DNA of 64,000 nt from NCBI GenBank assembly GCA_903885795.1, contig CAISJV010000017.1, positions 62,001-126,000 of the forward strand, given 5' to 3'. Under the pieces are notes generated by a model. The model was not told the DNA's origin and did no database searches. It was given only the letters and a program-made list of their open reading frames with translations. This document shows positions 1 to 64,000 of the stretch, piece by piece (within the stretch, counting starts at the first letter, position 1; every line of letters starts with the position of its first letter). A program made the translations under genes and the position numbers. This stretch comes from an uncultured delta proteobacterium. GTDB lineage: Bacteria; Desulfobacterota; Syntrophia; Syntrophales; UBA8958.

Positions 1-48
1 ATCCTTTCAGAAGAAGTAGTTTAAAATGATTCCTTGTAACCCTAGCTA

Positions 49-63
49 GCAAAGGCTATGCCA
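49..63 (-). promoter_or_regulatory. Candidate sigma-54 promoter for a gene left of the window
   Basis: The minus strand reads TGGCATAGCCTTTGC. It has the -24 GG and -12 GC exactly ten bases apart and the TGGCA and TTGC boxes of sigma-54 promoters. The start site would be near position 37, so the gene served lies off the left edge and is plausibly the next flagellar operon. Confidence 0.7.
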
Positions 64-190
64 CTGATGAACCATGTCTAAGCATTACACAAGTTATTAT
101 ATTTACATGCATATAAATGCCTTCATTGGATGTAGGACTAGAATTTGGATTGTATTAAGGTGAGAGAGGTTCTTTTCAGTGCAACCAGGC

Positions 191-203
191 GGAAAATATT
201 TCC
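191..203. promoter_or_regulatory. Candidate enhancer-binding site, copy 1
   Basis: GGAAAATATTTCC is an almost perfect palindrome in non-coding DNA, centred about 160 bp upstream of the predicted start for the promoter at 49-63. The same 13 bases recur upstream of fliK and a one-base variant upstream of flgF. That spacing suits a site for a sigma-54 activator. Confidence 0.45.
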
Positions 204-224
204 CACCCGGATAACCATTTTGGG

Positions 225-533
225 CTACGCAAAAATGTCAATTAGCGACTCGGTAACAATCTTCTTGGCAATTTCTTCGGAGTTCACTCCATAGGTTCCA
301 TTTTCAATACGAGATTTCAGCTCCTGGACAGTGTCTTCTCTAATATCAGGAAGATTATTTATAATTCCCCTCATCATCCCAGCATCTCTGGACTCTTTGG
401 AAATACTTACTTTCTCTTCAGTACTCGCCTCAGGTTGGGGCGCCTGCTTACGTACGGTAGCCTTCGGGTCTTCATTTTTTTGGTATTGCTGAATGATGCT
501 GATCGGCGTATTTCCCGTATCTGTAATTTTCAT
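225..533 (-). CDS. flgM: Anti-sigma-28 factor FlgM
   Basis: A 102-residue cytoplasmic protein expected to hold FliA (sigma-28) inactive until the hook-basal body is finished, when it is exported through the flagellar secretion apparatus. The N-terminal half is polar and likely disordered. The C-terminal half has the FlgM pattern IREDTVQELKSRIENGTY (about residues 64-81) followed by an EEIAKKIV helix, the part that contacts sigma-28. It is the last gene of the flgF-to-flgM run, but it also has its own sigma-28-like promoter in the 69-bp gap after flgJ. The ATG is preceded by a good GGGAGGCGG site. Confidence 0.93.
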   Translation of the reverse strand: MKITDTGNTPISIIQQYQKNEDPKATVRKQAPQPEASTEEKVSISKESRDAGMMRGIINNLPDIREDTVQELKSRIENGTYGVNSEEIAKKIVTESLIDIFA

Positions 534-566
534 ATTCCGCCTCCCACATTGTCTCTTTTGAAATCT

Positions 567-594
567 CTATCGGTATAGATCGGAAAATACTTTA
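567..594 (-). promoter_or_regulatory. Candidate sigma-28 (FliA) promoter of flgM
   Basis: On the minus strand TAAA is followed, 16 bases later, by ACCGATAG, close to the sigma-28 consensus TAAA-N15-GCCGATAA. The start site would be near 560, about 27 bases before the flgM ATG. Autoregulation of flgM by sigma-28 is well known in enteric bacteria. Confidence 0.7.
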
Positions 595-602
595 ATAAAT
601 AT

Positions 603-932
603 TTATTTACCGCTGTAATCATTGCTTTTTTTAACAAGCTGATTATACATAATTTTTTGAATCCCCAATCCGTCGTTCTTCTTGGATAGCTCCTCTGCAA
701 CCTTCTGATCCATAAGCATATTATATGTGTCTTTCCCGGCGAACTGGTTGATGGACAATCCTGTTGTAACAGTCTTTCTCATGGTTTTGAAAAGATAATA
801 AGTAAATGCTGCCTCAAAATCGGCGCATGCTTTTTTTAGTTTATTGTTTTTCTCGATCTGCTTATTCGTTAAAGGTTTGGCTTGAACATCTCCAGAAACC
901 TTTGGATCTTTAAGAGTCATTATATTGTCCAC
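603..932 (-). CDS. flgJ: Rod assembly protein FlgJ, N-terminal domain only
   Basis: About 109 residues matching the rod-binding (rod-cap) domain of FlgJ, with ADFEAAFTYYLFKTMRKTV typical of the family. It would scaffold rod polymerisation in the periplasm. The C-terminal muramidase domain of enteric FlgJ is absent, as in many deltaproteobacteria, so another enzyme must open the peptidoglycan. I chose the GTG at 932 because GGAGGAG lies six bases upstream. The in-frame TTG at 938 directly abuts that site, so it is too close. The gene follows flgI by only a few bases and is translated from the same transcript. Confidence 0.88.
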   Translation of the reverse strand: MDNIMTLKDPKVSGDVQAKPLTNKQIEKNNKLKKACADFEAAFTYYLFKTMRKTVTTGLSINQFAGKDTYNMLMDQKVAEELSKKNDGLGIQKIMYNQLVKKSNDYSGK

Positions 933-944
933 TTGCAACTCCTC

Positions 945-2129
945 CTACATTACCCGCAGATCGGCCTGAAGTGCACCGGCAGTCTTAATTGCCTGCAGAA
1001 TCGAAATGAGGTCTCGGGGCGTTACCCCAATCGCGTTTAAGGCCTGCACAACTTCCTGAATAGAGACTCCTTTTGGTACAACCATCAGTTGCTTCTTTTC
1101 TTCCGTCACAGCGAGGCTGGTATCCTTAGCGACAACAGTCTGACCCCCGGGGGCTACGATTGTTCCATCCTTCCTGTTGACCATAGGCTTCGAACCCAGT
1201 GGAGCTTGGGGAGAGAAGGGCAATGGTTGGGAAATAATGGGAGTTTCCTTTATCTGTATGGTGAGATTCCCGTGGGCGACCGCTACTGTAGAAATCCTCA
1301 CCATCTCACCCATGACGACGGTCCCTGTCTTTTCATTAATGACAACGACGGCGGGAGTGGAGATATTGACTTCGAGATTTTCGAGTTCCGAAATAATGTC
1401 CATGACATTATTCTTATATGCATCTTTAAGCTTGATGGCTACTGTAGCGGAATCTTTTGCTTGTGCTTCAAGCTGAATATTCATCATCGTATTTAGCCTA
1501 TGGGCCATTTGCCTGGAAGTGGTGAAGTCAGGATAAAAAAGATTGATCGTTAAGGATTTTGCATTCTCGAGACTGAAGGGAATTTCCTTTTCCACAAGGG
1601 CGCCGTTCGGTATGACGCCGACGTTTGTTTGATTTTTCATGGCAGACGCATTGGCGCCACCGGCGCTGAAACCACCGATAACCAAGCCCCCTTGGGCAAC
1701 GGCATAGATATCCCCGTTAGGAGCCCGAAGGGGCGTCATGATCAGTGTCCCCCCCTGCATACTCGTGGCGTCGCCCATGGAAGACACAAGGGCGTCAATC
1801 CTTGTCCCATTCTTGGCAAAGGCCGGTAATGTGGCAGTTACCATCACGGAGGCAACATTTTTTGCCTTCAGATCACGATCCAGGAGAATAGCCGGATCTC
1901 TTGACCGTATGGAAAGACCCTGACGACTGAGCATATTTGCCATGGTTTCTCTCGTAAAACCATTTTTTACGTCATCTCCCGTACCCATAAGGCCGACCAC
2001 GAGACCATACCCGACAAGTTGGTTGCTTCTTACGCCTCCTATAGAGGCAACGTCCTTAATGCGAGCTGCCCAGAGAGACTCGGCAACCAAGAGAATACAA
2101 ATTATTATTAAAGCAATTTTTTTTATCAT
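945..2129 (-). CDS. flgI: Flagellar P-ring protein FlgI
   Basis: A 394-residue precursor of the periplasmic P-ring that surrounds the rod in the peptidoglycan layer. It starts with a signal peptide (hydrophobic run about residues 3-17, ending SLWA), followed by the conserved RIKDVASIGGVRSNQLVGYG and VGLMGTGDD stretch. The C-terminus ends in ALQADLRVM, as in the family. The start at 2129 is preceded by GAGGGGAGGGGG; the longer in-frame start at 2162 has no such site. It sits between flgH and flgJ, and its stop codon overlaps the flgJ ribosome-binding site. Confidence 0.97.
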   Translation of the reverse strand: MIKKIALIIICILLVAESLWAARIKDVASIGGVRSNQLVGYGLVVGLMGTGDDVKNGFTRETMANMLSRQGLSIRSRDPAILLDRDLKAKNVASVMVTATLPAFAKNGTRIDALVSSMGDATSMQGGTLIMTPLRAPNGDIYAVAQGGLVIGGFSAGGANASAMKNQTNVGVIPNGALVEKEIPFSLENAKSLTINLFYPDFTTSRQMAHRLNTMMNIQLEAQAKDSATVAIKLKDAYKNNVMDIISELENLEVNISTPAVVVINEKTGTVVMGEMVRISTVAVAHGNLTIQIKETPIISQPLPFSPQAPLGSKPMVNRKDGTIVAPGGQTVVAKDTSLAVTEEKKQLMVVPKGVSIQEVVQALNAIGVTPRDLISILQAIKTAGALQADLRVM

Positions 2130-2206
2130 TCTATACCCCCTCCCCTCAATACCATCCCGCAAGGTGAGGCAGAAAATGGGTTTTTAACGATTTCTTCATA
2201 ATCGTA

Positions 2207-2896
2207 TTAAAATGGCCAGACCCAGTCCAAAATCCTCGTTCCCCAACCGGGATGGGATTTGTCGTTAATTATTCCCATCCCCGTATAAACAATCCGGGCA
2301 TCGGAAATATTGCGGGAGTGAACAAAATTCTCCGGCGTCACATCTTCAGGACGGATAATTCCGCTAATGACAATATATTGATCTTCGGCATTAACTGTCA
2401 CCTGCCTCCGTCCCTCTATGACCATATTGCCATTTTCAAATACCTTAATGACCCTTCCCGCAATTTGTGCATTCAACTTCGAACTCCGGGAGGTATCGCC
2501 TTGCCCTTTCATGCTGTTATCAGATCCGCCTCCCACCGATAACGTCGTCCCCATGTTTTTATTGCTGGCAAGAACTGAGGAGTCGAGTCCAAAAAGGGCA
2601 GATATATTGGCGGCGGTTTTCGACGCCCGGCTCGTGTTGGTGCTGGCATCATTAGTCCCGGTCGAGGCTTCAGAAATTACGATCGTGACGATATCATTTA
2701 AATACCGAGCTTTATTGTCCGCAAAAAGCATATTTCTGTTACTTTCCCCCGGCCAAAGAGAACCGGGGGCAGAGGCTGCTTGGGCCGGCTGAGGGAGTTG
2801 CGCAATATTTTGAGGTTCTTTCTTAATAGCATATTCAGATTCCACGCAACCGGCAAAGATTAAAACTATAAAGGCCAACATTATTTTTTTCTTCAT
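2207..2896 (-). CDS. flgH: Flagellar L-ring lipoprotein FlgH
   Basis: A 229-residue precursor of the outer-membrane L-ring. A lipoprotein signal with lipobox FAGC puts the acylated cysteine at residue 17. The family signature ARYLNDIVTIVISE follows in the middle third, and the protein ends in the typical WGTRILDWVWPF. I prefer the ATG at 2896, which has AGGTG seven bases upstream. The GTG at 2905 directly follows the flgA stop and would add three residues. It lies between flgA and flgI in the usual order. Confidence 0.96.
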   Translation of the reverse strand: MKKKIMLAFIVLIFAGCVESEYAIKKEPQNIAQLPQPAQAASAPGSLWPGESNRNMLFADNKARYLNDIVTIVISEASTGTNDASTNTSRASKTAANISALFGLDSSVLASNKNMGTTLSVGGGSDNSMKGQGDTSRSSKLNAQIAGRVIKVFENGNMVIEGRRQVTVNAEDQYIVISGIIRPEDVTPENFVHSRNISDARIVYTGMGIINDKSHPGWGTRILDWVWPF

Positions 2897-2905
2897 GACA
2901 ATCAC

Positions 2906-3637
2906 CTAAAATTCGATCGCAACCATCGAATCATCGATTACCCGGGCATGCAATGTTTTTTGTGACGTGGCATTTCGTATTCTTACCAACCCGCCCAACA
3001 CACCGTCTTCTTCGGAATACCCCAAGGCGCTGACAGATAATGAGCCGTTTTCATAAATGATCCGTACGGGAGCGCCTCTTTTGATTAAAATGGGCTGTTT
3101 CAGGTAGATTTGTTGAATTTCTCCATTTGCCGCAGTCCCGACTGTTAGCCTTTTCCCGATCACTTCCTTGGGATCACTGACGATGTTGGTGGCCATGCGG
3201 CTGACCCACTTTTTTACGACGTGGACGTCATCCCCCCCAATCTGGACATCACGAGCAAGACTGCGACTGGCGATAACGATATCTCTCTGGACCTCAATTC
3301 TCACCCCGACAATCGACTCCCTGATAAGGGAGCTACGATCATAGTATTTTACTGAATACCGGGCATCACCTATGTATCCCTGATTATGTAATTCCAAAAT
3401 CCTATGGGTGATTTTTTCACCCCTCAACACGATATCGTCACCATGTGAAGCAAACTCGAAACGAACGTTTTCCCTCGACCAAGGCATATTTTCTTCGATA
3501 TAGTCTTGGACGAGATTGTGTACTTGCCCCCACGTGATTTTGATTTCCTTCTGAACACCCGCGTAGGCACTGCTTCCTGCAAAGATCGATATAATTGCAA
3601 GCAACAGCAGGCTATTTACGTGCGGGAACCTGTTCAT
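2906..3637 (-). CDS. flgA: P-ring assembly chaperone FlgA
   Basis: A 243-residue periplasmic protein with a signal peptide (residues 1-26, ending SSAYA). The C-terminal half has the SAF-domain character of FlgA: VVKKWVSRM, then VIGKRLTVGTAANGEIQ and a terminal ARVIDDSMVAIEF. It assists FlgI polymerisation into the P-ring. Only four bases separate it from flgG, and its stop directly abuts the flgH start region, so it belongs to the flgF-flgG-flgA-flgH-flgI-flgJ run. Confidence 0.93.
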   Translation of the reverse strand: MNRFPHVNSLLLLAIISIFAGSSAYAGVQKEIKITWGQVHNLVQDYIEENMPWSRENVRFEFASHGDDIVLRGEKITHRILELHNQGYIGDARYSVKYYDRSSLIRESIVGVRIEVQRDIVIASRSLARDVQIGGDDVHVVKKWVSRMATNIVSDPKEVIGKRLTVGTAANGEIQQIYLKQPILIKRGAPVRIIYENGSLSVSALGYSEEDGVLGGLVRIRNATSQKTLHARVIDDSMVAIEF

Positions 3638-3641
3638 GAAG

Positions 3642-4424
3642 TTACCTCTTCATACCAGCGACTATCGACAACATCGTATCCGCCGTTTGTACACATTTCG
3701 AATTGATTTCGTAGGCCCGTTGACCAGCGATCATCTTTACCATTTCGTCGATGACGCTGACATTGGACATTTCAAGAAAGGTCTGAGCAATCGTGCCATT
3801 GCCTTCCACCCCCGGAACACCGAGATTTGGTTCACCGGAACTTTCCGATTTTTCGAATGTATTTCTCCCTAAGCTCGTCAAACCACCGGGATTGATAAAT
3901 CTGGCGATTTGCAGTGTACCTGAACCAAGGACTGTTCCTGCTTTGTCCGTCGCCGACCAGATGCCGCCACTGTCGATCGTAAAATTTGTTGCCGCTGTAG
4001 GAATTGTTATGCTGGGCAGCAATTTCAGGCCATCGGAATTCACGAGTGCGCCAGTTTTGTCAATCTTGAAATTGCCCGCCCGCGAATAAACGGTCTGACC
4101 ATTTTTATCAAGTTGATAGAAACCTTCTCCTTCTATGGCCCAATCGAATTGATTTCCTGTTTGCTGGAAATCTCCCTGATTAAAGAGTTTTTGTACAGAT
4201 ACGACCTTGACGCCCATCCCAACCTCAATGCCTGTGGGTAGTCTTACCCCGGTCGTGGTTTCTGTTCCTGATTTTGAGCCAACTTGATACATAAGATCCT
4301 GGAAATCGACACGAGATCTTTTAAAGCCCGTGGTATTAACATTCGCCAGATTATTGGCGATAATATCCTGTTCAAAAGATTGTGCGTTCATTCCTGTTGC
4401 TGCTGTCCACAACGATCGGATCAT
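3642..4424 (-). CDS. flgG: Distal rod protein FlgG
   Basis: 260 residues, the standard FlgG length. The N-terminal MIRSLWTAATGMNAQ and the NLANVNTTGFKRSRVDFQDL block are rod-protein signatures. The C-terminus carries the coiled-coil motif EMVKMIAGQRAYEINSK. FlgG forms the long distal rod that passes through the P and L rings and is exported by the flagellar type III system. It follows flgF by ten bases. Confidence 0.98.
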   Translation of the reverse strand: MIRSLWTAATGMNAQSFEQDIIANNLANVNTTGFKRSRVDFQDLMYQVGSKSGTETTTGVRLPTGIEVGMGVKVVSVQKLFNQGDFQQTGNQFDWAIEGEGFYQLDKNGQTVYSRAGNFKIDKTGALVNSDGLKLLPSITIPTAATNFTIDSGGIWSATDKAGTVLGSGTLQIARFINPGGLTSLGRNTFEKSESSGEPNLGVPGVEGNGTIAQTFLEMSNVSVIDEMVKMIAGQRAYEINSKCVQTADTMLSIVAGMKR

Positions 4425-4434
4425 TTTGACCTCC

Positions 4435-5145
4435 TTATATCAATTTGCCAACACGAGTTGTCGAAATTTTGTCCTGATCTGTAATAGTTTGAATAAGTTT
4501 TTGGTATGTTTCCAAACTTCGTTGAATTTCAATCATCGTAACCATCTGCTGTACTGCATTGACATTTGATAATTCGACTGAATTTGAGATAATCTGGGGG
4601 TCTTCTTTGACCTTCACACCTGCCGCCGCAGGGGCGCTGAAAACACCATTCCCGGCTCTTTCAAGCATTTTAGGCTGGTCAAACGTTACGATTTTAAGTT
4701 TTCCAATCTGTCCGCCATCGACAGTTATCAAACCCTGCCTATCAATCTGGATGTCCTTACCTTTAGCCACGACAGGGCCTCTATCGCCTAAAACCGGCTC
4801 ACCCGCAGATGTGACTATTTCACCGTTTTTATTAAGATGGAAATTCCCTTTCCTGGTATATAATTCTCCATCTTTGGTCTGTATAGCAAAAAAACCGTCC
4901 CCATCGAGTGCGACATCCAGTACATTCCCGGTCTGCTGAATCATTCCCTGACTCATGTTTATCGTGTGCTTGTCGCTGGAAATCTGATTCTCTTGTTGAT
5001 CCATGAGGTCATTCTGGGCGATAGACCGCAGATACTCTTCCTTGAAACCGATGGTTGACGCATTGGCGAGATTGTTAGTGACATTTTCAAATTTTGCCAC
5101 CAGTTGTACGGCCGCACTTGCTATGTCCTGGATATCGCCTGCCAT
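4435..5145 (-). CDS. flgF: Proximal rod protein FlgF
   Basis: 236 residues of the rod/hook family: NNLANASTIGFKEEYLRSI near the N-terminus, the central LDVALDGDGFFAI, and the C-terminal NAVQQMVTMIEIQRSLETYQ helix. FlgF forms part of the proximal rod and is a type III export substrate. It is the first gene of the rod/ring operon, preceded by a sigma-54-type promoter at 5175-5189. GAAAGGGA lies just ahead of the ATG. Confidence 0.95.
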   Translation of the reverse strand: MAGDIQDIASAAVQLVAKFENVTNNLANASTIGFKEEYLRSIAQNDLMDQQENQISSDKHTINMSQGMIQQTGNVLDVALDGDGFFAIQTKDGELYTRKGNFHLNKNGEIVTSAGEPVLGDRGPVVAKGKDIQIDRQGLITVDGGQIGKLKIVTFDQPKMLERAGNGVFSAPAAAGVKVKEDPQIISNSVELSNVNAVQQMVTMIEIQRSLETYQKLIQTITDQDKISTTRVGKLI

Positions 5146-5174
5146 GGAATCCCTTTCGTTTACTTGTTATGCAA

Positions 5175-5189
5175 GCAATGAATATGCCA
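5175..5189 (-). promoter_or_regulatory. Candidate sigma-54 promoter of the flgF-flgM operon
   Basis: The minus strand reads TGGCATATTCATTGC, with GG and GC ten bases apart. The start site would be near 5163, leaving an 18-base leader before flgF. It lies in the 175-bp gap between the FlhB-like gene and flgF. Confidence 0.75.
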
Positions 5190-5296
5190 CCTTGGCATAA
5201 GAACATCTTCACGCTGTTCTCTGATCTATCTTTCCAAAACACACGTATTCCTTCCCCTCGCGGGCGGAAATTACGTTAAGGGGGAACATAATAATG

Positions 5297-5309
5297 GGAA
5301 AAATATTCC
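5297..5309. promoter_or_regulatory. Candidate enhancer-binding site, copy 2
   Basis: GGAAAAATATTCC is a palindromic variant of the motif at 191-203 and 25026-25038, centred about 140 bp upstream of the predicted flgF transcription start. Its position in the intergenic gap suits a sigma-54 activator site. Confidence 0.4.
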
Positions 5310-5320
5310 TGTTTTTGAAA

Positions 5321-5626
5321 TTATGACTGAGAAGGTATCTCTCTGTGACGTTCGTTCATTGAATAGACAAAGGCTAGTAGTTCGGCGATTGCCCTGTAAA
5401 GCTCTAGCGGAATATCTTCATCAAGATCGAGCTTACAGAGAATTTGCACAAGACCCGGGTCTTGTTGAATCGGTATGCCATTTGCGCGGGCAAGTTCGAT
5501 AATTTTTTCAGCTATGAGTCCTTTCCCTTTCGCGGTAATTCTCGGAGCGTTGTCCTTCTCTTGTTCGTACTGAAGGGCAGCAGCAAGAATCTGTTTCCCC
5601 GATTTTTTCATCCTTTGTTCACTCAT
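5321..5626 (-). CDS. FlhB C-terminal-domain homologue (FlhB2/YlqH-like)
   Basis: A 101-residue protein matching only the cytoplasmic C-terminal domain of FlhB, the specificity switch of the flagellar export gate. The pattern GKGLIAEKIIELARANGIPI with PLELYRAIAELLAFVY aligns closely to the end of the full FlhB in this window (IAEKIKDIAREHGIPM, NLYRAVAEILAYVYGM). The membrane domain is missing, and so is the NPTH self-cleavage motif. It overlaps the upstream FliK-like gene by four bases (ATGA), a pairing like ylqG-ylqH in Bacillus. Its role is probably an accessory one in export, but it is not established. Confidence 0.85.
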   Translation of the reverse strand: MSEQRMKKSGKQILAAALQYEQEKDNAPRITAKGKGLIAEKIIELARANGIPIQQDPGLVQILCKLDLDEDIPLELYRAIAELLAFVYSMNERHREIPSQS

Positions 5627-6783
5627 GCAAACAGACTAAGGGCCAAACGGTTATTGAAGGGCTGACGAGACAAATATTCCTGCCTCATAACATAAATATT
5701 CTCTTCAACCAGACATTGCAACCCCCCCACATCGTAACCTGCCCCCTCAAGTTTTACTTTCAGTTCATCGAGATAATTACCTACAAAATGTGATATATAT
5801 TCATTTTGACAGTGAAAGACAAAATCTACCTTTTTACCCTTAAATCTCGCATCAAGGGTAATCTCGCCAATTTGATCCAAATCTAAAAATATTGTCATGC
5901 GAAACGACGCTCCCTTTCCTTCATCAGCCTTTCCTTGTTCATTTTCCCGCTCAATGTAGATATCCTGCATGCGTACACCTTCCGGAAATGCAAAGGGGAT
6001 CTGTAGAATATATGGTCCGTCACTTTCTCGGGATACAACATTGAGGATCTGATGGGCCTCAAGGGCAGATATGGATTCTTCGGCAAAGGAACAAAGCTGT
6101 TTTAATTGATTAAGGAGGGTATCGTCGATGTTCGAAACATCACCCATGAAGGCGTTGAGGTTCTGTAATATATCCATGAACAATCTTTTGACGGAAGTTT
6201 GGTCGTCCCCTTTGGAAATCTTTGATCCCTGAACAAGGTATTTTACCAGATCATGCTCCATGTTAAGACCAAGGATTTTAGCATAGTTCGTCAAGTTATT
6301 GACGAACGGCTGGGTTATTCCCGAGACAATAATTTTCTCCGAGAGTTGCGATATCTTCTCTAAATTTGCATTAATTATCATCAACGATGGTGGCAAGGAT
6401 TTTGAGTTTGTTAACAATTCGCCGATTTTTGAAAATATTTCTCCCAGGGCTACCGGGTTGGATCTGTGAAGGAGCAGGTATTTATTGATTACAGCCGCTT
6501 CGCCCTGGGTCGAAGAGATCACACGCAGCAGAATGGCGGGTGTCAATTTTTCGACCTGTACCGTGATTTTCTCACCCGCCGTCAAGGGCATCTGAGAGTC
6601 GGCCAACATTGAGGAATTCTTTATATTCATCAGATACTGGCTACCAGGCAACGCCTTCATCACTGTTGCTTCGAGGGTATCTCCCACAGACAAGGATAGG
6701 GCACCAAGATTCGTCCGTGAGGAGGAACGGTTTATCTCCGTTACACCCGCTATCTTTGTTGTCGCCGTAAGGATCGTGGTCAT
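5623..6783 (-). CDS. FliK-like protein with hook-length-control C-terminal domain
   Basis: 386 residues. The C-terminal 120 residues have the type III substrate-specificity fold seen in FliK (FRMTIFLDLDQIGEITLDAR, then VGNYLDELKVKLEGAGYDV), while the N-terminal part is poorly conserved. A genuine FliK is encoded at 22657-24909, so this is a second member of the family. Its translational coupling to the FlhB-domain protein suggests that the two act together on the export gate. It also overlaps the DUF2802-like gene by four bases. It resembles YlqG in layout. The function is inferred. Confidence 0.75.
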   Translation of the reverse strand: MTTILTATTKIAGVTEINRSSSRTNLGALSLSVGDTLEATVMKALPGSQYLMNIKNSSMLADSQMPLTAGEKITVQVEKLTPAILLRVISSTQGEAAVINKYLLLHRSNPVALGEIFSKIGELLTNSKSLPPSLMIINANLEKISQLSEKIIVSGITQPFVNNLTNYAKILGLNMEHDLVKYLVQGSKISKGDDQTSVKRLFMDILQNLNAFMGDVSNIDDTLLNQLKQLCSFAEESISALEAHQILNVVSRESDGPYILQIPFAFPEGVRMQDIYIERENEQGKADEGKGASFRMTIFLDLDQIGEITLDARFKGKKVDFVFHCQNEYISHFVGNYLDELKVKLEGAGYDVGGLQCLVEENIYVMRQEYLSRQPFNNRLALSLFA

Positions 6784-7250
6784 TCAATGATTTTCCTCTG
6801 GTGAGAGTGAAGATTGAGGATGAGCTTGACTTCTCCTTCGGTAATATCTAGAACATCCGCTATTTTCTGGTCAGATATTCCTTCTGTGGCCATATCGAGA
6901 ACCTTTTGATAGCCTTGCTCCTTTGAAATATTATTCTTTGGATTATCATTCGACGTCAATGATTCTGATTTTTCGATGAGATTGCTCAAATGTTTCTCCT
7001 TTTCATCAATTGCATGGAGAATGCCCTGTAATGATCTTCGACCTGACTCTATGGCATCAACAAATTCCTCGGATAGTTGTTTCGAATCTTCTAATAATTG
7101 CTTGAATTCCGCGAGAGATTGTTCTGAGAGGCCCCGCTCTTTTTTTTTCGTTGATAAACTGACGAATCTGAAGAAAAAAAGGAGTGCGATCAATAGCACT
7201 ACATCGGCGGCAATCTGCACCTGAATGAGCATATCTGTCGTTATTTTCAT
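6780..7250 (-). CDS. DUF2802-like membrane-anchored coiled-coil protein
   Basis: 156 residues. A single N-terminal membrane helix (about residues 11-30, VLLIALLFFFRFV) leads into a charged coiled coil. The C-terminus has a short helix-turn-helix-like segment (EGISDQKIADVLDITEGEVK) reminiscent of a sigma-70 region 4 fold. This layout fits the DUF2802/DUF6115 proteins found in deltaproteobacterial flagellar operons, whose function I do not know. The start at 7250 lies one base after the stop of the preceding gene, with AAGG upstream. The longer in-frame start at 7280 would overlap that gene. Confidence 0.72.
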   Translation of the reverse strand: MKITTDMLIQVQIAADVVLLIALLFFFRFVSLSTKKKERGLSEQSLAEFKQLLEDSKQLSEEFVDAIESGRRSLQGILHAIDEKEKHLSNLIEKSESLTSNDNPKNNISKEQGYQKVLDMATEGISDQKIADVLDITEGEVKLILNLHSHQRKIIE

Positions 7251-7251
7251 A

Positions 7252-7572
7252 TCAAGCCTTGATATCAATGTGATGAACACCCTGCTCCAGCATCAGGCTG
7301 TTATCTGGATCATGCTCATCTTCAATGTGTTTCTGGCTATTTTCCGATCCTTTTTTGCTTCGTTCCTGATTATTTTTTTGCTGAGCATCAATAGTCTTTT
7401 TTTTTGCTTCTTCGGCATCTGATATTTTTTCACTTTGACGCTTTTTTTCTTCTTGAAGTTGAAGAGAAAAGTATCTCTGTTGCGTATCCGGGTGTTGCTG
7501 CTGGACCTTCTGAATCTTCTCAGTAACATGGGCCTGAACGATACCCTGATTCATTTCAATAGGCCTGACCAC
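7252..7572 (-). CDS. Small charged conserved flagellar-operon protein
   Basis: 106 residues, with no membrane segment or enzyme motif. The N-terminus VRPIEMNQGIVQAHVTEKIQ and the HPDTQQRYFSLQLQEEKK segment look conserved; the middle is a lysine-, glutamate- and glutamine-rich helix, and the end (HIDIKA) may be ordered again. Proteins of this type precede DUF2802 genes in deltaproteobacterial flagellar clusters, to my recollection. It begins with GTG, with AGGAGAG eight bases upstream, and its stop is coupled to the next gene. The function is unknown. Confidence 0.7.
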   Translation of the reverse strand: MVRPIEMNQGIVQAHVTEKIQKVQQQHPDTQQRYFSLQLQEEKKRQSEKISDAEEAKKKTIDAQQKNNQERSKKGSENSQKHIEDEHDPDNSLMLEQGVHHIDIKA

Positions 7573-7662
7573 TTTGTTACTCTCCTAGTAAATACCTACC
7601 CAGCGTTTCTTCGTGATAATAACGACTTAACTACCTCTACAAGAGCAATGTATCTTCATTTT

Positions 7663-8433
7663 TTAATAAGCCATCCTGATGATAATTTCGTTACATCCTT
7701 CATGATGGGTCGCTTCAACGAGCATACCCATGTCCTTCATGAGAGCAACGCCCAGAAGGAGGTCTTCATTAATTTGAGACGGCATCTTTCCTGGGGATTC
7801 TTTCTTCGCAACCACGGCTATAAGGCTTATTTCCTGATCGGAATAAATGACGCCACCAAAGCGACAAGAAACAACAACATGTTTTTTATCACATGTCGCA
7901 GACAGAAATAATCTTTTGTCCGGCTCCGCTTGCATTCGTTTTATTGCATGGCGGAACAGCATCCATAAAGCAATAGATAAATATGAATAAACCCCCTTGA
8001 TATCTGGAAGTGAATCATCGATTGCTATTTCTTTTGTAACCTCATGTTTGAAATCAAGATAATATTCTGCAAATCGTAACTCCGACGCAATCAACTTGGA
8101 AATATTAATTATTTCTTCCCGTTTTTTGCCTAATGTATAAAACTTACCGCTGACATCATGAAACATATTGTAAAATCGGTCTGATTCTGTCGTTATCGAA
8201 GTAATATCTGATAGGATTTTTTTGTGAATATTCGAATACTCAGACGCAACATGCGGATATTGATCATTAATATTCTTGAAGTTGTCCTCAATCCTTTTTT
8301 TTAGAATCTGAGCCCTACCCATAATACCATTAAGGGGATTGGCAAAGTTGTGCAGGATACCAGGAATAAGCTCATGCTGAAACGTCGCAACAAATGCCTG
8401 CTCAAGATCTCTGAAGCGGTCTTCCCCATCCAT
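7663..8433 (-). CDS. Histidine-kinase-like protein with degenerate ATP domain
   Basis: 256 residues, soluble, without sensor or membrane segments. The H-box is intact (GILHNFANPLNGIMGRAQIL, about residues 25-44) and a long dimerisation helix pair follows. The catalytic domain looks broken. The N-box asparagine is replaced (WMLFRHAIKRM), the G1 aspartate is absent (SCRFGGVIYSD), and the glycine pair of G2 is missing (LLGVALMKDMGM). It might therefore pass phosphate as a ChpT-like histidine phosphotransferase rather than phosphorylate itself. It lies between a FliL paralogue and the small charged gene. AGAAGGAGACG precedes its ATG. Confidence 0.65.
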   Translation of the reverse strand: MDGEDRFRDLEQAFVATFQHELIPGILHNFANPLNGIMGRAQILKKRIEDNFKNINDQYPHVASEYSNIHKKILSDITSITTESDRFYNMFHDVSGKFYTLGKKREEIINISKLIASELRFAEYYLDFKHEVTKEIAIDDSLPDIKGVYSYLSIALWMLFRHAIKRMQAEPDKRLFLSATCDKKHVVVSCRFGGVIYSDQEISLIAVVAKKESPGKMPSQINEDLLLGVALMKDMGMLVEATHHEGCNEIIIRMAY

Positions 8434-8445
8434 TTTCGTCTCCTT

Positions 8446-9030
8446 CTACAGTAGTAAAAACTTAGTTATGTAAGTTTCTTTAACTTTTTCAGCATCCAGC
8501 AGGCGGTTGACGCCTTCCGTGATTTCTTTCTTGATGGCTTTTTTCCCGTCATTTCTGATCAAATCGCTCACCGTTCGCTTATGAACGGTGTCAAAGATAA
8601 GTCTTCTAATTTCGATCCTCGATTCGATGGATTTCCCATCTTCTTGAGGCGCCATCTCCAATAGGAATCCACAGGACAACAGCCTTGTATTTCCTTTATC
8701 ATCTTTCACGTCAATATTAAAGTTATCCATGACTGCCATGAATGATTTCTGCAGTTGCGTACCGGCCACTACAACAGGGACCATGGTTTTCTTTTCGCTC
8801 TTGTGTAGCCAGTTAAAATATCCGGCTAAGACAACTATGATAATTATAATTATTGACGATGAAGCTATCCAATATAACTTCTTTTTGTTTTTGTTGATAA
8901 CTTCCGGAAGCGACGGCGTCTCACTACCTTCAATAAGCGCTGGTTTGCTGCCAACAGTGATGTCTGTCGTGATCTCTTCATCTTCAATGAGCGGCAGATC
9001 AAGTATATCAATCTGTGCCTTCTGTTTCAT
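8446..9030 (-). CDS. Second FliL-like protein
   Basis: 194 residues: a cytoplasmic N-terminal segment of about 50 residues, one membrane helix (about residues 55-75), and a periplasmic domain. The end (VHKRTVSDLIRNDGKKAIKK ... VKETYITKFLLL) parallels that of the canonical FliL here (SAKTYKELMDVGGKQRLREE ... ISKVYFTEFVVQ). FliL proteins form rings around stator units. A second one downstream of fliA may serve another stator type or modulate the first. The assignment rests on this architecture and terminal motif; the middle is divergent. Confidence 0.65.
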   Translation of the reverse strand: MKQKAQIDILDLPLIEDEEITTDITVGSKPALIEGSETPSLPEVINKNKKKLYWIASSSIIIIIIVVLAGYFNWLHKSEKKTMVPVVVAGTQLQKSFMAVMDNFNIDVKDDKGNTRLLSCGFLLEMAPQEDGKSIESRIEIRRLIFDTVHKRTVSDLIRNDGKKAIKKEITEGVNRLLDAEKVKETYITKFLLL

Positions 9031-9047
9031 AACTACAAACCTTAGGT

Positions 9048-9755
9048 TTAAAGATGTTTTACCGCTCCGCGAAGCCTTAACATGGCCTGAGAATGAAGTT
9101 GGCAGACTCTTGATTCTGTCAATTCAAGAATCTTTCCAATCTCTTTCATCGTGCATTCTTCATAATAATACAATGCAACAACCAACCTTTCCTTTTTAGG
9201 CAACTGGTCGATGGCGCTCTTCAACCCTTCCCTCAGTTCTCCGGTGGCAAATATTTCATAAGGATTCTGCTTATCGATAACTTTGAGCACCCCCTGATTG
9301 TCGACATTTTCAAGATAATCGGGAGGCAGGTCCTCAACGCTAATCACGCCTATATATTTCGCGTCATCAAGTAAACGGAAGTATTCATCAAGGTCGATGC
9401 CGAGATGTTTTGCTACTTCTTCATCAACAGGCGGACGGCCGAGCTGCTTCTGCAACGTAAAGAATGCCTTCTCCAATTTACTGTCTTTATCCCGAACGGA
9501 CCGTGGTACCCAGTCGCCTGCTCTCAGTTCATCGAGAACAGCACCGCGAATTCGGAATTTTGCAAAAGTTTCAAACTGAACATTCCTCGTGTCGTCATAC
9601 TTGTCCAACGCTCCCATGAGCCCGATCATACCCACGTTAATGAACGACTCTTTATCTGAATGATCAATAGGTATTTTTGCTGTCATCCTTGACACGATAT
9701 TTTTCACAAGTGGCGTGTACTTAAGGATGAGGCAATCCCGTTCTTTTCTATCCAT
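9048..9755 (-). CDS. fliA: Flagellar sigma factor FliA (sigma-28)
   Basis: 235 residues of the sigma-28/WhiG family, directing RNA polymerase to late flagellar and chemotaxis promoters. Region 2 is seen in MIGLMGALDKYDDTRNVQFE and ETFAKFRIRGAVLDELR, region 3 follows, and region 4 ends LTESRVCQLHSQAMLRLR. The ATG at 9755 overlaps the flhG stop (ATGGATAG) and gives the usual N-terminus; an in-frame start at 9791 would extend it by 12 residues into flhG. It is antagonised by FlgM, encoded at the end of the same gene run. Confidence 0.95.
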   Translation of the reverse strand: MDRKERDCLILKYTPLVKNIVSRMTAKIPIDHSDKESFINVGMIGLMGALDKYDDTRNVQFETFAKFRIRGAVLDELRAGDWVPRSVRDKDSKLEKAFFTLQKQLGRPPVDEEVAKHLGIDLDEYFRLLDDAKYIGVISVEDLPPDYLENVDNQGVLKVIDKQNPYEIFATGELREGLKSAIDQLPKKERLVVALYYYEECTMKEIGKILELTESRVCQLHSQAMLRLRGAVKHL

Positions 9756-10653
9756 GATCCTGTCCGATAACCGAAGCTCCGAAAAAGACAACGTTTCCTT
9801 CTTCTTGTATCTCGGGCGTTTCCTTTAGGAGTTTTTCTGCAATTTGACGCAGACACCTGCTGCCAATGGATGAGGGATACAACTCCATCAAAGCTTTCTG
9901 CCTTTTTACTGCCTCTTGACATTTTTCGTCGTACAAAACATATCCCAAATATTCCAAATGGATATTCAAAAAATGGTCGGTGACTGATCTTAGGCGACCG
10001 AATACTTCCTTAGCTTCCCCAGGCGACCGAACCATATTAACGATTAGCTTAAATCGCTTCTTTGCATAATTTTTGTTCAGAATCTTCATCAGGGCATAGG
10101 CATCGGTAATGGACGGAGGCTCCGGAGAGGTAACCACAATGATTTCTTTAGCAGCCATATTAAAATACATCACATTCGCAGCAATGCCTGCGGCCGTGTC
10201 AATAAGCATGAAATCAGGTCGATCCTTGAGGCGATTGAGTTCATCAACAAGGGTTAGCTTGTGTCCTTTGGAAAGATCGGCCATATCTGCTATTCCTGAC
10301 GACGACGGCAAGATCATGATTCCTCCCGGACCTTTTATAATTATTTCGTCGAGGGTTTTTTGACCATTCAGTAGGTGATAGAGATTATATTTCGGCGTCA
10401 GACCAAGAATAAGATCGATATTGGCAAGTCCTGTGTCGGCATCCAATATTAGGGTTTTTTGATTCATGGATGATAGTGCAAAGGCCAAGTTAGCGGTGAT
10501 GTTCGTTTTACCGACACCTCCCTTACCGCTTGTTATAGCAATCACACGAATGTATTCCTGTTTAGTCATTTTATCTCGTAGCGAACCAGCTACATTATTC
10601 TTTTTTAATTCCTGCTGTCTCTTAATTTGTCTAAGCGGAGTCGCTTGATCCAC
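9748..10653 (-). CDS. flhG: MinD-like ATPase FlhG (YlxH)
   Basis: 301 residues. A deviant Walker A motif SGKGGVGKTNITANLA (about residues 38-53) and the switch DADTGLANIDLILGL place it with ParA/MinD ATPases of the FlhG/FleN type, which set flagellar number and placement together with FlhF. A C-terminal amphipathic helix (LRQIAEKLLKE) could bind membrane. The N-terminal basic stretch (LRQIKRQQELKK) resembles the activating DQAxxLR motif that stimulates FlhF. It starts with GTG after AAGAGG, sits 15 bases after flhF and overlaps fliA. Confidence 0.94.
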   Translation of the reverse strand: MDQATPLRQIKRQQELKKNNVAGSLRDKMTKQEYIRVIAITSGKGGVGKTNITANLAFALSSMNQKTLILDADTGLANIDLILGLTPKYNLYHLLNGQKTLDEIIIKGPGGIMILPSSSGIADMADLSKGHKLTLVDELNRLKDRPDFMLIDTAAGIAANVMYFNMAAKEIIVVTSPEPPSITDAYALMKILNKNYAKKRFKLIVNMVRSPGEAKEVFGRLRSVTDHFLNIHLEYLGYVLYDEKCQEAVKRQKALMELYPSSIGSRCLRQIAEKLLKETPEIQEEGNVVFFGASVIGQDHG

Positions 10654-10668
10654 CGTGATTACCTCTTT

Positions 10669-11835
10669 TTATTGTATTAAATTACGTACAATTAATTTCG
10701 CTAATTTTTCAGGTGTCGCGCTTTCAATATCTTGCGGCACATTCTGACCATTGGTTAAATAACCGACCGGTTTGCCGGCATGCCTGACAAGGTCGTAAAT
10801 GACACCATAATGGCTGCATTCATCAACTTTGGTCAGAATGAGATTATCGTATTCCGTCAGGCGATAGTAATTCTCTGTTGCCAGCAAATGATCTCTGGAC
10901 ATCGAGGGACTAAGCAACAGGTTAATTTCAACTTCATTTTTTCCTAAAAATGTTTCACGAATATCTTTTATGTATTCGTTATCGTTTGGCGACCTCCCGG
11001 CAGTGTCAACAAGAATGATATCCGCGCCTGATAATGCTTTTAGGCTTTTTTCAAAACTGGTCTTACTGGCTGCCACCTGTAAGGGAATATCAATAATCTT
11101 TGCATACACCTTCAATTGTTCCACTGCCGCAATCCGGAAGGTATCCATGGTGATAAGCCCAACCTTCTTTCTTTTATCTACACAATAACTTGCTGCCAAT
11201 TTTGCCAGGGTGGTCGTTTTTCCCACGCCTGTCGGGCCTATAAATGCCTTTATCCTCTTTGCCTTAGATATTCCGTCTATTTTTAAGAAAGATGTGGCAA
11301 TGGTTTTTTCCGCTAATTTAAGGCAGGAAGCGTAGTTATTCTCGTTTTCCGAAAGACGTCCTTTTTTCATTTCAGTAATAATGTGAAATGCCTTATCCTT
11401 AGAAATACCATTGACCGTCAAAGTCTTGTACATTTTTGCTAAATGCTCGCTCTCTTGCCGGAATCTGGCCAATCCAATAACATCAACTAGTAATTCAACA
11501 TTATCTTTCAGATTTTTTATCTCTTCACGAATGTCATTAACCGATCCCATTTTCTCCAGGATGAGCTGAATATTGGCGTATTGATGAGCAATGTCGCCCT
11601 GGGGCAATCCAAAGGATTCATTCCTTCCTTCCCCTTTTTGCTCTTTGGATAATGAGTGCCCCTGAATGAGATCGTTTAATTCCGTGATATCGACGGCAGC
11701 AATGACCTCAATTTTCTGTGGATTCGAATTTTTGATCGTCTTTGTCGACAAAATAATCGCCTCCGGTCCTAGATCGTTCTTGATCTGTTGTATGGCATCC
11801 TGAATTTTTGACACTTCGTATCTTTTTATCTGCAT
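10669..11835 (-). CDS. flhF: Flagellar SRP-type GTPase FlhF
   Basis: 388 residues. The N-terminal B domain begins MQIKRYEVSKIQDAIQQIKN, followed by helical N and then the G domain: GPTGVGKTTTLAKLA (P-loop), DTFRIAAVEQLK, DTAGRSPND and TKVDECSHYG. FlhF marks the site of flagellar assembly at the cell pole and is controlled by FlhG. The ATG at 11835 lies one base after the flhA stop with GGTGGAGATATAGG ahead of it; the longer start at 11856 would lie inside flhA. Confidence 0.96.
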   Translation of the reverse strand: MQIKRYEVSKIQDAIQQIKNDLGPEAIILSTKTIKNSNPQKIEVIAAVDITELNDLIQGHSLSKEQKGEGRNESFGLPQGDIAHQYANIQLILEKMGSVNDIREEIKNLKDNVELLVDVIGLARFRQESEHLAKMYKTLTVNGISKDKAFHIITEMKKGRLSENENNYASCLKLAEKTIATSFLKIDGISKAKRIKAFIGPTGVGKTTTLAKLAASYCVDKRKKVGLITMDTFRIAAVEQLKVYAKIIDIPLQVAASKTSFEKSLKALSGADIILVDTAGRSPNDNEYIKDIRETFLGKNEVEINLLLSPSMSRDHLLATENYYRLTEYDNLILTKVDECSHYGVIYDLVRHAGKPVGYLTNGQNVPQDIESATPEKLAKLIVRNLIQ

Positions 11836-11836
11836 C

Positions 11837-13921
11837 CTATATCTCCACCATCCCAAAAGAAGTGATATTTGCGTCTCTAGTTAATTCGTTATGGGCGATC
11901 ACACATACATTCGGGAAAAACTTTTCTACAATTTTCCTGAAATGGGTTCTTATGTTAGGCGAACAAAGTAGTATTGGTTGGTATCCCTTCGACGTAAAAT
12001 CTGTCACATAATTCTGGATGCTCGTCATGATACGCTTAATTGTATTGTGGTCCGGGGTGATGAAGGATTCATGTTCACCATGCTGAATGGATCGCTGGAT
12101 GATATCCTCTACGTCCGGAGAAAGCATAATGACATTGACGTTTCCATTCTGATCCTGATATTGTTTTGTAATTGCTCTCGCAAGCGACTGCCTGACATAT
12201 CCCAGCAGTATATCGATGTTCTTCGTCATTGGGACATAATCCGACAAGGTTTCGATTATGGAGAGGAAATCGCGGATTGAGATTCGTTCCCTAAGCAGAC
12301 GTTGCAAAATCTTCTGGAGAATCGCAATAGGAACCACCTTCGGCACGAGATCCTCGACAACCTTAGCATGCGTCTTGGACAAGTTATCGAGGAGTGATTG
12401 CACTTCCTGCCTGCCGATCAGGTCTTCAACGTTTGAACGAATGATCTCTGTCAGGTGGGTTGTAATTACGGTGGACGGATCGACAACAACAACCCCCTTT
12501 GCCTGCACCGCATCTTTTTCTTTATCTGGAATCCACACAGCGGGAAGGCCAAATGCCGGCTCTTTAGTTTCAATGCCTCTAATCTTGTGACCAGGATCAT
12601 CGGGCGTAATTGCCAGCTGATAGCCAGGCATCAACTCGCCTCTGGACATTTCAATTCCCTTGATTAAAAAAATGTATTCATTGGGCTTGATCTGAAGATT
12701 GTCCCGAATATGAATTGCAGGAACTACAAACCCTATTTCAAGGGCTAGCTGCTTTCGCAGCGCCTTAATGCGGCCAAGCAATTCGCCTCCCTGTGCTGAA
12801 TCCACAAGAGGTATCAGGCCATAACCGACCTCAAGACCGAGTGGATCAAGGGGTGTCAGAACATCTATTGCCTCTGCAGCAGGCGCGGCTACCACCGGCT
12901 GGATCTTATCCAGTTCCAGGGTATCTTCTTGTGGTCTTTGAATAAGTTTATACGCCAAAACGGCAAACATAAAGGCGACAGCTAGAAATGACACTTTCGG
13001 CATGCCGGGAATAAGAGCGATAATAAAGACAACAAAAGCGGTAAGTGTTATCACTTTGGGGTTATTGAACAGCTGACCGGTCAGTTCATGTCCTAAGTCG
13101 GAAGAAGCAGATGTACGCGTTACCAGAATTCCTGCTGCGGTCGACACGATAAGGGCAGGAATTTGGGTTACAAGTCCGTCTCCTATGGTCAGTAGTGAAT
13201 AGATGCGGGCAGCATCAGCAACACTCATATCGTTTTGTAGTACACCGATGATCAAGCCTCCGAGAAGATTGACCACAACGATGATTATTCCGGCGATGGC
13301 ATCACCTCTGACAAACTTGCTCGCCCCATCCATAGCGCCATAAAAATTTGCTTCATCTTCAATTTCTTTGCGCCTTTTCCTAGCTGCTGTATCCGTAATC
13401 AAACCCGCATTGAGATCAGCGTCGATACTCATCTGCTTCCCCGGCATGGAATCCAAGGTAAATCTCGCAGCTACTTCGGCAATTCTAGTCGCACCTTTTG
13501 TTATGACAATGAAATTTATTAGCACCAGAACAGAGAAAACAATAAAACCGATAACATAGTTGCCGCCGACAACAAAAGACCCGAATGCCTTGATTACCTG
13601 GCCTGCGGCATCTGTCCCTTTGTTACCATGAAGAAGAATGAGCCGTGTTGAAGCTACGTTCAGAGAAAGCCGCAGCAGAGTGACGATTAACAGGACGGAG
13701 GGGAAAACGGAAAAATCAAGAGGTTTGAGTACATAAAGAGACATCAGCAGAATCACAATGCTTATGGCGATGCTTATGGAGAGCAGTATATCCAGGACAA
13801 TGGTGGGCAGAGGAACCATCATGACCGTCAAAATACCTACAACTCCCAGCGCCAGCATGGCGCCGCTGCTTCTTATCAGTTCCGAAAAAAAATTATTTCT
13901 CAGTGCGTATGATTCAGCCAT
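11837..13921 (-). CDS. flhA: Flagellar export gate protein FlhA
   Basis: 694 residues, the usual length. The N-terminal half has about eight membrane helices with the family signature RFTLDSMPGKQMSIDADLN (about residues 148-166) and the conserved cytoplasmic loop (ARKRRKEIEDEANFYGAMDG). The C-terminal half is the cytoplasmic ring that docks chaperone-substrate complexes. FlhA uses the proton motive force with FlhB to drive export. It overlaps flhB by 22 bases and is followed by flhF. Confidence 0.98.
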   Translation of the reverse strand: MAESYALRNNFFSELIRSSGAMLALGVVGILTVMMVPLPTIVLDILLSISIAISIVILLMSLYVLKPLDFSVFPSVLLIVTLLRLSLNVASTRLILLHGNKGTDAAGQVIKAFGSFVVGGNYVIGFIVFSVLVLINFIVITKGATRIAEVAARFTLDSMPGKQMSIDADLNAGLITDTAARKRRKEIEDEANFYGAMDGASKFVRGDAIAGIIIVVVNLLGGLIIGVLQNDMSVADAARIYSLLTIGDGLVTQIPALIVSTAAGILVTRTSASSDLGHELTGQLFNNPKVITLTAFVVFIIALIPGMPKVSFLAVAFMFAVLAYKLIQRPQEDTLELDKIQPVVAAPAAEAIDVLTPLDPLGLEVGYGLIPLVDSAQGGELLGRIKALRKQLALEIGFVVPAIHIRDNLQIKPNEYIFLIKGIEMSRGELMPGYQLAITPDDPGHKIRGIETKEPAFGLPAVWIPDKEKDAVQAKGVVVVDPSTVITTHLTEIIRSNVEDLIGRQEVQSLLDNLSKTHAKVVEDLVPKVVPIAILQKILQRLLRERISIRDFLSIIETLSDYVPMTKNIDILLGYVRQSLARAITKQYQDQNGNVNVIMLSPDVEDIIQRSIQHGEHESFITPDHNTIKRIMTSIQNYVTDFTSKGYQPILLCSPNIRTHFRKIVEKFFPNVCVIAHNELTRDANITSFGMVEI

Positions 13922-14997
13922 TCAGTTTCTTTCACGACCTGTTTCTTTTTCATTCCATAAACATAAGCAAGTATTTCAGCTACCGCCCGGTAAAGATTTT
14001 CCGGAATCACATCGTCTATATTCACCAACTTATACAATACTTGTGCCACCAATTTATTTTCAACCATGGGGATGCCATGCTCTCTGGCAATGTCTTTAAT
14101 TTTTTCCGCAATGAACCCCGTTCCTTTAGCCAAAACAACAGGGGCCATCATCTTGTCTGAATCATATCGAATAGCTATCGCAATATGGGTCGGATTCGTT
14201 ATAACCACGTCAGCTTTGGGTACACTTGCCATCATTCTTTTTCTTGCGGCGTCTCTTTGCAATCTTCTGATGCGTCCCTTGACGATCGGATCTCCTTCTG
14301 ATTGCTTGTTTTCTTCTTTAACCTCCTGCTTTGACATTTTAATACTTTTTTCGTGTTCCCATTTTTGGTAGGCAAAATCGAGTGCCGCAACAATGATCAA
14401 CAATAAACATACATTGGTGATGATAATGTAGGAGTTACGTCCGATAAAAGAAAATATTTGCCAAAGATCCTGATTCATGAGGGGAATGACTTGATGTAAG
14501 TTTGACTTTACGGAAAGGTAGGCAACCAGGGAAACAATCGTTACTTTTAAGATATTCTTGATAAATTCGACAATTGATCTTGTCCCTAATAAATTTTTCA
14601 GGCCCTTTATCGGGTCGAGCTTCGAGAGTTTTGGCGCAATGGCTTCCGCTGAAAAGATGAACCCCGTCTGTAGTATATTCGAAAATAATGATGCAATGAC
14701 AACTGTCAGCATCAGTGGATAGAGGATATAAAAAAATTGCATCGTCATTTCTGCACAGAGCGTTGTTATCTCATTAGGAGATAGACCTGTTGAAGATGCC
14801 CGGTGAAGATTTTTTGACAGCATAGTCATAATCTTCTTCAGCATGTCAGAAGCATTGAAATAAAAATAAATGAGAGATGCACCCAAGATGGCAACGGAGG
14901 ATAGATCCCTGCTTTTTGCAACCTGTCCTTTATCTTTTGATTCAGATCGTCTTTTCGGGGTTGCTTCTTCAGTGCGCTCTTGATTTTCTTCCGCCAT
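13900..14997 (-). CDS. flhB: Flagellar export switch protein FlhB
   Basis: 365 residues: a charged N-terminus (ERTEEATPKRRSESKDKGQV), four membrane helices, and a cytoplasmic domain with the self-cleavage site NPTH (in DVVITNPTHIAIAIRYD, near residue 270). Cleavage there switches export from rod/hook to filament substrates. This full-length protein contrasts with the 101-residue FlhB-domain protein at 5321-5626. It lies 73 bases downstream of fliR. Confidence 0.97.
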   Translation of the reverse strand: MAEENQERTEEATPKRRSESKDKGQVAKSRDLSSVAILGASLIYFYFNASDMLKKIMTMLSKNLHRASSTGLSPNEITTLCAEMTMQFFYILYPLMLTVVIASLFSNILQTGFIFSAEAIAPKLSKLDPIKGLKNLLGTRSIVEFIKNILKVTIVSLVAYLSVKSNLHQVIPLMNQDLWQIFSFIGRNSYIIITNVCLLLIIVAALDFAYQKWEHEKSIKMSKQEVKEENKQSEGDPIVKGRIRRLQRDAARKRMMASVPKADVVITNPTHIAIAIRYDSDKMMAPVVLAKGTGFIAEKIKDIAREHGIPMVENKLVAQVLYKLVNIDDVIPENLYRAVAEILAYVYGMKKKQVVKETEWLNHTH

Positions 14998-15070
14998 GAC
15001 AGCTAATCCTGGTCTTGTTCAAGGAAATGCAAGTTCCTTTAACGGTAAAATGCTTTTGTGAAGAGTTGTT

Positions 15071-15850
15071 TTACATCAAGAGCATCAATTGTCGAATATC
15101 CGCCGGCAGTTGGTGAAAGACAGTCCCTAACCAGTTGACGAGAAGAGGTATAGAAAGACCGAGAAATAAAAAGCCCACCGCAATCTGCAGGGGAAAACCG
15201 ACAATAAAAACGTTAATCTGGGGAACAGTTCTAGCTATGACGCCCAGACCGACATTGACGAAAATCATTACGGCCATAATCGGAGCGCTGATTTTTACAG
15301 CGATAACAAATACCTCTCTCGTATAATTAAAAAGCATCTGCATAAGGTTACCGGAAAATGAAAAGCCAAGGGGTGGAATGCTTCTATAGCTCTCAACGAT
15401 AGCGTTCAAAAAGATATGATGACCATCCATAAACAAGAAAACAATCATCGCTATTAGATACTGAAATTCCGACAATGCGGATATTTGAACATTTGACAGT
15501 GGATCGAGAACACTCGCCATGGAAAAGCCCATTTGAAAACCAATCAGTTCACCCGCTGACTGGATACCGGCAAAGATGCACCTCGCTACAAAACCAATTA
15601 TGATTCCTATTAATACTTCCCCCGCCATACCAATGATCATTGAAATGTAATTTGAAGAAAAGGGAGGCAGCGCCTCCATTTTCAAGAAAGGATAAATGAC
15701 TACTGCCAGGATTAAACCCAAGCCAGCCTTGACCCTTGCGGGAACGGTGCGGTCGCCGAACACTGGTATCATGACAATCAACGCAGTTATGCGAAGAAAT
15801 ACAAGGGAAAATGAGCTAATTTGCTGGAAACTGAGAATGGGAAACTGCAA
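15071..15850 (-). CDS. fliR: Flagellar export gate protein FliR
   Basis: 259 residues, close to the E. coli length, almost entirely hydrophobic with about six membrane segments. Conserved features include RVKAGLGLILAVVIYP, GEVLIGIIIGFVARCIFAG and SAGELIGFQMGFSMASVLDP. It assembles with FliP and FliQ into the export pore of the basal body. It follows fliQ by about 19 bases. Confidence 0.96.
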   Translation of the reverse strand: MQFPILSFQQISSFSLVFLRITALIVMIPVFGDRTVPARVKAGLGLILAVVIYPFLKMEALPPFSSNYISMIIGMAGEVLIGIIIGFVARCIFAGIQSAGELIGFQMGFSMASVLDPLSNVQISALSEFQYLIAMIVFLFMDGHHIFLNAIVESYRSIPPLGFSFSGNLMQMLFNYTREVFVIAVKISAPIMAVMIFVNVGLGVIARTVPQINVFIVGFPLQIAVGFLFLGLSIPLLVNWLGTVFHQLPADIRQLMLLM

Positions 15851-15869
15851 GCCTCATTGCTCCTTATAA

Positions 15870-16139
15870 TTATCTGACATAATTAGGAATGTTACTAAAT
15901 ATATTGATTGTGAAGCTCATAAGCACATTCATCATCCATGGAAGGGCGGCCACCAGGGCAATTAAACAAGCCACAATTTTTGGGACAAATACCAGAGTAA
16001 TTTCCTGTACCTGGGTAACAGCCTGGATAAGGCTTACAAAAACGCCTACCGCCAAGCCTACAATCAAGACAGGCGCCGATATCAACAGCGTAATTCTGAT
16101 GGTCTCTGCCATGACGCCCGTAACAAAATCTATACTCAT
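15870..16139 (-). CDS. fliQ: Flagellar export gate protein FliQ
   Basis: 89 residues, exactly the typical length, with two membrane hairpin segments. It starts MSIDFVTGVMAETIRITLL and has VSLIQAVTQVQEITLVFVPK, the hallmark of the family. FliQ subunits pack around FliP/FliR in the export pore. I place the start at 16139 because GGGAGAGG lies just upstream; the in-frame start at 16157 adds six unconserved residues. Confidence 0.96.
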   Translation of the reverse strand: MSIDFVTGVMAETIRITLLISAPVLIVGLAVGVFVSLIQAVTQVQEITLVFVPKIVACLIALVAALPWMMNVLMSFTINIFSNIPNYVR

Positions 16140-16194
16140 ATAACCTCTCCCTAACACTCATGCCCGAAGCGGACACAGAACAGTTTGAAACTGC

Positions 16195-16983
16195 CTAATG
16201 GAAACTCTGCACTAAGGAACCAACAATAAGATGCCATCCATCAACCATGACGAACAATAGAATCTTAAAAGGCAAACTCATCATGACCGGGGGAAGCATC
16301 ATCATCCCCATCGACAAGAGCACACTGGAAACCACCATATCAATAATGAAAAATGGTAAGAAGACCATAAACCCGATTTGAAAGGCCGTTTTTAGTTCGC
16401 TGATTACGAAAGCAGGAATCAATGTAGTAAGAGAAACGTCTTCTGGCTTGGCAGGTCTTTTTTCTTTGGCTATCTTTACAAACAGAGCGAGATCTTTTTC
16501 TCGCGTCTGTTTCATCATAAAGTTTTTTATCGGTACCGACGCTCTTTCCATCGCCTCGTCACCGGATATTTGCTCGTCATAATAAGGTTTTAAGGCTTCC
16601 TTATTCACTTGTTGCCAAACTGGGGCCATAATAAAAAAAGTGAGAAACAAGGCCAAACCAATGATAATCTGGTTGGGAGGCACTTGCTGCGTACCGAGGG
16701 CGTGCCTCAACAACGACAGGACCACGACGATACGTGTAAAAGAAGTCAGCATTAATAATATGGCAGGAGCGAGAGAGAGAACAGTGAGAATAAAAACAAG
16801 TTGGATGACCGTTGCTGCCTTTGCAGGTTGGTCAACCGATCCACCAATATTCAGGCTCACATTAGGTATGGGCAGCGGTTCCGCGGAACTCGCCGTTCCC
16901 GCCAATACAAAGATAGAAAGGGCAACTATGACTGAAAGTATAATATATTCTTTGATTATGACTTTTGAGATTATCTGCCCCAT
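16195..16983 (-). CDS. fliP: Flagellar export gate protein FliP
   Basis: 262 residues with a cleavable signal (about residues 1-33, ending TASSAEP), which is typical of FliP. The core then has LTSFTRIVVVLSLLRHALGT, PPNQIIIGLALFLTFF and the C-terminal LPPVMMSLPFKILLFVMVDG. FliP is the main structural subunit of the export pore. It overlaps fliO by 13 bases. Confidence 0.97.
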   Translation of the reverse strand: MGQIISKVIIKEYIILSVIVALSIFVLAGTASSAEPLPIPNVSLNIGGSVDQPAKAATVIQLVFILTVLSLAPAILLMLTSFTRIVVVLSLLRHALGTQQVPPNQIIIGLALFLTFFIMAPVWQQVNKEALKPYYDEQISGDEAMERASVPIKNFMMKQTREKDLALFVKIAKEKRPAKPEDVSLTTLIPAFVISELKTAFQIGFMVFLPFFIIDMVVSSVLLSMGMMMLPPVMMSLPFKILLFVMVDGWHLIVGSLVQSFH

Positions 16984-17369
16984 CTGTTTCTCACTTTTTC
17001 AACCCAGTTTCTGACGCGCAGGGGATATTCCTGCAAGGCCCGCGCAGAAGGAATTCCCAGTGATTGTGCCTTCTGTACACTATGCATTCTCTCAATAAGT
17101 AGAGGGTCGGTGATCTTGGTCAGTAAAGTCATCTGGCCACTGGATACGCCGACGACAAGCATTTGGCCGAGTACTTCGATCATCATAATGCTCTGCTTGG
17201 GACCCACGTAGCGAGTCATGAGGATATTGATCGCGTTACCGTTATCTATCCCAGCAGGGGTGTGGCTGATGATTCTCTTCAACAGATACGCAGAGGCGAT
17301 CATCAGACCAAGAACAATCGCCAAGGCAACTAACATCTTTACAAATGATACAATCAATGAATAATCCAA
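16971..17369 (-). CDS. fliO: Flagellar biosynthesis protein FliO
   Basis: 132 residues. One membrane helix near the N-terminus (MLVALAIVLGLMIASAYLL) is followed by a small cytoplasmic domain (VGPKQSIMMIEVLGQMLVVG) that is the conserved part of FliO. FliO acts as a scaffold for the assembly of FliP into the gate. The position between fliN and fliP supports the call, since FliO proteins are poorly conserved. Confidence 0.9.
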   Translation of the reverse strand: MDYSLIVSFVKMLVALAIVLGLMIASAYLLKRIISHTPAGIDNGNAINILMTRYVGPKQSIMMIEVLGQMLVVGVSSGQMTLLTKITDPLLIERMHSVQKAQSLGIPSARALQEYPLRVRNWVEKVRNRWGR

Positions 17370-17378
17370 CCCGTTACC

Positions 17379-17843
17379 TCACTTCAATTTATTAACCCGT
17401 TCCGTTGGAGAAACAATATCCGTCAGGCGTACTCCGAATTTATCATTGACAACGACAACTTCCCCCCTTGCAATTAGACGGCTATTTACATACACATCCA
17501 TTGGTTCCCCTGCCAGTTTTGAGAGTTCGACTACAGATCCCTGACCGAGTTGAAGAAGCTCGTTTATGAGCATTCGACATCTACCCAATTCGACGTTTAC
17601 GGTCAGGGGAATATCCAGGATAAATTCAAGATCGAGATTACCCTTCGACGTCTCGACCTTTTTGACTTCTTGAAAATTGACATTGGAAACCTCCGTTTTC
17701 TTGCTAGATATTCCCCGTGTCTGTTCCAGTTCCTCTTGAACGTCATCCCAGGATAAATCATCATCACTTTTTGTTTTTTCGTTTTCCGGTTCGACACTGG
17801 TATCGATATCCTTTAAAAGGGCATCAATTTCATTCTGTTCCAT
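17379..17843 (-). CDS. fliN: Flagellar switch protein FliN
   Basis: 154 residues. The C-terminal 80 residues are the SpoA/surface-presentation domain (LDIPLTVNVELGRCRMLINE, then QGSVVELSKLAGEPMDVYVN and GVRLTDIVSPTERVNKL) that builds the C-ring. The first residues, MEQNEIDALLKDI, resemble the CheY-P-binding peptide normally found at the N-terminus of FliM, so this FliN may also dock CheY-P. An acidic linker separates the two parts. It is three bases from fliM. Confidence 0.96.
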   Translation of the reverse strand: MEQNEIDALLKDIDTSVEPENEKTKSDDDLSWDDVQEELEQTRGISSKKTEVSNVNFQEVKKVETSKGNLDLEFILDIPLTVNVELGRCRMLINELLQLGQGSVVELSKLAGEPMDVYVNSRLIARGEVVVVNDKFGVRLTDIVSPTERVNKLK

Positions 17844-17846
17844 TGG

Positions 17847-18836
17847 TCAGTCCTCTTTTCCTGAATATATCTCCGATATTTGAACCGCTTGATTTCCCCG
17901 GTAAATAGCCGGATGACCCGTAAATTTCTTTATTCCTTCGACCATGATCGATAGTGCCGAAGTATCTGAGTCATCCAGTTGAATGACATCCCCCCGTTGC
18001 AGATGTACCACTTCTCGAGTACTGATTTGAGTGCTCCCAAGTTCGACAATGATTTCAACATTGGATCGAAGAATATTTTTCTTGAACCTTTCCACAAGGG
18101 ATTGGTCCGCTTCCATTTGCTCACTCTGGAAACCAGCCTGTAGTTTGTCCCTTATGGGCTCCAATGCTGCATATGGAAGACAAAGCGTCATCATGCCGGT
18201 CGAAGATTCAACTTCAATCTCGAAATTGATAACTATGACAACGTCCGTAGGTGACGCAATGTAAACGAACTGTGGGTTCATTTCTGACCGTTGATAGGTC
18301 ATCTTAAGTTCTATCAATGATTTCCAAGCCTTTTCCAAGTCTGTTAGAGCGTTAATGACCACTCTACGAATAACATTACTCTCAATAGCCGTAAATTCTC
18401 TTCCCTCAACCTTGAAGGTGTCTTTTCCCGTTCCGCCAAAAAGGACATCAACAAGCATAAAGATTATTTTCGCTTCAAAAACAATCAATCCACTCCCTCT
18501 CAGTGGATCAAGGCGAAAAAGATGCAGGCTGGTTGGTACGGGCAGCGTCTTTAGGAATTCACCAAATTTGATCATATCCACCGAAATCGCACTGACGCTT
18601 GTAACCTTGCGCAGAAGTGATGACAATGTCGTCCTGAACAAGCGGGAAAATTTTTCGTTCGTCATATCGAGGGTCGGCATCCGCCCCCGAATGATCCTGT
18701 CCTGGCTGGTCAGATCATAGGGCATGATTTCCGCGGGTTCACGAATATCCTCCGCCCCTGCCTCCGTTTCGACTTCTCCGCCTGATATCCCCCTTAGAAG
18801 GGCGTCAACTTCTTCTTGCGATAGTATTCGCGACAT
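17847..18836 (-). CDS. fliM: Flagellar switch protein FliM
   Basis: 329 residues. The N-terminal LSQEEVDALLRGI is the CheY-P-binding peptide, followed by a CheC-like middle domain and a C-terminal SpoA domain (VEIIVELGSTQISTREVVHL, then GDVIQLDD). FliM links FliG to FliN in the C-ring and switches the rotor on CheY-P binding. It lies between fliL and fliN in the standard order. Confidence 0.97.
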   Translation of the reverse strand: MSRILSQEEVDALLRGISGGEVETEAGAEDIREPAEIMPYDLTSQDRIIRGRMPTLDMTNEKFSRLFRTTLSSLLRKVTSVSAISVDMIKFGEFLKTLPVPTSLHLFRLDPLRGSGLIVFEAKIIFMLVDVLFGGTGKDTFKVEGREFTAIESNVIRRVVINALTDLEKAWKSLIELKMTYQRSEMNPQFVYIASPTDVVIVINFEIEVESSTGMMTLCLPYAALEPIRDKLQAGFQSEQMEADQSLVERFKKNILRSNVEIIVELGSTQISTREVVHLQRGDVIQLDDSDTSALSIMVEGIKKFTGHPAIYRGNQAVQISEIYSGKED

Positions 18837-18869
18837 GCCTTTGTCCTATAAATGGATATTTTTAGACTC

Positions 18870-19373
18870 TTACTGGACAACAAACTCGGTAAAATATACT
18901 TTTGATATTTTTGCCGTCGAGACTATGCTGTTCAGTCGCATTACGACTTCCTCTCGCAATCGCTGCTTCCCACCGACATCCATCAGTTCCTTATATGTTT
19001 TGGCAGACAGTAGGTCGAGAATGTTATCCCTCATTTTTGGTTTCAACAAATCCAACTCTTTAACGCCCAGCGGATCACTAATTTCCAATTGCATGATCAG
19101 CTTCAAGTACCTCTCTCCCTGATTATCTTGAAGATTAATAATGAAGGGTTCCATCGGATAGACAGTGCCAATGACCGGCTGATTTTGTACAACTGGCTTC
19201 TTTGCTACAGGCTTCATGAAGAAATAATAACCAGCGCCAGCACCGCCAGTAAGCAATACGAGAACCACTGAAATAATCAGAATCCATTTCAGCAGGGGAC
19301 CTTTCTTCTTTGGTTGTGGCTTTTCATCAAGCTGCTCCGCATCGTCAAGTTCATCTTTTTTCCCTTTCGACAC
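18870..19373 (-). CDS. fliL: Flagellar basal body-associated protein FliL
   Basis: 167 residues: a short charged cytoplasmic tail, one membrane helix (about residues 28-50), and a periplasmic domain with PMEPFIINLQDNQGERYLKL and the terminal KISKVYFTEFVVQ. FliL surrounds the stator and supports torque. The start is GTG at 19373, with GGAGGG about ten bases upstream; the nearby ATG is in another frame. It is the first intact gene of the fliL-to-fliA run. Confidence 0.95.
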   Translation of the reverse strand: MSKGKKDELDDAEQLDEKPQPKKKGPLLKWILIISVVLVLLTGGAGAGYYFFMKPVAKKPVVQNQPVIGTVYPMEPFIINLQDNQGERYLKLIMQLEISDPLGVKELDLLKPKMRDNILDLLSAKTYKELMDVGGKQRLREEVVMRLNSIVSTAKISKVYFTEFVVQ

Positions 19374-19394
19374 TTTTTCATCCCTCCTTCTATC

Positions 19395-19664
19395 TTATGA
19401 CCTGAATACAATTTTAATTATGTGCTTAGGAACGTCCTTCAAGTTGCTGTATCCCATTGCTGATAATCGTTGTGGTTGCATACGTCCATGTTCGATTAAA
19501 TACCTGGTTATGATCCCAGCCTTGAGCATGCTCATCTGAACGGGTGGACGCGCCGATGATTCCGATGATCGTCGCTTTATCCAAAAGATATACACCCTGA
19601 TTGGAATATCCTTCCGTACCTCTTGCTGATGTGTTACATAAGCCTTCAGCAATATATATACCAA
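19395..19664 (-). pseudogene. Relic resembling the MotB/OmpA C-terminal domain
   Basis: An 89-codon frame between fliL and an unknown gene. Its last 47 residues contain SMLKAGIITRYLIEHGRMQP and QRLSAMGYSN, a clear match to the OmpA-like peptidoglycan-binding domain of MotB (S..RA..V.RYLIEHG, RLSA.GY). The short ending KIVFRS matches the last strand, but the loop before it is deleted. The GHTD motif, transmembrane helix and N-terminus are absent. The only upstream start is a TTG lying on a sigma-54 promoter. Since motA-motB genes commonly flank fliL in this position in related bacteria, I read this as the remnant of a lost stator pair. Confidence 0.6.
19649..19663 (-). promoter_or_regulatory. 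Candidate sigma-54 promoter upstream of fliL
   Basis: The minus strand reads TGGTATATATATTGC, with GG and GC ten bases apart. The start site would be near 19637, giving a leader of about 260 bases that runs through the MotB-like relic before fliL. It may originally have served that lost gene. It is the only good promoter I see between the flgE terminator and fliL. Confidence 0.5.
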
Positions 19665-19752
19665 TTCAAATAATATTCATAACCATCTAATTACATTCAT
19701 TAATAATATTGACGTGGGATATATGAATCAGGGAAATGGAGTGAAAGGAATC

Positions 19753-19766
19753 GTCATTTTATTGAC
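19753..19766. promoter_or_regulatory. FleQ-box-like palindrome
   Basis: GTCATTTTATTGAC fits the GTCA-N6-TGAC form of the FleQ-binding box known from Pseudomonas. It is centred about 123 bp upstream of the start predicted for the promoter at 19649-19663, within non-coding DNA. Whether a FleQ-type regulator exists here is not shown by this window. Confidence 0.35.
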
Positions 19767-19802
19767 GACATGATGAACGCCAACAGCTACACAGTTAAAA
19801 CC

Positions 19803-20093
19803 TTAAGCCCAGATATCAATCACAGTGCCCTTTTCTTTGCGATTGGGTGATAATGAATACATTATGGCGTAAGGATCTCGCACAGAACGGGATGATCGGG
19901 TGAAGTCGAGGTCTACTTGGATGAAATCGTCCGGGGTTATATCGACAATGTCTTTGATATACTTATACTGCAGTGTAACGTCTTGTACCTCGCTCCCGAC
20001 TTCAGAATCCGCGTATCTAGTACCTCTTATTTTTGCTAGCACGGCTAGCTGGTTTTCCGGAGCAGCGAGGGGATATGCGGGTTTGATTTCCAT
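19803..20093 (-). CDS. Unknown 96-residue protein between flgE and fliL
   Basis: I do not recognise this protein. It has no signal peptide, membrane segment or cysteine and looks soluble and mixed alpha/beta: AVLAKIRGTRYADSEVGSEV near the start, then DIVDITPDDFIQVDLDFTRS, ending in hydrophobic VIDIWA. The ATG has only a weak ribosome-binding site. It follows the flgE terminator and precedes the MotB-like relic, so it may be expressed on its own. The composition looks protein-like, but a decayed gene cannot be excluded. Confidence 0.5.
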   Translation of the reverse strand: MEIKPAYPLAAPENQLAVLAKIRGTRYADSEVGSEVQDVTLQYKYIKDIVDITPDDFIQVDLDFTRSSRSVRDPYAIMYSLSPNRKEKGTVIDIWA

Positions 20094-20190
20094 AAAGCGC
20101 TCAGTAATTAACTTGACGTCCTATGAGACAACGCAATATATTTTAAACATTGGCCTAATGCGTAACTCAAAACAGTATGCATGTCAACGG

Positions 20191-20232
20191 CAAAAGAGGC
20201 GCCAAAATGAATTGTGTCATTTTGACGCCTCT
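20191..20232 (-). terminator. Intrinsic terminator after flgE
   Basis: On the minus strand AGAGGCGTCAAAATGA and TCATTTTGGCGCCTCT pair in a 16-bp stem with one mismatch and a six-base loop, followed by TTTTG. It begins 25 bases past the flgE stop and separates the fliK-flgD-flgE unit from the genes leading to fliL. Confidence 0.85.
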
Positions 20233-20257
20233 CCATCATAACTTATTTTGGTTATTA

Positions 20258-21919
20258 TTATCGCTTGATCTGCATCAGCTCCTGGAGCATCTCATCCGTC
20301 GTGGTAATGATCTTCGAACTTGCCTGATAGGCGCGTTGAGCGGCGATCATCTTGATGAATTCCTTGGCCACATCGGTATTGGAAATTTCCAGAGAGTGGG
20401 ACTGGCACTTGCCAAGACCGCCCTCGCCTGGATTTCCAATACTTGGCGTTCCTGAATCGTTAGTTTCGGTGAAATAGCTTCCTACTTTGCTAAGACCGTC
20501 CATACTGCTAAAGCTCGCCGTCCGTATTCTGGCTAGGTTCTGCTGCTGACCGTTCGTAAAGAATCCCGTGATGATTCCATCCCCGCCAACATCGAGGGAA
20601 TTCAGCAGTCCCGCAGGATAGCCGTCGTTGCTCATGGAATTAACCCGCGAATCCATGGCATATGAGGTGACTTCCGGTGCGGCGGCTCCGGTTATATCCC
20701 AGGTGATTTTCCCGCCATCCCCCCAGGAGGTGTTCTGGGCAGAAAAATCAAAGGTGATGTTCTGCGCTATTCCCCTTCCCTCTTGTCCGAAGGGATTGGT
20801 AGTCTTCATAGCTCCGAAAGCAGCTACGGCGTCAGAAGTACCGCCAACGAAATTAAGCTCCTTGGTGCTTTCCCCCGTCACCTTATCGATAAGAACAAGG
20901 CGGCCTTCAACAATCATCGCCTTTTCGTTGGCGTTTGTCTCGATGTCATTTAATAAAGCTTGGATACTATCTTTCTTGTTAAGGGGATCAGAATCGATTG
21001 TAAATGTATATGTTACGGCTGTAGGACTACTATCTAAGGTATAAAGTATAGTGTCACTATTGTTAAAGCTATACGTCGAAGTCCCAGCAGCATTGAAAAA
21101 ATTAGCCCATTTTGTATCTGCCGTTATTGGCGCACCAGAAGAATCCTTCAATATCTGATCTGCGGCAATCGCTTCTCTTGTTGCCGAAATCTTTATTTTT
21201 CCCGCATCGTCAAATTCCAACCAGGGACGGTCTGGAATAACGGGTGTCCCTTCATCGATATCAGACTTTATATACCAAAAAGTGCGTTCGCCCTCGGCTG
21301 TAGTGACATTAACGGAGCGATAGAGTTTTGAAGCTAACGCATGCTTCGAACCTTGGGAATCATAGATCGTTTGGCTTGTCGTATAGTAATTAGGAATATC
21401 ATCGGCAGACAATTCCGAATCAAGGTTCAATCCGAGTTCAAATACTGTCGTCTCCCGCGGCGTTGATTTTCGTCCCGTAAGGTTGATCGCAGTTAGTGCT
21501 GTCGATTCCACTCCCGCGTCGTCGAACATCCTTCCCAGAACCTTATAGCCGCTATTATCAACAAGATCGCCGGCTGCATTAAGGAAAAAGCTACCGGCAC
21601 GGGTGTAATAGGTCATATCATCTTTAGAATTTTTAACAATAAAAAAACCTGTTCCGTCAATGGCGAGGTCCGTGGCGCTTCCTGTTGTTTCGTAAGATCC
21701 CTGGGCAAACGAAGTGGATACGGCCGCGACGCCAACCCCCTGGCCTACCTGCTGATTACCACCACCACCGGATAGACTCTGACTCAGCATGCTGGCAAAA
21801 GATACCTGTCCGCATTTGTAACCGATCGTATTGGAGTTTGCCAGATTGTTTCCGATCACGTCCATCTCCTTGGTGCTCGCTGATAATCCTGTCGTCCCGA
21901 TCCAAAGTGCGCTTGACAT
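20258..21919 (-). CDS. flgE: Flagellar hook protein FlgE
   Basis: 553 residues, longer than enteric FlgE (about 400) because of extra surface domains in the middle. The N-terminal rod/hook motif NNLANSNTIGYKCGQVSFAS and the C-terminal AKEFIKMIAAQRAYQASSKI form the coiled-coil core, and DLAIDGTGFFIV is the conserved first-domain segment. Hook subunits are exported by the type III gate and polymerise under the FlgD cap. It follows flgD and ends at a strong terminator. Confidence 0.97.
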   Translation of the reverse strand: MSSALWIGTTGLSASTKEMDVIGNNLANSNTIGYKCGQVSFASMLSQSLSGGGGNQQVGQGVGVAAVSTSFAQGSYETTGSATDLAIDGTGFFIVKNSKDDMTYYTRAGSFFLNAAGDLVDNSGYKVLGRMFDDAGVESTALTAINLTGRKSTPRETTVFELGLNLDSELSADDIPNYYTTSQTIYDSQGSKHALASKLYRSVNVTTAEGERTFWYIKSDIDEGTPVIPDRPWLEFDDAGKIKISATREAIAADQILKDSSGAPITADTKWANFFNAAGTSTYSFNNSDTILYTLDSSPTAVTYTFTIDSDPLNKKDSIQALLNDIETNANEKAMIVEGRLVLIDKVTGESTKELNFVGGTSDAVAAFGAMKTTNPFGQEGRGIAQNITFDFSAQNTSWGDGGKITWDITGAAAPEVTSYAMDSRVNSMSNDGYPAGLLNSLDVGGDGIITGFFTNGQQQNLARIRTASFSSMDGLSKVGSYFTETNDSGTPSIGNPGEGGLGKCQSHSLEISNTDVAKEFIKMIAAQRAYQASSKIITTTDEMLQELMQIKR

Positions 21920-21970
21920 ATCTATTTCCTCCCCTTTCCTTATTTCCTCGTTGTTATTTATTTTTTAAGA

Positions 21971-22633
21971 TCACGTTACTTCAGTGACATCACTGAAAGG
22001 CACATCCTGTCCGTTAACATTGACATAAATGGATTTGTCCTTGAAACTGACAGAGCTCACCTTTCCGGTGATGATGGTATTCGCCTTCAAAGTTTTCCCA
22101 TCCGCGTCGTAGGCGTTTACCTTGAATGTGTAATTTCCCGATTTTTTTTGGCCATTAATCCAAGTCATATTATTGACTCCCTGCTTCTGATCATTTGCCT
22201 GAACCGTATCAACAAAGGCGCCTGTTGCATCATAAATACTGATTTGTACTTCTTTGGAGTCTGCTGCCAAATTATAATACAGATTGACGGAGGAACCATC
22301 AGCTGTGAAAGCATTGCCACTACTCGCCGTTACTTCTTTGCCGATTAGATTGACGGCTTGCACATTGGCTTGTGTGCTCTGATAGAGTCCCAGGTTCGTT
22401 AGACCAGTATTTAGATTCGTAAGCTGTTCCAGGCTTGAAAATTGCGCCAATTGGGTGGCGAAATCCGTCCCACTCATGGGATTTAAAGGATCCTGGTTTT
22501 TAAGCTGGGCAACAAGCATCTTCAGAAAGTCCTCTTTCCCCATCGACTGTGCCTTGCTCGTCGTTGTGGATGTGCTGCTGCTATACTGCTGGAGGATATT
22601 ATCGATTCCATTTACTGTCTGTGTATCGCTCAT
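21971..22633 (-). CDS. flgD: Hook cap protein FlgD
   Basis: 220 residues. The N-terminal part has GKEDFLKMLVAQLKNQDPLN and the MSGTDFATQLAQFSSLEQL helix, the best conserved FlgD segments. The C-terminal part has the FlgD Ig-like/tudor fold with a FlgE-like strand pattern. FlgD caps the growing hook and promotes FlgE insertion. It lies between fliK and flgE, 23 bases after fliK, as is common. Confidence 0.96.
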   Translation of the reverse strand: MSDTQTVNGIDNILQQYSSSTSTTTSKAQSMGKEDFLKMLVAQLKNQDPLNPMSGTDFATQLAQFSSLEQLTNLNTGLTNLGLYQSTQANVQAVNLIGKEVTASSGNAFTADGSSVNLYYNLAADSKEVQISIYDATGAFVDTVQANDQKQGVNNMTWINGQKKSGNYTFKVNAYDADGKTLKANTIITGKVSSVSFKDKSIYVNVNGQDVPFSDVTEVT

Positions 22634-22656
22634 GATGTGCTCCTTATACGCCTCTG

Positions 22657-24909
22657 TCAGGCAAAAATGCTGACCCCTTCCATGTTGTTTTGCTTCTGGA
22701 TAATCTCCTGGATATTTTTCGGATAATTATCCTCCCCTAAATATAACTCCCGATTCAACATTCTCTCATGATGGCTATTCTGCCCATGATTATTGAACCA
22801 TGAATTTGTTTGATCTTGATAAAAGTTCCGTTCCGGATTGGGCTGATTTTGCAGCGTAACTTCAATTCTATCGATCTTCAGCCCTTGATTATTTAGAGCC
22901 GTTTTAAGATCATCAATATGGGCATTCATCGCCTGCTGTATCTTTTCATTTTCTACTGTCATCATGATCTGGACAGTTTCATTACGGACAGCGATCTGCA
23001 TATCCAGATGACCCAAAATCTCCGGCTTAAGGGTCAATCTGACCTGCCCATTGTCCTTGTCCTGAGCAATGGCGAAGCTGTCCTTGATTTGATCGACGAC
23101 GGATTGATATATGGATTTTGAATTATCCATATTTATTTTACCAGGATGAAATTCGAGGCCTTTTGCATTCATGCTCAAGATATCAGAATTTAATGGCATC
23201 TTTTCCCTGCTAACAGGAAAGATGATTTCTTCATCCCCGGCTTGACTTGTTTTTGCAGAAACATCTACGGATAATTTGGGCAATTTCCCCTGATCTTCTT
23301 GAGCTGTTACCGTGATGACCCTACCGAACTTTTGTGAAGCTGCTCCTTCTTCATTTTTAATCGTCTGTCTATTCTCTGCTCCCTCCATCGCAACCGAAAA
23401 GACATTCTTCTTTTCCGGATGCTGAGTATTTTCATATTGTTTAAGTAATTCCTTTTGCGCCCCCTCCTTTACCAGTTGCTTTTCTGGTGGATTGACTTGG
23501 AGCTGGCCTTCAACTTTTTCATGTCTGAAATCTTCCAAAGACGTTTCTTTTTGATATATATCGGCATGGATATTATTTCTGCTAAAGATAGCTTCTTTTA
23601 TGAATTCTCTATGATACAAAGACTCTTGAACGAATATTGGCTGCTCTGAACCGGTTTGGATTATTCGACTTAATCCAACCATACCTTGCCCAACTGCCTT
23701 CAGGATGCCTTTGATCTCTTCAGCTGAGAATCCCCTTTCCTTAAGGATCGAACCGGCAGTTTGTCTGAATGACGGCGATATCGACTCAATATGGGCTGGG
23801 GACTTCCCCACCGTATCTTGCTTTACCTCAGGCGCCTTCGCCATGATTATCTGATCAAGTTCCATCAGGATGACTTCGATGTCGTCCTGAGGAATTCCTT
23901 TTCCCTCCAGCGCCGTGACCAATCGATTCTTAATTTCCTGCTGATTTTTCGTCTTTAGAGGCGAGTCAACTGGCGCAGATTGGAAAGTTGTTTCTTTGAC
24001 TACTCTCAGTGCGCCTTTGATGCCCTCGGTTGAAAATCCCCTTTTTTCAAGTATCTTCAGAATATCATGTCTGAACGATTGCTCTGCTGGTTCAATCAAT
24101 GACTTCCCTACCACTAGTTGCTGTGCCTCGGGTGTCTTCGTTGTAATTACATGATCAAGTTCCTTGTGAGATTGAGACTTCCCCCCGGTATCTTCGTTTA
24201 TATCGAGAACCTTCTCCGCTATTGCCTGATCAAGTTCTGTCAGAATGAATTCGATTGCATCGGCCGGGATTCCTTTCCCCTCCAGCAACATGACCAACTG
24301 ATTCTTCATTTCCGGAATTATTGTTGGATTGGTTTCCGTTAGGGGATTATTTTTCTTTACCATCGCGGGAAAGATTTCTTTATGTTGCTTCCCAAAGTTA
24401 TCAGCGGTCTCATTAAGCAAACTGTCTTCCGGGCCGACAAGCCCTCTTATCCCTTCCTCTTGAATAGCAGCAAAGGACTCTGCAGCCGTTTTATCGAGGC
24501 CTGCAGCCTCCAATTGGGTAGTCTTTTTTTCGATAAATGGGTAAATATATGCAGGTGCCGCACAGGTATCTTTCGGCTCGTCAATGCTCTTTTCATCAGC
24601 AGGCCTATTCGTTGCTTCGCCGAGGGAGGCATTCACTTCGCCCTTTTTGCATTTCCCATTGTCCTGCGCAGTGTTATGGTTACTGACTGAGGAGATTTTG
24701 CCCGTCTGGGTATCATCATATCCCGTGGCAAGATCTTTTTCAGTCTGATTGTGATTCAGATATTCAGCCATGGTAATTTGCATCATCTCGAGAAAATTAT
24801 TTGGCGAACTAATTTTTGAGGGACAGGCAGACATTTTTCCCAACCAAGCTTCATTTGCCCCTGAGGGTTTTTGATCCTTCATCACAGTAATAATTTCTAT
24901 TGTCGGCAT
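22657..24909 (-). CDS. fliK: Hook-length control protein FliK
   Basis: 750 residues, nearly twice the enteric length. The C-terminal domain (QVRLTLKPEILGHLDMQIAV, then HIDDLKTALNNQGLKIDRIE) is the specificity-switch domain that contacts FlhB. The long N-terminal ruler region contains an imperfect tandem duplication, about 24309-23993 and 23934-23686: KN.LV..LEGKGIP.D.IE.IL.ELDQ followed by SFR....IL..RGFS.E.IKG. I set the start at 24909 (MPTIEIITVM) because GGAGAAG lies just upstream. The in-frame start at 24963 would cover the sigma-54 promoter. Confidence 0.93.
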   Translation of the reverse strand: MPTIEIITVMKDQKPSGANEAWLGKMSACPSKISSPNNFLEMMQITMAEYLNHNQTEKDLATGYDDTQTGKISSVSNHNTAQDNGKCKKGEVNASLGEATNRPADEKSIDEPKDTCAAPAYIYPFIEKKTTQLEAAGLDKTAAESFAAIQEEGIRGLVGPEDSLLNETADNFGKQHKEIFPAMVKKNNPLTETNPTIIPEMKNQLVMLLEGKGIPADAIEFILTELDQAIAEKVLDINEDTGGKSQSHKELDHVITTKTPEAQQLVVGKSLIEPAEQSFRHDILKILEKRGFSTEGIKGALRVVKETTFQSAPVDSPLKTKNQQEIKNRLVTALEGKGIPQDDIEVILMELDQIIMAKAPEVKQDTVGKSPAHIESISPSFRQTAGSILKERGFSAEEIKGILKAVGQGMVGLSRIIQTGSEQPIFVQESLYHREFIKEAIFSRNNIHADIYQKETSLEDFRHEKVEGQLQVNPPEKQLVKEGAQKELLKQYENTQHPEKKNVFSVAMEGAENRQTIKNEEGAASQKFGRVITVTAQEDQGKLPKLSVDVSAKTSQAGDEEIIFPVSREKMPLNSDILSMNAKGLEFHPGKINMDNSKSIYQSVVDQIKDSFAIAQDKDNGQVRLTLKPEILGHLDMQIAVRNETVQIMMTVENEKIQQAMNAHIDDLKTALNNQGLKIDRIEVTLQNQPNPERNFYQDQTNSWFNNHGQNSHHERMLNRELYLGEDNYPKNIQEIIQKQNNMEGVSIFA
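23686..24309 (-). repeat. Imperfect tandem duplication inside fliK
   Basis: Two units of roughly 80-105 codons encode related protein blocks. Unit 1 has LVMLLEGKGIPADAIEFIL and ILEKRGFSTEGIKGALRVV; unit 2 has LVTALEGKGIPQDDIEVIL and ILKERGFSAEEIKGILKAV. Unit 1 also carries an extra inner repeat of the LDQ-to-GKS segment. The DNA is visibly similar in both units, which suggests a fairly recent duplication. Confidence 0.8.
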
Positions 24910-24947
24910 ATCTTCTCCGTAACATACCCTGGTTGAGCTTAATCTAA

Positions 24948-24962
24948 GCAAGGGGCATGCCA
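24948..24962 (-). promoter_or_regulatory. Candidate sigma-54 promoter of fliK-flgD-flgE
   Basis: The minus strand reads TGGCATGCCCCTTGC, with GG and GC ten bases apart. The start site would be near 24937, leaving a leader of about 27 bases before the fliK ATG at 24909. Confidence 0.78.
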
Positions 24963-24981
24963 CGTGTTAATAACCATTAAT

Positions 24982-24995
24982 TACAAGCGCTTGTA
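24982..24995. promoter_or_regulatory. Perfect 14-bp palindrome upstream of fliK
   Basis: TACAAGCGCTTGTA is fully self-complementary and sits 20-33 bp upstream of the -24 box of the fliK promoter. It could be an operator or activator site. I know no protein for it, and the role is only a guess from position. Confidence 0.35.
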
Positions 24996-25025
24996 TTTTA
25001 TAGGAAGGTTCATTTGAGAAAAAGG

Positions 25026-25038
25026 GGAAAATATTTCC
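25026..25038. promoter_or_regulatory. Candidate enhancer-binding site, copy 3
   Basis: GGAAAATATTTCC is identical to the site at 191-203 and is centred about 95 bp upstream of the predicted fliK start. It is a candidate binding site for the FlrC-type activator encoded in this window. Confidence 0.45.
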
Positions 25039-25247
25039 TGGTGTTGTCTTTTCCGTACCGACACCCACACATGCTTTTGGAGGGGATATGGTTATAAAAT
25101 CCAAATCCTCGATTAAATCAATCCATAATGACACCATTGGGCATGGGGGAATTTCAAAAGGGAACCCTTGTGCATGACAAAAGGCGTCCTACTTATGATA
25201 GTAGCTTACCATCTTGAAATGGTAAGAAAACAATAAGACTTTACTTA

Positions 25248-25856
25248 TCAGGGTTTGGCATCCTGATTCACTCTGCTCATTTTAGTTATTTCCTTTGTAA
25301 TTTCTACCGCTTTTTGTAAATTCATGTTGGATAAAACAGCCCCTGCCCGCTCTCTTTTCATGCTCATAGTAATCCCGGCAGCCGTTTTTATGTCTAGTTT
25401 TTCCATCATGGCCCCCGTCTTGGCAGGAGCAGCTGATTCATATATTTTTGCTAAGTCCTTGTATTTCTTAAGATCTAAAGTATTCTGGGTTTCAACTTTA
25501 CCGTCAAGCTGCTTTTCCAAGACTTTCAGAGCGTCGATTTTATCAGTTATTTCTTTCTTTAAAACCTGAAGGTTCTGCTCCTCGGTCCTCATGGCATTTT
25601 CTCTAACATCGAGTTCCGCTTTTCTCTTTTCCAGCACACCATATAGATCCCTCTCCTTCTGGAGTTTGTCATCAAGGATATCTTTGTATTTTGGAGTAGA
25701 ATTACCAGATGTGGTTAACTGAGCCATTGCTTGGCCTACAAAAGACAGGTCCTTTTTATGCTCATCTTTGTCAAAGAAAAGCTGCCCCGCCGCCAGGAAT
25801 TTCACGACAACCATTGCTATGATCAACATTTGAGCAATGATAAGAATTTTTTTCAT
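25248..25856 (-). CDS. MotE-like periplasmic coiled-coil protein (MgtE N-domain-like)
   Basis: 202 residues: an N-terminal membrane anchor or signal (residues 1-24), a long coiled coil (about 60-125, ENAMRTEEQNLQVLKKEITD), and a C-terminal helical domain YESAAPAKTGAMMEKLDIKT ... AGAVLSNMNLQKAVEITKEI. The latter resembles the MgtE N-terminal/FliG-like fold. This layout matches MotE, a periplasmic protein that aids the stator protein MotC in rhizobia, and similar proteins follow fliJ in many bacteria. It overlaps fliJ by four bases and ends the flgB operon. Confidence 0.75.
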   Translation of the reverse strand: MKKILIIAQMLIIAMVVVKFLAAGQLFFDKDEHKKDLSFVGQAMAQLTTSGNSTPKYKDILDDKLQKERDLYGVLEKRKAELDVRENAMRTEEQNLQVLKKEITDKIDALKVLEKQLDGKVETQNTLDLKKYKDLAKIYESAAPAKTGAMMEKLDIKTAAGITMSMKRERAGAVLSNMNLQKAVEITKEITKMSRVNQDAKP

Positions 25857-26293
25857 CCCTCCGTCCTCCTGAATCGTAATATGGCTGTTTCATCCGTCGT
25901 TATTCTTTCCTGCATGACCTCTGAAGACTTAAACTCTTCCATATCCTGGTTTTTTAGGTTTTCCAGCACTTTTCTTTCTTTCATCGCTTCCAGCAGGGCG
26001 ATCCTTCTTTCCTCAAGTTCCTTTGTCACGTCCTGTATTACTTTCTTCTGTTTATTTTCCTTTTTCTTGCAAATATCTATATATGCGACCTGTAATTCAA
26101 TGTCTCGTAAATGACGAATGAGATGTTGCGAATTTCTCAGTTTATCTACAAGCAAAATTCTCTCCTTTTGTATGTCATTTAAAACCTGTAGAACTTCATT
26201 TAACTGATTTTTCTTCTCGGAAAACTCTGTGAGCTTTTGCCCCTCAATGATTTTTTTCGTATCCAAAACTACCTGTAATTTGAAAACATACAT
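25853..26293 (-). CDS. fliJ: Flagellar export chaperone-escort FliJ
   Basis: 146 residues, close to the family length, predicted as two long antiparallel helices without other motifs. The N-terminus FKLQVVLDTKKIIEGQKLTE is typical of FliJ. FliJ sits in the FliI hexamer, contacts FlhA and recycles export chaperones. The assignment relies on length, coiled-coil character and its place right after fliI. Confidence 0.88.
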   Translation of the reverse strand: MYVFKLQVVLDTKKIIEGQKLTEFSEKKNQLNEVLQVLNDIQKERILLVDKLRNSQHLIRHLRDIELQVAYIDICKKKENKQKKVIQDVTKELEERRIALLEAMKERKVLENLKNQDMEEFKSSEVMQERITTDETAILRFRRTEG

Positions 26294-26354
26294 TATAAGC
26301 TTACAATAATGGCAGTAAATTTATTCAGAAGCGTCCAATCAAATGTTTCTTTGA

Positions 26355-27674
26355 TTATGAATCACTAAAAAGGCTTATCAATTGTTTCTTGGTACTCAAG
26401 AAATCAACCTGCTCATTTATCCCCTGTTGAAGGAAGGAATTAACCTTGGCAATCATTGCAATTGCGTAATCAATATCAGGATTGCTTCCCTTAACGTAGG
26501 CTCCGATATTGATCAGATCTTCCGCTTTTTTATATGTGGCAAGAATATTCTGAAGCTCATTGGCTTTTTTCTTCTGTTCCTCATCGACGACATCAATCAT
26601 GACCCTGCTGATGCTATGAAGTATGTCTATAGCGGGATAGTGATTCTTGTTCGCTAATTCTCTGGTCAGGGAAATGTGCCCATCCAAAATTGATCGTGCT
26701 GCATCGGCTATCGGTTCATTGAAGTCGTCCCCTTCCACCAGAATAGTGTAAAGTCCCGTGATACTGCCCTTTCCGGCGTCAAGTCCTGATCTTTCCAGCA
26801 ACTTCGGCAACAGACTGAAAACCGAAGGCGTGTAGCCTTTTGTGGTAGGTGGCTCACCAATAGAGAGTCCAATTTCACGCTGGGCCATGGCAAATCTTGT
26901 CAAGGAATCAACCATAAGCAGCACATTCTTTCCCTGGTCGCGGAAGTATTCAGAAATGCTCGTGGCCACATAAGCCGCCCTCATTCTGATGAGCGGATGG
27001 CGATCAGAGGCTGCCACAACCACCACAGATCTTCTCAAGCCTTCAAGTCCCAAGTTTTTTTCGAGAAATTCCCTTACTTCTCTCCCCCGCTCACCGATAA
27101 GACCGATGACATTAACGTCTGCCTTCGTATTTCTGGCAATCATTCCCAAAAGAACACTTTTTCCCACGCCAGATCCCGAGAATATCCCCATCCTCTGACC
27201 CATACCGCAGGTCAATACACCATTGATGGCCTTAATACCCAGATCCATCGGCGCCTCGATGCGACCGCGTTTCAAAGGATTTATCGGATCTGCATAAATG
27301 GGATACGCATCAACATAATCAATCGGCCCCTTGTCATCGATAGGATGGCCTAAACCATCGATTACCCGCCCAAGAAAGCCAGTCCCCACGCCGACACTTG
27401 CCTGTTTTCCAAGGGAGATAATTTTACATCCTGGACCAAGACCTTGGAGGGTATCTAGGGGCATAAGCAGAACCTTGCCCTTTTTAAACCCCACCACCTC
27501 CGCAGTTACGGGCCGCCCTTCACCTGCAGGATATATGGCGCAGAGTTCTCCCAATGAGGCCACCGGACCATGGCCCTCAACCACGAGTCCGATAATTTCA
27601 CTAACCTTTCCATGAACTCTAATTGGATTGAGTCTATCCAGAGCGCGATGAAATTTTGAAAGATCAACATTCAT
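26355..27674 (-). CDS. fliI: Flagellar export ATPase FliI
   Basis: 439 residues, close to the family norm. The Walker A motif is GIFSGSGVGKSVLLGMIARN (about residues 163-182), Walker B is NVLLMVDSLTRFAMAQREIG, and the ATPase catalytic region has LIGERGREVREFLE. FliI forms a hexamer at the export gate that releases chaperones and helps unfold substrates. It is preceded by fliH, its negative regulator. Confidence 0.98.
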   Translation of the reverse strand: MNVDLSKFHRALDRLNPIRVHGKVSEIIGLVVEGHGPVASLGELCAIYPAGEGRPVTAEVVGFKKGKVLLMPLDTLQGLGPGCKIISLGKQASVGVGTGFLGRVIDGLGHPIDDKGPIDYVDAYPIYADPINPLKRGRIEAPMDLGIKAINGVLTCGMGQRMGIFSGSGVGKSVLLGMIARNTKADVNVIGLIGERGREVREFLEKNLGLEGLRRSVVVVAASDRHPLIRMRAAYVATSISEYFRDQGKNVLLMVDSLTRFAMAQREIGLSIGEPPTTKGYTPSVFSLLPKLLERSGLDAGKGSITGLYTILVEGDDFNEPIADAARSILDGHISLTRELANKNHYPAIDILHSISRVMIDVVDEEQKKKANELQNILATYKKAEDLINIGAYVKGSNPDIDYAIAMIAKVNSFLQQGINEQVDFLSTKKQLISLFSDS

Positions 27675-27697
27675 AATAAGGATGAATTGGCATCTGA

Positions 27698-28387
27698 TCA
27701 GTTTATCGATGACAAAAGCAGGTTCTTCACTTCTGTGAACTGGCGATCAATCCTGGCATCAACTTCACCGAATTGCGTTTCAATGATCGCACCCCCCCTG
27801 ATAATTCCTCCATCTTCCTCAAATACGATATTTTTGATCCCATCAAAACCTAGAAGAAAATCTTCCTTATTGACCATCATATACTGAAAATCTTGAGGGT
27901 GAAGGCGAACTTTGATGTTGTCCCGGTCCAAAATATTTCTCATGGCTGCCTTGAGAATATTTTGTACTGTATCTTGATGGGATGTTACCTCTTGATGAAT
28001 AATCTTTTCAGCAATCGAGAGAGCTAGCATCAGCACATCCTTTTCCGCTTTTTCCATAATGCTTTTTCTTAATGAGGCGACTTCCTTGAGCTGATTTTGT
28101 ATAGATTCTAAACTATTTCTTGATTCCTTTCGAACATGATCCTCGCCAGTCCTGATGCCCTCGCTAATTCCCCGTTCATAGGAATCTTTTTCCGCATTTT
28201 GGACACGCTTTTCATACTCCTTTTTCAGAAGTTCTATTTCTGATATTCTTGATTTTGAGGGCTGCTTTGAATAATTATTTGTCCCCCCGGCAACTTTCTC
28301 ATTAGTTATTTGAGCTTCGTTATCGTCAACACTGACCAGTTTCACCTGAACAGCCTTAATGACTTTAGAATTATACGTACTCATCAC
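27698..28387 (-). CDS. fliH: Flagellar export regulator FliH
   Basis: 229 residues. The long middle coiled coil is rich in glutamate and lysine (LLKKEYEKRVQNAEKDSYER), with the conserved GISEGIRTGEDHV. The C-terminal domain has ALSIAEKIIHQEV and VRLHPQDFQYMM, as in FliH/YscL. It tethers FliI to the C-ring. The first 17 bases overlap the end of fliG, and the start may be either of two consecutive ATG codons. Confidence 0.93.
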   Translation of the reverse strand: MMSTYNSKVIKAVQVKLVSVDDNEAQITNEKVAGGTNNYSKQPSKSRISEIELLKKEYEKRVQNAEKDSYERGISEGIRTGEDHVRKESRNSLESIQNQLKEVASLRKSIMEKAEKDVLMLALSIAEKIIHQEVTSHQDTVQNILKAAMRNILDRDNIKVRLHPQDFQYMMVNKEDFLLGFDGIKNIVFEEDGGIIRGGAIIETQFGEVDARIDRQFTEVKNLLLSSIN

Positions 28388-29363
28388 CTTGGGTACTCCT
28401 TAGTGCGGTGATTCTCCCCTCTCCTTCCAATCTCTTTGCTGTTTCGACAATGGAACGTTGTGTTTGTTCTACCTCCGACAACCTGATCGGCGGCATCATT
28501 TCAATATCTTCCTTTAGCATTTCAGCGCCCCGTCGTGACATGTTCTTGAAAAATTTCTGTCGCTGCCCTTCATCGACAGCCTTGAGGGCTTTTGATAGGT
28601 CTTCTGAAGACACTTCTTTCAGCAATTCCTGCAGGCTCCGATCATCGAGTTTCAATACATCTTCGAAGGTGAACATCAGACCTCTGATTTGATTGGCAAT
28701 ATCCGGGTCTTTTTCGTCAAGAGAGGCCATGATTTCACTTTCATTCGCTCTGTTCATCATATTGAGTATTTCCGAGACAATTTGTACTCCCCCGACTTGA
28801 TGTTCACTGATAGCGCCAACGACAATCTCCTTTTCCAAAGTCTTGGCTATTTCATCAATAAATTCACGAGGCACAGTCTTTAGTGTCGCCATGCGTCTGA
28901 TAATTTCACCTTGCATTTCCATCGAATAGCTTTCCACAATTTCTGCCGCCTGTTCCGGTTTCAAATGAACAAGGATCAAGGCAATCGTTTGAGGATGTTC
29001 CGATTTCGTAAATTCGAGCAACACCCGTGGATCAACATCCCTGAGCCTCTCAATAATCGGGTTTTCTCCCGTGTCAGAGGTTTCTTCAGTCATTATCACA
29101 TTTGCTTCTTTTTCTCCGATTGCTTTTCTAACTATATTTTTGGCAACCCCTTCCCCAACGGCAATCGTCCCCCCCTCCTCCTTGGCCAAAGTGATAAACT
29201 CCCTGGCAACCGTCCTCAATGTCTCCTCTGTAATGGTACTTATTTTATTCATATATTTACCTATACGACGAACTTCGGCAGGCCGAAGATTTTTCATGAC
29301 AAGGTCCGCCTGTGCCTCGTCCAATGACAGCAACATGATGGCCGCCTTTTCTTCGTTCGTCAT
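28371..29363 (-). CDS. fliG: Flagellar motor switch protein FliG
   Basis: 330 residues, as in E. coli (331). It has the three FliG armadillo-like domains, with EHPQTIALILVHLKPEQAAE in the middle domain and the C-terminal torque helix DVLKLDDRSLQELLKEVSSE, which carries the charged residues that face MotA. FliG connects the MS-ring to FliM and takes part in torque generation. It follows fliF by 16 bases. Confidence 0.98.
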   Translation of the reverse strand: MTNEEKAAIMLLSLDEAQADLVMKNLRPAEVRRIGKYMNKISTITEETLRTVAREFITLAKEEGGTIAVGEGVAKNIVRKAIGEKEANVIMTEETSDTGENPIIERLRDVDPRVLLEFTKSEHPQTIALILVHLKPEQAAEIVESYSMEMQGEIIRRMATLKTVPREFIDEIAKTLEKEIVVGAISEHQVGGVQIVSEILNMMNRANESEIMASLDEKDPDIANQIRGLMFTFEDVLKLDDRSLQELLKEVSSEDLSKALKAVDEGQRQKFFKNMSRRGAEMLKEDIEMMPPIRLSEVEQTQRSIVETAKRLEGEGRITALRSTQGDEYV

Positions 29364-29379
29364 CTGTAAATGGTCCCCT

Positions 29380-30933
29380 TTATTTTACCCAATTTCTAAG
29401 TAATTCCGCAAATCTCTTTGCATCTGTGCTGGCAAGCTGTTTAACCAGTTCCGTTTCCGTCAAGCCGCCTCTTTCTGTCTGTCCGTTCAGTAACGACATA
29501 GATTCACCTCCCAGGCTCGCTTGCCTTGCGCCCGACAATTGAACTGTGTCCCGTGGGCCTTGTTGTGAAAAACTTGCCATCAGCCCGGTCATCAGCGGCC
29601 GGATAACGAAAAGGAAAAGGAGGCCGATTGCTATGAGGAGGACAAGATATTTTGCCACTGGAATAAATGGCGTAAGTCTTTCATGCCACGGAATGTTCGA
29701 GAGCGCAGTGTCAAGATCCTGCTTCGTGAAAGACATGCTCGTCAAGATAACCTGATCACCCCTGGCGGCATTAAAACCTGCCGATTTTCTGACCAGGTCA
29801 TCTAATGAATCGATTTCCTTTTTTGATCTTTCCTGATAGGTTTCCAGTCCTTTGTCATTCTTTGTGTAGATTCCATCCACGACCACGGCTATTGACAACT
29901 TTTTGATTTCCCCCACGGGCATTACTGTCTTGTTGACCACTTTGTTGATTTCATAGTTGATCACTTCATCGAGTTTATCTTTTTCCTGTCCCGGCGCGCT
30001 GCTCGCTGCCCCCAATTTTGCCGCACCTGAGGTAGCGGATGTTTTATCGCTCTGTTTCTGTGTACTCCTCACTACCGGAGATTCGGGATCGTATGTCTCC
30101 TCCATTTTTTCAGTGATGCGAAAATCGAGATCGGCCGTTACTCTGACAACAGCCTTTCCCTTACCAACGACGTTCTCCAGCATGGTCTGAATCTGGCTGG
30201 TAAGATTACGCTCAACATTTCTCTGATATTCAATCTGCGAATTGGAGAGACGGGATAATTTGGTTTCATCATGTCCCCTGGAAAGGATATTCCCTTTACT
30301 GTCAACAACCATGACGTCTTCAAAACCTAGTCCCTCGACACTGCTGGCAACAAGATGGCCTATGCCATCAATCTGATTCTGTCGGAGGGTCTTGCCTGCT
30401 TTGAGTTTTACGGTCACAGAGGCAGTAGCTTTTTGTTGTTGATCTATAAATAATGTGTCCTTAGGAAAGGCAATATGAACACGGCTTTGCTGAATCTCTT
30501 CTAGACTGTTGATTGTTCTGGCAAGTTCTCCCTGAATAGCCCGGCGATAATTGAGTTTTTGTTCAAATTCGGTAGCTCCGATAGATTTTTGGTCGAATAT
30601 CTCAAAACCAATATTACCACCTCTCGGCAAACCGGAGGCGGCAAGTTCCATCCTTAATTCCGGAATTTTATCGGACGCAACCGTTATAGCGTCGCCTGAT
30701 GGGTTAATTTTGTAGGGGATTTTTTTTTCCTGTAATTTTCCAACAATAGTTGCGGCATCTTCGCTGGACAAATTAGAATAGAGGGTTTGATAGTCCATTT
30801 GACCGGAAAAGTTCACCATAGCTGCGATAGCGGCAAGACTAATCAGGGCGGAAGCTACAACCGTCATCTTTCTGACGAGTGTAAGCATGTTGAAATTCTG
30901 CCATAATCTCAATATTATTTGAACAGGGTTCAT
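29380..30933 (-). CDS. fliF: Flagellar MS-ring protein FliF
   Basis: 517 residues with two membrane helices (about residues 20-42 and 420-445). The periplasmic part carries ring-building motifs such as YQTLYSNLSSEDAATIVGKL and GNIGFEIFDQKSIGATEFEQ. The C-terminal TDAKRFAELLRNWVK binds FliG. It forms the base ring on which export gate and switch assemble. It lies between fliE and fliG. Confidence 0.98.
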   Translation of the reverse strand: MNPVQIILRLWQNFNMLTLVRKMTVVASALISLAAIAAMVNFSGQMDYQTLYSNLSSEDAATIVGKLQEKKIPYKINPSGDAITVASDKIPELRMELAASGLPRGGNIGFEIFDQKSIGATEFEQKLNYRRAIQGELARTINSLEEIQQSRVHIAFPKDTLFIDQQQKATASVTVKLKAGKTLRQNQIDGIGHLVASSVEGLGFEDVMVVDSKGNILSRGHDETKLSRLSNSQIEYQRNVERNLTSQIQTMLENVVGKGKAVVRVTADLDFRITEKMEETYDPESPVVRSTQKQSDKTSATSGAAKLGAASSAPGQEKDKLDEVINYEINKVVNKTVMPVGEIKKLSIAVVVDGIYTKNDKGLETYQERSKKEIDSLDDLVRKSAGFNAARGDQVILTSMSFTKQDLDTALSNIPWHERLTPFIPVAKYLVLLIAIGLLFLFVIRPLMTGLMASFSQQGPRDTVQLSGARQASLGGESMSLLNGQTERGGLTETELVKQLASTDAKRFAELLRNWVK

Positions 30934-30982
30934 TTTTTACAATCCGAGCGACTAATTATTTCGTCCCTTTATATATGTCCAT

Positions 30983-31291
30983 TTATACACTCATCCGCAT
31001 TATTTCCTGATATGCTTCTAAAGCCTTGTTTCTGACTTGCAACATGGTTCGAAAGGAAATATCAGCTTTTTCGAGGGCAATCATGACCTCATGGAGGCTG
31101 CCTGATTCCTGAACCTGCATTTTGGCAACAGACTGATCCGCCTGGCTCTGCATCTGGGTGACCTCATTTACCGCATCTTTCAAAACACTTCCGAAGCTGT
31201 TGCCGCTCTTTTCCTTTCGAAAGGCTTGATTAACCTTTTGTAGTTGTCCTGCAGGGTCGGTTATCCCTCCAGTTAAGAATATATCCTTCAT
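30983..31291 (-). CDS. fliE: Hook-basal body protein FliE
   Basis: 102 residues, the standard length. The C-terminal half has GSLHEVMIALEKADISFRTM and LQVRNKALEAYQEIMRMSV, the FliE signature. FliE is the first type III export substrate and joins the MS-ring to the rod. It follows flgC in the flgB-flgC-fliE-fliF order. Confidence 0.96.
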   Translation of the reverse strand: MKDIFLTGGITDPAGQLQKVNQAFRKEKSGNSFGSVLKDAVNEVTQMQSQADQSVAKMQVQESGSLHEVMIALEKADISFRTMLQVRNKALEAYQEIMRMSV

Positions 31292-31317
31292 CTTCCCTTC
31301 CCTTTCATCATTTTGGC

Positions 31318-31743
31318 TTATTTACCGAGATCGAGGGTCTTCAAAGCCATGTTTTTTGTTGCATCGTAAGCTGTGGCACATGCTTCAAAGGATCTGGCTG
31401 CGATAATCATATCCGCCATTTCCGTCACAAGATTGACATTGGGTAGAATCACCATACCCTTCTCATCTGCATCTGGATGCCCGGGGTTATAGATGGTCTT
31501 GAATCCAGTACTGTCTTCGGCAATATTATCGACCTTGACGGTTCTTAAAGCATCTTTTAAAGCCCCATCAAACCCTTCCTGGGGGGTTTCGGCAGATAAA
31601 ACAACCGATTTTCGCTTGTATGGTCCCCCTTCCGGTGTCCTTGTTGTTTCTGCATTTGCCAGATTACTTGCCACAACATCCATTTTTGTTCTTGAGGCAG
31701 CCATACCGGCGCCACAGATTTTAAAAGAAAGTGAATAATCCAT
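31318..31743 (-). CDS. flgC: Proximal rod protein FlgC
   Basis: 141 residues. The N-terminal FKICGAGMAASRTKMDVVAS and NLANAETTRTPEGGPYKRK are typical of FlgC, as is the C-terminal VTEMADMIIAARSFEACATA. FlgC builds the proximal rod with FlgB and FlgF. Its ATG lies one base after the flgB stop. Confidence 0.97.
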   Translation of the reverse strand: MDYSLSFKICGAGMAASRTKMDVVASNLANAETTRTPEGGPYKRKSVVLSAETPQEGFDGALKDALRTVKVDNIAEDSTGFKTIYNPGHPDADEKGMVILPNVNLVTEMADMIIAARSFEACATAYDATKNMALKTLDLGK

Positions 31744-31744
31744 T

Positions 31745-32131
31745 TTACCTCGTCTCCTTCAATGCCGTTTGCAGAGTCCGAAATTTCCTTGCCAACATTT
31801 CCACCGTCATATTGTACATAAGATGATTTTCCGCCAGATTGGCCATTTCCGAATCAAGCTTGACCGCTTCCTCAGATTCACGAATCTCGTAATTTCCGGG
31901 ATCATTGCTTTTTTCCCCCGGCGCCATATGCCGATCTTGGGTCTTGATCATCTGTACCTTGTCCTTATTAACCATGGCATCCCGTAGATCCTTACGAAAA
32001 GTCAAATCCGCTGCTTTGAAGCCCGGGGTATCTAGATTCGTGACATTGGAGAGTATTACCTGGTGCCTTTTCGACCGGTAAGTCAGCATGTTTGACAGAA
32101 CATCAAATGTTTTATTAAATAATGGCGGCAT
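31745..32131 (-). CDS. flgB: Proximal rod protein FlgB
   Basis: 128 residues. The signature is QVILSNVTNLDTPGFKAADL near the N-terminus and MANLAENHLMYNMTVEMLAR near the C-terminus. It forms the innermost rod segment. It is the first gene of the flgB-to-MotE-like operon, with AGGGAATAGG ahead of the ATG and a sigma-54-type promoter at 32169-32183. Confidence 0.96.
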   Translation of the reverse strand: MPPLFNKTFDVLSNMLTYRSKRHQVILSNVTNLDTPGFKAADLTFRKDLRDAMVNKDKVQMIKTQDRHMAPGEKSNDPGNYEIRESEEAVKLDSEMANLAENHLMYNMTVEMLARKFRTLQTALKETR

Positions 32132-32168
32132 CCTATTCCCTATCTATTGATTTCTATCGAACAGTAAT

Positions 32169-32183
32169 GCAAAGCATATACCA
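32169..32183 (-). promoter_or_regulatory. Candidate sigma-54 promoter of the flgB operon
   Basis: The minus strand reads TGGTATATGCTTTGC, with GG and GC ten bases apart, just past the stop codon of the FlrC-type gene. The start site would be near 32157, about 26 bases before flgB. No copy of the GGAAAATATTTCC motif is visible nearby. Confidence 0.68.
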
Positions 32184-33602
32184 TTACGGTTCGTCTTCGT
32201 CCTCGTCCTCGCTAAATCCATGGCCTTCTAACTGATACTCATGAAGCTTGTTTCTCATTGTGCGAACACTGATTCCCAGAAGCCGTGACGCCTTGCTTTT
32301 ATTTCCGTCAACTTTCGAGAGGGTTTCGTAAATTAGCGCCTTTTCGACTTCTTTCAAAGTCATATTCGCTGTGTCCATATGCAATTTTTCAGACTCATGC
32401 CGCCCTGATAAGATATCGTGAGGTTCCTTGGATAAATCGCCCTCAAGAAAAAGATGGCCAGGATGAATAACATTATCTTCACAAATCAGGACGGCCCTTT
32501 CCATGGTGTTTTCCAATTCCCTGACATTGCCCGGCCACTGATGGGTCATCAAGGATTCAATTGCCTGCATCGATAAATCCGGTTTCCTTGTTTCGTTAGC
32601 CTGACTGTATTTTTTCAAAAAATGATCTGCAAGGAGGGGAATATCATCCATGCGTTCACGCAAGGCCGGTATGACAAGGGGAATAACATTTAAGCGATAG
32701 TATAAATCTGCACGAAATTTTTTATCCTCAATGGCTGCCTTTAAGTCGATATTGGTCGTCGCAATAATCCTGACATCCACAGGAACGGGGGCCTTGCCTC
32801 CCAACCGATCGATTTCACCTTCCTGAATGACGCGCAGGAGTTTGGCCTGCAATTGAACATCCATTTCACTGACCTCATCAAGGAGTAACGTCCCTTCATG
32901 GGCTAGTTCAAATTTTCCAGGTTTACGAAAAATGGCGCCTGTAAAAGCACCCTTTTCATAACCGAACATCTCGCTTTCAAGCAGATTGCTTGGAATGGCT
33001 GCACAATTGACGGCAACAAACGGATTTTGCCTTCTCTTGCTGTGAAGATAAATGAAACGGGCAAACAATTCCTTGCCGGTGCCGCTTTCACCCTGAATCA
33101 GGATGCTTGACCGGCTTTTTGCGACGTTTTTCAACATGACAAGAAGTTTTATAATTCTGTCATTCCTAGTAATAATTTCCATCGACGCGGGGAAAGATGC
33201 ATCCCCACGATCTGTGCTGGGTGTGTCCAACTCAATTCGCGACGCCAGGACATTTCTGACCGCGAATTCCAGATCGTCGAGGGAAAAAGGCTTCATGATA
33301 AACTCAGCCGCCCCTTCCTTCATTGCTTCCACAGCTGTTTTAACAGTTCCATACGCCGTGATCAGAATGACTGGCGTCTGAGGAGATATTTTTTTTATTT
33401 CTTTAAGGACATCCATCCCACCCATCATGGGCATTCTCATGTCCGTCACGACAACCTCAAATTGATTTTTTCTAAACATTTTCAGTGCTTCATCACCATT
33501 TTCGGCAATACAGACATCAAAACCACTGGTCTCAAGAGAGTCGGCGAGAGCCATCCTCATGGTCAGATCGTCATCCACAATAAGTATTTTCTTGTTTTTC
33601 AT
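32184..33602 (-). CDS. flrC: Sigma-54 activator FlrC/FleR-type response regulator
   Basis: About 472 residues. The receiver domain holds the acidic pair and the phospho-acceptor aspartate in VVVTDMRMPMMGG. The AAA+ domain has GESGTGKELFARFIYLHSKR (Walker A), the sigma-54-contacting GAFTGA loop and Walker B GTLLLDEVSEMD. A Fis-type helix-turn-helix ends the protein (NKSKASRLLGISVRTMRNKL). Its gene follows the histidine kinase, and ATG at 33602 lies one base after that stop; ATG at 33614 is possible but has no ribosome-binding site. It probably activates the sigma-54 flagellar promoters seen around it. Confidence 0.9.
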   Translation of the reverse strand: MKNKKILIVDDDLTMRMALADSLETSGFDVCIAENGDEALKMFRKNQFEVVVTDMRMPMMGGMDVLKEIKKISPQTPVILITAYGTVKTAVEAMKEGAAEFIMKPFSLDDLEFAVRNVLASRIELDTPSTDRGDASFPASMEIITRNDRIIKLLVMLKNVAKSRSSILIQGESGTGKELFARFIYLHSKRRQNPFVAVNCAAIPSNLLESEMFGYEKGAFTGAIFRKPGKFELAHEGTLLLDEVSEMDVQLQAKLLRVIQEGEIDRLGGKAPVPVDVRIIATTNIDLKAAIEDKKFRADLYYRLNVIPLVIPALRERMDDIPLLADHFLKKYSQANETRKPDLSMQAIESLMTHQWPGNVRELENTMERAVLICEDNVIHPGHLFLEGDLSKEPHDILSGRHESEKLHMDTANMTLKEVEKALIYETLSKVDGNKSKASRLLGISVRTMRNKLHEYQLEGHGFSEDEDEDEP

Positions 33603-33603
33603 T

Positions 33604-34344
33604 TCATTCTTCATCGGCAAATGTCGGCAGGGATATACAAAATACCATGGTGTCTCCGTCCTTTCCCAGATGGACTGACCCCTGATGCATCTCGACGATG
33701 CTTGAAACAACCGCAATCCCAAGACCAGTTTTCATTTCTTCTTTCTGAAAGATCCATTCAAGACTGTTCATGGCTCTCATGGTTTCCCCATTCCCCATGT
33801 TTTTCTTCATGGAGAAACGAATCTCGAAAAGTCTGCTCCTATTCAAATAAAAAGATTCTGCCTCTTCCATTCCTTCGATTTTGAATCGTGTTTCGATGAA
33901 AAGATATTCGCCTTCACGAATAGACTGAAGGGCGTTAAGAATTAACATCAAGAATAGCTGCTTGAGCATTTCTCGGTTTCCGTAAACCACTGGTTCGCAA
34001 GGCGAATACTTTATCAGCAGAAAGATATTTTTCCCGTCGAGCATCATCTCGGAAAATTGCAGAATCTCTCTAATACTTTCATGGATATGAATTTTTTCAA
34101 AAGGGATTTCCCTCGCCCTCGTTGAAGCCATTATAGTAGTAATTCTTTCGTTTATGTCTTTAACTGCGTCAATAATCTGGGCAGCTCGCCTTTTATTTGT
34201 CTGATCATCCGTACTTTTCATCAAAAGAGAAGCCAGCAGTTCGATGCTACCCAAAGGATTACGCACCTCATGGGCAAGTTCCGCCACAATATCATTGAAT
34301 GATTGTTTATGATTATTATATTCATGTGTATAAATGCTTTTCAT
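33604..34344 (-). CDS. flrB: FlrB-type cytoplasmic histidine kinase
   Basis: 246 residues, soluble, without PAS or membrane segments. The H-box is AELAHEVRNPLGSIELLASL (about residues 22-41) and the N-box is LFLMLILNALQSI. The G2-like GLGIAVVSSIVEMHQGS is present, but at the G1 position I read FEIRFSMKKNMGNGE instead of the usual DNGPG, so nucleotide binding may be altered. It should phosphorylate the adjacent FlrC-type regulator. The gene lies between the TPR gene and flrC, all on the minus strand. Confidence 0.82.
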   Translation of the reverse strand: MKSIYTHEYNNHKQSFNDIVAELAHEVRNPLGSIELLASLLMKSTDDQTNKRRAAQIIDAVKDINERITTIMASTRAREIPFEKIHIHESIREILQFSEMMLDGKNIFLLIKYSPCEPVVYGNREMLKQLFLMLILNALQSIREGEYLFIETRFKIEGMEEAESFYLNRSRLFEIRFSMKKNMGNGETMRAMNSLEWIFQKEEMKTGLGIAVVSSIVEMHQGSVHLGKDGDTMVFCISLPTFADEE

Positions 34345-34362
34345 GGTTCCCCGGATATAAGT

Positions 34363-36543
34363 TCAATTCGGCGTCAATCCCTTATACCTTCCTCTCCAGG
34401 TGGCGTCTTCCGACATGTAATCTGCCACCTTTGTCCAGAATGCGTCATCACCGCCTCCCTTGAGGTTTGCAATATGCTTCTTGGCGCCGTCACTATCGGA
34501 TAATTTTATCTCACACATAGCCCGGCGATATAAAATCCACCGCCTATCGGTTCTATCAGCATCATTTAGGGCTTCTTCATACCATTTCATTGCTTCCTGA
34601 TATTTTTCTTCCAAGTACAGACGGTCCCCTGCGGTCATGAGATTTTCATTCCCGTAAACCTCCCCCTGCTTCAGATTTTCTATATCTCTTTTGATATTTG
34701 CCCTGACAAAGCTATCCTTGCAGACCGCATCCATATAATTAAGCATTGCCAGCGCATCTTTTTTAAATGAGAGTTTTTGCAGCGCCGTCGCAATTTTCAT
34801 CAACGTGTCTTCGTCAGGCTGGTCATAAAACCCTTTATGGAAGGTCTTAAAATACAGGTCAGCCATCGACAGATAATCTTCGCGATTATATAAATCATGG
34901 ACCAGGGATTTGAAGGCACTTTTTAGAACTTTTGACGTTTCCTGCGCATATGGTCCTTTGGGATACCTTGTGATTGCATCGCTTGATATTTCAAAGGCTT
35001 CGAGAAAACAACCGGTTTTCTCCAAGCCACGGGCCTTAAGATAAAGGACGCGCTGCATGGTTTCAGTGTCAGGTAAGGCAGAAAGAACCAGATCATAGTT
35101 GGCAATGGGGTTTTCAACATATTTGCTGCCCGTCATTGCTGCAGGAATCTTTATTTCCGGATGAAGAATCCCCAGATTTGCCAAGGCAATCAGGCTTTCC
35201 GTTGCTTCCCGGGAACCCGGATATGCTTCAATGACCTGGGAAAATAGTTGCAGGGAGGTTCGGTATTGGCGACTGCCGTAAAATGACGCCGCTAAAGCAT
35301 AATACGCCGATTTAGCCTGGTCGCCATGGGGATAAATGCTCAAAAAGAACGACAACGATTCGATTGCCTCTTGATATCTTCCCGATTCATACTGAAGGCA
35401 TCCCATGTACAGGATAGCATCCTTGGGTATGTCTGACTTGTTCGGCCATCTTTTCAAGGTATCTTCATACCATTTAAGGGCGTTCTGCAGATCCTTTATC
35501 TCATAGTAGCTTTCCGCCAACGATAATCGTGCCTCCCGATTGTATTTTCCAGTGGGATAATTTTTCAGATATAATTGCAGGCGGTCTGCGGCCTGAGCGT
35601 ATCTGCCTATTTTTCGCGTCATTACCGCTGCCCCAAACATGGCCTCCTGGATTAATGCCGAATCGGGATACTTTTTCATGAGTCCGTCATAGGCGGCGCC
35701 CGCCTCATAATAGAATTTCAAACTGCCATAGCTCATCGCCAATCGATAATAGGCCAGATCATTCTCTTCCTTCGGATCCTGATAATTCCGTAAGATGGCC
35801 TTGTAATGCTCAACAGCGATAATATGTTTTCCTGCGAATCCCTGTTCACCCATGAAAAAATAACAATCGGCCAGGCGACGAACTGTTCTTTCGTATGTCG
35901 AGCTATCGACATTATTTTGACGCGTTATTTGATGGAACATCTCCGCCGCCCGATCATACTGATGATTTTGAAATGACTGCATCGCCTTCTCGATAATTGA
36001 ATTTTGGGGCGCAGCCTGTGAACTTGTAGGGGTGTTTACCGCTGTAGTTATGACGGATACGGCCGGTGGAGTCACCTTGGGTTTTGCAGCCTGATAGTCA
36101 ATACTATGACGCTCATCTAATTTTGATTTCTCTACAACAGATTGGAGATTCGTAGATTTGCCCGCTGCTTTCTCTACAGCAGGTTTGTATTCCGTGGATT
36201 TTAAAACAGACGTGTTTGCCCGATAAATCAGTCGATTAGGCATATCATAGACTTTGCGTAACACGCTTTCTGGATATACTTGCCGAATTTTTTCTAAATT
36301 TGCCGATCCATCTATCTGTTCTGAATATTTGCCGATCCTGACGGTATACTGCGCACCGATTTTCTCCACACTGACATCGTTCACTTTTTCAGCTGCCAGC
36401 TTTTTAGCTTCTCTCAGGGCGTTATTCTTTTCATTATTTGTCATGACCTGAATGGTATATATTTTGGTGGGTTCGGAAAGAACGGTTTGCACTGAGAAAA
36501 TAAAAACCAGTAAAGTCAGATTGATACAAAATGTCTTCACCAT
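34363..36543 (-). CDS. Exported SPOR-like/TPR-repeat protein
   Basis: 726 residues. A signal peptide (MVKTFCINLTLLVFIFSVQT) is followed by a SPOR-like domain (about residues 24-95: IYTIQVMTNNEKNNALREAK, YTVRIGKYSEQ), a low-complexity linker, and at least eight TPR-like units such as AKSAYYALAASFYGSRQYRT and YQEAMKWYEEALNDADRTDR. SPOR domains bind denuded peptidoglycan and TPRs bind proteins, so a periplasmic scaffold or sensor is likely. The start at 36543 has AAAGG upstream; the start at 36657 would read through the promoter. It leads the operon with the FlrB/FlrC-type genes. Confidence 0.8.
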   Translation of the reverse strand: MVKTFCINLTLLVFIFSVQTVLSEPTKIYTIQVMTNNEKNNALREAKKLAAEKVNDVSVEKIGAQYTVRIGKYSEQIDGSANLEKIRQVYPESVLRKVYDMPNRLIYRANTSVLKSTEYKPAVEKAAGKSTNLQSVVEKSKLDERHSIDYQAAKPKVTPPAVSVITTAVNTPTSSQAAPQNSIIEKAMQSFQNHQYDRAAEMFHQITRQNNVDSSTYERTVRRLADCYFFMGEQGFAGKHIIAVEHYKAILRNYQDPKEENDLAYYRLAMSYGSLKFYYEAGAAYDGLMKKYPDSALIQEAMFGAAVMTRKIGRYAQAADRLQLYLKNYPTGKYNREARLSLAESYYEIKDLQNALKWYEDTLKRWPNKSDIPKDAILYMGCLQYESGRYQEAIESLSFFLSIYPHGDQAKSAYYALAASFYGSRQYRTSLQLFSQVIEAYPGSREATESLIALANLGILHPEIKIPAAMTGSKYVENPIANYDLVLSALPDTETMQRVLYLKARGLEKTGCFLEAFEISSDAITRYPKGPYAQETSKVLKSAFKSLVHDLYNREDYLSMADLYFKTFHKGFYDQPDEDTLMKIATALQKLSFKKDALAMLNYMDAVCKDSFVRANIKRDIENLKQGEVYGNENLMTAGDRLYLEEKYQEAMKWYEEALNDADRTDRRWILYRRAMCEIKLSDSDGAKKHIANLKGGGDDAFWTKVADYMSEDATWRGRYKGLTPN

Positions 36544-36582
36544 TCCGGATTGCCTTTCAATTAAGTAATCACAGAACCTGAC

Positions 36583-36598
36583 AGCAATTACCGTACCA
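36583..36598 (-). promoter_or_regulatory. Candidate sigma-54 promoter of the TPR-flrB-flrC operon
   Basis: The minus strand reads TGGTACGGTAATTGCT, with GG and GC ten bases apart. The start site would be near 36572, about 29 bases before the TPR start codon. It diverges from the promoter at 36629-36644, with about 30 bp between the two -24 boxes. Confidence 0.68.
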
Positions 36599-36628
36599 TG
36601 ATCTTTACTGTGACCTTCACCGTGCAGG

Positions 36629-36644
36629 TGGCACCCCATTTGCA
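36629..36644 (+). promoter_or_regulatory. Sigma-54 promoter of PilZ-motA-motB
   Basis: TGGCACCCCATTTGCA matches the sigma-54 consensus at every conserved position. The start site would be near 36655, about 25 bases before the PilZ gene. It is the strongest promoter match in the window. Confidence 0.88.
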
Positions 36645-36679
36645 AGTCAATTTTCAATATTTCTCAAACGGGGGGCAGT

Positions 36680-37222
36680 ATGTCATCTAGAGAGTCCATA
36701 ACCATGAATCGCCGTGAATACACCCGTGTTTATGCCTACATTCCCATGTCCTATCGTCTAGTATCAAAGTCTGAACACCCCGTGGTCCGTTCCCGAATCT
36801 CTGCTAATATGGCCATCCCGGATTTCTCTATGCTCCCGGAGGTTGAGATACCCCTTCTCAACGAATGGTTGCGTGTGATTAATACAAAACTAGATTCCAT
36901 TATCCGCATAATAACGATCCAAAATGAGGGTTTTCAGTCTCTTCCCTTCAAGGCGGTCCATATCAGCGGCAACGGAATGAATTTTACAACTAATGAGCCA
37001 TTCCAACCCGGTGATATTCTGGAAATGAAGGCTATTTTATCTTCTGGGCAATCAGCGGCACTATACCTTTATCTATATGGCGAGGTTGTCAAAACCGATA
37101 AACAGACTAGCGTGTATGTAACAGTACTAAATTTTGTAAAGATAGATGACAAAATCAGGGATGAAATTGTCCGCTTCGTTTTTGAAAAGGAGCGGGAAAT
37201 TCTTAGAGAGAAAAGGAAGTGA
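36680..37222 (+). CDS. PilZ-type c-di-GMP-binding protein
   Basis: 180 residues. The RxxxR signature appears as NRREYTRVYAYIP near the N-terminus, and the second PilZ motif as AVHISGNGMNFTT (histidine where Asp or Asn is usual). A helical insertion of about 75 residues separates the two. The pattern FQPGDILEMKAIL is typical of the PilZ barrel. Being the first gene before motA-motB under a sigma-54 promoter, it may act like YcgR and slow the motor on c-di-GMP binding, although that is inferred. GGGGGG precedes the ATG. Confidence 0.8.
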   Translation: MSSRESITMNRREYTRVYAYIPMSYRLVSKSEHPVVRSRISANMAIPDFSMLPEVEIPLLNEWLRVINTKLDSIIRIITIQNEGFQSLPFKAVHISGNGMNFTTNEPFQPGDILEMKAILSSGQSAALYLYLYGEVVKTDKQTSVYVTVLNFVKIDDKIRDEIVRFVFEKEREILREKRK

Positions 37223-37230
37223 AGTAATTT

Positions 37231-38088
37231 ATGTTTGTCATTATTGGTGTGCTCTTTGTGACTGCGTGCGTGATCGGCGGTTACCTTCTGGAACACGGTA
37301 AATTAGAAGTACTGTTCCAACCGGTGGAGCTGTTGATCATCGGCGGGGCTGCTTGTGGTGGGTTTCTCATTGCCGCACCCCTTAAGACCATCAAGTCTGT
37401 CGTGGGCGCTTTGTTGTCCATGCTGACTCATAAACCCTACGGCAAAGAGGAATACCTGGATTCTTTGAGATTGCTTAACGGAATTTTTTACAAAATCAGG
37501 CAACAGGGTCTGGTTTCCATTGAAAGCGATGTGGATCAGCCCGAAAATAGTCCTCTTTTTAATAAATTCCCAAAAATTTTACACAACCACCGTGCCATCG
37601 GACTTATCACTGATACCCTACGCCTGGTCATGACGACCACAATAGCCTCGCACGAGCTGGAAGCACTTATCGATACCGAATTGGAAGGTCATTTTGAAGA
37701 ACTCATCACCCCTTCCAAAATGGTAAATTTTGTTGCTGATTCCCTCCCTGGCCTCGGTATCGTGGCTGCCGTTCTCGGGATAGTCTTGACTATGGCGAAA
37801 ATAGATTCGCCGCCCTCCGTACTGGGGAACAGCATCGGCGCCGCCCTGGTGGGAACCTTTCTCGGCGTTCTCCTCTGCTATGGTTATGTTGGACCGATGG
37901 GGAAAAACCTCGAACATGCCGCCATGGAAGACCTACAGTTTCTTGTTGTTTACAAGGTGGCGCTGGTGTCCTTCGTCGGTGGCGCCGCCCCCAAGGTTGC
38001 CCTGGAATTCGGACGGAGGGTCATCCCCCACGAATCTAAACCGGGTTTTCTGGAGGTCGAAGAAGCACTGAGGGCGCAGAAGAAATAA
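37231..38088 (+). CDS. motA: Flagellar stator protein MotA
   Basis: 285 residues, like the E. coli protein (295). It has four membrane segments (FVIIGVLFVTACVIGGYLL first, then VVAAP-like pore helices) and the cytoplasmic loop with charged residues for FliG. The conserved DSLPGLGIVAAVLGIVLTM and GAALVGTFLGVLLCYGYVGP are helices three and four. With MotB it forms the proton-driven stator. It lies eight bases after the PilZ gene. Confidence 0.97.
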   Translation: MFVIIGVLFVTACVIGGYLLEHGKLEVLFQPVELLIIGGAACGGFLIAAPLKTIKSVVGALLSMLTHKPYGKEEYLDSLRLLNGIFYKIRQQGLVSIESDVDQPENSPLFNKFPKILHNHRAIGLITDTLRLVMTTTIASHELEALIDTELEGHFEELITPSKMVNFVADSLPGLGIVAAVLGIVLTMAKIDSPPSVLGNSIGAALVGTFLGVLLCYGYVGPMGKNLEHAAMEDLQFLVVYKVALVSFVGGAAPKVALEFGRRVIPHESKPGFLEVEEALRAQKK

Positions 38089-38859
38089 ATGGACGATAAA
38101 GCAACAATCATTATAAAAAGAGGGAAGAACAAGAAACACGAAGGTCATCATGGCGGTTCCTGGAAGGTCGCCTATGCCGATTTCGTGACCGCGATGATGG
38201 CCTTTTTTCTATTGATGTGGCTGATCACCATGGTCTCTCCCGAAAAGAAACTGGCCGTTTCCGAATATTTCAAAGAACAGAATGTGTTCAAAGAGGCGTC
38301 TTCGTCATCAAGTAAATCAATCATGTCCGCGAACCCCGGTGCGATAAGTGGCGCGAAGCCGGCAGGAAAGGCAGGCGCTACAGATCTTGTGGCCAAAATG
38401 AAGAATGCTGTAGAGCAGAAGCTTCAGAGTTTCAGAAATCAGGTCGTCATCGACATCGTGGAAGGAGGAGTTCGCATCCAACTGATCGATATGGAGGGAA
38501 GCATGATGTTTCCCGTGGGGAGCAATGATCTGAGTGCCCGGGGAAAAGAAATCCTAAAGCTCGTTGCCGAGAATATCAAAGACCTTCCCAATCGCATCGC
38601 CGTCGAGGGCCATACTGATGCCGCCCCCTTCACAGCCAAAGGTGCACATGTAACTAACTGGGAGCTTTCTACCTCCAGGGCTTCTGCGGCGCGGCGGGAA
38701 TTGGAAAACAACGGGATTGCCCCCACGAGCATCGCCAGAGTCGTGGGGTATGCCGATCAGGAATTGTACATCAAGGAAAATCCGAATGATCCGCGTAACC
38801 GGAGAATCAGCATTATCGTTCTCCAGCCCCGGCAACAAGTCATGCAGCAATTAAGGTAA
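38089..38859 (+). CDS. motB: Flagellar stator protein MotB
   Basis: 256 residues. The N-terminus has GGSWKVAYADFVTAMMAFFL, whose aspartate in YADF is the proton-binding residue in the membrane helix. The C-terminal OmpA-like domain (IAVEGHTDAAP, then NWELSTSRASAARRELENNG) anchors it to peptidoglycan. The ATG directly follows the motA stop. Its closest residues near GYADQEL differ from the relic at 19395-19664, so the relic is not a copy of this gene. Confidence 0.97.
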   Translation: MDDKATIIIKRGKNKKHEGHHGGSWKVAYADFVTAMMAFFLLMWLITMVSPEKKLAVSEYFKEQNVFKEASSSSSKSIMSANPGAISGAKPAGKAGATDLVAKMKNAVEQKLQSFRNQVVIDIVEGGVRIQLIDMEGSMMFPVGSNDLSARGKEILKLVAENIKDLPNRIAVEGHTDAAPFTAKGAHVTNWELSTSRASAARRELENNGIAPTSIARVVGYADQELYIKENPNDPRNRRISIIVLQPRQQVMQQLR

Positions 38860-38887
38860 ATCGATTACTTCTTTTCGCGTTGTTCCT

Positions 38888-39367
38888 TTAGACTCCTTCA
38901 GTAAGACATACATCAACAACAAAAGACCCGTTATCTGTGTTAAAGGGAATAATGATGCTAGGGCCCCCCATGACGTGGACAATCGAGTGGCCCTTACCGG
39001 AAACCACCGTCGGTATGGCAGCGGCGATGCTAAAGCCTTCAGCCTCCAATTTTTTTCGCGCCGCCCCGGACACCATGTTCGTAATCTCCCCGACGGCGTC
39101 CTTGATATCTCCGTTTATCTCTTTGATCTCCTCGCCAAGCATGTTGGAAACGATCTTTACAATACTCGATTCAGAAAAAGTTAGTGCCAGAGACCCTCTT
39201 GCCGCCCCTGTCAAACCGATAATCGCTGATATGTCGCCCTTGGCAATGTTGTCTTTTTTCAGATAGGGCTTACCCGGAATTGGTTCAATAAAGGCCATCG
39301 TTTTCAATACATCGATGGTCGCTTCTAAGAACGGATTGATAAATTTGACATTCATATCGTTCCTCAC
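38888..39367 (-). CDS. cheX: CheX-type CheY-P phosphatase
   Basis: 159 residues. The CheX/CheC fold carries a catalytic ExxN motif in AVGEITNMVSGAARKKLEAE. Residues 13-45 (TIDVLKTMAFIEPIPGKPYL) are the CheX N-terminal helix region. It should dephosphorylate CheY-P, in keeping with the lack of CheZ in this region. It lies one base after cheY and ends 28 bases from the convergent motB stop. Confidence 0.92.
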   Translation of the reverse strand: MRNDMNVKFINPFLEATIDVLKTMAFIEPIPGKPYLKKDNIAKGDISAIIGLTGAARGSLALTFSESSIVKIVSNMLGEEIKEINGDIKDAVGEITNMVSGAARKKLEAEGFSIAAAIPTVVSGKGHSIVHVMGGPSIIIPFNTDNGSFVVDVCLTEGV

Positions 39368-39368
39368 T

Positions 39369-39755
39369 TTATTTCGCTTCTTTTTCCATGATTTTTGTTA
39401 TTTTTTCATTCAGCGTCTCCGCCGTAAAAGGCTTCACAATATAATTGCTGACCCCGGCCTTTACCGCGGCAACAACATTTTCTTGAAGCGACTCTGCCGT
39501 AACCATCAAGAAAGGCGTTTTTCCGATCTCGGCATCGGCCCTCACCGCCTTGAGAAGATCATAACCCGTCATGTTCGGCATATTCCAGTCACTGATCACA
39601 AAATCTATTTTTTGTGATTTTAAAACATTTAACGCCGCGAGTCCGTCTTCGGCCTCCACAATATTTTCGTATTGAACCTGCTTGAGAATGTTTCTGATGA
39701 CTTTTCTCATAGTGGCAAAATCATCAACAACAAGTATTTTCATGTTTTTATCCAT
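39369..39755 (-). CDS. cheY: Chemotaxis response regulator CheY
   Basis: 128 residues, a single receiver domain. The acidic pair (LVVDDFATMRKVIRNIL), the acceptor aspartate (VISDWNMPNMTG), the switch threonine (FLMVTAES) and the lysine (YIVKPF) are all present. The DWNMP stretch matches motor-binding CheY proteins. It should bind the FliM N-terminal peptide. It pairs with the adjacent cheX. Confidence 0.95.
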   Translation of the reverse strand: MDKNMKILVVDDFATMRKVIRNILKQVQYENIVEAEDGLAALNVLKSQKIDFVISDWNMPNMTGYDLLKAVRADAEIGKTPFLMVTAESLQENVVAAVKAGVSNYIVKPFTAETLNEKITKIMEKEAK

Positions 39756-39795
39756 GGCTCCTCCCGAAGTCTTTATATTATCGCACTATTTTTCA

Positions 39796-40287
39796 TCACT
39801 GCTGCTGATATATGATCATTCCCACGCTCAATGGAATATGGCCGGACTCGAAGTTGAGATCGAGTTTAAATATTTGTCTATGGTCGACAGTTTCACTTCC
39901 CGCCTTCCCTGCAAAGGCTGTTGGCAAGGTCATGTGAAACAGCTTGTCAGCGTCGTACTTTTGCAGAAAATTACCACAGAGCATATTGAGACATTCTTTC
40001 CGGCAATCTTCCAAGATTTGCTCGGACATTTCCTGCTCATCCATTCCCAAAGCGTTTGCCGCCATCATCATCGATAATTCGTAAGGAAACCGGGCAATGA
40101 TGCTTCCCGTCAAAGCGCCGGAAAAGCCGATCCCGACGGCGCTGAAATCACATGCGAGGGCTTCTTTGTCAACCGACTCGAGAAATATGTAATACATCTT
40201 TTCAAATACTTCAAAAACCGCTCGCATTAGGTTTTGTCTTATATTCTTTGTCTGTTCCATATTCGGATGCGCCTCAATTATCTTCAT
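39796..40287 (-). CDS. Second CheX-like phosphatase
   Basis: 163 residues. The helix containing RKECLNMLCGNFLQKYDADK supplies an ExxN motif (E-C-L-N), and the pattern GALTGSIIARFPYELSMMMA fits the CheX/CheC fold. It is diverged from the other two CheX proteins in the window. It probably acts on a CheY or other receiver. It is 17 bases after the HDOD gene and 40 bases before cheY. Confidence 0.8.
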   Translation of the reverse strand: MKIIEAHPNMEQTKNIRQNLMRAVFEVFEKMYYIFLESVDKEALACDFSAVGIGFSGALTGSIIARFPYELSMMMAANALGMDEQEMSEQILEDCRKECLNMLCGNFLQKYDADKLFHMTLPTAFAGKAGSETVDHRQIFKLDLNFESGHIPLSVGMIIYQQQ

Positions 40288-40304
40288 TAAAAAAATTATG
40301 AAGT

Positions 40305-41150
40305 TTATTTGTCAACGATACGCAACAATTCGTTCGCCTGTTTTAACTGATCCAGGAGTAGGAGCATATTCTTTTCGACGTCAATTTCCCGTAATTGAAA
40401 TTTTTTAGTAACCTCGCTGAATCCGCGGTGGGCAAGGCCATCCATGCCACCATCTATGCCCATTGTCAGGCAGAATTGATCGGAAAGATAGATTAGACTG
40501 GTTAAAATATTTTCATCCAAATCGATGAGATTGGGGCGGTGGTGCAAGGAGATGGCATCTCTAATTTCCTCTGGAAAGTTCCAGTATTCCGCAATCCGGC
40601 CGCCCAGCTCCGCGTGATTGATGCCAACAATCTCTTCCTCAGCCTCAAGAAAAGAATATCCGTGATGATTTACAAGCTCGAAAATTTTCTTGGACGCATC
40701 TTGCACATATTCTCCCATTACTAGTTTCCCGACATCATGGAGTAGCGCTGCTGTATAAAGAACTGGATTTTCCTTTTGATGTAGCTGACGTGACAGAATC
40801 TGTGACATAAGGGCAACTGCCACCGAATGTTCCCACAGATCGCTGGCTTTATCGCCATAACCTTTCTTGGTAAAGAATTTCGAGACGCTTGCCGTCTGAA
40901 TGGCGCGGACGAGATGCTGCTGACCCAAATAAACAACGGCATCCTGAATGGTTTTTATTTTCTGTCTGACTCCAAAATATGCGGAATTACTTATTTTTAG
41001 TATATTTGCGGTAATGGCCTGGTCAAATTTAATAACCGATACTATTTCATTTACAGAATAGTCCTCATTTCTGAGGAGTTCGGTTACCCGCTGTACAGTC
41101 GCCGGAAATGCGGGCAATTTATTAATAGAAAGAAGGATTCTATCGAGCAT
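40305..41150 (-). CDS. HDOD-domain protein
   Basis: 281 residues, mostly one HDOD domain: LSINKLPAFPATVQRVTELL, then FDQAITANILKISNSAYFGV and AVVYLGQQHLVRAIQTASV. The HD pair is kept in LLHDVGKLVM. HDOD proteins act in signalling, often near chemotaxis and c-di-GMP genes, but their reaction is unclear. The ATG at 41150 overlaps the cheD stop (TAATG) and has GAGGAG upstream; the in-frame start at 41192 does not. Confidence 0.86.
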   Translation of the reverse strand: MLDRILLSINKLPAFPATVQRVTELLRNEDYSVNEIVSVIKFDQAITANILKISNSAYFGVRQKIKTIQDAVVYLGQQHLVRAIQTASVSKFFTKKGYGDKASDLWEHSVAVALMSQILSRQLHQKENPVLYTAALLHDVGKLVMGEYVQDASKKIFELVNHHGYSFLEAEEEIVGINHAELGGRIAEYWNFPEEIRDAISLHHRPNLIDLDENILTSLIYLSDQFCLTMGIDGGMDGLAHRGFSEVTKKFQLREIDVEKNMLLLLDQLKQANELLRIVDK

Positions 41151-41632
41151 TATAACTCCTCTACCGCTCCGCCAGAAGATCTCACAAAGCACTTTCCGTC
41201 GGAAAGCTGGAGCTTAACCGTGCGGTTACAGTTTTTCCCTGTGTCTTCAGAGTTGATTAACACATTGTTCTTCCAGAATAATTTTCTCATCGCCGTGATA
41301 TTCTTTTGCCCAATACGAAAATAATCCGCATCATTGAGAATACTTGCTCCACCGGCAATCTTAACGATCATTCGCTTTTTTTCCGCACCTAATTGGTAGC
41401 AGCTCTTGAACAGCAAGGGAACACCCGTATCGGCGAACATACCCGGAGATGCAGCCGCCTTGGTTTTATCAAGCGTTGAATCCGGAAGCATGAAGTGCAG
41501 CATTCCACCCACCCGCGCCATTGGATCATAGATGACAACGGCGATACAAGAACCCAGGGCGTATGTAATAATAACATCATTCGGTTGCCTGCTGCATTTC
41601 AGGTCTGAAATTCCCACAACAAGATCAGCCAT
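41150..41632 (-). CDS. cheD: Chemoreceptor deamidase CheD
   Basis: 160 residues, the usual CheD length. The catalytic cysteine lies in IITYALGSCIAVVIYDP, the histidine in GGMLHFMLP, and the threonine in ADTGVPLLF. CheD deamidates receptor glutamines and cooperates with CheC/CheX. The start is uncertain: ATG at 41632 has AAGGA about 16 bases upstream. A longer TTG form from 41737 would begin near the sigma-54 promoter, but its N-terminus looks unlike CheD. Confidence 0.92.
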   Translation of the reverse strand: MADLVVGISDLKCSRQPNDVIITYALGSCIAVVIYDPMARVGGMLHFMLPDSTLDKTKAAASPGMFADTGVPLLFKSCYQLGAEKKRMIVKIAGGASILNDADYFRIGQKNITAMRKLFWKNNVLINSEDTGKNCNRTVKLQLSDGKCFVRSSGGAVEEL

Positions 41633-41779
41633 ATTCGAAATTTTAGATTCCTTTTCCAACGACCGATCCTTAATCGTCCCTAAAATGTTCCCATCGACAG
41701 GAAGAAATCTCTCTCTTCTCAGCCGATCACGGAGCAAGGACTATGAGCGGATCTGTATCGCAATTTTTTTTAAGGAAAT

Positions 41780-41794
41780 GCAAATTTAAGGCCA
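41780..41794 (-). promoter_or_regulatory. Candidate sigma-54 promoter of the cheD operon
   Basis: The minus strand reads TGGCCTTAAATTTGC, with GG and GC ten bases apart. The start site would be near 41768, giving a leader of about 135 bases to the chosen cheD start. That leader is longer than at the other promoters, so the cheD start or this promoter may be misplaced. Confidence 0.55.
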
Positions 41795-41811
41795 GATTTT
41801 GTGGCAGGCAG

Positions 41812-43179
41812 TTACAACCTTTTGAGTTTCTCAACAAGAGTGGTGCGATTCAGATTGAGCATCTTTGCCGCGCGGTTTTTTACGCCGCCGCATTTGTCAA
41901 GGGCTTTTAAAAGGAGATCCTTTTCGAATTGAACAACCATGTTATTGAAATCAACGCCTTCTTCAGGAAAATCACCGCTGTATTTGGCGGAGGCGGGAAT
42001 CCTTCTCAGAGCTATTTTGTTCGGTAAATCCTCTATGCCGATCTCACCTTCTTCCTTCATAACCACAAGCATTTCTATCAAGTTCTCGAGTTCTCTTACA
42101 TTACCGGGCCAGGGGTATTCCAGCAGCATGTTCATCACCGCCGGGGAAATCCGGTGCACGTTCTTCTTTTTTAACTTGTTTACCTTCTTTAAGAAATGAT
42201 TGGCCAATATCGTTAGATCCATCCCCCTTTCTCTAAGGGGAGGCAAATAAATAGGAATGACGTTAATGCGATAAAAAAGATCTTCCCGGAAGCGTTTTTC
42301 TTCGACAAGTTTCTCCAGGTCCTGATTCGTTGCGGCAATTATTCTGACATCGGCGTTGATGGTCTTAACGCCCCCGATTCTTTCAAATTGCTTCTCCTGA
42401 ATCACCCTCAAAAGCTTGACCTGAAGAGCGGGGCTCATATCGCCTATTTCGTCGAGAAAGATCGTCCCCCCCTGGGCGAGTTCGAATCTGCCGATTCTGG
42501 TTCTGATGGCCCCGGTAAAGGCCCCCTTTTCGTGGCCAAAAAGCTCGCTCTCCAGGAGTTCTTCCGGAATGGCGCCGCAATTGACGGGGACAAGGGGCTT
42601 ATCTTTTCGCTCGCTGTTAAAATGAATCGCCCGGGCAACCAGTTCTTTCCCGGTGCCGCTATCACCATGAATAAGGACAGTGCTATCCGTCGTAGCAACC
42701 TTCTCAATCTTTTCAAATACTTTCTTCATCGGCTCGCTGTATCCGATCATTTTACCGAAATCGGAGTGGCCTTTCAGTCGATCCTTAAGGAGAATGTTTT
42801 CTTCCTTTAATTTAACATAGGATAAGGCCCTCTCGATCGTGATTTTGACGAGGTCGTTTTTTAGAGGTTTGGTGATGTAGTCAAAGGCCCCCATCTTCAT
42901 GGCATCAACAGCAGAGTGGACACTTGCGTAACCCGTGATGAGAATAACAAGATTATTCGTGTTTATTTCCTTAACAAACCGCAACAATTCAAGCCCATCC
43001 GCATTGGGCATCCGCAGATCGGTGATTACGAGATCATAGCGGTCTCTCATAAATTCATCCATGCCCTGCTTTCCATCTGCCACGGCCTTGGCGAGGTAAC
43101 CGCTTTCCTCAACGAGCTCCACCAAATTCTGACGATTGAGTTCATCATCTTCGGCAATGAGGATCCTGAATGCTTTCAT
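41812..43179 (-). CDS. Second sigma-54 activator, NtrC-type response regulator
   Basis: About 455 residues. The receiver has the acceptor aspartate in [13 protein letters not shown], and the AAA+ domain has [17 protein letters not shown] and [16 protein letters not shown], so sigma-54 contact is expected. Walker B is [16 protein letters not shown]. The C-terminal Fis-type DNA-binding helices are [20 protein letters not shown]. No cognate kinase gene is adjacent. It lies beside the chemotaxis genes and may control cheD or the first MCP. AAAGGAAG precedes the ATG at 43179; longer frames have no such site. Confidence 0.9.
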
Positions 43180-43213
43180 AAAGACTTTACTTCCTTTCTT
43201 CAAATGGTAACTC

Positions 43214-43269
43214 GTCAATAGTCTGACATACTCTGTCAAAATACCCGTCAAAGTCAAGATATTTTTGAC
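43214..43269. promoter_or_regulatory. Cluster of GTCAA/TTGAC motifs
   Basis: GTCAA occurs at 43214, 43235, 43247 and 43253 and TTGAC at 43265, within 56 bases. The pair at 43253 and 43265 forms a loose palindrome. Such grouping upstream of an activator gene suggests a binding region, possibly for self-regulation. Confidence 0.3.
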
Positions 43270-43484
43270 GTGTGTACACTGTCGCAATGGGTCTCCCCCA
43301 TATACCCACCCGGGCATACGAGCACATTTTTATTCATATCTTCCCCTAGCGTTGTTCTTCGGATTACCAAGTTAAATTCGGCCTGAAAGTTATGGGGGCA
43401 AATTTCTTTTTTACAACACACGGCAGGTAATCTTGCATGGGGATTTATGTGATTTGTCAGTGTACTCGAATTCGTGGCAGGTCG

Positions 43485-43500
43485 TGGCCTTGATTTTGCA
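43485..43500 (+). promoter_or_regulatory. Candidate sigma-54 promoter of the first MCP gene
   Basis: TGGCCTTGATTTTGCA, with GG and GC ten bases apart. The start site would be near 43512, about 49 bases ahead of the ATG at 43561. It would drive the MCP-cheR-response regulator-cheB-cheA-cheW run. Confidence 0.7.
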
Positions 43501-43560
43501 ATTATCGCCAAACCGGAGCAATCCATGAGAGACAAAATATCCATTAAGGAGAATTACAAT

Positions 43561-45444
43561 ATGAGAAGAACATCTTTGCGCACAAAACTTTTAACAGGAG
43601 GCATTCTGATCGTCCTTATCCCCCTCCTCGTGGTCGGCATTTTCTCAGCCTACAAATCATCTACGGCCCTTCAGGATATTTCACTCGAACAGTCTGTCAC
43701 TGTGGCTAAAAACCTCTCCGCCATGGTGCAGATGACCCTAGTTGAAGAAATCAAACTTTTGTCCGCCTTCTCCGTTGACCCGGCATTTATTGACGCCACG
43801 GCTGGAAACAGTGACATTGCCGTGGCCAGGCTTACGGAGATGATGAAAAAAATAGGCGGCGAATATGAAGTCCTCTTTGTGGCCGATGCAACGGGGCTCA
43901 TTAAGGCGGACGGCATCGGGGGATCCTACAATGGCATCAACATCGGGGAGCGGGATTATTTCGTTGCGTCCAAGGCGGGTAAGGCCAACGTCGGCACAGT
44001 GATCAAATCGAAAAAGACTGGAAACCCCGTTGTCGTCATCGCCGCCCCCATTTATAAGGACGGAAATTTTTCCGGCATCGTCGCCGCGGCCATGAAGACC
44101 GACACCCTGATCGAAAAAATATCTTCGATTAAGATCGGCAAGACCGGGTATGCCTTTATGGCGGATAAAACAGGTCTCGTCATCGCCCATCCCAAAAAGG
44201 AATTCGTTCTCGAAATGAATTTTAACACCATCCAGGGCATGGAACATATCACCAAAAGAATGCTTGCCTTCGAGACGGGTTCCGATCACTACACTTTCAA
44301 GGGAGTGGACAAGATTGCAGGCTTTGCCCCCGTGGAAATTTCAAGCTGGGCCATCGGTGTTACCCAAGATGAATCGGAATTCCTAGGGGCCGCCAATGCC
44401 ATCAGGAATATCATCGTCGTCTTCGCCGGTGTCTTTCTCCTTCTCACCGTGGTGGGCGTTCTCTATTTCGCCCGCGGCATAACTCTCCCCATCGGCAAGG
44501 CAACGGCAGAACTGACCGAAGCCTCTACACAGGTTGCTGCCGCCTCGAGTCAGGTTGCATCAGCCAGCCAGTCCCTCGCCGAAGGGGCCTCCGAGCAGGC
44601 ATCTGCCCTCGAAGAGACCTCCTCTTCCCTGGAAGAGATGTCTTCCATGACCAAACAGAACGCGGGTAATGCCTCTCAGGCGGACAGTTTGATGAAACAG
44701 GCCAATTCCGTGGTCAAGAGGGCCAACGAATCCATGGCCGAACTGACCCGTTCCATGGGTGACATCTCTGCAGCAAGCATGGAGACATCAAAGATCATTA
44801 AAACCATCGATGAGATCGCCTTTCAGACGAACCTCCTGGCCCTGAACGCTGCCGTGGAAGCGGCAAGGGCCGGGGAAGCAGGCGCCGGTTTTGCTGTTGT
44901 CGCCGAAGAAGTCAGAAATCTGGCCATGCGGGCGGCAGAAGCGGCAAAGAATACCTCCGCCCTCATCGAAACGACGGTGATCAAGATCAAGGACGGCTCC
45001 AATCTCGTATCCAAAACAAACGAAGCCTTTTTGGAAGTTGCGGCGAGCGCCTCCAAGGTCGGCGAGCTGGTCGGCGAGATTTCCGCTGCCTCCAATGAAC
45101 AAGCTCAGGGCATTGACCAGATCACCAAGGCGGTCGCTGAAATGGACAAGGTTACCCAGGAAACGGCAGCCCATGCAGAAGAATCCGCCTCCGCGTCCGA
45201 AGAAATGAATGCCCAGGCGGAACAGATGAAGCATGTCACTGCGGAACTAATGAATATCATCGGTGGGAATACGGAACACCCGCACAACGGAGGTGGCGGA
45301 GCGAAGACGTCGGGATTTCGCAAAGTCCTCCGCCTTACGGAGGCCGGCCGGAAAGATGGACCGTCCGTTCACTTTAGCACGGTTAAAGGGCGACAGGCAA
45401 CGAAGATGAATCTCGTGGAAGATGGTTCTTTCTCGGACTTCTGA
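43561..45444 (+). CDS. Methyl-accepting chemotaxis protein, Cache sensor
   Basis: 627 residues. A membrane helix (about residues 12-34) leads into a periplasmic domain of about 250 residues with the dCache pattern [20 protein letters not shown] and [20 protein letters not shown]. The second membrane helix follows ([20 protein letters not shown]), then a signalling domain with the tip [24 protein letters not shown] seems reduced to its first helix, because [14 protein letters not shown] runs straight into the coiled coil. The C-terminus is acidic (DGSFSDF). AAGGAG precedes the ATG at 43561. Confidence 0.93.
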
Positions 45445-45445
45445 T

Positions 45446-46258
45446 ATGCAGTTTCTTAACGCTGAAATGAAAGATAGTGATTTTGACCGGATCAGCAAGC
45501 TTGTTTACGAGCAGTGCGGAATCCATCTGCACGACGGGAAAAAAGAGCTTGTCAAGGCCCGGTTGGGAAAGCGACTCAGGGAAGGAAATTTCAGATCTTT
45601 TGCCGATTATTACAGCCATGTGACGACCCGTGAAGGTCAGGAGGAATTGATCACCATGATTGATTCCATCTCCACCAACCTGACCTATTTTTTCAGGGAG
45701 GAGAGTCACTTCCGGAAGTTGGAGAAGATTTTACCGAAATTGCCGGAAAACAATAAACTCAACCTGTGGTGCGCCGGTTGCTCTACGGGAGAGGAACCAT
45801 ATTCCATAGCCATGACCGTCAGGGAACGTGTCAACTCAAGTATCGTTAATGTCAAAATATTGGCTACAGATATATCAACGAAGGTTCTCAAAACCGCTCA
45901 GGCTGCCGTCTATTCGACGGAGAGAATCGACAAGGTTCCCCAAGCCCTGTTAAGAAAATATTTCCAGTATGGCACCGGCAATTCTTCTGGGCTCTATCGA
46001 GTGAAAAAGGAGCTCCGCGATCTGATAGAATTCCGACGCTTGAACCTCATTGAACCGTTTCCGCAGCAATTTCGGTTCCACGTAATCTTTTGCCGAAATG
46101 TCATGATCTATTTCGATAAGGCTACTCAAAGCGTTCTTGTCAATAAATATTACGAACACCTGGAAAAAGGTGGTTATTTATTCGTCGGTCATTCAGAAAG
46201 CCTCACGGGATTGTCCCATCCCTTCAAGTATTCTGAACCGAGCATCTATAGAAAATAA
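45446..46258 (+). CDS. cheR: Chemotaxis methyltransferase CheR
   Basis: About 270 residues. The N-terminal helical domain (ISKLVYEQCGIHLHDGKKEL) is followed by the S-adenosylmethionine-binding fold with NLWCAGCSTGEEPYSIAM, VKILATDIS and FCRNVMIYFDK. It methylates receptor glutamates. The ATG at 45446 lies one base after the MCP stop; the ATG at 45422 would overlap that gene, and neither has a strong ribosome-binding site. It is coupled to the upstream MCP. Confidence 0.95.
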   Translation: MQFLNAEMKDSDFDRISKLVYEQCGIHLHDGKKELVKARLGKRLREGNFRSFADYYSHVTTREGQEELITMIDSISTNLTYFFREESHFRKLEKILPKLPENNKLNLWCAGCSTGEEPYSIAMTVRERVNSSIVNVKILATDISTKVLKTAQAAVYSTERIDKVPQALLRKYFQYGTGNSSGLYRVKKELRDLIEFRRLNLIEPFPQQFRFHVIFCRNVMIYFDKATQSVLVNKYYEHLEKGGYLFVGHSESLTGLSHPFKYSEPSIYRK

Positions 46259-46280
46259 CGGAAGGATCGGTGTCGAGACC

Positions 46281-46712
46281 ATGGCTTTCAATATTCTAAT
46301 CGTTGATGATTCTCTTTCCATGAGGGCGGTGATCAGGAAGATTATCGGCCTCTCGGGGATAGGCACCGACAAGTGCTATGAGGCACAGAATGGACGTGAG
46401 GCTCTTGAGGTGCTGGCCGGAAACTGGGTTGACATTATACTCTCCGACATTAACATGCCCGAGATGAACGGTATTGAATTTTTAAAGGCCCTCCGTTCCG
46501 ACCAACTATTTAAAGAGATCCCCGTAATTCTTATCAGCACCGAGGCCAACACTGAAAGGATCAAAGAGGCAGCCCTGCTTGGAGCAAGAGGATTTCTGAA
46601 AAAACCATTTGTTCCCGAAGAGCTGCGCAAACTACTCTACGAGGTCCTCGGATTGAGCAGCGAAGGCGAATACGGCGATAATTATCAAGATACCGAGGCG
46701 ATGGATTTTTAG
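46281..46712 (+). CDS. CheY-like single-domain response regulator
   Basis: 143 residues. The acidic pair in ILIVDDSLSMRAVIRKII, acceptor aspartate in IILSDINMPEMNG, switch position in VILISTEAN and lysine in FLKKPFVPEEL are all present. It differs from the motor-type cheY at 39369. Lying between cheR and cheB, it may be a phosphate sink or adapt the receptor system. I start it at 46281 because the receiver fold begins there; an in-frame ATG at 46137 would run inside cheR. Confidence 0.92.
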   Translation: MAFNILIVDDSLSMRAVIRKIIGLSGIGTDKCYEAQNGREALEVLAGNWVDIILSDINMPEMNGIEFLKALRSDQLFKEIPVILISTEANTERIKEAALLGARGFLKKPFVPEELRKLLYEVLGLSSEGEYGDNYQDTEAMDF

Positions 46713-46738
46713 GATATCATGACACAGGAGGACTATAA

Positions 46739-49992
<3,254 letters not shown>

Positions 49993-50072
49993 CAGGGCAG
50001 AATATAATCACGCAAGCAATTATATTTATTCGATAATGACTCTCCTGAGTCAATTAAAGGAGGAAATAGATC

Positions 50073-50588
50073 ATGACAGAGGGCATAGTAGCAACAATGG
50101 ACCAGGCAGTGAAGGCCATTTCCAATCGTGAGGGCAAGTATCTGACCTTTACCCTGGCGGAAGAGGAATATGGTATCGGAATCCTTAAAGTTAAAGAGAT
50201 TATCGGTATGATGACAATTACCACGGTTCCGCAAACACCAGGATATGTCAAGGGCGTCATCAACCTCCGGGGGAAAGTAATTCCCGTTATCGATCTGCGG
50301 CTGAAATTCGGCATGGAAGCGATGGTTTATACGGAAAGAACCTGCATTATCGTGGTGGAAATAACGGGACCTAACGCGAAAATTCCTATGGGCATTGTCG
50401 TCGATTCCGTATCGGAAGTCCTCAACATTAAATCCGGCGACATCGAAGACACCCCGACATTCGGCAGTAAAATGGACACCGCCTATATCCTCGGCATGGC
50501 CAAAACGGGAGGAGGCGTCAAAATTCTCCTTGATATCGACAAGGTCCTTAACACGGAAGAAATGGGTCTTCTGGATCGCATGGCGTGA
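50073..50588 (+). CDS. cheW: Chemotaxis coupling protein CheW
   Basis: 171 residues, a single CheW domain. The pattern KYLTFTLAEEEYGIGILKVK, then VPQTPGYVKGVINLRGKVIP and VIDLRLKFGM, is typical. It links receptors to CheA. AAAGGAGG lies ahead of the ATG. It is 80 bases past cheA. After it the gap to the Cache gene is about 117 bases and shows no promoter I recognise. Confidence 0.97.
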   Translation: MTEGIVATMDQAVKAISNREGKYLTFTLAEEEYGIGILKVKEIIGMMTITTVPQTPGYVKGVINLRGKVIPVIDLRLKFGMEAMVYTERTCIIVVEITGPNAKIPMGIVVDSVSEVLNIKSGDIEDTPTFGSKMDTAYILGMAKTGGGVKILLDIDKVLNTEEMGLLDRMA

Positions 50589-50705
50589 TCATTTTTTTAT
50601 TTTAAATAATGAAATGAGAGGGGGGATAAATAAAAAGCGGATTGAATGTTTCAGAGGTAGATAACGATTAATTTAATCAATAATATTAAGAAGGGGGAAA
50701 GAGGA

Positions 50706-51155
50706 ATGAAGAAAATACTGATGGCGGTTATAATTTGTCTGCTGACGACAGGTTTTGTTTACGCTCAGGAAAAAGGAACTGCCAAGGAGGCCCAGGATCT
50801 TGTGACAAAAGCCATTGCCTATTACAAGGCCAACGGCAAGGATAAGGCCTTTGCGGCCATTAATGACCCCAAAGGTCAGTTCACCAAAAAAGATCTTTAT
50901 GTCTTTGTCTTCGACTTCAATACGGTCTGCCTAGCCCACGGCGCCAACAAGGGACTTATCGGCAAGAACCTTAAAGAACTCAAGGACAGTAATGGAAAGC
51001 AGTTCATGAATGAAATGACCATGGGAGCCAAAACCAAAGGCAAAGGCTGGCAGGATTATAACTGGACAAACCCGACGACCAAAAAGATTGAAGCCAAGTC
51101 ATCCTATTACGTCAAAGAGGGTGACCTGTTCTTCGGCTGCGGGATCTATAAATAA
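50706..51155 (+). CDS. Exported single-Cache-domain protein
   Basis: 149 residues with a signal peptide (residues 1-21, ending VYAQE). The mature part is a sCache_2-like sensor fold (FAAINDPKGQFTKKDLYVFV, then HGANKGLIGKNLKELKDSNG and IEAKSSYYVKEGDLFFGCGI). It has no membrane anchor or signalling domain, so it may be a soluble periplasmic ligand-binding partner. The next gene is an MCP with a helical rather than Cache sensor, which makes a shared task plausible. AAGAAGGGGGAAAGAGG precedes the ATG. Confidence 0.85.
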   Translation: MKKILMAVIICLLTTGFVYAQEKGTAKEAQDLVTKAIAYYKANGKDKAFAAINDPKGQFTKKDLYVFVFDFNTVCLAHGANKGLIGKNLKELKDSNGKQFMNEMTMGAKTKGKGWQDYNWTNPTTKKIEAKSSYYVKEGDLFFGCGIYK

Positions 51156-51167
51156 CCATTTAAGGCT

Positions 51168-51206
51168 ATGGAGACCAGACATACCTCCGGTCTGTCTGGT
51201 CTCCAT
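51168..51206 (+). promoter_or_regulatory. Hairpin between the Cache gene and the second MCP
   Basis: ATGGAGACCAGACA and TGTCTGGTCTCCAT form a perfect 14-bp stem with an 11-base loop. No run of T follows (CTAAAAAGAGG), so it is not a standard terminator. It starts 13 bases after the Cache stop and ends before the ribosome-binding site of the MCP at 51228. It might limit read-through or stabilise the upstream message. Confidence 0.6.
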
Positions 51207-51227
51207 CTAAAAAGAGGGGACAGTATA

Positions 51228-52823
51228 ATGAGAAGAATTATCAACAACTTGAGAATGGCTAACAAATTAATCCTAGCACCTATGACCGCCGTTTTCTTTT
51301 TATTGGTGCTGGCCTATGTATCTTACTACGGACTTAGCGGGCAGAAGACGGCCCTTGAGGATATCTTCAACAACCGTTTCAGGGCTTATCAGAGCAGTTC
51401 TGAAATTATAAGAACCATCGCCAATGTTCATGCCAATCTCTACAAGTGCATCAGTTGGGCGGGAGCCAACATGGACGCCCAAAAGACCGAATCCCTGGGC
51501 AAGGAACAGCGTAGCGCCATTGAAAAGACCATTGGCCATATTCAGAACATCATGAAATCGGAAACCTTGACGGCGGAGGAGAAAAAACTTTATCAGGACA
51601 CCTTGCAGCAATTAAAGGATTATCAGATTCCGGCAAATGGAATCCTGGACATGGTTACAACGGATTTGAATGCCTCAACCATGTTCATGGCCAATACGGA
51701 TGAAAAATACCAGGTCCTCAACAGGACCATGGGGCAGCTCATGGAACTTGAAACCAAACTCAGCAAGGATAAATATGATGCAGCAATGACAAGTTTTGCC
51801 GCTGTCTTGAAGATCCTGATCACAGTGATGTTGGTTGCCGTGGTATTGTTTGTCATCATCAACGTGTTTATGGCCCGCATTATTACCCAGCCCATCATGA
51901 AAACAATCGATGTTGTTCGCAGGGTAGCTGAAGGGGATCTTACCCAGGATATCGATGTGAATTCTAAGGACGAGATAGGTGAACTGGCCGATTCCGTGAA
52001 CACCATGCAGAGCAAAATGGGAGAAGCAGTGGGTCAGTCTTTGATGACTGCAGAGATTTTGTCCGAGGCGGCCTCGGAACAAGCGGCCGCCATTGAGGAG
52101 ACATCGGCATCTCTCGATGAAATGGCGTCCATGACCAGGCGGAACGCCAGCAACACCACCGAGGCCAACAGTCTTATGAACACGGCAAAACAGGCTATTC
52201 AAAAGGCGAATATCTCCATGGCTGATCTTACACTTTCGATGAAGCAGATCGCCACGTCAAGTGAACAGACCCAGAAAATTGTGAAAAGTATCGACGAGAT
52301 TGCCTTTCAGACCAACCTGCTCGCGCTGAATGCCGCCGTGGAAGCGGCTCGTGCCGGTGAGGCCGGCGCCGGATTTGCTGTAGTTGCCGATGAGGTAAGG
52401 AATCTCGCCATGCGCGCCACCGAGGCGGCACGTAATACCTCCGAGCTGATAGATGACATCGCCGTCAAGGTCAAAGGTGGGGATAGTCTGGTAAATGTAA
52501 CCAATAATGCCTTTCAGCAGGTTACGGCGAGTTCTTCAAAGGTAGTGGAGCTGATGGCAGAGATTGCCGCCGCTTCCCAGGAACAGTCCCAGGGGATCGA
52601 TCAGGTCAATCGCGCCGTGGCCGAAATGAATCAGGTAACCCAACAAAATGCCGCCAGCGCCGAGGAACTGGCCTCAATTATGTCGATGTTCAAGACAAAT
52701 TATGAGGGCGGACACGCGGCAGGGGCATCAAAGATGAAGCGATTGCCTGCCCCTGCCTCCCGGGGATTTTCCCGTGCAGTCTCTCCCGAAAAGGCGATTC
52801 CCATGGGTGAAGACGACTTTTGA
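51228..52823 (+). CDS. Methyl-accepting chemotaxis protein, helical-bundle sensor
   Basis: 531 residues. The first membrane helix ([20 protein letters not shown]) is followed by a periplasmic four-helix-bundle-like domain of about 155 residues, a second helix ([20 protein letters not shown]) and an intact HAMP ([20 protein letters not shown], then [13 protein letters not shown]). The signalling tip is [20 protein letters not shown]. The sequence ends GEDDF, like the first MCP an acidic tail. GAGGGGA lies just before the ATG. It follows the Cache gene after a stable hairpin. Confidence 0.95.
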
Positions 52824-52926
52824 TCGTACCTGGTTTGTAAATAATTTTGATAAAAGATTCCGTTCCTCTCTTTTAATTATTTTATTAAAATACTCTCGCT
52901 AAGGTAGTCGTTATGGAGAATAAGGC

Positions 52927-53316
52927 ATGGAAAAAAGAGTTCTGGTCGTAGACGACGAACCGTCGATGCTTGACTTCATGGAGACGGTCCTTGAGGACGC
53001 GGGATATGGAGTGTTTTTAGCCGAGGGCGCGGAAAAGGCGCTGGACATTTTTTCCCGTCACGAGGTATCACTCGTATTTCTTGACCTGCGGCTATTTGGA
53101 GTAAACGGAATTGAGCTGTGCCGTCAAATGCGCCTAATGAAACCCCTCACTATCCTGTATGCCATGACAGGCTGGTCAGGCTTATTCGACATCGAGGAAT
53201 GCCGGGAAGCTGGCTTCGATGATTATTTTGCAAAACCATTGGGAATCGAAGCGATTTTGAAGGCTGTCGAAGGCGCCTTCGAGAAAAGGGAGCGCTGGTT
53301 GAATAAATTCAAGTAA
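52927..53316 (+). CDS. Single-domain response regulator
   Basis: 129 residues. The receiver has RVLVVDDEPSMLDFMETVLE, the acceptor in VFLDLRLFGVNG, the switch threonine in YAMTGWSG and the lysine in YFAKPLG. The loop after the acceptor is unusual (RLFG rather than RMPG). It precedes a CheX fusion gene by 23 bases, so the two may form a signalling pair. No output domain is present. Confidence 0.9.
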   Translation: MEKRVLVVDDEPSMLDFMETVLEDAGYGVFLAEGAEKALDIFSRHEVSLVFLDLRLFGVNGIELCRQMRLMKPLTILYAMTGWSGLFDIEECREAGFDDYFAKPLGIEAILKAVEGAFEKRERWLNKFK

Positions 53317-53339
53317 ATATGACAGGATAAAAAGTACTA

Positions 53340-54191
53340 ATGGATGTCGAATACATCAATCCTTTTTTGAATGGAACACTAGAAGTTATAAATATAATGG
53401 CCTCTTTTCAACCTGTTCCTGGAAAGCCCTATGTGAAGAAAGACGATCTTTCCCACGGTGACATCTCAGGAATAATCGGAATTACCGGCGATGCCGTCGG
53501 TTCCCTGGCGATCAGTTTTAGTGAAAAGTGCATCTGTAATATCGTGGGCCGTATGCTTGGTGAGACCTATAGCATTATTAATCATGATGTTCTCGATGCC
53601 GTTGGCGAACTTACGAACATGATCTCCGGCGTAGCCCGCACCCATCTGGAAAAGAAGGGCATGTCTGTCTTTGCCGCCATACCCTCTGTTATTTTCGGGT
53701 CAAATCATACGATCAATCATATTTTGAAAAGCCCGAGCATCGTCATACCCTTCTCCACACCAAGTGGCCCTTTCTTTGCCGATGTATGCATCCGAACCTC
53801 AAGTGTTCAGTGGAAAAACTCCTCTTTATACGGGGTCGTCAACACTCCAACCCTTGTCGAAGCGAAGACTTCTGGTCCTGACCCTGTCGCTGCTAAACCT
53901 GACAACCTGGAACCAACCGACAGGCTGGAACTCTTGAAAAATAAACTTTCCGAATTTCTCAAGGCCAGGAGCGCAATCCAGAACGAGTTGGCGGAAAAAC
54001 CATTTATGGAGATAGCCCGAAGACAATTATACAAGAAAAACATCCCTCTCCTCGATGCCAAGATCAAACGCCTTAAGCTTGACGTCACGGCAATCGAAAT
54101 GCTGCAAAAGATGACGAAAGATGATTTGGAGAATCCCAAGATTGTTAAACACTATCAACATTATGATCCCAAAAAGACGAGGGAAAAATGA
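53340..54191 (+). CDS. CheX-domain protein with C-terminal helical extension
   Basis: 283 residues. Residues 1-155 are a CheX domain close to the one at 38888-39367, with the catalytic ExxN in AVGELTNMISGVARTHLEKK. After a linker, the last 90 residues form charged helices (LLKNKLSEFLKARSAIQNEL, then LLDAKIKRLKLDVTAIEMLQ) that I do not recognise. It probably dephosphorylates the preceding receiver or CheY-P; the tail may target it. It overlaps the next gene by four bases. Confidence 0.85.
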   Translation: MDVEYINPFLNGTLEVINIMASFQPVPGKPYVKKDDLSHGDISGIIGITGDAVGSLAISFSEKCICNIVGRMLGETYSIINHDVLDAVGELTNMISGVARTHLEKKGMSVFAAIPSVIFGSNHTINHILKSPSIVIPFSTPSGPFFADVCIRTSSVQWKNSSLYGVVNTPTLVEAKTSGPDPVAAKPDNLEPTDRLELLKNKLSEFLKARSAIQNELAEKPFMEIARRQLYKKNIPLLDAKIKRLKLDVTAIEMLQKMTKDDLENPKIVKHYQHYDPKKTREK

Positions 54192-54535
54192 AGCCAATAA
54201 TGTGTAGAATGTTCGCGGGGATGTTTTTGGGGACACTTATGGGAATGCTTTCCTATACCAGCATTCTTGCTCTCACCAACGACCAGGTACTGGCCCTGAG
54301 AAAAGCCGGAGTCAGCGACCGGACCATTCAACTGATGATTGAGCAGGAGAGGGATGCAAAACAGAACCCTTACGATACCATGGGTACAAAAGAAATTACT
54401 GAAAGTGACGGAAATCGTGCCGTCATTTACTCAACCGGCAAATCCGACCGCTCCGGGGAAATCTCTGAAAAAGAGAAGGTCGAAAAAGCCTGGCAAATGC
54501 TCCAAAGCATCATCGTCGACGGTAGACCGAAATAA
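54188..54535 (+). CDS. Small exported protein of unknown function
   Basis: 115 residues. A signal-like N-terminus (MFLGTLMGMLSYTSILA) is followed by LTNDQVLALRKAGVSDRTIQ, a short helix pair seen in many small exported proteins (xVxALxKAGxSDxxI), and a polar tail. There are no catalytic motifs. The ATG overlaps the stop of the CheX fusion gene, so it is expressed with the signalling cluster. I cannot give a function. Confidence 0.6.
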   Translation: MKPIMCRMFAGMFLGTLMGMLSYTSILALTNDQVLALRKAGVSDRTIQLMIEQERDAKQNPYDTMGTKEITESDGNRAVIYSTGKSDRSGEISEKEKVEKAWQMLQSIIVDGRPK

Positions 54536-54562
54536 ACGGAGAGACAACATGGGGCTAGCATT

Positions 54563-55432
54563 ATGACCGATCAACCGCTGCACCGCCAGCAGATAGAGTC
54601 CTTTATCAACCGGATGCCAAGTCTGCCGACAACGGTTGCTAAAGTGATTGAGGTCTGTAATCAACCCCAGACCTCCCCCAACGATCTCAACCGCCTGATC
54701 TCTCTGGACCCGGTCTTGACGGGGAAGGTACTCAAGCTCATCAACTCAGCCTTCTTTACCCTTAGCCAACCGGTTGCTTCCGTAACTAGGGCGATTGTCA
54801 TGCTGGGCATCAATACCGTCAAGAATTTGGCGTTAAGCACGTCTATTGTCGGTATCTTCAATGGAAACAGTAGGGAGGGGTGTTTTTCTATGAACGATTT
54901 CTGGCTCCATTCCCTGGCCACCGGCGTCACGGCCAGAATGCTTGCCGCCAGACAAGGCATTCCCGGCGACGCACGGGAAGAATATTTTGTCGGGGGCCTT
55001 CTTCACGATATCGGCAAGATTCCCATTATGCACTGCTTTCCCGAAGAGTACGCACATATCCTGAAGGAATCAGAGCAACGACATGAACCTTTATACAGCA
55101 CTGAGAAAGAAATCCTAGGTTTCGATCACTGCCATGTAGGGCAGATTATTGCAGAGAAATGGCGTCTTTCCGATAACCTTTCCTCTGCCCTCACATCTCA
55201 CCATCAAAAAGAGCAGCACGAGCCTGCCGGCTTTAACGATGTTATTTCGTCGGCAAATATCTGCGCTGGAAGTTTTTCATTGGGATCAGCGGGAGATGTT
55301 TCCTTTGAAAACCCGAGACCTCTGGTAGTTAAATATACCGGAGCGGACAGTTGTGATTTATCCCCGTTTCAGTCGGAAATCGTCGCAGAAGTTGAAAAAG
55401 CCAAGGTTTTCCTTGCCGTTTCAGGGTCCTAA
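54563..55432 (+). CDS. Second HDOD-domain protein
   Basis: 289 residues. The HDOD pattern is clear: FINRMPSLPTTVAKVIEVCN, LDPVLTGKVLKLINSAFFTL, AIVMLGINTVKNLALSTSIV, with the HD pair in LLHDIGKIPIMH. It resembles the HDOD protein at 40305-41150 but is in another operon. A likely signalling protein associated with motility control; the substrate is unknown. It follows the small exported gene by 27 bases and precedes the metallo-beta-lactamase gene by 6. Confidence 0.86.
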   Translation: MTDQPLHRQQIESFINRMPSLPTTVAKVIEVCNQPQTSPNDLNRLISLDPVLTGKVLKLINSAFFTLSQPVASVTRAIVMLGINTVKNLALSTSIVGIFNGNSREGCFSMNDFWLHSLATGVTARMLAARQGIPGDAREEYFVGGLLHDIGKIPIMHCFPEEYAHILKESEQRHEPLYSTEKEILGFDHCHVGQIIAEKWRLSDNLSSALTSHHQKEQHEPAGFNDVISSANICAGSFSLGSAGDVSFENPRPLVVKYTGADSCDLSPFQSEIVAEVEKAKVFLAVSGS

Positions 55433-55438
55433 AATAAC

Positions 55439-56359
55439 ATGAGAATAACTTTTTGGGGAGTCAGAGGGTCCATTCCCTGTCCTGGCAGGAAAACCTACCG
55501 CTATGGCGGCAATACACCCTGCATTGAGCTGTCCTTTGAAGATATGAAAAGATCTCTCATCATTGACGCCGGCTCGGGAATACGGGAACTCGGAAACCTC
55601 ATTATGGCCCGCGACTTTCCAAAGGGACCATTGAACATAGAAATATTTTTGACTCATACCCATTGGGACCACATCCTCGGATTGCCTTTCTTCACTCCCT
55701 TGTATATTCCAGGTTCCCAGGTGAGGATTTACGGTCCGGCCTCATTCGATGGAAATTCTTTGCAGGAGGTTGTCGGCAGTCAGTTCAGCTACCATTATTT
55801 TCCCATCCGCTATGCCGAACTGGCAGCAGAAATTGATTATGTGGAACTCAAAGAGGGATCGTGTGACCTCCGTGACGGCTTCATCATAAAAACAAAGTTC
55901 CTTAACCATCCCGTTCTTTGCCTTGGTTATCGTTTTGAAAGAAATGGCCTTGCTTTCTGCACCCTCTACGATACGGAACCTTTCCGGAGCGTATTTATTG
56001 ATAATCCTGCAAACCCTGACTACGATGAAGACATGCACCACGAGGGGGAGATGATTGCCTTTGAGGAAAATCGTCGCGTGGAAGAATTTATTTCCGGGGC
56101 CGATATAGTGATTTACGATGGACAATATACCCTCAAAGAATATCAATCCGGAAAGGTCGGTTGGGGACATTCCCCCTGCGAATACGCCATCGCCGCCGCC
56201 GCACGGGCGGGTGTAAAGCGGCTTTGTCTTTTTCATCATGATCCTTTGCGGACAGACGATGAACTTGATCAGCTGACCGAAGTTTTGTGCACCCCTCATA
56301 TCTCCGGAAGCATGAATGTCTTCTTTGCAAAGGAAGGCACATCCATCAACATCACGTAA
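55439..56359 (+). CDS. Metallo-beta-lactamase-fold hydrolase
   Basis: 306 residues. The start MRITFWGVRGSIPCPG and the YRYGGNTPCIEL segment are typical of a family of metal-dependent hydrolases that includes PhnP and cyclic-nucleotide phosphodiesterases. The zinc-binding motif is HTHWDHILGLPFF (about residues 68-80), with further ligands in YDGQYT and LFHHDPLRTD. The substrate is not evident. The neighbouring HDOD and HD-GYP genes suggest nucleotide signalling, which is only inference. Confidence 0.85.
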   Translation: MRITFWGVRGSIPCPGRKTYRYGGNTPCIELSFEDMKRSLIIDAGSGIRELGNLIMARDFPKGPLNIEIFLTHTHWDHILGLPFFTPLYIPGSQVRIYGPASFDGNSLQEVVGSQFSYHYFPIRYAELAAEIDYVELKEGSCDLRDGFIIKTKFLNHPVLCLGYRFERNGLAFCTLYDTEPFRSVFIDNPANPDYDEDMHHEGEMIAFEENRRVEEFISGADIVIYDGQYTLKEYQSGKVGWGHSPCEYAIAAAARAGVKRLCLFHHDPLRTDDELDQLTEVLCTPHISGSMNVFFAKEGTSINIT

Positions 56360-56492
56360 TGAATATCCCCAAATAACATTATAAAGAAAGGCAATATTTC
56401 GTTGTTTATGCGGAGTCTATGTGATAGGTGAAAGGCCATATATGTAGGATGTTTTCCGTTTTCTTACAACAGGCGAAGGCCACCTGAACCAG

Positions 56493-57479
56493 ATGATCAA
56501 GACTATCTCCGCAAACAAATTAGAAGTGGGAATGTACGTCATTCTACCCCTGTCGTGGATGTCCCATTCCTTTATCAAGAACAAGTTTCTTATTACCTCC
56601 CGGAGTCAAATTGAAAAAATCATTAAAAGCGACCTAAAAGAGGTAAATATTGATACCTCTTTGGGAAAAGATCTTGCTGATAAGATTGTTCCCGATGAAA
56701 TATCGCCGCTCGTCAGTAATGCTGTTCAAAAGGTTGTCCCGGAAGTTCTGAGGGAAATGATTCGCGATCCAAATCTGGCTCCGGAAAAAAAGGCCCATGC
56801 TGTACAGCATCATTCACGGGAAATGATGAAAAACCTTCTGGAATCACCTTCTGCAGATAATATCGGAGAAGTCATGACGACAATCTCAGAGATTGTCGAT
56901 CTGATTGTAACTGATGATGAAACAAACCGTCATCTATTGAATATTACGTCTCATGATTTTGCAACTTACACCCATTCGGTAAATGTCGGTATCTTATCGG
57001 TTTCCCTCGCCAAGGCTCTGTATGGGCAATCCGACATCCACGATATGCATGCCCTGGGAGCGGGATTTTTTTTACACGATCTGGGAAAGGTTCGGATTGA
57101 TCAGTCGATTATCAACAAACCGGGAAAATTGAATGATCGGGAATGGAAAGATATGCGGCGCCACCCGGATTTCGGCTTTAGAATCCTGACGGAAACGAAT
57201 AAGCTTAACGAAGAAAGTCGCATCATTGTCCTTCAGCACCACGAAATGAACGATGGTTCCGGCTATCCTCTCGGCATCAAGGGTAGCGATATTCACCCCT
57301 ACGGGCGGATCTGTTCCGTTGCCGACGTTTACGACGCCCTGACTTCCATTCGCCCTTATAAGCCGAAAATTCCCCCCTTTAAGGCCCTACGGATAATGCA
57401 AAAGGAAATGCTCCACCACTTTCACCGGGACGTCTTTGAACGATTTGTGCTCCTCCTCGCTTCGGCTGAAAAAACTTAA
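56493..57479 (+). CDS. HD-GYP c-di-GMP phosphodiesterase
   Basis: 328 residues. A DUF3391-like N-terminus (KTISANKLEVGMYVILPLSW) is followed by the HD-GYP domain: SHDFATYTHSVNVG, FFLHDLGKVRIDQSIINKPG, and the GYP-bearing HHEMNDGSGYPLGIKGSDIH, then VADVYDALTSIRPYKP. These keep the metal-binding and GYP residues, so hydrolysis of c-di-GMP is expected. It would act against the PilZ-sensed pool. Its stop lies inside a terminator stem. Confidence 0.93.
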   Translation: MIKTISANKLEVGMYVILPLSWMSHSFIKNKFLITSRSQIEKIIKSDLKEVNIDTSLGKDLADKIVPDEISPLVSNAVQKVVPEVLREMIRDPNLAPEKKAHAVQHHSREMMKNLLESPSADNIGEVMTTISEIVDLIVTDDETNRHLLNITSHDFATYTHSVNVGILSVSLAKALYGQSDIHDMHALGAGFFLHDLGKVRIDQSIINKPGKLNDREWKDMRRHPDFGFRILTETNKLNEESRIIVLQHHEMNDGSGYPLGIKGSDIHPYGRICSVADVYDALTSIRPYKPKIPPFKALRIMQKEMLHHFHRDVFERFVLLLASAEKT

Positions 57480-57522
57480 GGGCCCTTCACGAAATAATTG
57501 CGGCAGGCCCTTAGGTTTTTTT
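57473..57522. terminator. Bidirectional terminator between convergent genes
   Basis: AACTTAAGGGCC and GGCCCTTAGGTT pair in a 12-bp stem with one G-U pair. Plus-strand transcripts end in a run of seven T, and minus-strand transcripts in a run of six T. It separates the HD-GYP gene from the convergent enoyl-CoA hydratase gene and overlaps the HD-GYP stop codon. Confidence 0.88.
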
Positions 57523-57581
57523 ATATGAAGATCAATCCTTTGGCAAAGAGGAGATCTTTATACTTCGTTATGATAGGTTCC

Positions 57582-58373
57582 TTATTTTCCCTTGAAGTTG
57601 GCCTGGCGGCGTTCGATAAGGGACATAACCCCTTCGGCAGCATCTTCTGACTGCATAACTTTCATGAGTTTCGGCATGATCTCACGGACGCCGGCCTGGA
57701 AGCCCTCATAGGTAGCCGTCTTTGCTAGAGACAGTGTTGCCTGGACGGCCAGAGGAGCCTGAGCGGCGATCTTTTCCGCGATTATCAATGCTTGCTCAAG
57801 TTGTTTCCCCGGTTCCGTGATTTCCTGGACGAGGCCGAAGCGGTAGGCGTCCTCGACGTTAAATTCGTCGCCCGTCAGGAGATAACGCATGGCATTTCCC
57901 CAGCCCGCCGTCTTGGCCATACGGATCGTAGCTCCGCCGAAGGGGAAGATCCCGCGCTTCACTTCCAACTGGGCAAAGCGTGTATCCGAAGCGGCCACGA
58001 CAATATCGGCAGCGAGAGACATTTCCGTTCCGAGTGTATAGCAGCGGCCCTGAACGGCCATGATCAGCGGTTTTGAAAGCATCCGGCCATGAATGGCAAA
58101 GGGATCGATCTCACCCTCCTTGATGAAGGGCTCCCCTTTGGCGACGTGAGGCGCCACATCTCCCAGGTCCAGGCCGGCGGTAAAATGATTTCCTGCTGCG
58201 AAAACAACGGCACAGCGCAGATTTGCATCCTGCTCATACTCGCCAAAGGCTTTGGACAGATCGAGAAGCATGTCCCAGGTAAAGGCGTTCATCTTGGAAG
58301 ATCTGTGAACGCCGATCAAGAATACGTGGCCACGGATTTCACGGCTGATGGTTCCTTCTTTGATTTCGGTCAT
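57582..58373 (-). CDS. Enoyl-CoA hydratase/isomerase family protein
   Basis: 263 residues of the crotonase fold. The oxyanion-hole segments are AAGNHFTAGLDLGD and VQGRCYTLGTEMSLAADIVV, the second retaining the catalytic-type glutamate. The region after it (EVKRGIFPFGGATIRMAKTA) departs from the canonical hydratase, so isomerase or another crotonase reaction is possible. It probably acts in acyl-CoA degradation. GAAGGAGCAG lies ahead of the ATG. It is separated from tRNA-Pro by about 35 bases with no terminator that I can see. Confidence 0.88.
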   Translation of the reverse strand: MTEIKEGTISREIRGHVFLIGVHRSSKMNAFTWDMLLDLSKAFGEYEQDANLRCAVVFAAGNHFTAGLDLGDVAPHVAKGEPFIKEGEIDPFAIHGRMLSKPLIMAVQGRCYTLGTEMSLAADIVVAASDTRFAQLEVKRGIFPFGGATIRMAKTAGWGNAMRYLLTGDEFNVEDAYRFGLVQEITEPGKQLEQALIIAEKIAAQAPLAVQATLSLAKTATYEGFQAGVREIMPKLMKVMQSEDAAEGVMSLIERRQANFKGK

Positions 58374-58408
58374 TTTTTCTGCTCCTTCTTATTGGCTATA
58401 TATAAATA

Positions 58409-58485
58409 TGGTCGGGGCGGCAGGATTTGAACCTGCGACATCCTGCTCCCAAAGCAGGCGCGCTACCAAGCTGCGCTACGCCCCG
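58409..58485 (-). tRNA. tRNA-Pro, anticodon UGG
   Basis: A 77-nt gene that folds into a full cloverleaf: acceptor CGGGGCG/CGCCCCG, D stem GCGC/GCGC, anticodon stem CCTGC/GCAGG with loop TTTGGGA (anticodon TGG), and T stem GCAGG/CCTGC with loop TTCAAAT. The terminal CCA is encoded. Its first ten bases contain the last codons and the stop codon (TAG) of rdgB. It is in the same orientation as proS about 3.5 kb upstream. Confidence 0.96.
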
Positions 58486-59105
58486 TTTTTGGCATGTTTC
58501 TCAGGGAAATAAATGGTTTGCAAGTATTTTTTCAATTCGTGGACCGCCTGCGAACGATGGCTCAGTTTATTTTTTTCCTCCGGTGTTATCTCCGCTACGG
58601 TCTTTCCAATCTCCGGCAAATAAAAAAGTGGGTCATATCCAAACCCGTGACCACCGCGATATTGAGCCCCGATCAGCCCTCTCCAGTTTCCCTCAAAAGC
58701 CTGATATTCCCTATGTGGCCAATAAAGGACCAGGACACAGCGAAAGGAAGCCCCTCTTTGTTCGGCGGGAACGTTCTTCAGCGCCATGAGAAGTTTGTAG
58801 TTGTTATCCCCATCGGTGGCATCTGCCCCAGCATATCGTGAAGAAAAGATTCCTGGCCCCCCCGCAAGATGGTCCACTTCCAATCCTGAATCATCGGCCA
58901 GCACGGGCATACCGGTAAAATCGGAAATGGCGCGCGCCTTTATAAGTGCGTTCTCAAGAAAGGTGCGGCCGTTTTCCTTGATATCGGGAGCGTTTGGATA
59001 ATTGTCCAGGGGCTGAAGATCGAGGGGAAAATCCGACAGCATGTTTTTAATCTCCTCGATCTTCCCTTTATTTTTTGAAGCAATTACTACGGTTTTCAGC
59101 ATCAT
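58476..59105 (-). CDS. rdgB: XTP/dITP diphosphatase (RdgB/HAM1)
   Basis: About 209 residues. The family signature is [18 protein letters not shown] at the start, [20 protein letters not shown] and [20 protein letters not shown] in the middle, and [18 protein letters not shown] near the end. It removes deaminated purine nucleotides from the pool. Two ATG codons at 59105 and 59102 are both possible; the longer frame to 59150 runs inside the amidase gene. The last ten bases overlap tRNA-Pro. It follows the amidase gene closely. Confidence 0.95.
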
Positions 59106-59109
59106 TGGC

Positions 59110-59805
59110 CTACAGGCCCTCTTTGACGCCGCGGCTGATGGCCTTGGCAATCTCCTGCTGAACTTTGTCGTCGGTAACTTTTTTTCTGTTTTCCTTGTTG
59201 GTCAGAAAACCGATTTCAATAACCACTGCCGGCACATTGATTCCTTCCATCAAGGGAATGGGCGCCTCCCTGAGTCCCCTGTTTTCCTTGGGAAAAACAT
59301 TATCAAGATACTTCTGGATGTACTGGGCCAGGCGTACCGAGTCGTTGAGATGCTTGTTCTTCGTCATATCCTTTATGATCGCCGATGGCTCGCTACGGGT
59401 TTCTTTGTCCGTCCGGAAGCCGGGAAAATAGATCTCATAACCTTTGGACTTGTTTCCGAACCCCCCATTGATATGAATACTTATCACCAGCAGGGGGTCA
59501 TTGTTCTTAATCAATTGGATTCGTTCCTTCAAGGTGATTTCCCTGTCGGTGGAACGTGTGAGCATTACCTGCTTATAGCCTGAGCGATTCAATTCTTTTT
59601 GCAGGGCCAAGGCAATGCGCAGGTTAAGGTCCTTTTCATATGATGTATCGGTGACCTTGACCCCGTAATCGGACCCGCCATGTCCTGCATCAATGATAAT
59701 CGTCTTGCTGATGCGCTCCTGTTGAGCCGACGCTTGTCCGGTAAAGCAGCACATTCCCAGTAAAAAGAGAATAGTATAAATGCTGATAATATTAAATTTC
59801 TTCAT
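59110..59805 (-). CDS. N-acetylmuramoyl-L-alanine amidase
   Basis: 231 residues with a signal peptide (residues 1-27, ending GQASAQQ). The amidase_3 fold is shown by TIIIDAGHGGSDYGVKVTDT (zinc histidine), ISIHINGGFGNKSKGYEIYF and PAVVIEIGFLTNKENRKKV (catalytic glutamate). It cleaves the peptide from glycan strands in the periplasm. No amidase-binding (AMIN) domain is present. The ATG at 59805 has AGGTAGGG upstream; the frame to 59910 overlaps rel. Confidence 0.93.
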   Translation of the reverse strand: MKKFNIISIYTILFLLGMCCFTGQASAQQERISKTIIIDAGHGGSDYGVKVTDTSYEKDLNLRIALALQKELNRSGYKQVMLTRSTDREITLKERIQLIKNNDPLLVISIHINGGFGNKSKGYEIYFPGFRTDKETRSEPSAIIKDMTKNKHLNDSVRLAQYIQKYLDNVFPKENRGLREAPIPLMEGINVPAVVIEIGFLTNKENRKKVTDDKVQQEIAKAISRGVKEGL

Positions 59806-59873
59806 TTTCCCTACCTTTGATGTGGGCGCTACATACTGCATAACGCGCCTGCCTGTCAATATGGAACACGCGA

Positions 59874-62021
59874 TCATGATTTTTTCAGACGTTCGATGGA
59901 GATGACACACTTGATTTTTTTTACGGCGGCTGCCACTTGATTGAATTCCTTCAGGTCGTGGACTTCGATACGGAAGTTACAAATCGCTTGCAATTCGGGA
60001 GTAGTTTCCACTTCTGCATGGCTGATGTTGATGTCCATTGAGGATATCACGGAGCTTACTTCCGCAATGACGCCTTTCCTATCTTGACAGACGACCCGTA
60101 TATCGACGGAATATGTCTGCTTGTCCTTTATATTCCATGATACCTCGATGACCCTTTCCGGATCAAGCTCCTGAATATTCTCGCATTTGGCTGTGTGGAT
60201 CGTAATCCCCCGTCCCCGGGAAATATAGCCGACAATTTCATCTCCGGGAATAGGATCACAGCAGCGGGCCATTTTGACCAGTACATCCTCGATTCCGGTG
60301 AGGGATATTCCTAAGGACGGGGCCCCTTTTGTTTTTTTTCTGGGCTTCTCGACAGTCGTATCTTCCGCCTTGGCGGCTGTCTCGGGAAGAAAACGGTTGA
60401 CAATATGTTTAGCTGAAAGCCGTCCATAACCAACCATAGCCATCACATCGTCCGGCGAGTTGACATTATGCTCCTCGTAAAGCTTTTTCAAATCGTCCGA
60501 CTTCAGCAGTTGTGAGAGTTTGAGGCTATGTTTTTTGAATTCCCTATCCAGAATCTCCCGTCCGATTTCGATGCTTCGCTTTCTTTCCTCCGTTTTGATC
60601 CAGCTTTTGATCTTGGAACGGGCGCGGGAGGTCACTGCCCATTTCAGCCAGTCCTTCCCAGGATGATGTCCGGCCTGAGTTATGATCTCAACGGTGTCGC
60701 CGTTTTGGAGTTCATATTTCAGGGGTACGATACTTCGGTTGACCTTTGCCCCGATACATTGATGGCCCACATCCGTGTGGATACCGTAGGCAAAATCAAG
60801 GGGAGTTGCCCCTTTCGGAAAGGCCTGAACATCTCCATTTGGCGTAAATACGTAAACTTCATCAGGAAAAAGGGCCAGCTTTAGATTGGCCATGAACTCC
60901 TTCGGATTATCGACTTCCTGCTGAACATCGAGCAGTTCCCGGAGCTTCATGATCTGCTTATCTTCACTGCCCAGATCGGCCCGCTTTTCTTTATAGCGCC
61001 AGTGGGCGGCAATCCCCTCTTCCGCCCATTCATGCATTTCCCGCGTCCGAATTTGAATCTCGACCCGCTCTCCATAGGGACCGATGACGGTTGTATGGAG
61101 CGACCGGTAACCATTCGCCTTTGGCATGGCAATACGATCCTTGAAGCGACCCGGAACGGGTTTCCAGAGGGCATGGACGATGCTCAGTGCCTCGTAACAA
61201 TCCCTGTCCTTGTCAGTATCAAGAATGATTCTGAAAGCGATAAGATCGTAAACCTCGTCAAAATCGATGCGCTGGTTTTGCATTTTCATGTAAATACTGT
61301 AAAAATGCTTTGCCCTTCCTTCCACTTCACCCTTGAGGCCGTGTTTCTCAATCTCTTTTGCAATGACCCCTTTGACCTCTTCCGTATATTGATCACGCTG
61401 TTCCTGCTTCTTCTCGATCCGTCGGGAGAGTTCGCTATAGGCGTCGTTTTCGAGATAAAGGAATGACAGATCCTCCAGTTCTACCTTCATCCAGTTGATG
61501 CCGAGACGATTGGCCAGGGGGGCGTAAAGATCAAGGGTCTCCGTGGCAATGTACTTTTGCTTGTCCGGGGGCTGATGATTAAGGGTCCGCATGTTGTGGA
61601 TACGATCGGCAAGTCGGACAACAAGAATCCTGAGATCGGCAGACATGGCCAGAATCATCTTCCGGAAGTTCTCCGCCTGACGCTCCTCCTGCGATCCCAG
61701 GGTAATCTTGCTGATTTTGGTAAGACCATCGACAAGAAACGCCACGTCTTTACCAAATGCCCCTTCGATCTGGGCGGTAGTGGTAAGGGTATCTTCCACA
61801 GTGTCGTGGAGGAGACCGGTAATGATGGTTGCGGCGTCCAGCTTCATATCCGCAAGCATACCCGCAACTTCCATGGGATGGGTAAGGTATGGCTCACCCG
61901 AGAGACGCAGTTGTCCCTGATGCACGGTAGCGGAAAAAACATAGGCCTTCTCGATCATTTCCTGATCTTCCGGGGGGAGATAGGCCTGGACTTTGTCAAG
62001 TATGTCGGTAATACGAAGCAT
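59874..62021 (-). CDS. spoT: Bifunctional (p)ppGpp synthetase/hydrolase (Rel/SpoT)
   Basis: 715 residues. The HD hydrolase domain has HPMEVAGMLADMKLDAATII and GLLHDTVEDTLTT; the synthetase has the RFKD motif of bifunctional enzymes (GRFKDRIAMPKANGYRSLHT) and EIQIRTREMHEWAEEGIAAH. TGS (YVFTPNGDVQAFPKGATPLD), helical, CC and C-terminal ACT domains follow. Both activities look intact. It sits between proS and the amidase gene. The symbol spoT or rel is equally suitable. Confidence 0.96.
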   Translation of the reverse strand: MLRITDILDKVQAYLPPEDQEMIEKAYVFSATVHQGQLRLSGEPYLTHPMEVAGMLADMKLDAATIITGLLHDTVEDTLTTTAQIEGAFGKDVAFLVDGLTKISKITLGSQEERQAENFRKMILAMSADLRILVVRLADRIHNMRTLNHQPPDKQKYIATETLDLYAPLANRLGINWMKVELEDLSFLYLENDAYSELSRRIEKKQEQRDQYTEEVKGVIAKEIEKHGLKGEVEGRAKHFYSIYMKMQNQRIDFDEVYDLIAFRIILDTDKDRDCYEALSIVHALWKPVPGRFKDRIAMPKANGYRSLHTTVIGPYGERVEIQIRTREMHEWAEEGIAAHWRYKEKRADLGSEDKQIMKLRELLDVQQEVDNPKEFMANLKLALFPDEVYVFTPNGDVQAFPKGATPLDFAYGIHTDVGHQCIGAKVNRSIVPLKYELQNGDTVEIITQAGHHPGKDWLKWAVTSRARSKIKSWIKTEERKRSIEIGREILDREFKKHSLKLSQLLKSDDLKKLYEEHNVNSPDDVMAMVGYGRLSAKHIVNRFLPETAAKAEDTTVEKPRKKTKGAPSLGISLTGIEDVLVKMARCCDPIPGDEIVGYISRGRGITIHTAKCENIQELDPERVIEVSWNIKDKQTYSVDIRVVCQDRKGVIAEVSSVISSMDINISHAEVETTPELQAICNFRIEVHDLKEFNQVAAAVKKIKCVISIERLKKS

Positions 62022-62037
62022 GGAATCTTTCAGACCA

Positions 62038-63747
62038 TCATAATTGACTGATCGCGCTTAAAATGGATTTTTTTACATCTTCGATGGATAAAACAATGAC
62101 CTCCCCAGACCTTCTTATCTTGACCTCGACATTTCCCAGGGCGAGGTTTTTGGGGCCAATGGTCACCCGCATGGGTATACCGATCAAATCAGCGTCTTTG
62201 AACTTCACCCCCGCTCTTTCATCACGGTCATCCAGGATGACCTCGACCCCTTGGGACAAAAGATCAGCGTAAAGCTTTTCGCCGGTTGCAGCCAGATCCT
62301 GATCATTCATATTGACGGGGGTGATAATCACCTGATAGGGGGCAATGGCCAGGGGCCAGATTATACCATTGTCATCGTGATACTGCTCGATGCAGGCTGC
62401 TACGGTCCGGCCGACGCCGATCCCGTAACATCCCATGACCATGTACTGCTCTTTCCCGTTCTTATCAAGATAAATGGCCTTCATCGCCTTGCTGTATTTT
62501 GTCCCCAATTTGAAGACATGGCCCACCTCGATCCCCCGGGCAAAATGGATATCCATGGCGCACCGCGGGCAGGGGTCCGTATCCCTAACAACACGCAGGT
62601 CGGCAAACGCCTCAACATTGAAATCACGCCCAAAGTTTACGTTCTTCAAATGATAATCCTCCCTGTTGGCCCCTACGACCATGTTCTTGAGGTTCATCAG
62701 GGAATAATCGGCCAGGATCCGGCACTTGATCCCGATGGGACCGACAAATCCCCGGGGCGATCCGGATGCCGCCTGGATCATATCATCCATGGCCATTTCC
62801 AGGATATCACAACCAAGGTAGTTTTTTACCTTGATCTCATTTACCTCTTCATCCCCCCGGACCAGGACGGCAACGGGAACACCGTCGGCACTGAAGACCA
62901 GGGTTTTGATCACATTCTCCGGTAGAACATTAAGAAAGGCGCATACTTCTTCGATTGTCCGCACCTCGGGGGTGTGGATTTCTTCCCGGGGCAAGAATGA
63001 TGATCGATCAACCTCTTGCTCCCTAGGCCTCGCAATCTCCGCTTTTTCCAGATTGGCAGCGTAGCCGCAACCTTCGCAATAGGCCATCCCATCCTCGCCG
63101 GAATCGGCAATAACGAGAAACTCGTGGGAATAACTTCCGCCGATGCTGCCCGTATCGGCTTCCACGGGCCGGAACTTCAGACCGCAACGCTCGAATATCC
63201 GGTTATAGGCGGCAAACATCTTCTGATAACTGAGGTCGGCATTCACCGTATCGATGTCAAAGCTGTAGGCGTCTTTCATGCTGAATTCACGGCACCGCAT
63301 CAGCCCGAAGCGGGGGCGGATTTCATCGCGGAACTTCGTCTGGATCTGATATAGATTCTGGGGAAGCTGCCGGTAAGATTTAACACCGTTCCTGACGATA
63401 TCAGTAACCACCTCTTCATGGGTGGGTCCCAGGCAACATTCGCTGTCTTTTCGGTCGCGAAAGCGCAGCAGTTCTTTCCCGTAAAAGTTCCAGCGTCCTG
63501 ACTCCTTCCATAACTCCGCCGGTTGAACCGTGGGCATGAAGATCTCCTGGGCTCCGGCGCGGTTCATTTCCTCCCTGATGATCTGCTCCACCTTCCGGAT
63601 GACGCGATAACCCATCGGGAGATAGGAATAGACCCCGCTTGTCAATTTCCGGATCATTCCCGACCGCAGCATGAGCTGATGACTGATCACCTCTGCATCG
63701 GAAGGGTTCTCTTTTAGTGTCGGCAGAAACATTTGTGAGTAACGCAT
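62038..63747 (-). CDS. proS: Prolyl-tRNA synthetase
   Basis: 569 residues, bacterial type with the YbaK-like editing insertion between motifs 2 and 3. Class II features are SGVYSYLPMGYRVIRKVEQI (motif 1), KFRDEIRPRFGLMRCREFSM (motif 2) and MGCYGIGVGRTVAACIEQ (motif 3). It charges tRNA-Pro, and the tRNA-Pro gene at 58409-58485 lies downstream in the same block. The ATG at 63747 has AAAGGAGG upstream and overlaps the ispG stop; the longer frame to 63924 lies within ispG. Confidence 0.97.
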   Translation of the reverse strand: MRYSQMFLPTLKENPSDAEVISHQLMLRSGMIRKLTSGVYSYLPMGYRVIRKVEQIIREEMNRAGAQEIFMPTVQPAELWKESGRWNFYGKELLRFRDRKDSECCLGPTHEEVVTDIVRNGVKSYRQLPQNLYQIQTKFRDEIRPRFGLMRCREFSMKDAYSFDIDTVNADLSYQKMFAAYNRIFERCGLKFRPVEADTGSIGGSYSHEFLVIADSGEDGMAYCEGCGYAANLEKAEIARPREQEVDRSSFLPREEIHTPEVRTIEEVCAFLNVLPENVIKTLVFSADGVPVAVLVRGDEEVNEIKVKNYLGCDILEMAMDDMIQAASGSPRGFVGPIGIKCRILADYSLMNLKNMVVGANREDYHLKNVNFGRDFNVEAFADLRVVRDTDPCPRCAMDIHFARGIEVGHVFKLGTKYSKAMKAIYLDKNGKEQYMVMGCYGIGVGRTVAACIEQYHDDNGIIWPLAIAPYQVIITPVNMNDQDLAATGEKLYADLLSQGVEVILDDRDERAGVKFKDADLIGIPMRVTIGPKNLALGNVEVKIRRSGEVIVLSIEDVKKSILSAISQL

Positions 63748-64000
63748 CAGGCCTCCTTTTTCTTCTCTATTATGTCCTCGATCTCCGCCAATAACGCCTC
63801 GACGAAGTCCTCTTCTTTGACTCTTCTTATAATCTTTCCCTTCCGGAACAGCATCCCCGCTCCCCGGCCTCCGGCAATTCCAACGTCCGCCTCGGCCGCC
63901 TCCCCCGGTCCATTCACGACACAACCCATCAGGGCGACCTTCAGGTAGTCTTTCCGTCCCGCCAGACGCTTTTCCACCGCCCGGGACAATTTCAGGAGGT
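63747..64000 (-). CDS. ispG: Hydroxymethylbutenyl diphosphate synthase IspG, C-terminal part
   Basis: Only the last 84 or so codons are in the window; the frame runs off the right edge. The segment VALMGCVVNGPGEAAEADVG is the C-terminal iron-sulphur cluster region of IspG (GcpE), with the conserved GCxVNGPGEA motif, followed by GIAGGRGAGMLFRKGKIIRR. The enzyme catalyses a late step of the MEP isoprenoid pathway. Its stop overlaps the proS start. Confidence 0.93.
   Translation of the reverse strand, partial: LLKLSRAVEKRLAGRKDYLKVALMGCVVNGPGEAAEADVGIAGGRGAGMLFRKGKIIRRVKEEDFVEALLAEIEDIIEKKKEA

Follow-up and report, generated by a model that had tools for sequence, protein, structure and literature searches.

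In dual-stator bacteria two sets of stator proteins serve a single flagellar system. The bacterium considered here resembles them in that two stator sets are ancestral in its genus, of which its genome keeps one, but differs in that one set has been deleted or has degenerated in several lineages while the promoter and fliL persist. For the arrangement of the lost genes the nearest described case found is that of Aquifex aeolicus, which has a motA/motB1/motB2 operon whose two MotB products have nearly identical N-terminal/transmembrane regions (PMC4525482). One motA followed by two motB genes was also the order in the lost locus, though in the latter's relatives it is MotB2, not MotB1, that carries the transmembrane aspartate, and a separate second stator exists. 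With regard to control, the relevant comparison is with the FleQ/sigma-54 flagellar operons of Pseudomonas (PMC10723142, PMC6120874), which likewise have a dyad of the GTCAA-TTGAC type 5′ of a sigma-54 flagellar promoter; here, however, the phylum is another one and the activator is putative.

The DNA analysed, 64,000 nucleotides from an uncultured delta proteobacterium and referred to below as the window, has on its minus strand, in this order, flgE, a 96-aa ORF, a non-coding stretch with a sigma-54 site, an 89-aa frame, fliL and fliM (Table 1). We consider it very likely that 19395-19584 is the scar of a single deletion of ~2 kb in a sigma-54-driven motA-motB1-motB2-fliL operon, and that the loss was tolerated via the second stator. 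It took out the greater part of motA, motB1 entirely and ~80% of motB2. The promoter with the dyad upstream of it, the leader and the ribosome-binding site of fliL outlived it, so that fliL is now probably the first complete gene of the transcript. Loss of this stator set in the window species is probably recent.

Table 1. Features of the scar, its surroundings and the retained stator, in window coordinates
Feature	Position	Strand	Remarks
flgE	20258-21919	-	from the ORF list
96-aa ORF	19803-20093	-	function unknown; between flgE and the promoter
FleQ-box-like dyad CGTCAATAAAATGACG	19752-19767		putative enhancer (activator) site of the sigma-54 promoter
Sigma-54 promoter TGGTATATATATTGCT	19648-19663	-	exact consensus match; probably once belonged to the motA-motB1-motB2-fliL operon; fliL now follows it directly
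89-aa frame	19395-19664	-	opens with TTG; from the ORF list
motA remnant	19545-19584	-	~13 codons from the TTG start on, LDKATIIGIIGAS; matches the beginning of motA in G001, G005 and G006
Deletion junction	19535-19545	-	...GGCGCGTCCA joined to CCCGTTCAG..., also written ...ATCATCGGCGCGTCCA joined to CCCGTTCAGATGAGCATG...; ~2 kb absent relative to G005
52-aa fusion ORF	19426-19584	-	motA start read out of frame into motB2 DNA; follows from the junction
motB2 remnant	19395-19544	-	last ~48 codons and stop; 69% aa identity to G005 MotB2
fliL	18870-19373	-	GTG start; Pfam FliL E 1.3e-24; Shine-Dalgarno AAGGAGGG at ~19382-19389
Second stator	37231-38859	+	motA 37231-38088, motB 38089-38859

What, then, is the 89-aa frame? 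The initial annotation had taken it for the relic of a MotB gene because of an OmpA/MotB segment at its end, and the segment is real: the last 45 residues match the C-terminus of the intact 227-aa MotB2 in the syntenic locus of a relative, G005, at 31 of 45 positions (E 1e-20). The relic reading stands for 19395-19544 only, the sole MotB-derived part, and what it missed is the beginning of motA, present in another frame at 19545-19584, for which the N-terminus of intact MotA, LDIATIIGIIGAF, serves as comparison. The frame is thus evidently a mosaic, derived from MotB2 in its C-terminal half only, its first half consisting of promoter, leader and, in the wrong frame, motA. A search with the Pfam OmpA profile, which had been proposed as a check, gave for the frame alone just 16.7 bits (E 0.0094), below the cut-off of 27.2, and this would favour a chance ORF with a MotB-like segment and no kinship to a stator gene. 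That explanation, of negligible probability, is refuted by the DNA, which is homologous and collinear to either side of the junction, together with the match to the syntenic MotB2; it is from the syntenic relatives, not from the profile, that homology is certain. The absence of GHTD, of a transmembrane part and of a valid start, also claimed at the outset, is borne out in each case. The TTG given as start (19664) falls within the promoter, 5′ of the predicted transcript start, and neither of the in-frame ATGs at 19535 and 19529 is preceded by a Shine-Dalgarno sequence. With no transmembrane segment the remnant lacks the ion-binding Asp of a functional MotB, and of the peptidoglycan-binding OmpA domain (GHTD...NWELS...RA) only the C-terminal part is there. 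GHTD is, however, also missing from the intact MotB2 of G005 and G006, and since these close relatives already lack it, its absence from the remnant is partly ancestral, the parental motB2 of this clade having been without GHTD before the deletion.

Comparison of the flgE-fliL interval with relatives, another of the checks proposed, supplies the ancestral order: flgE, the 96-aa ORF, the sigma-54 promoter, motA, motB1, motB2 and fliL. As the initial annotation had stated for related bacteria, mot genes do precede fliL, and in G005 and G006, which are of the same genus, motA (257 aa), motB1 (234-246 aa) and motB2 (227 aa) lie intact between the 96-aa ORF and fliL. A lost stator with its promoter left to fliL is accordingly what the relatives indicate, except that three genes and not a pair were involved. 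Window DNA is collinear with that of relatives on both sides of the gap (identity 75-86%); for G005 the figures are 75% for the stretch between flgE and codon 13 of motA and 82% from the last ~48 codons of motB2 through fliL. The alignment breaks at query 756-766, corresponding to G005 positions 3559 and 5537, a gap of ~1.98 kb, with both ends of the scar identified, the 5′ end of motA and the 3′ end of motB2. Of the genes on either side, fliL has a dN/dS of ~0.1 against relatives, and the 96-aa ORF, which has orthologues in G001, G005 and G006 only and no Pfam or NCBIfam match, has 0.26-0.36. Elsewhere in the window, at 8446-9030 (minus strand), a divergent second FliL-like protein of 194 aa is encoded 3′ of a flagellar-type sigma factor gene (9048-9791).

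Could the ~2 kb be present in the organism and have been collapsed or skipped in assembly? The genome, a draft of 95 contigs, is apparently metagenome-assembled, as the near relatives with names (Syntrophus sp. and Deltaproteobacteria) are MAGs, so a chimeric join is conceivable. Yet the sequence is unbroken within a contig of 238 kb, no long repeat is seen at the junction, and no other contig carries motA, motB1 or motB2. A search of the 4.0-Mb assembly to which the window belongs (G000) with G005 MotB2 found the remnant as the sole MotB2 trace, the rest being distantly related OmpA/MotB proteins; G005 MotA matched only the distant retained MotA (25%) and the MotB_plug profile only the retained motB. 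No functional copy of the fliL-linked stator was found elsewhere in the assembly, whose other stator is of a different type. Moreover, no mot genes precede fliL in nine relatives (G010, G051, G025, G015, G033, G055, G044, G028 and G057), and the locus is partly deleted in a sister species, G001. An artefact is accordingly very unlikely.

The G001 case is instructive in its own right. Its motA is complete, but ~10 bases past the stop codon the sequence continues within motB2, ~28 codons short of the end of that gene; the whole of motB1 and the greater part of motB2 are gone. Judged by fliL dS, G001 stands nearer to G005 (0.25) than to the window (0.56); as the end-points also differ, the two deletions are evidently separate events. 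The motA of G001 (L040), an orphan with no linked motB, is under strong constraint (dN/dS 0.07-0.10), and so either the deletion may be young or the orphan MotA may still work with another MotB, perhaps that of the other stator. That both independent deletions leave the last 28-48 codons of motB2 is among the reasons for asking if the scar retains a function, either through translation of a leader peptide (from the 52-aa ORF or from the MotB2 tail) or through control of fliL by an RNA leader. The frame of the tail is also still open, and its dN/dS against G005 (0.27) does not exceed the 0.34 obtained for intact motB2 when G005 and G006 are compared. On the other hand, a young deletion accounts for the low value, and a ratio from a 45-codon tail fits either reading; deletions extending further would harm the fliL ribosome-binding site; and no start for the tail has a Shine-Dalgarno sequence. 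The 52-aa ORF (MDKATIIGIIGAS...), which starts as MotA and is in another frame than the 89-aa one, is a chance out-of-frame product, made by the deletion and probably non-functional. We judge continued function improbable and favour a scar that would have none.

The sigma-54 promoter ahead of fliL, as first annotated, has survived scrutiny: it is exact both in the consensus TGGYAYR-N4-TTGCW and in the GG-N10-GC spacing. Exact sites number 6 in the window against 0.13 expected from shuffling. The other five, also on the minus strand, are at 48-63, 5174-5189, 24947-24962, 32168-32183 and 36583-36598; those at 24947 and 36583 are inside the 5′ ends of the long ORFs 22657-24963 and 34363-36657, whose true starts are therefore probably further in. 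Orthologous to the scar's promoter are TGGTACGTAAATTGCT in G001 and TGGTACGCAAATTGCT in G005 and G006, and of the 32 loci whose upstream sequence is long enough, 31 have a site with no more than one mismatch in front of motA or fliL (exact in 27). It is kept in 8 of the 9 relatives without stator genes ahead of fliL, two of which (G055 and G028) have different surroundings, flgE not being found upstream of fliL. The window promoter is by these comparisons orthologous to the motA-operon promoter, and as it probably once served the whole motA-B1-B2-fliL operon, it would have been kept, rather than recruited, for fliL. If active, it would give a leader of ~264 nt to the fliL GTG. A dyad, CGTCA-N6-TGACG, is 104 bases 5′ of the -24 element in the window, G001, G005 and G006, and 20 of 28 loci have it with no more than one mismatch, its distance being variable further out. 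Since it resembles the Pseudomonas FleQ box, GTCAAT-N2-ATTGAC (PMC10723142), a FleQ-like activator may reasonably be supposed to act here. Perfect FleQ-box-like dyads are at 6289-6304 and 19752-19767, and matches to the pattern with up to two mismatches are enriched in the window (39 versus 13.8 expected).

How was loss of a stator tolerated? Presumably through the complete MotA1-type stator that the cell retains. Its MotA scores 359 bits as NCBIfam MotA1 equivalog (cut-off 303.8), and its MotB has both the transmembrane Asp (YADF) and EGHTD. Orthologues of this second MotB (E < 1e-50; for the same genus and family, MotB_plug and MotA matches away from fliL) are in 10/10 genomes lacking the fliL-linked set and in 14/22 of those keeping it (Fisher p 0.035). 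Degeneration of the peptidoglycan motif in MotB1 or MotB2, scored by eye, was seen in 10 genomes with a detected second stator and in one without (p 0.024), the sole exception being G006, a draft genome; with all forms of decay pooled the association with a second stator has p 0.0005. These tests were chosen after the data had been seen and count related species as independent, and so are suggestive only. Between G005 and G006 dN/dS is 0.34 for motB1 and motB2 and 0.06 for motA, as would fit a relaxation of constraint on the MotB proteins before they were lost.

A side finding concerns the MotB pair itself. At the position of the ion-binding Asp, MotB1 carries Ser or Ala in every one of the 21 intact fliL-linked loci, while MotB2 retains the Asp in 21/21. 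L041, L045, L101 and L109 are among the fliL-linked loci so constituted. The same tandem pairing is in 5 among the best 30 phylum-wide loci (L130, L132, L134, L136 and L147), where each partner has a peptidoglycan-binding motif (EGHTD or a near variant), and Asp-less MotB is found in the phylum-wide loci L127 and L156. A literature search found no Asp-less MotB paralogue described, which does not of itself prove absence from the literature. Conservation suggests that MotB1 and MotB2 may form a heteromeric, single-Asp stator axle. More tentatively, and with somewhat less than even confidence, the lost locus may belong to a widespread Desulfobacterota stator that has as its axle a heterodimer of MotB1 (Asp-less, the peptidoglycan anchor) and MotB2 (with Asp), hence one ion site versus the two of known MotB dimers, and that may decay stepwise in lineages with a second stator: the peptidoglycan-binding motif would degenerate, the motB genes would then be deleted and finally the whole set lost with promoter-fliL left, the window and G001 being midway.

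The scar is ordinary gene loss, unusually well documented, with the same loss at several stages in relatives. The stator loss is well bracketed: the scar is fresh in one species, a sister has kept motA without a linked motB, and in relatives the locus is either intact or empty, the promoter and fliL being kept in nearly all. This series makes stator redundancy, and the role of FliL after loss of the linked stator, testable by comparison. The intact tandem-MotB locus from which the scar derives poses a more interesting question than the scar does, as tandem MotB proteins with Asp in one copy only are a question for current MotA5B2 models.
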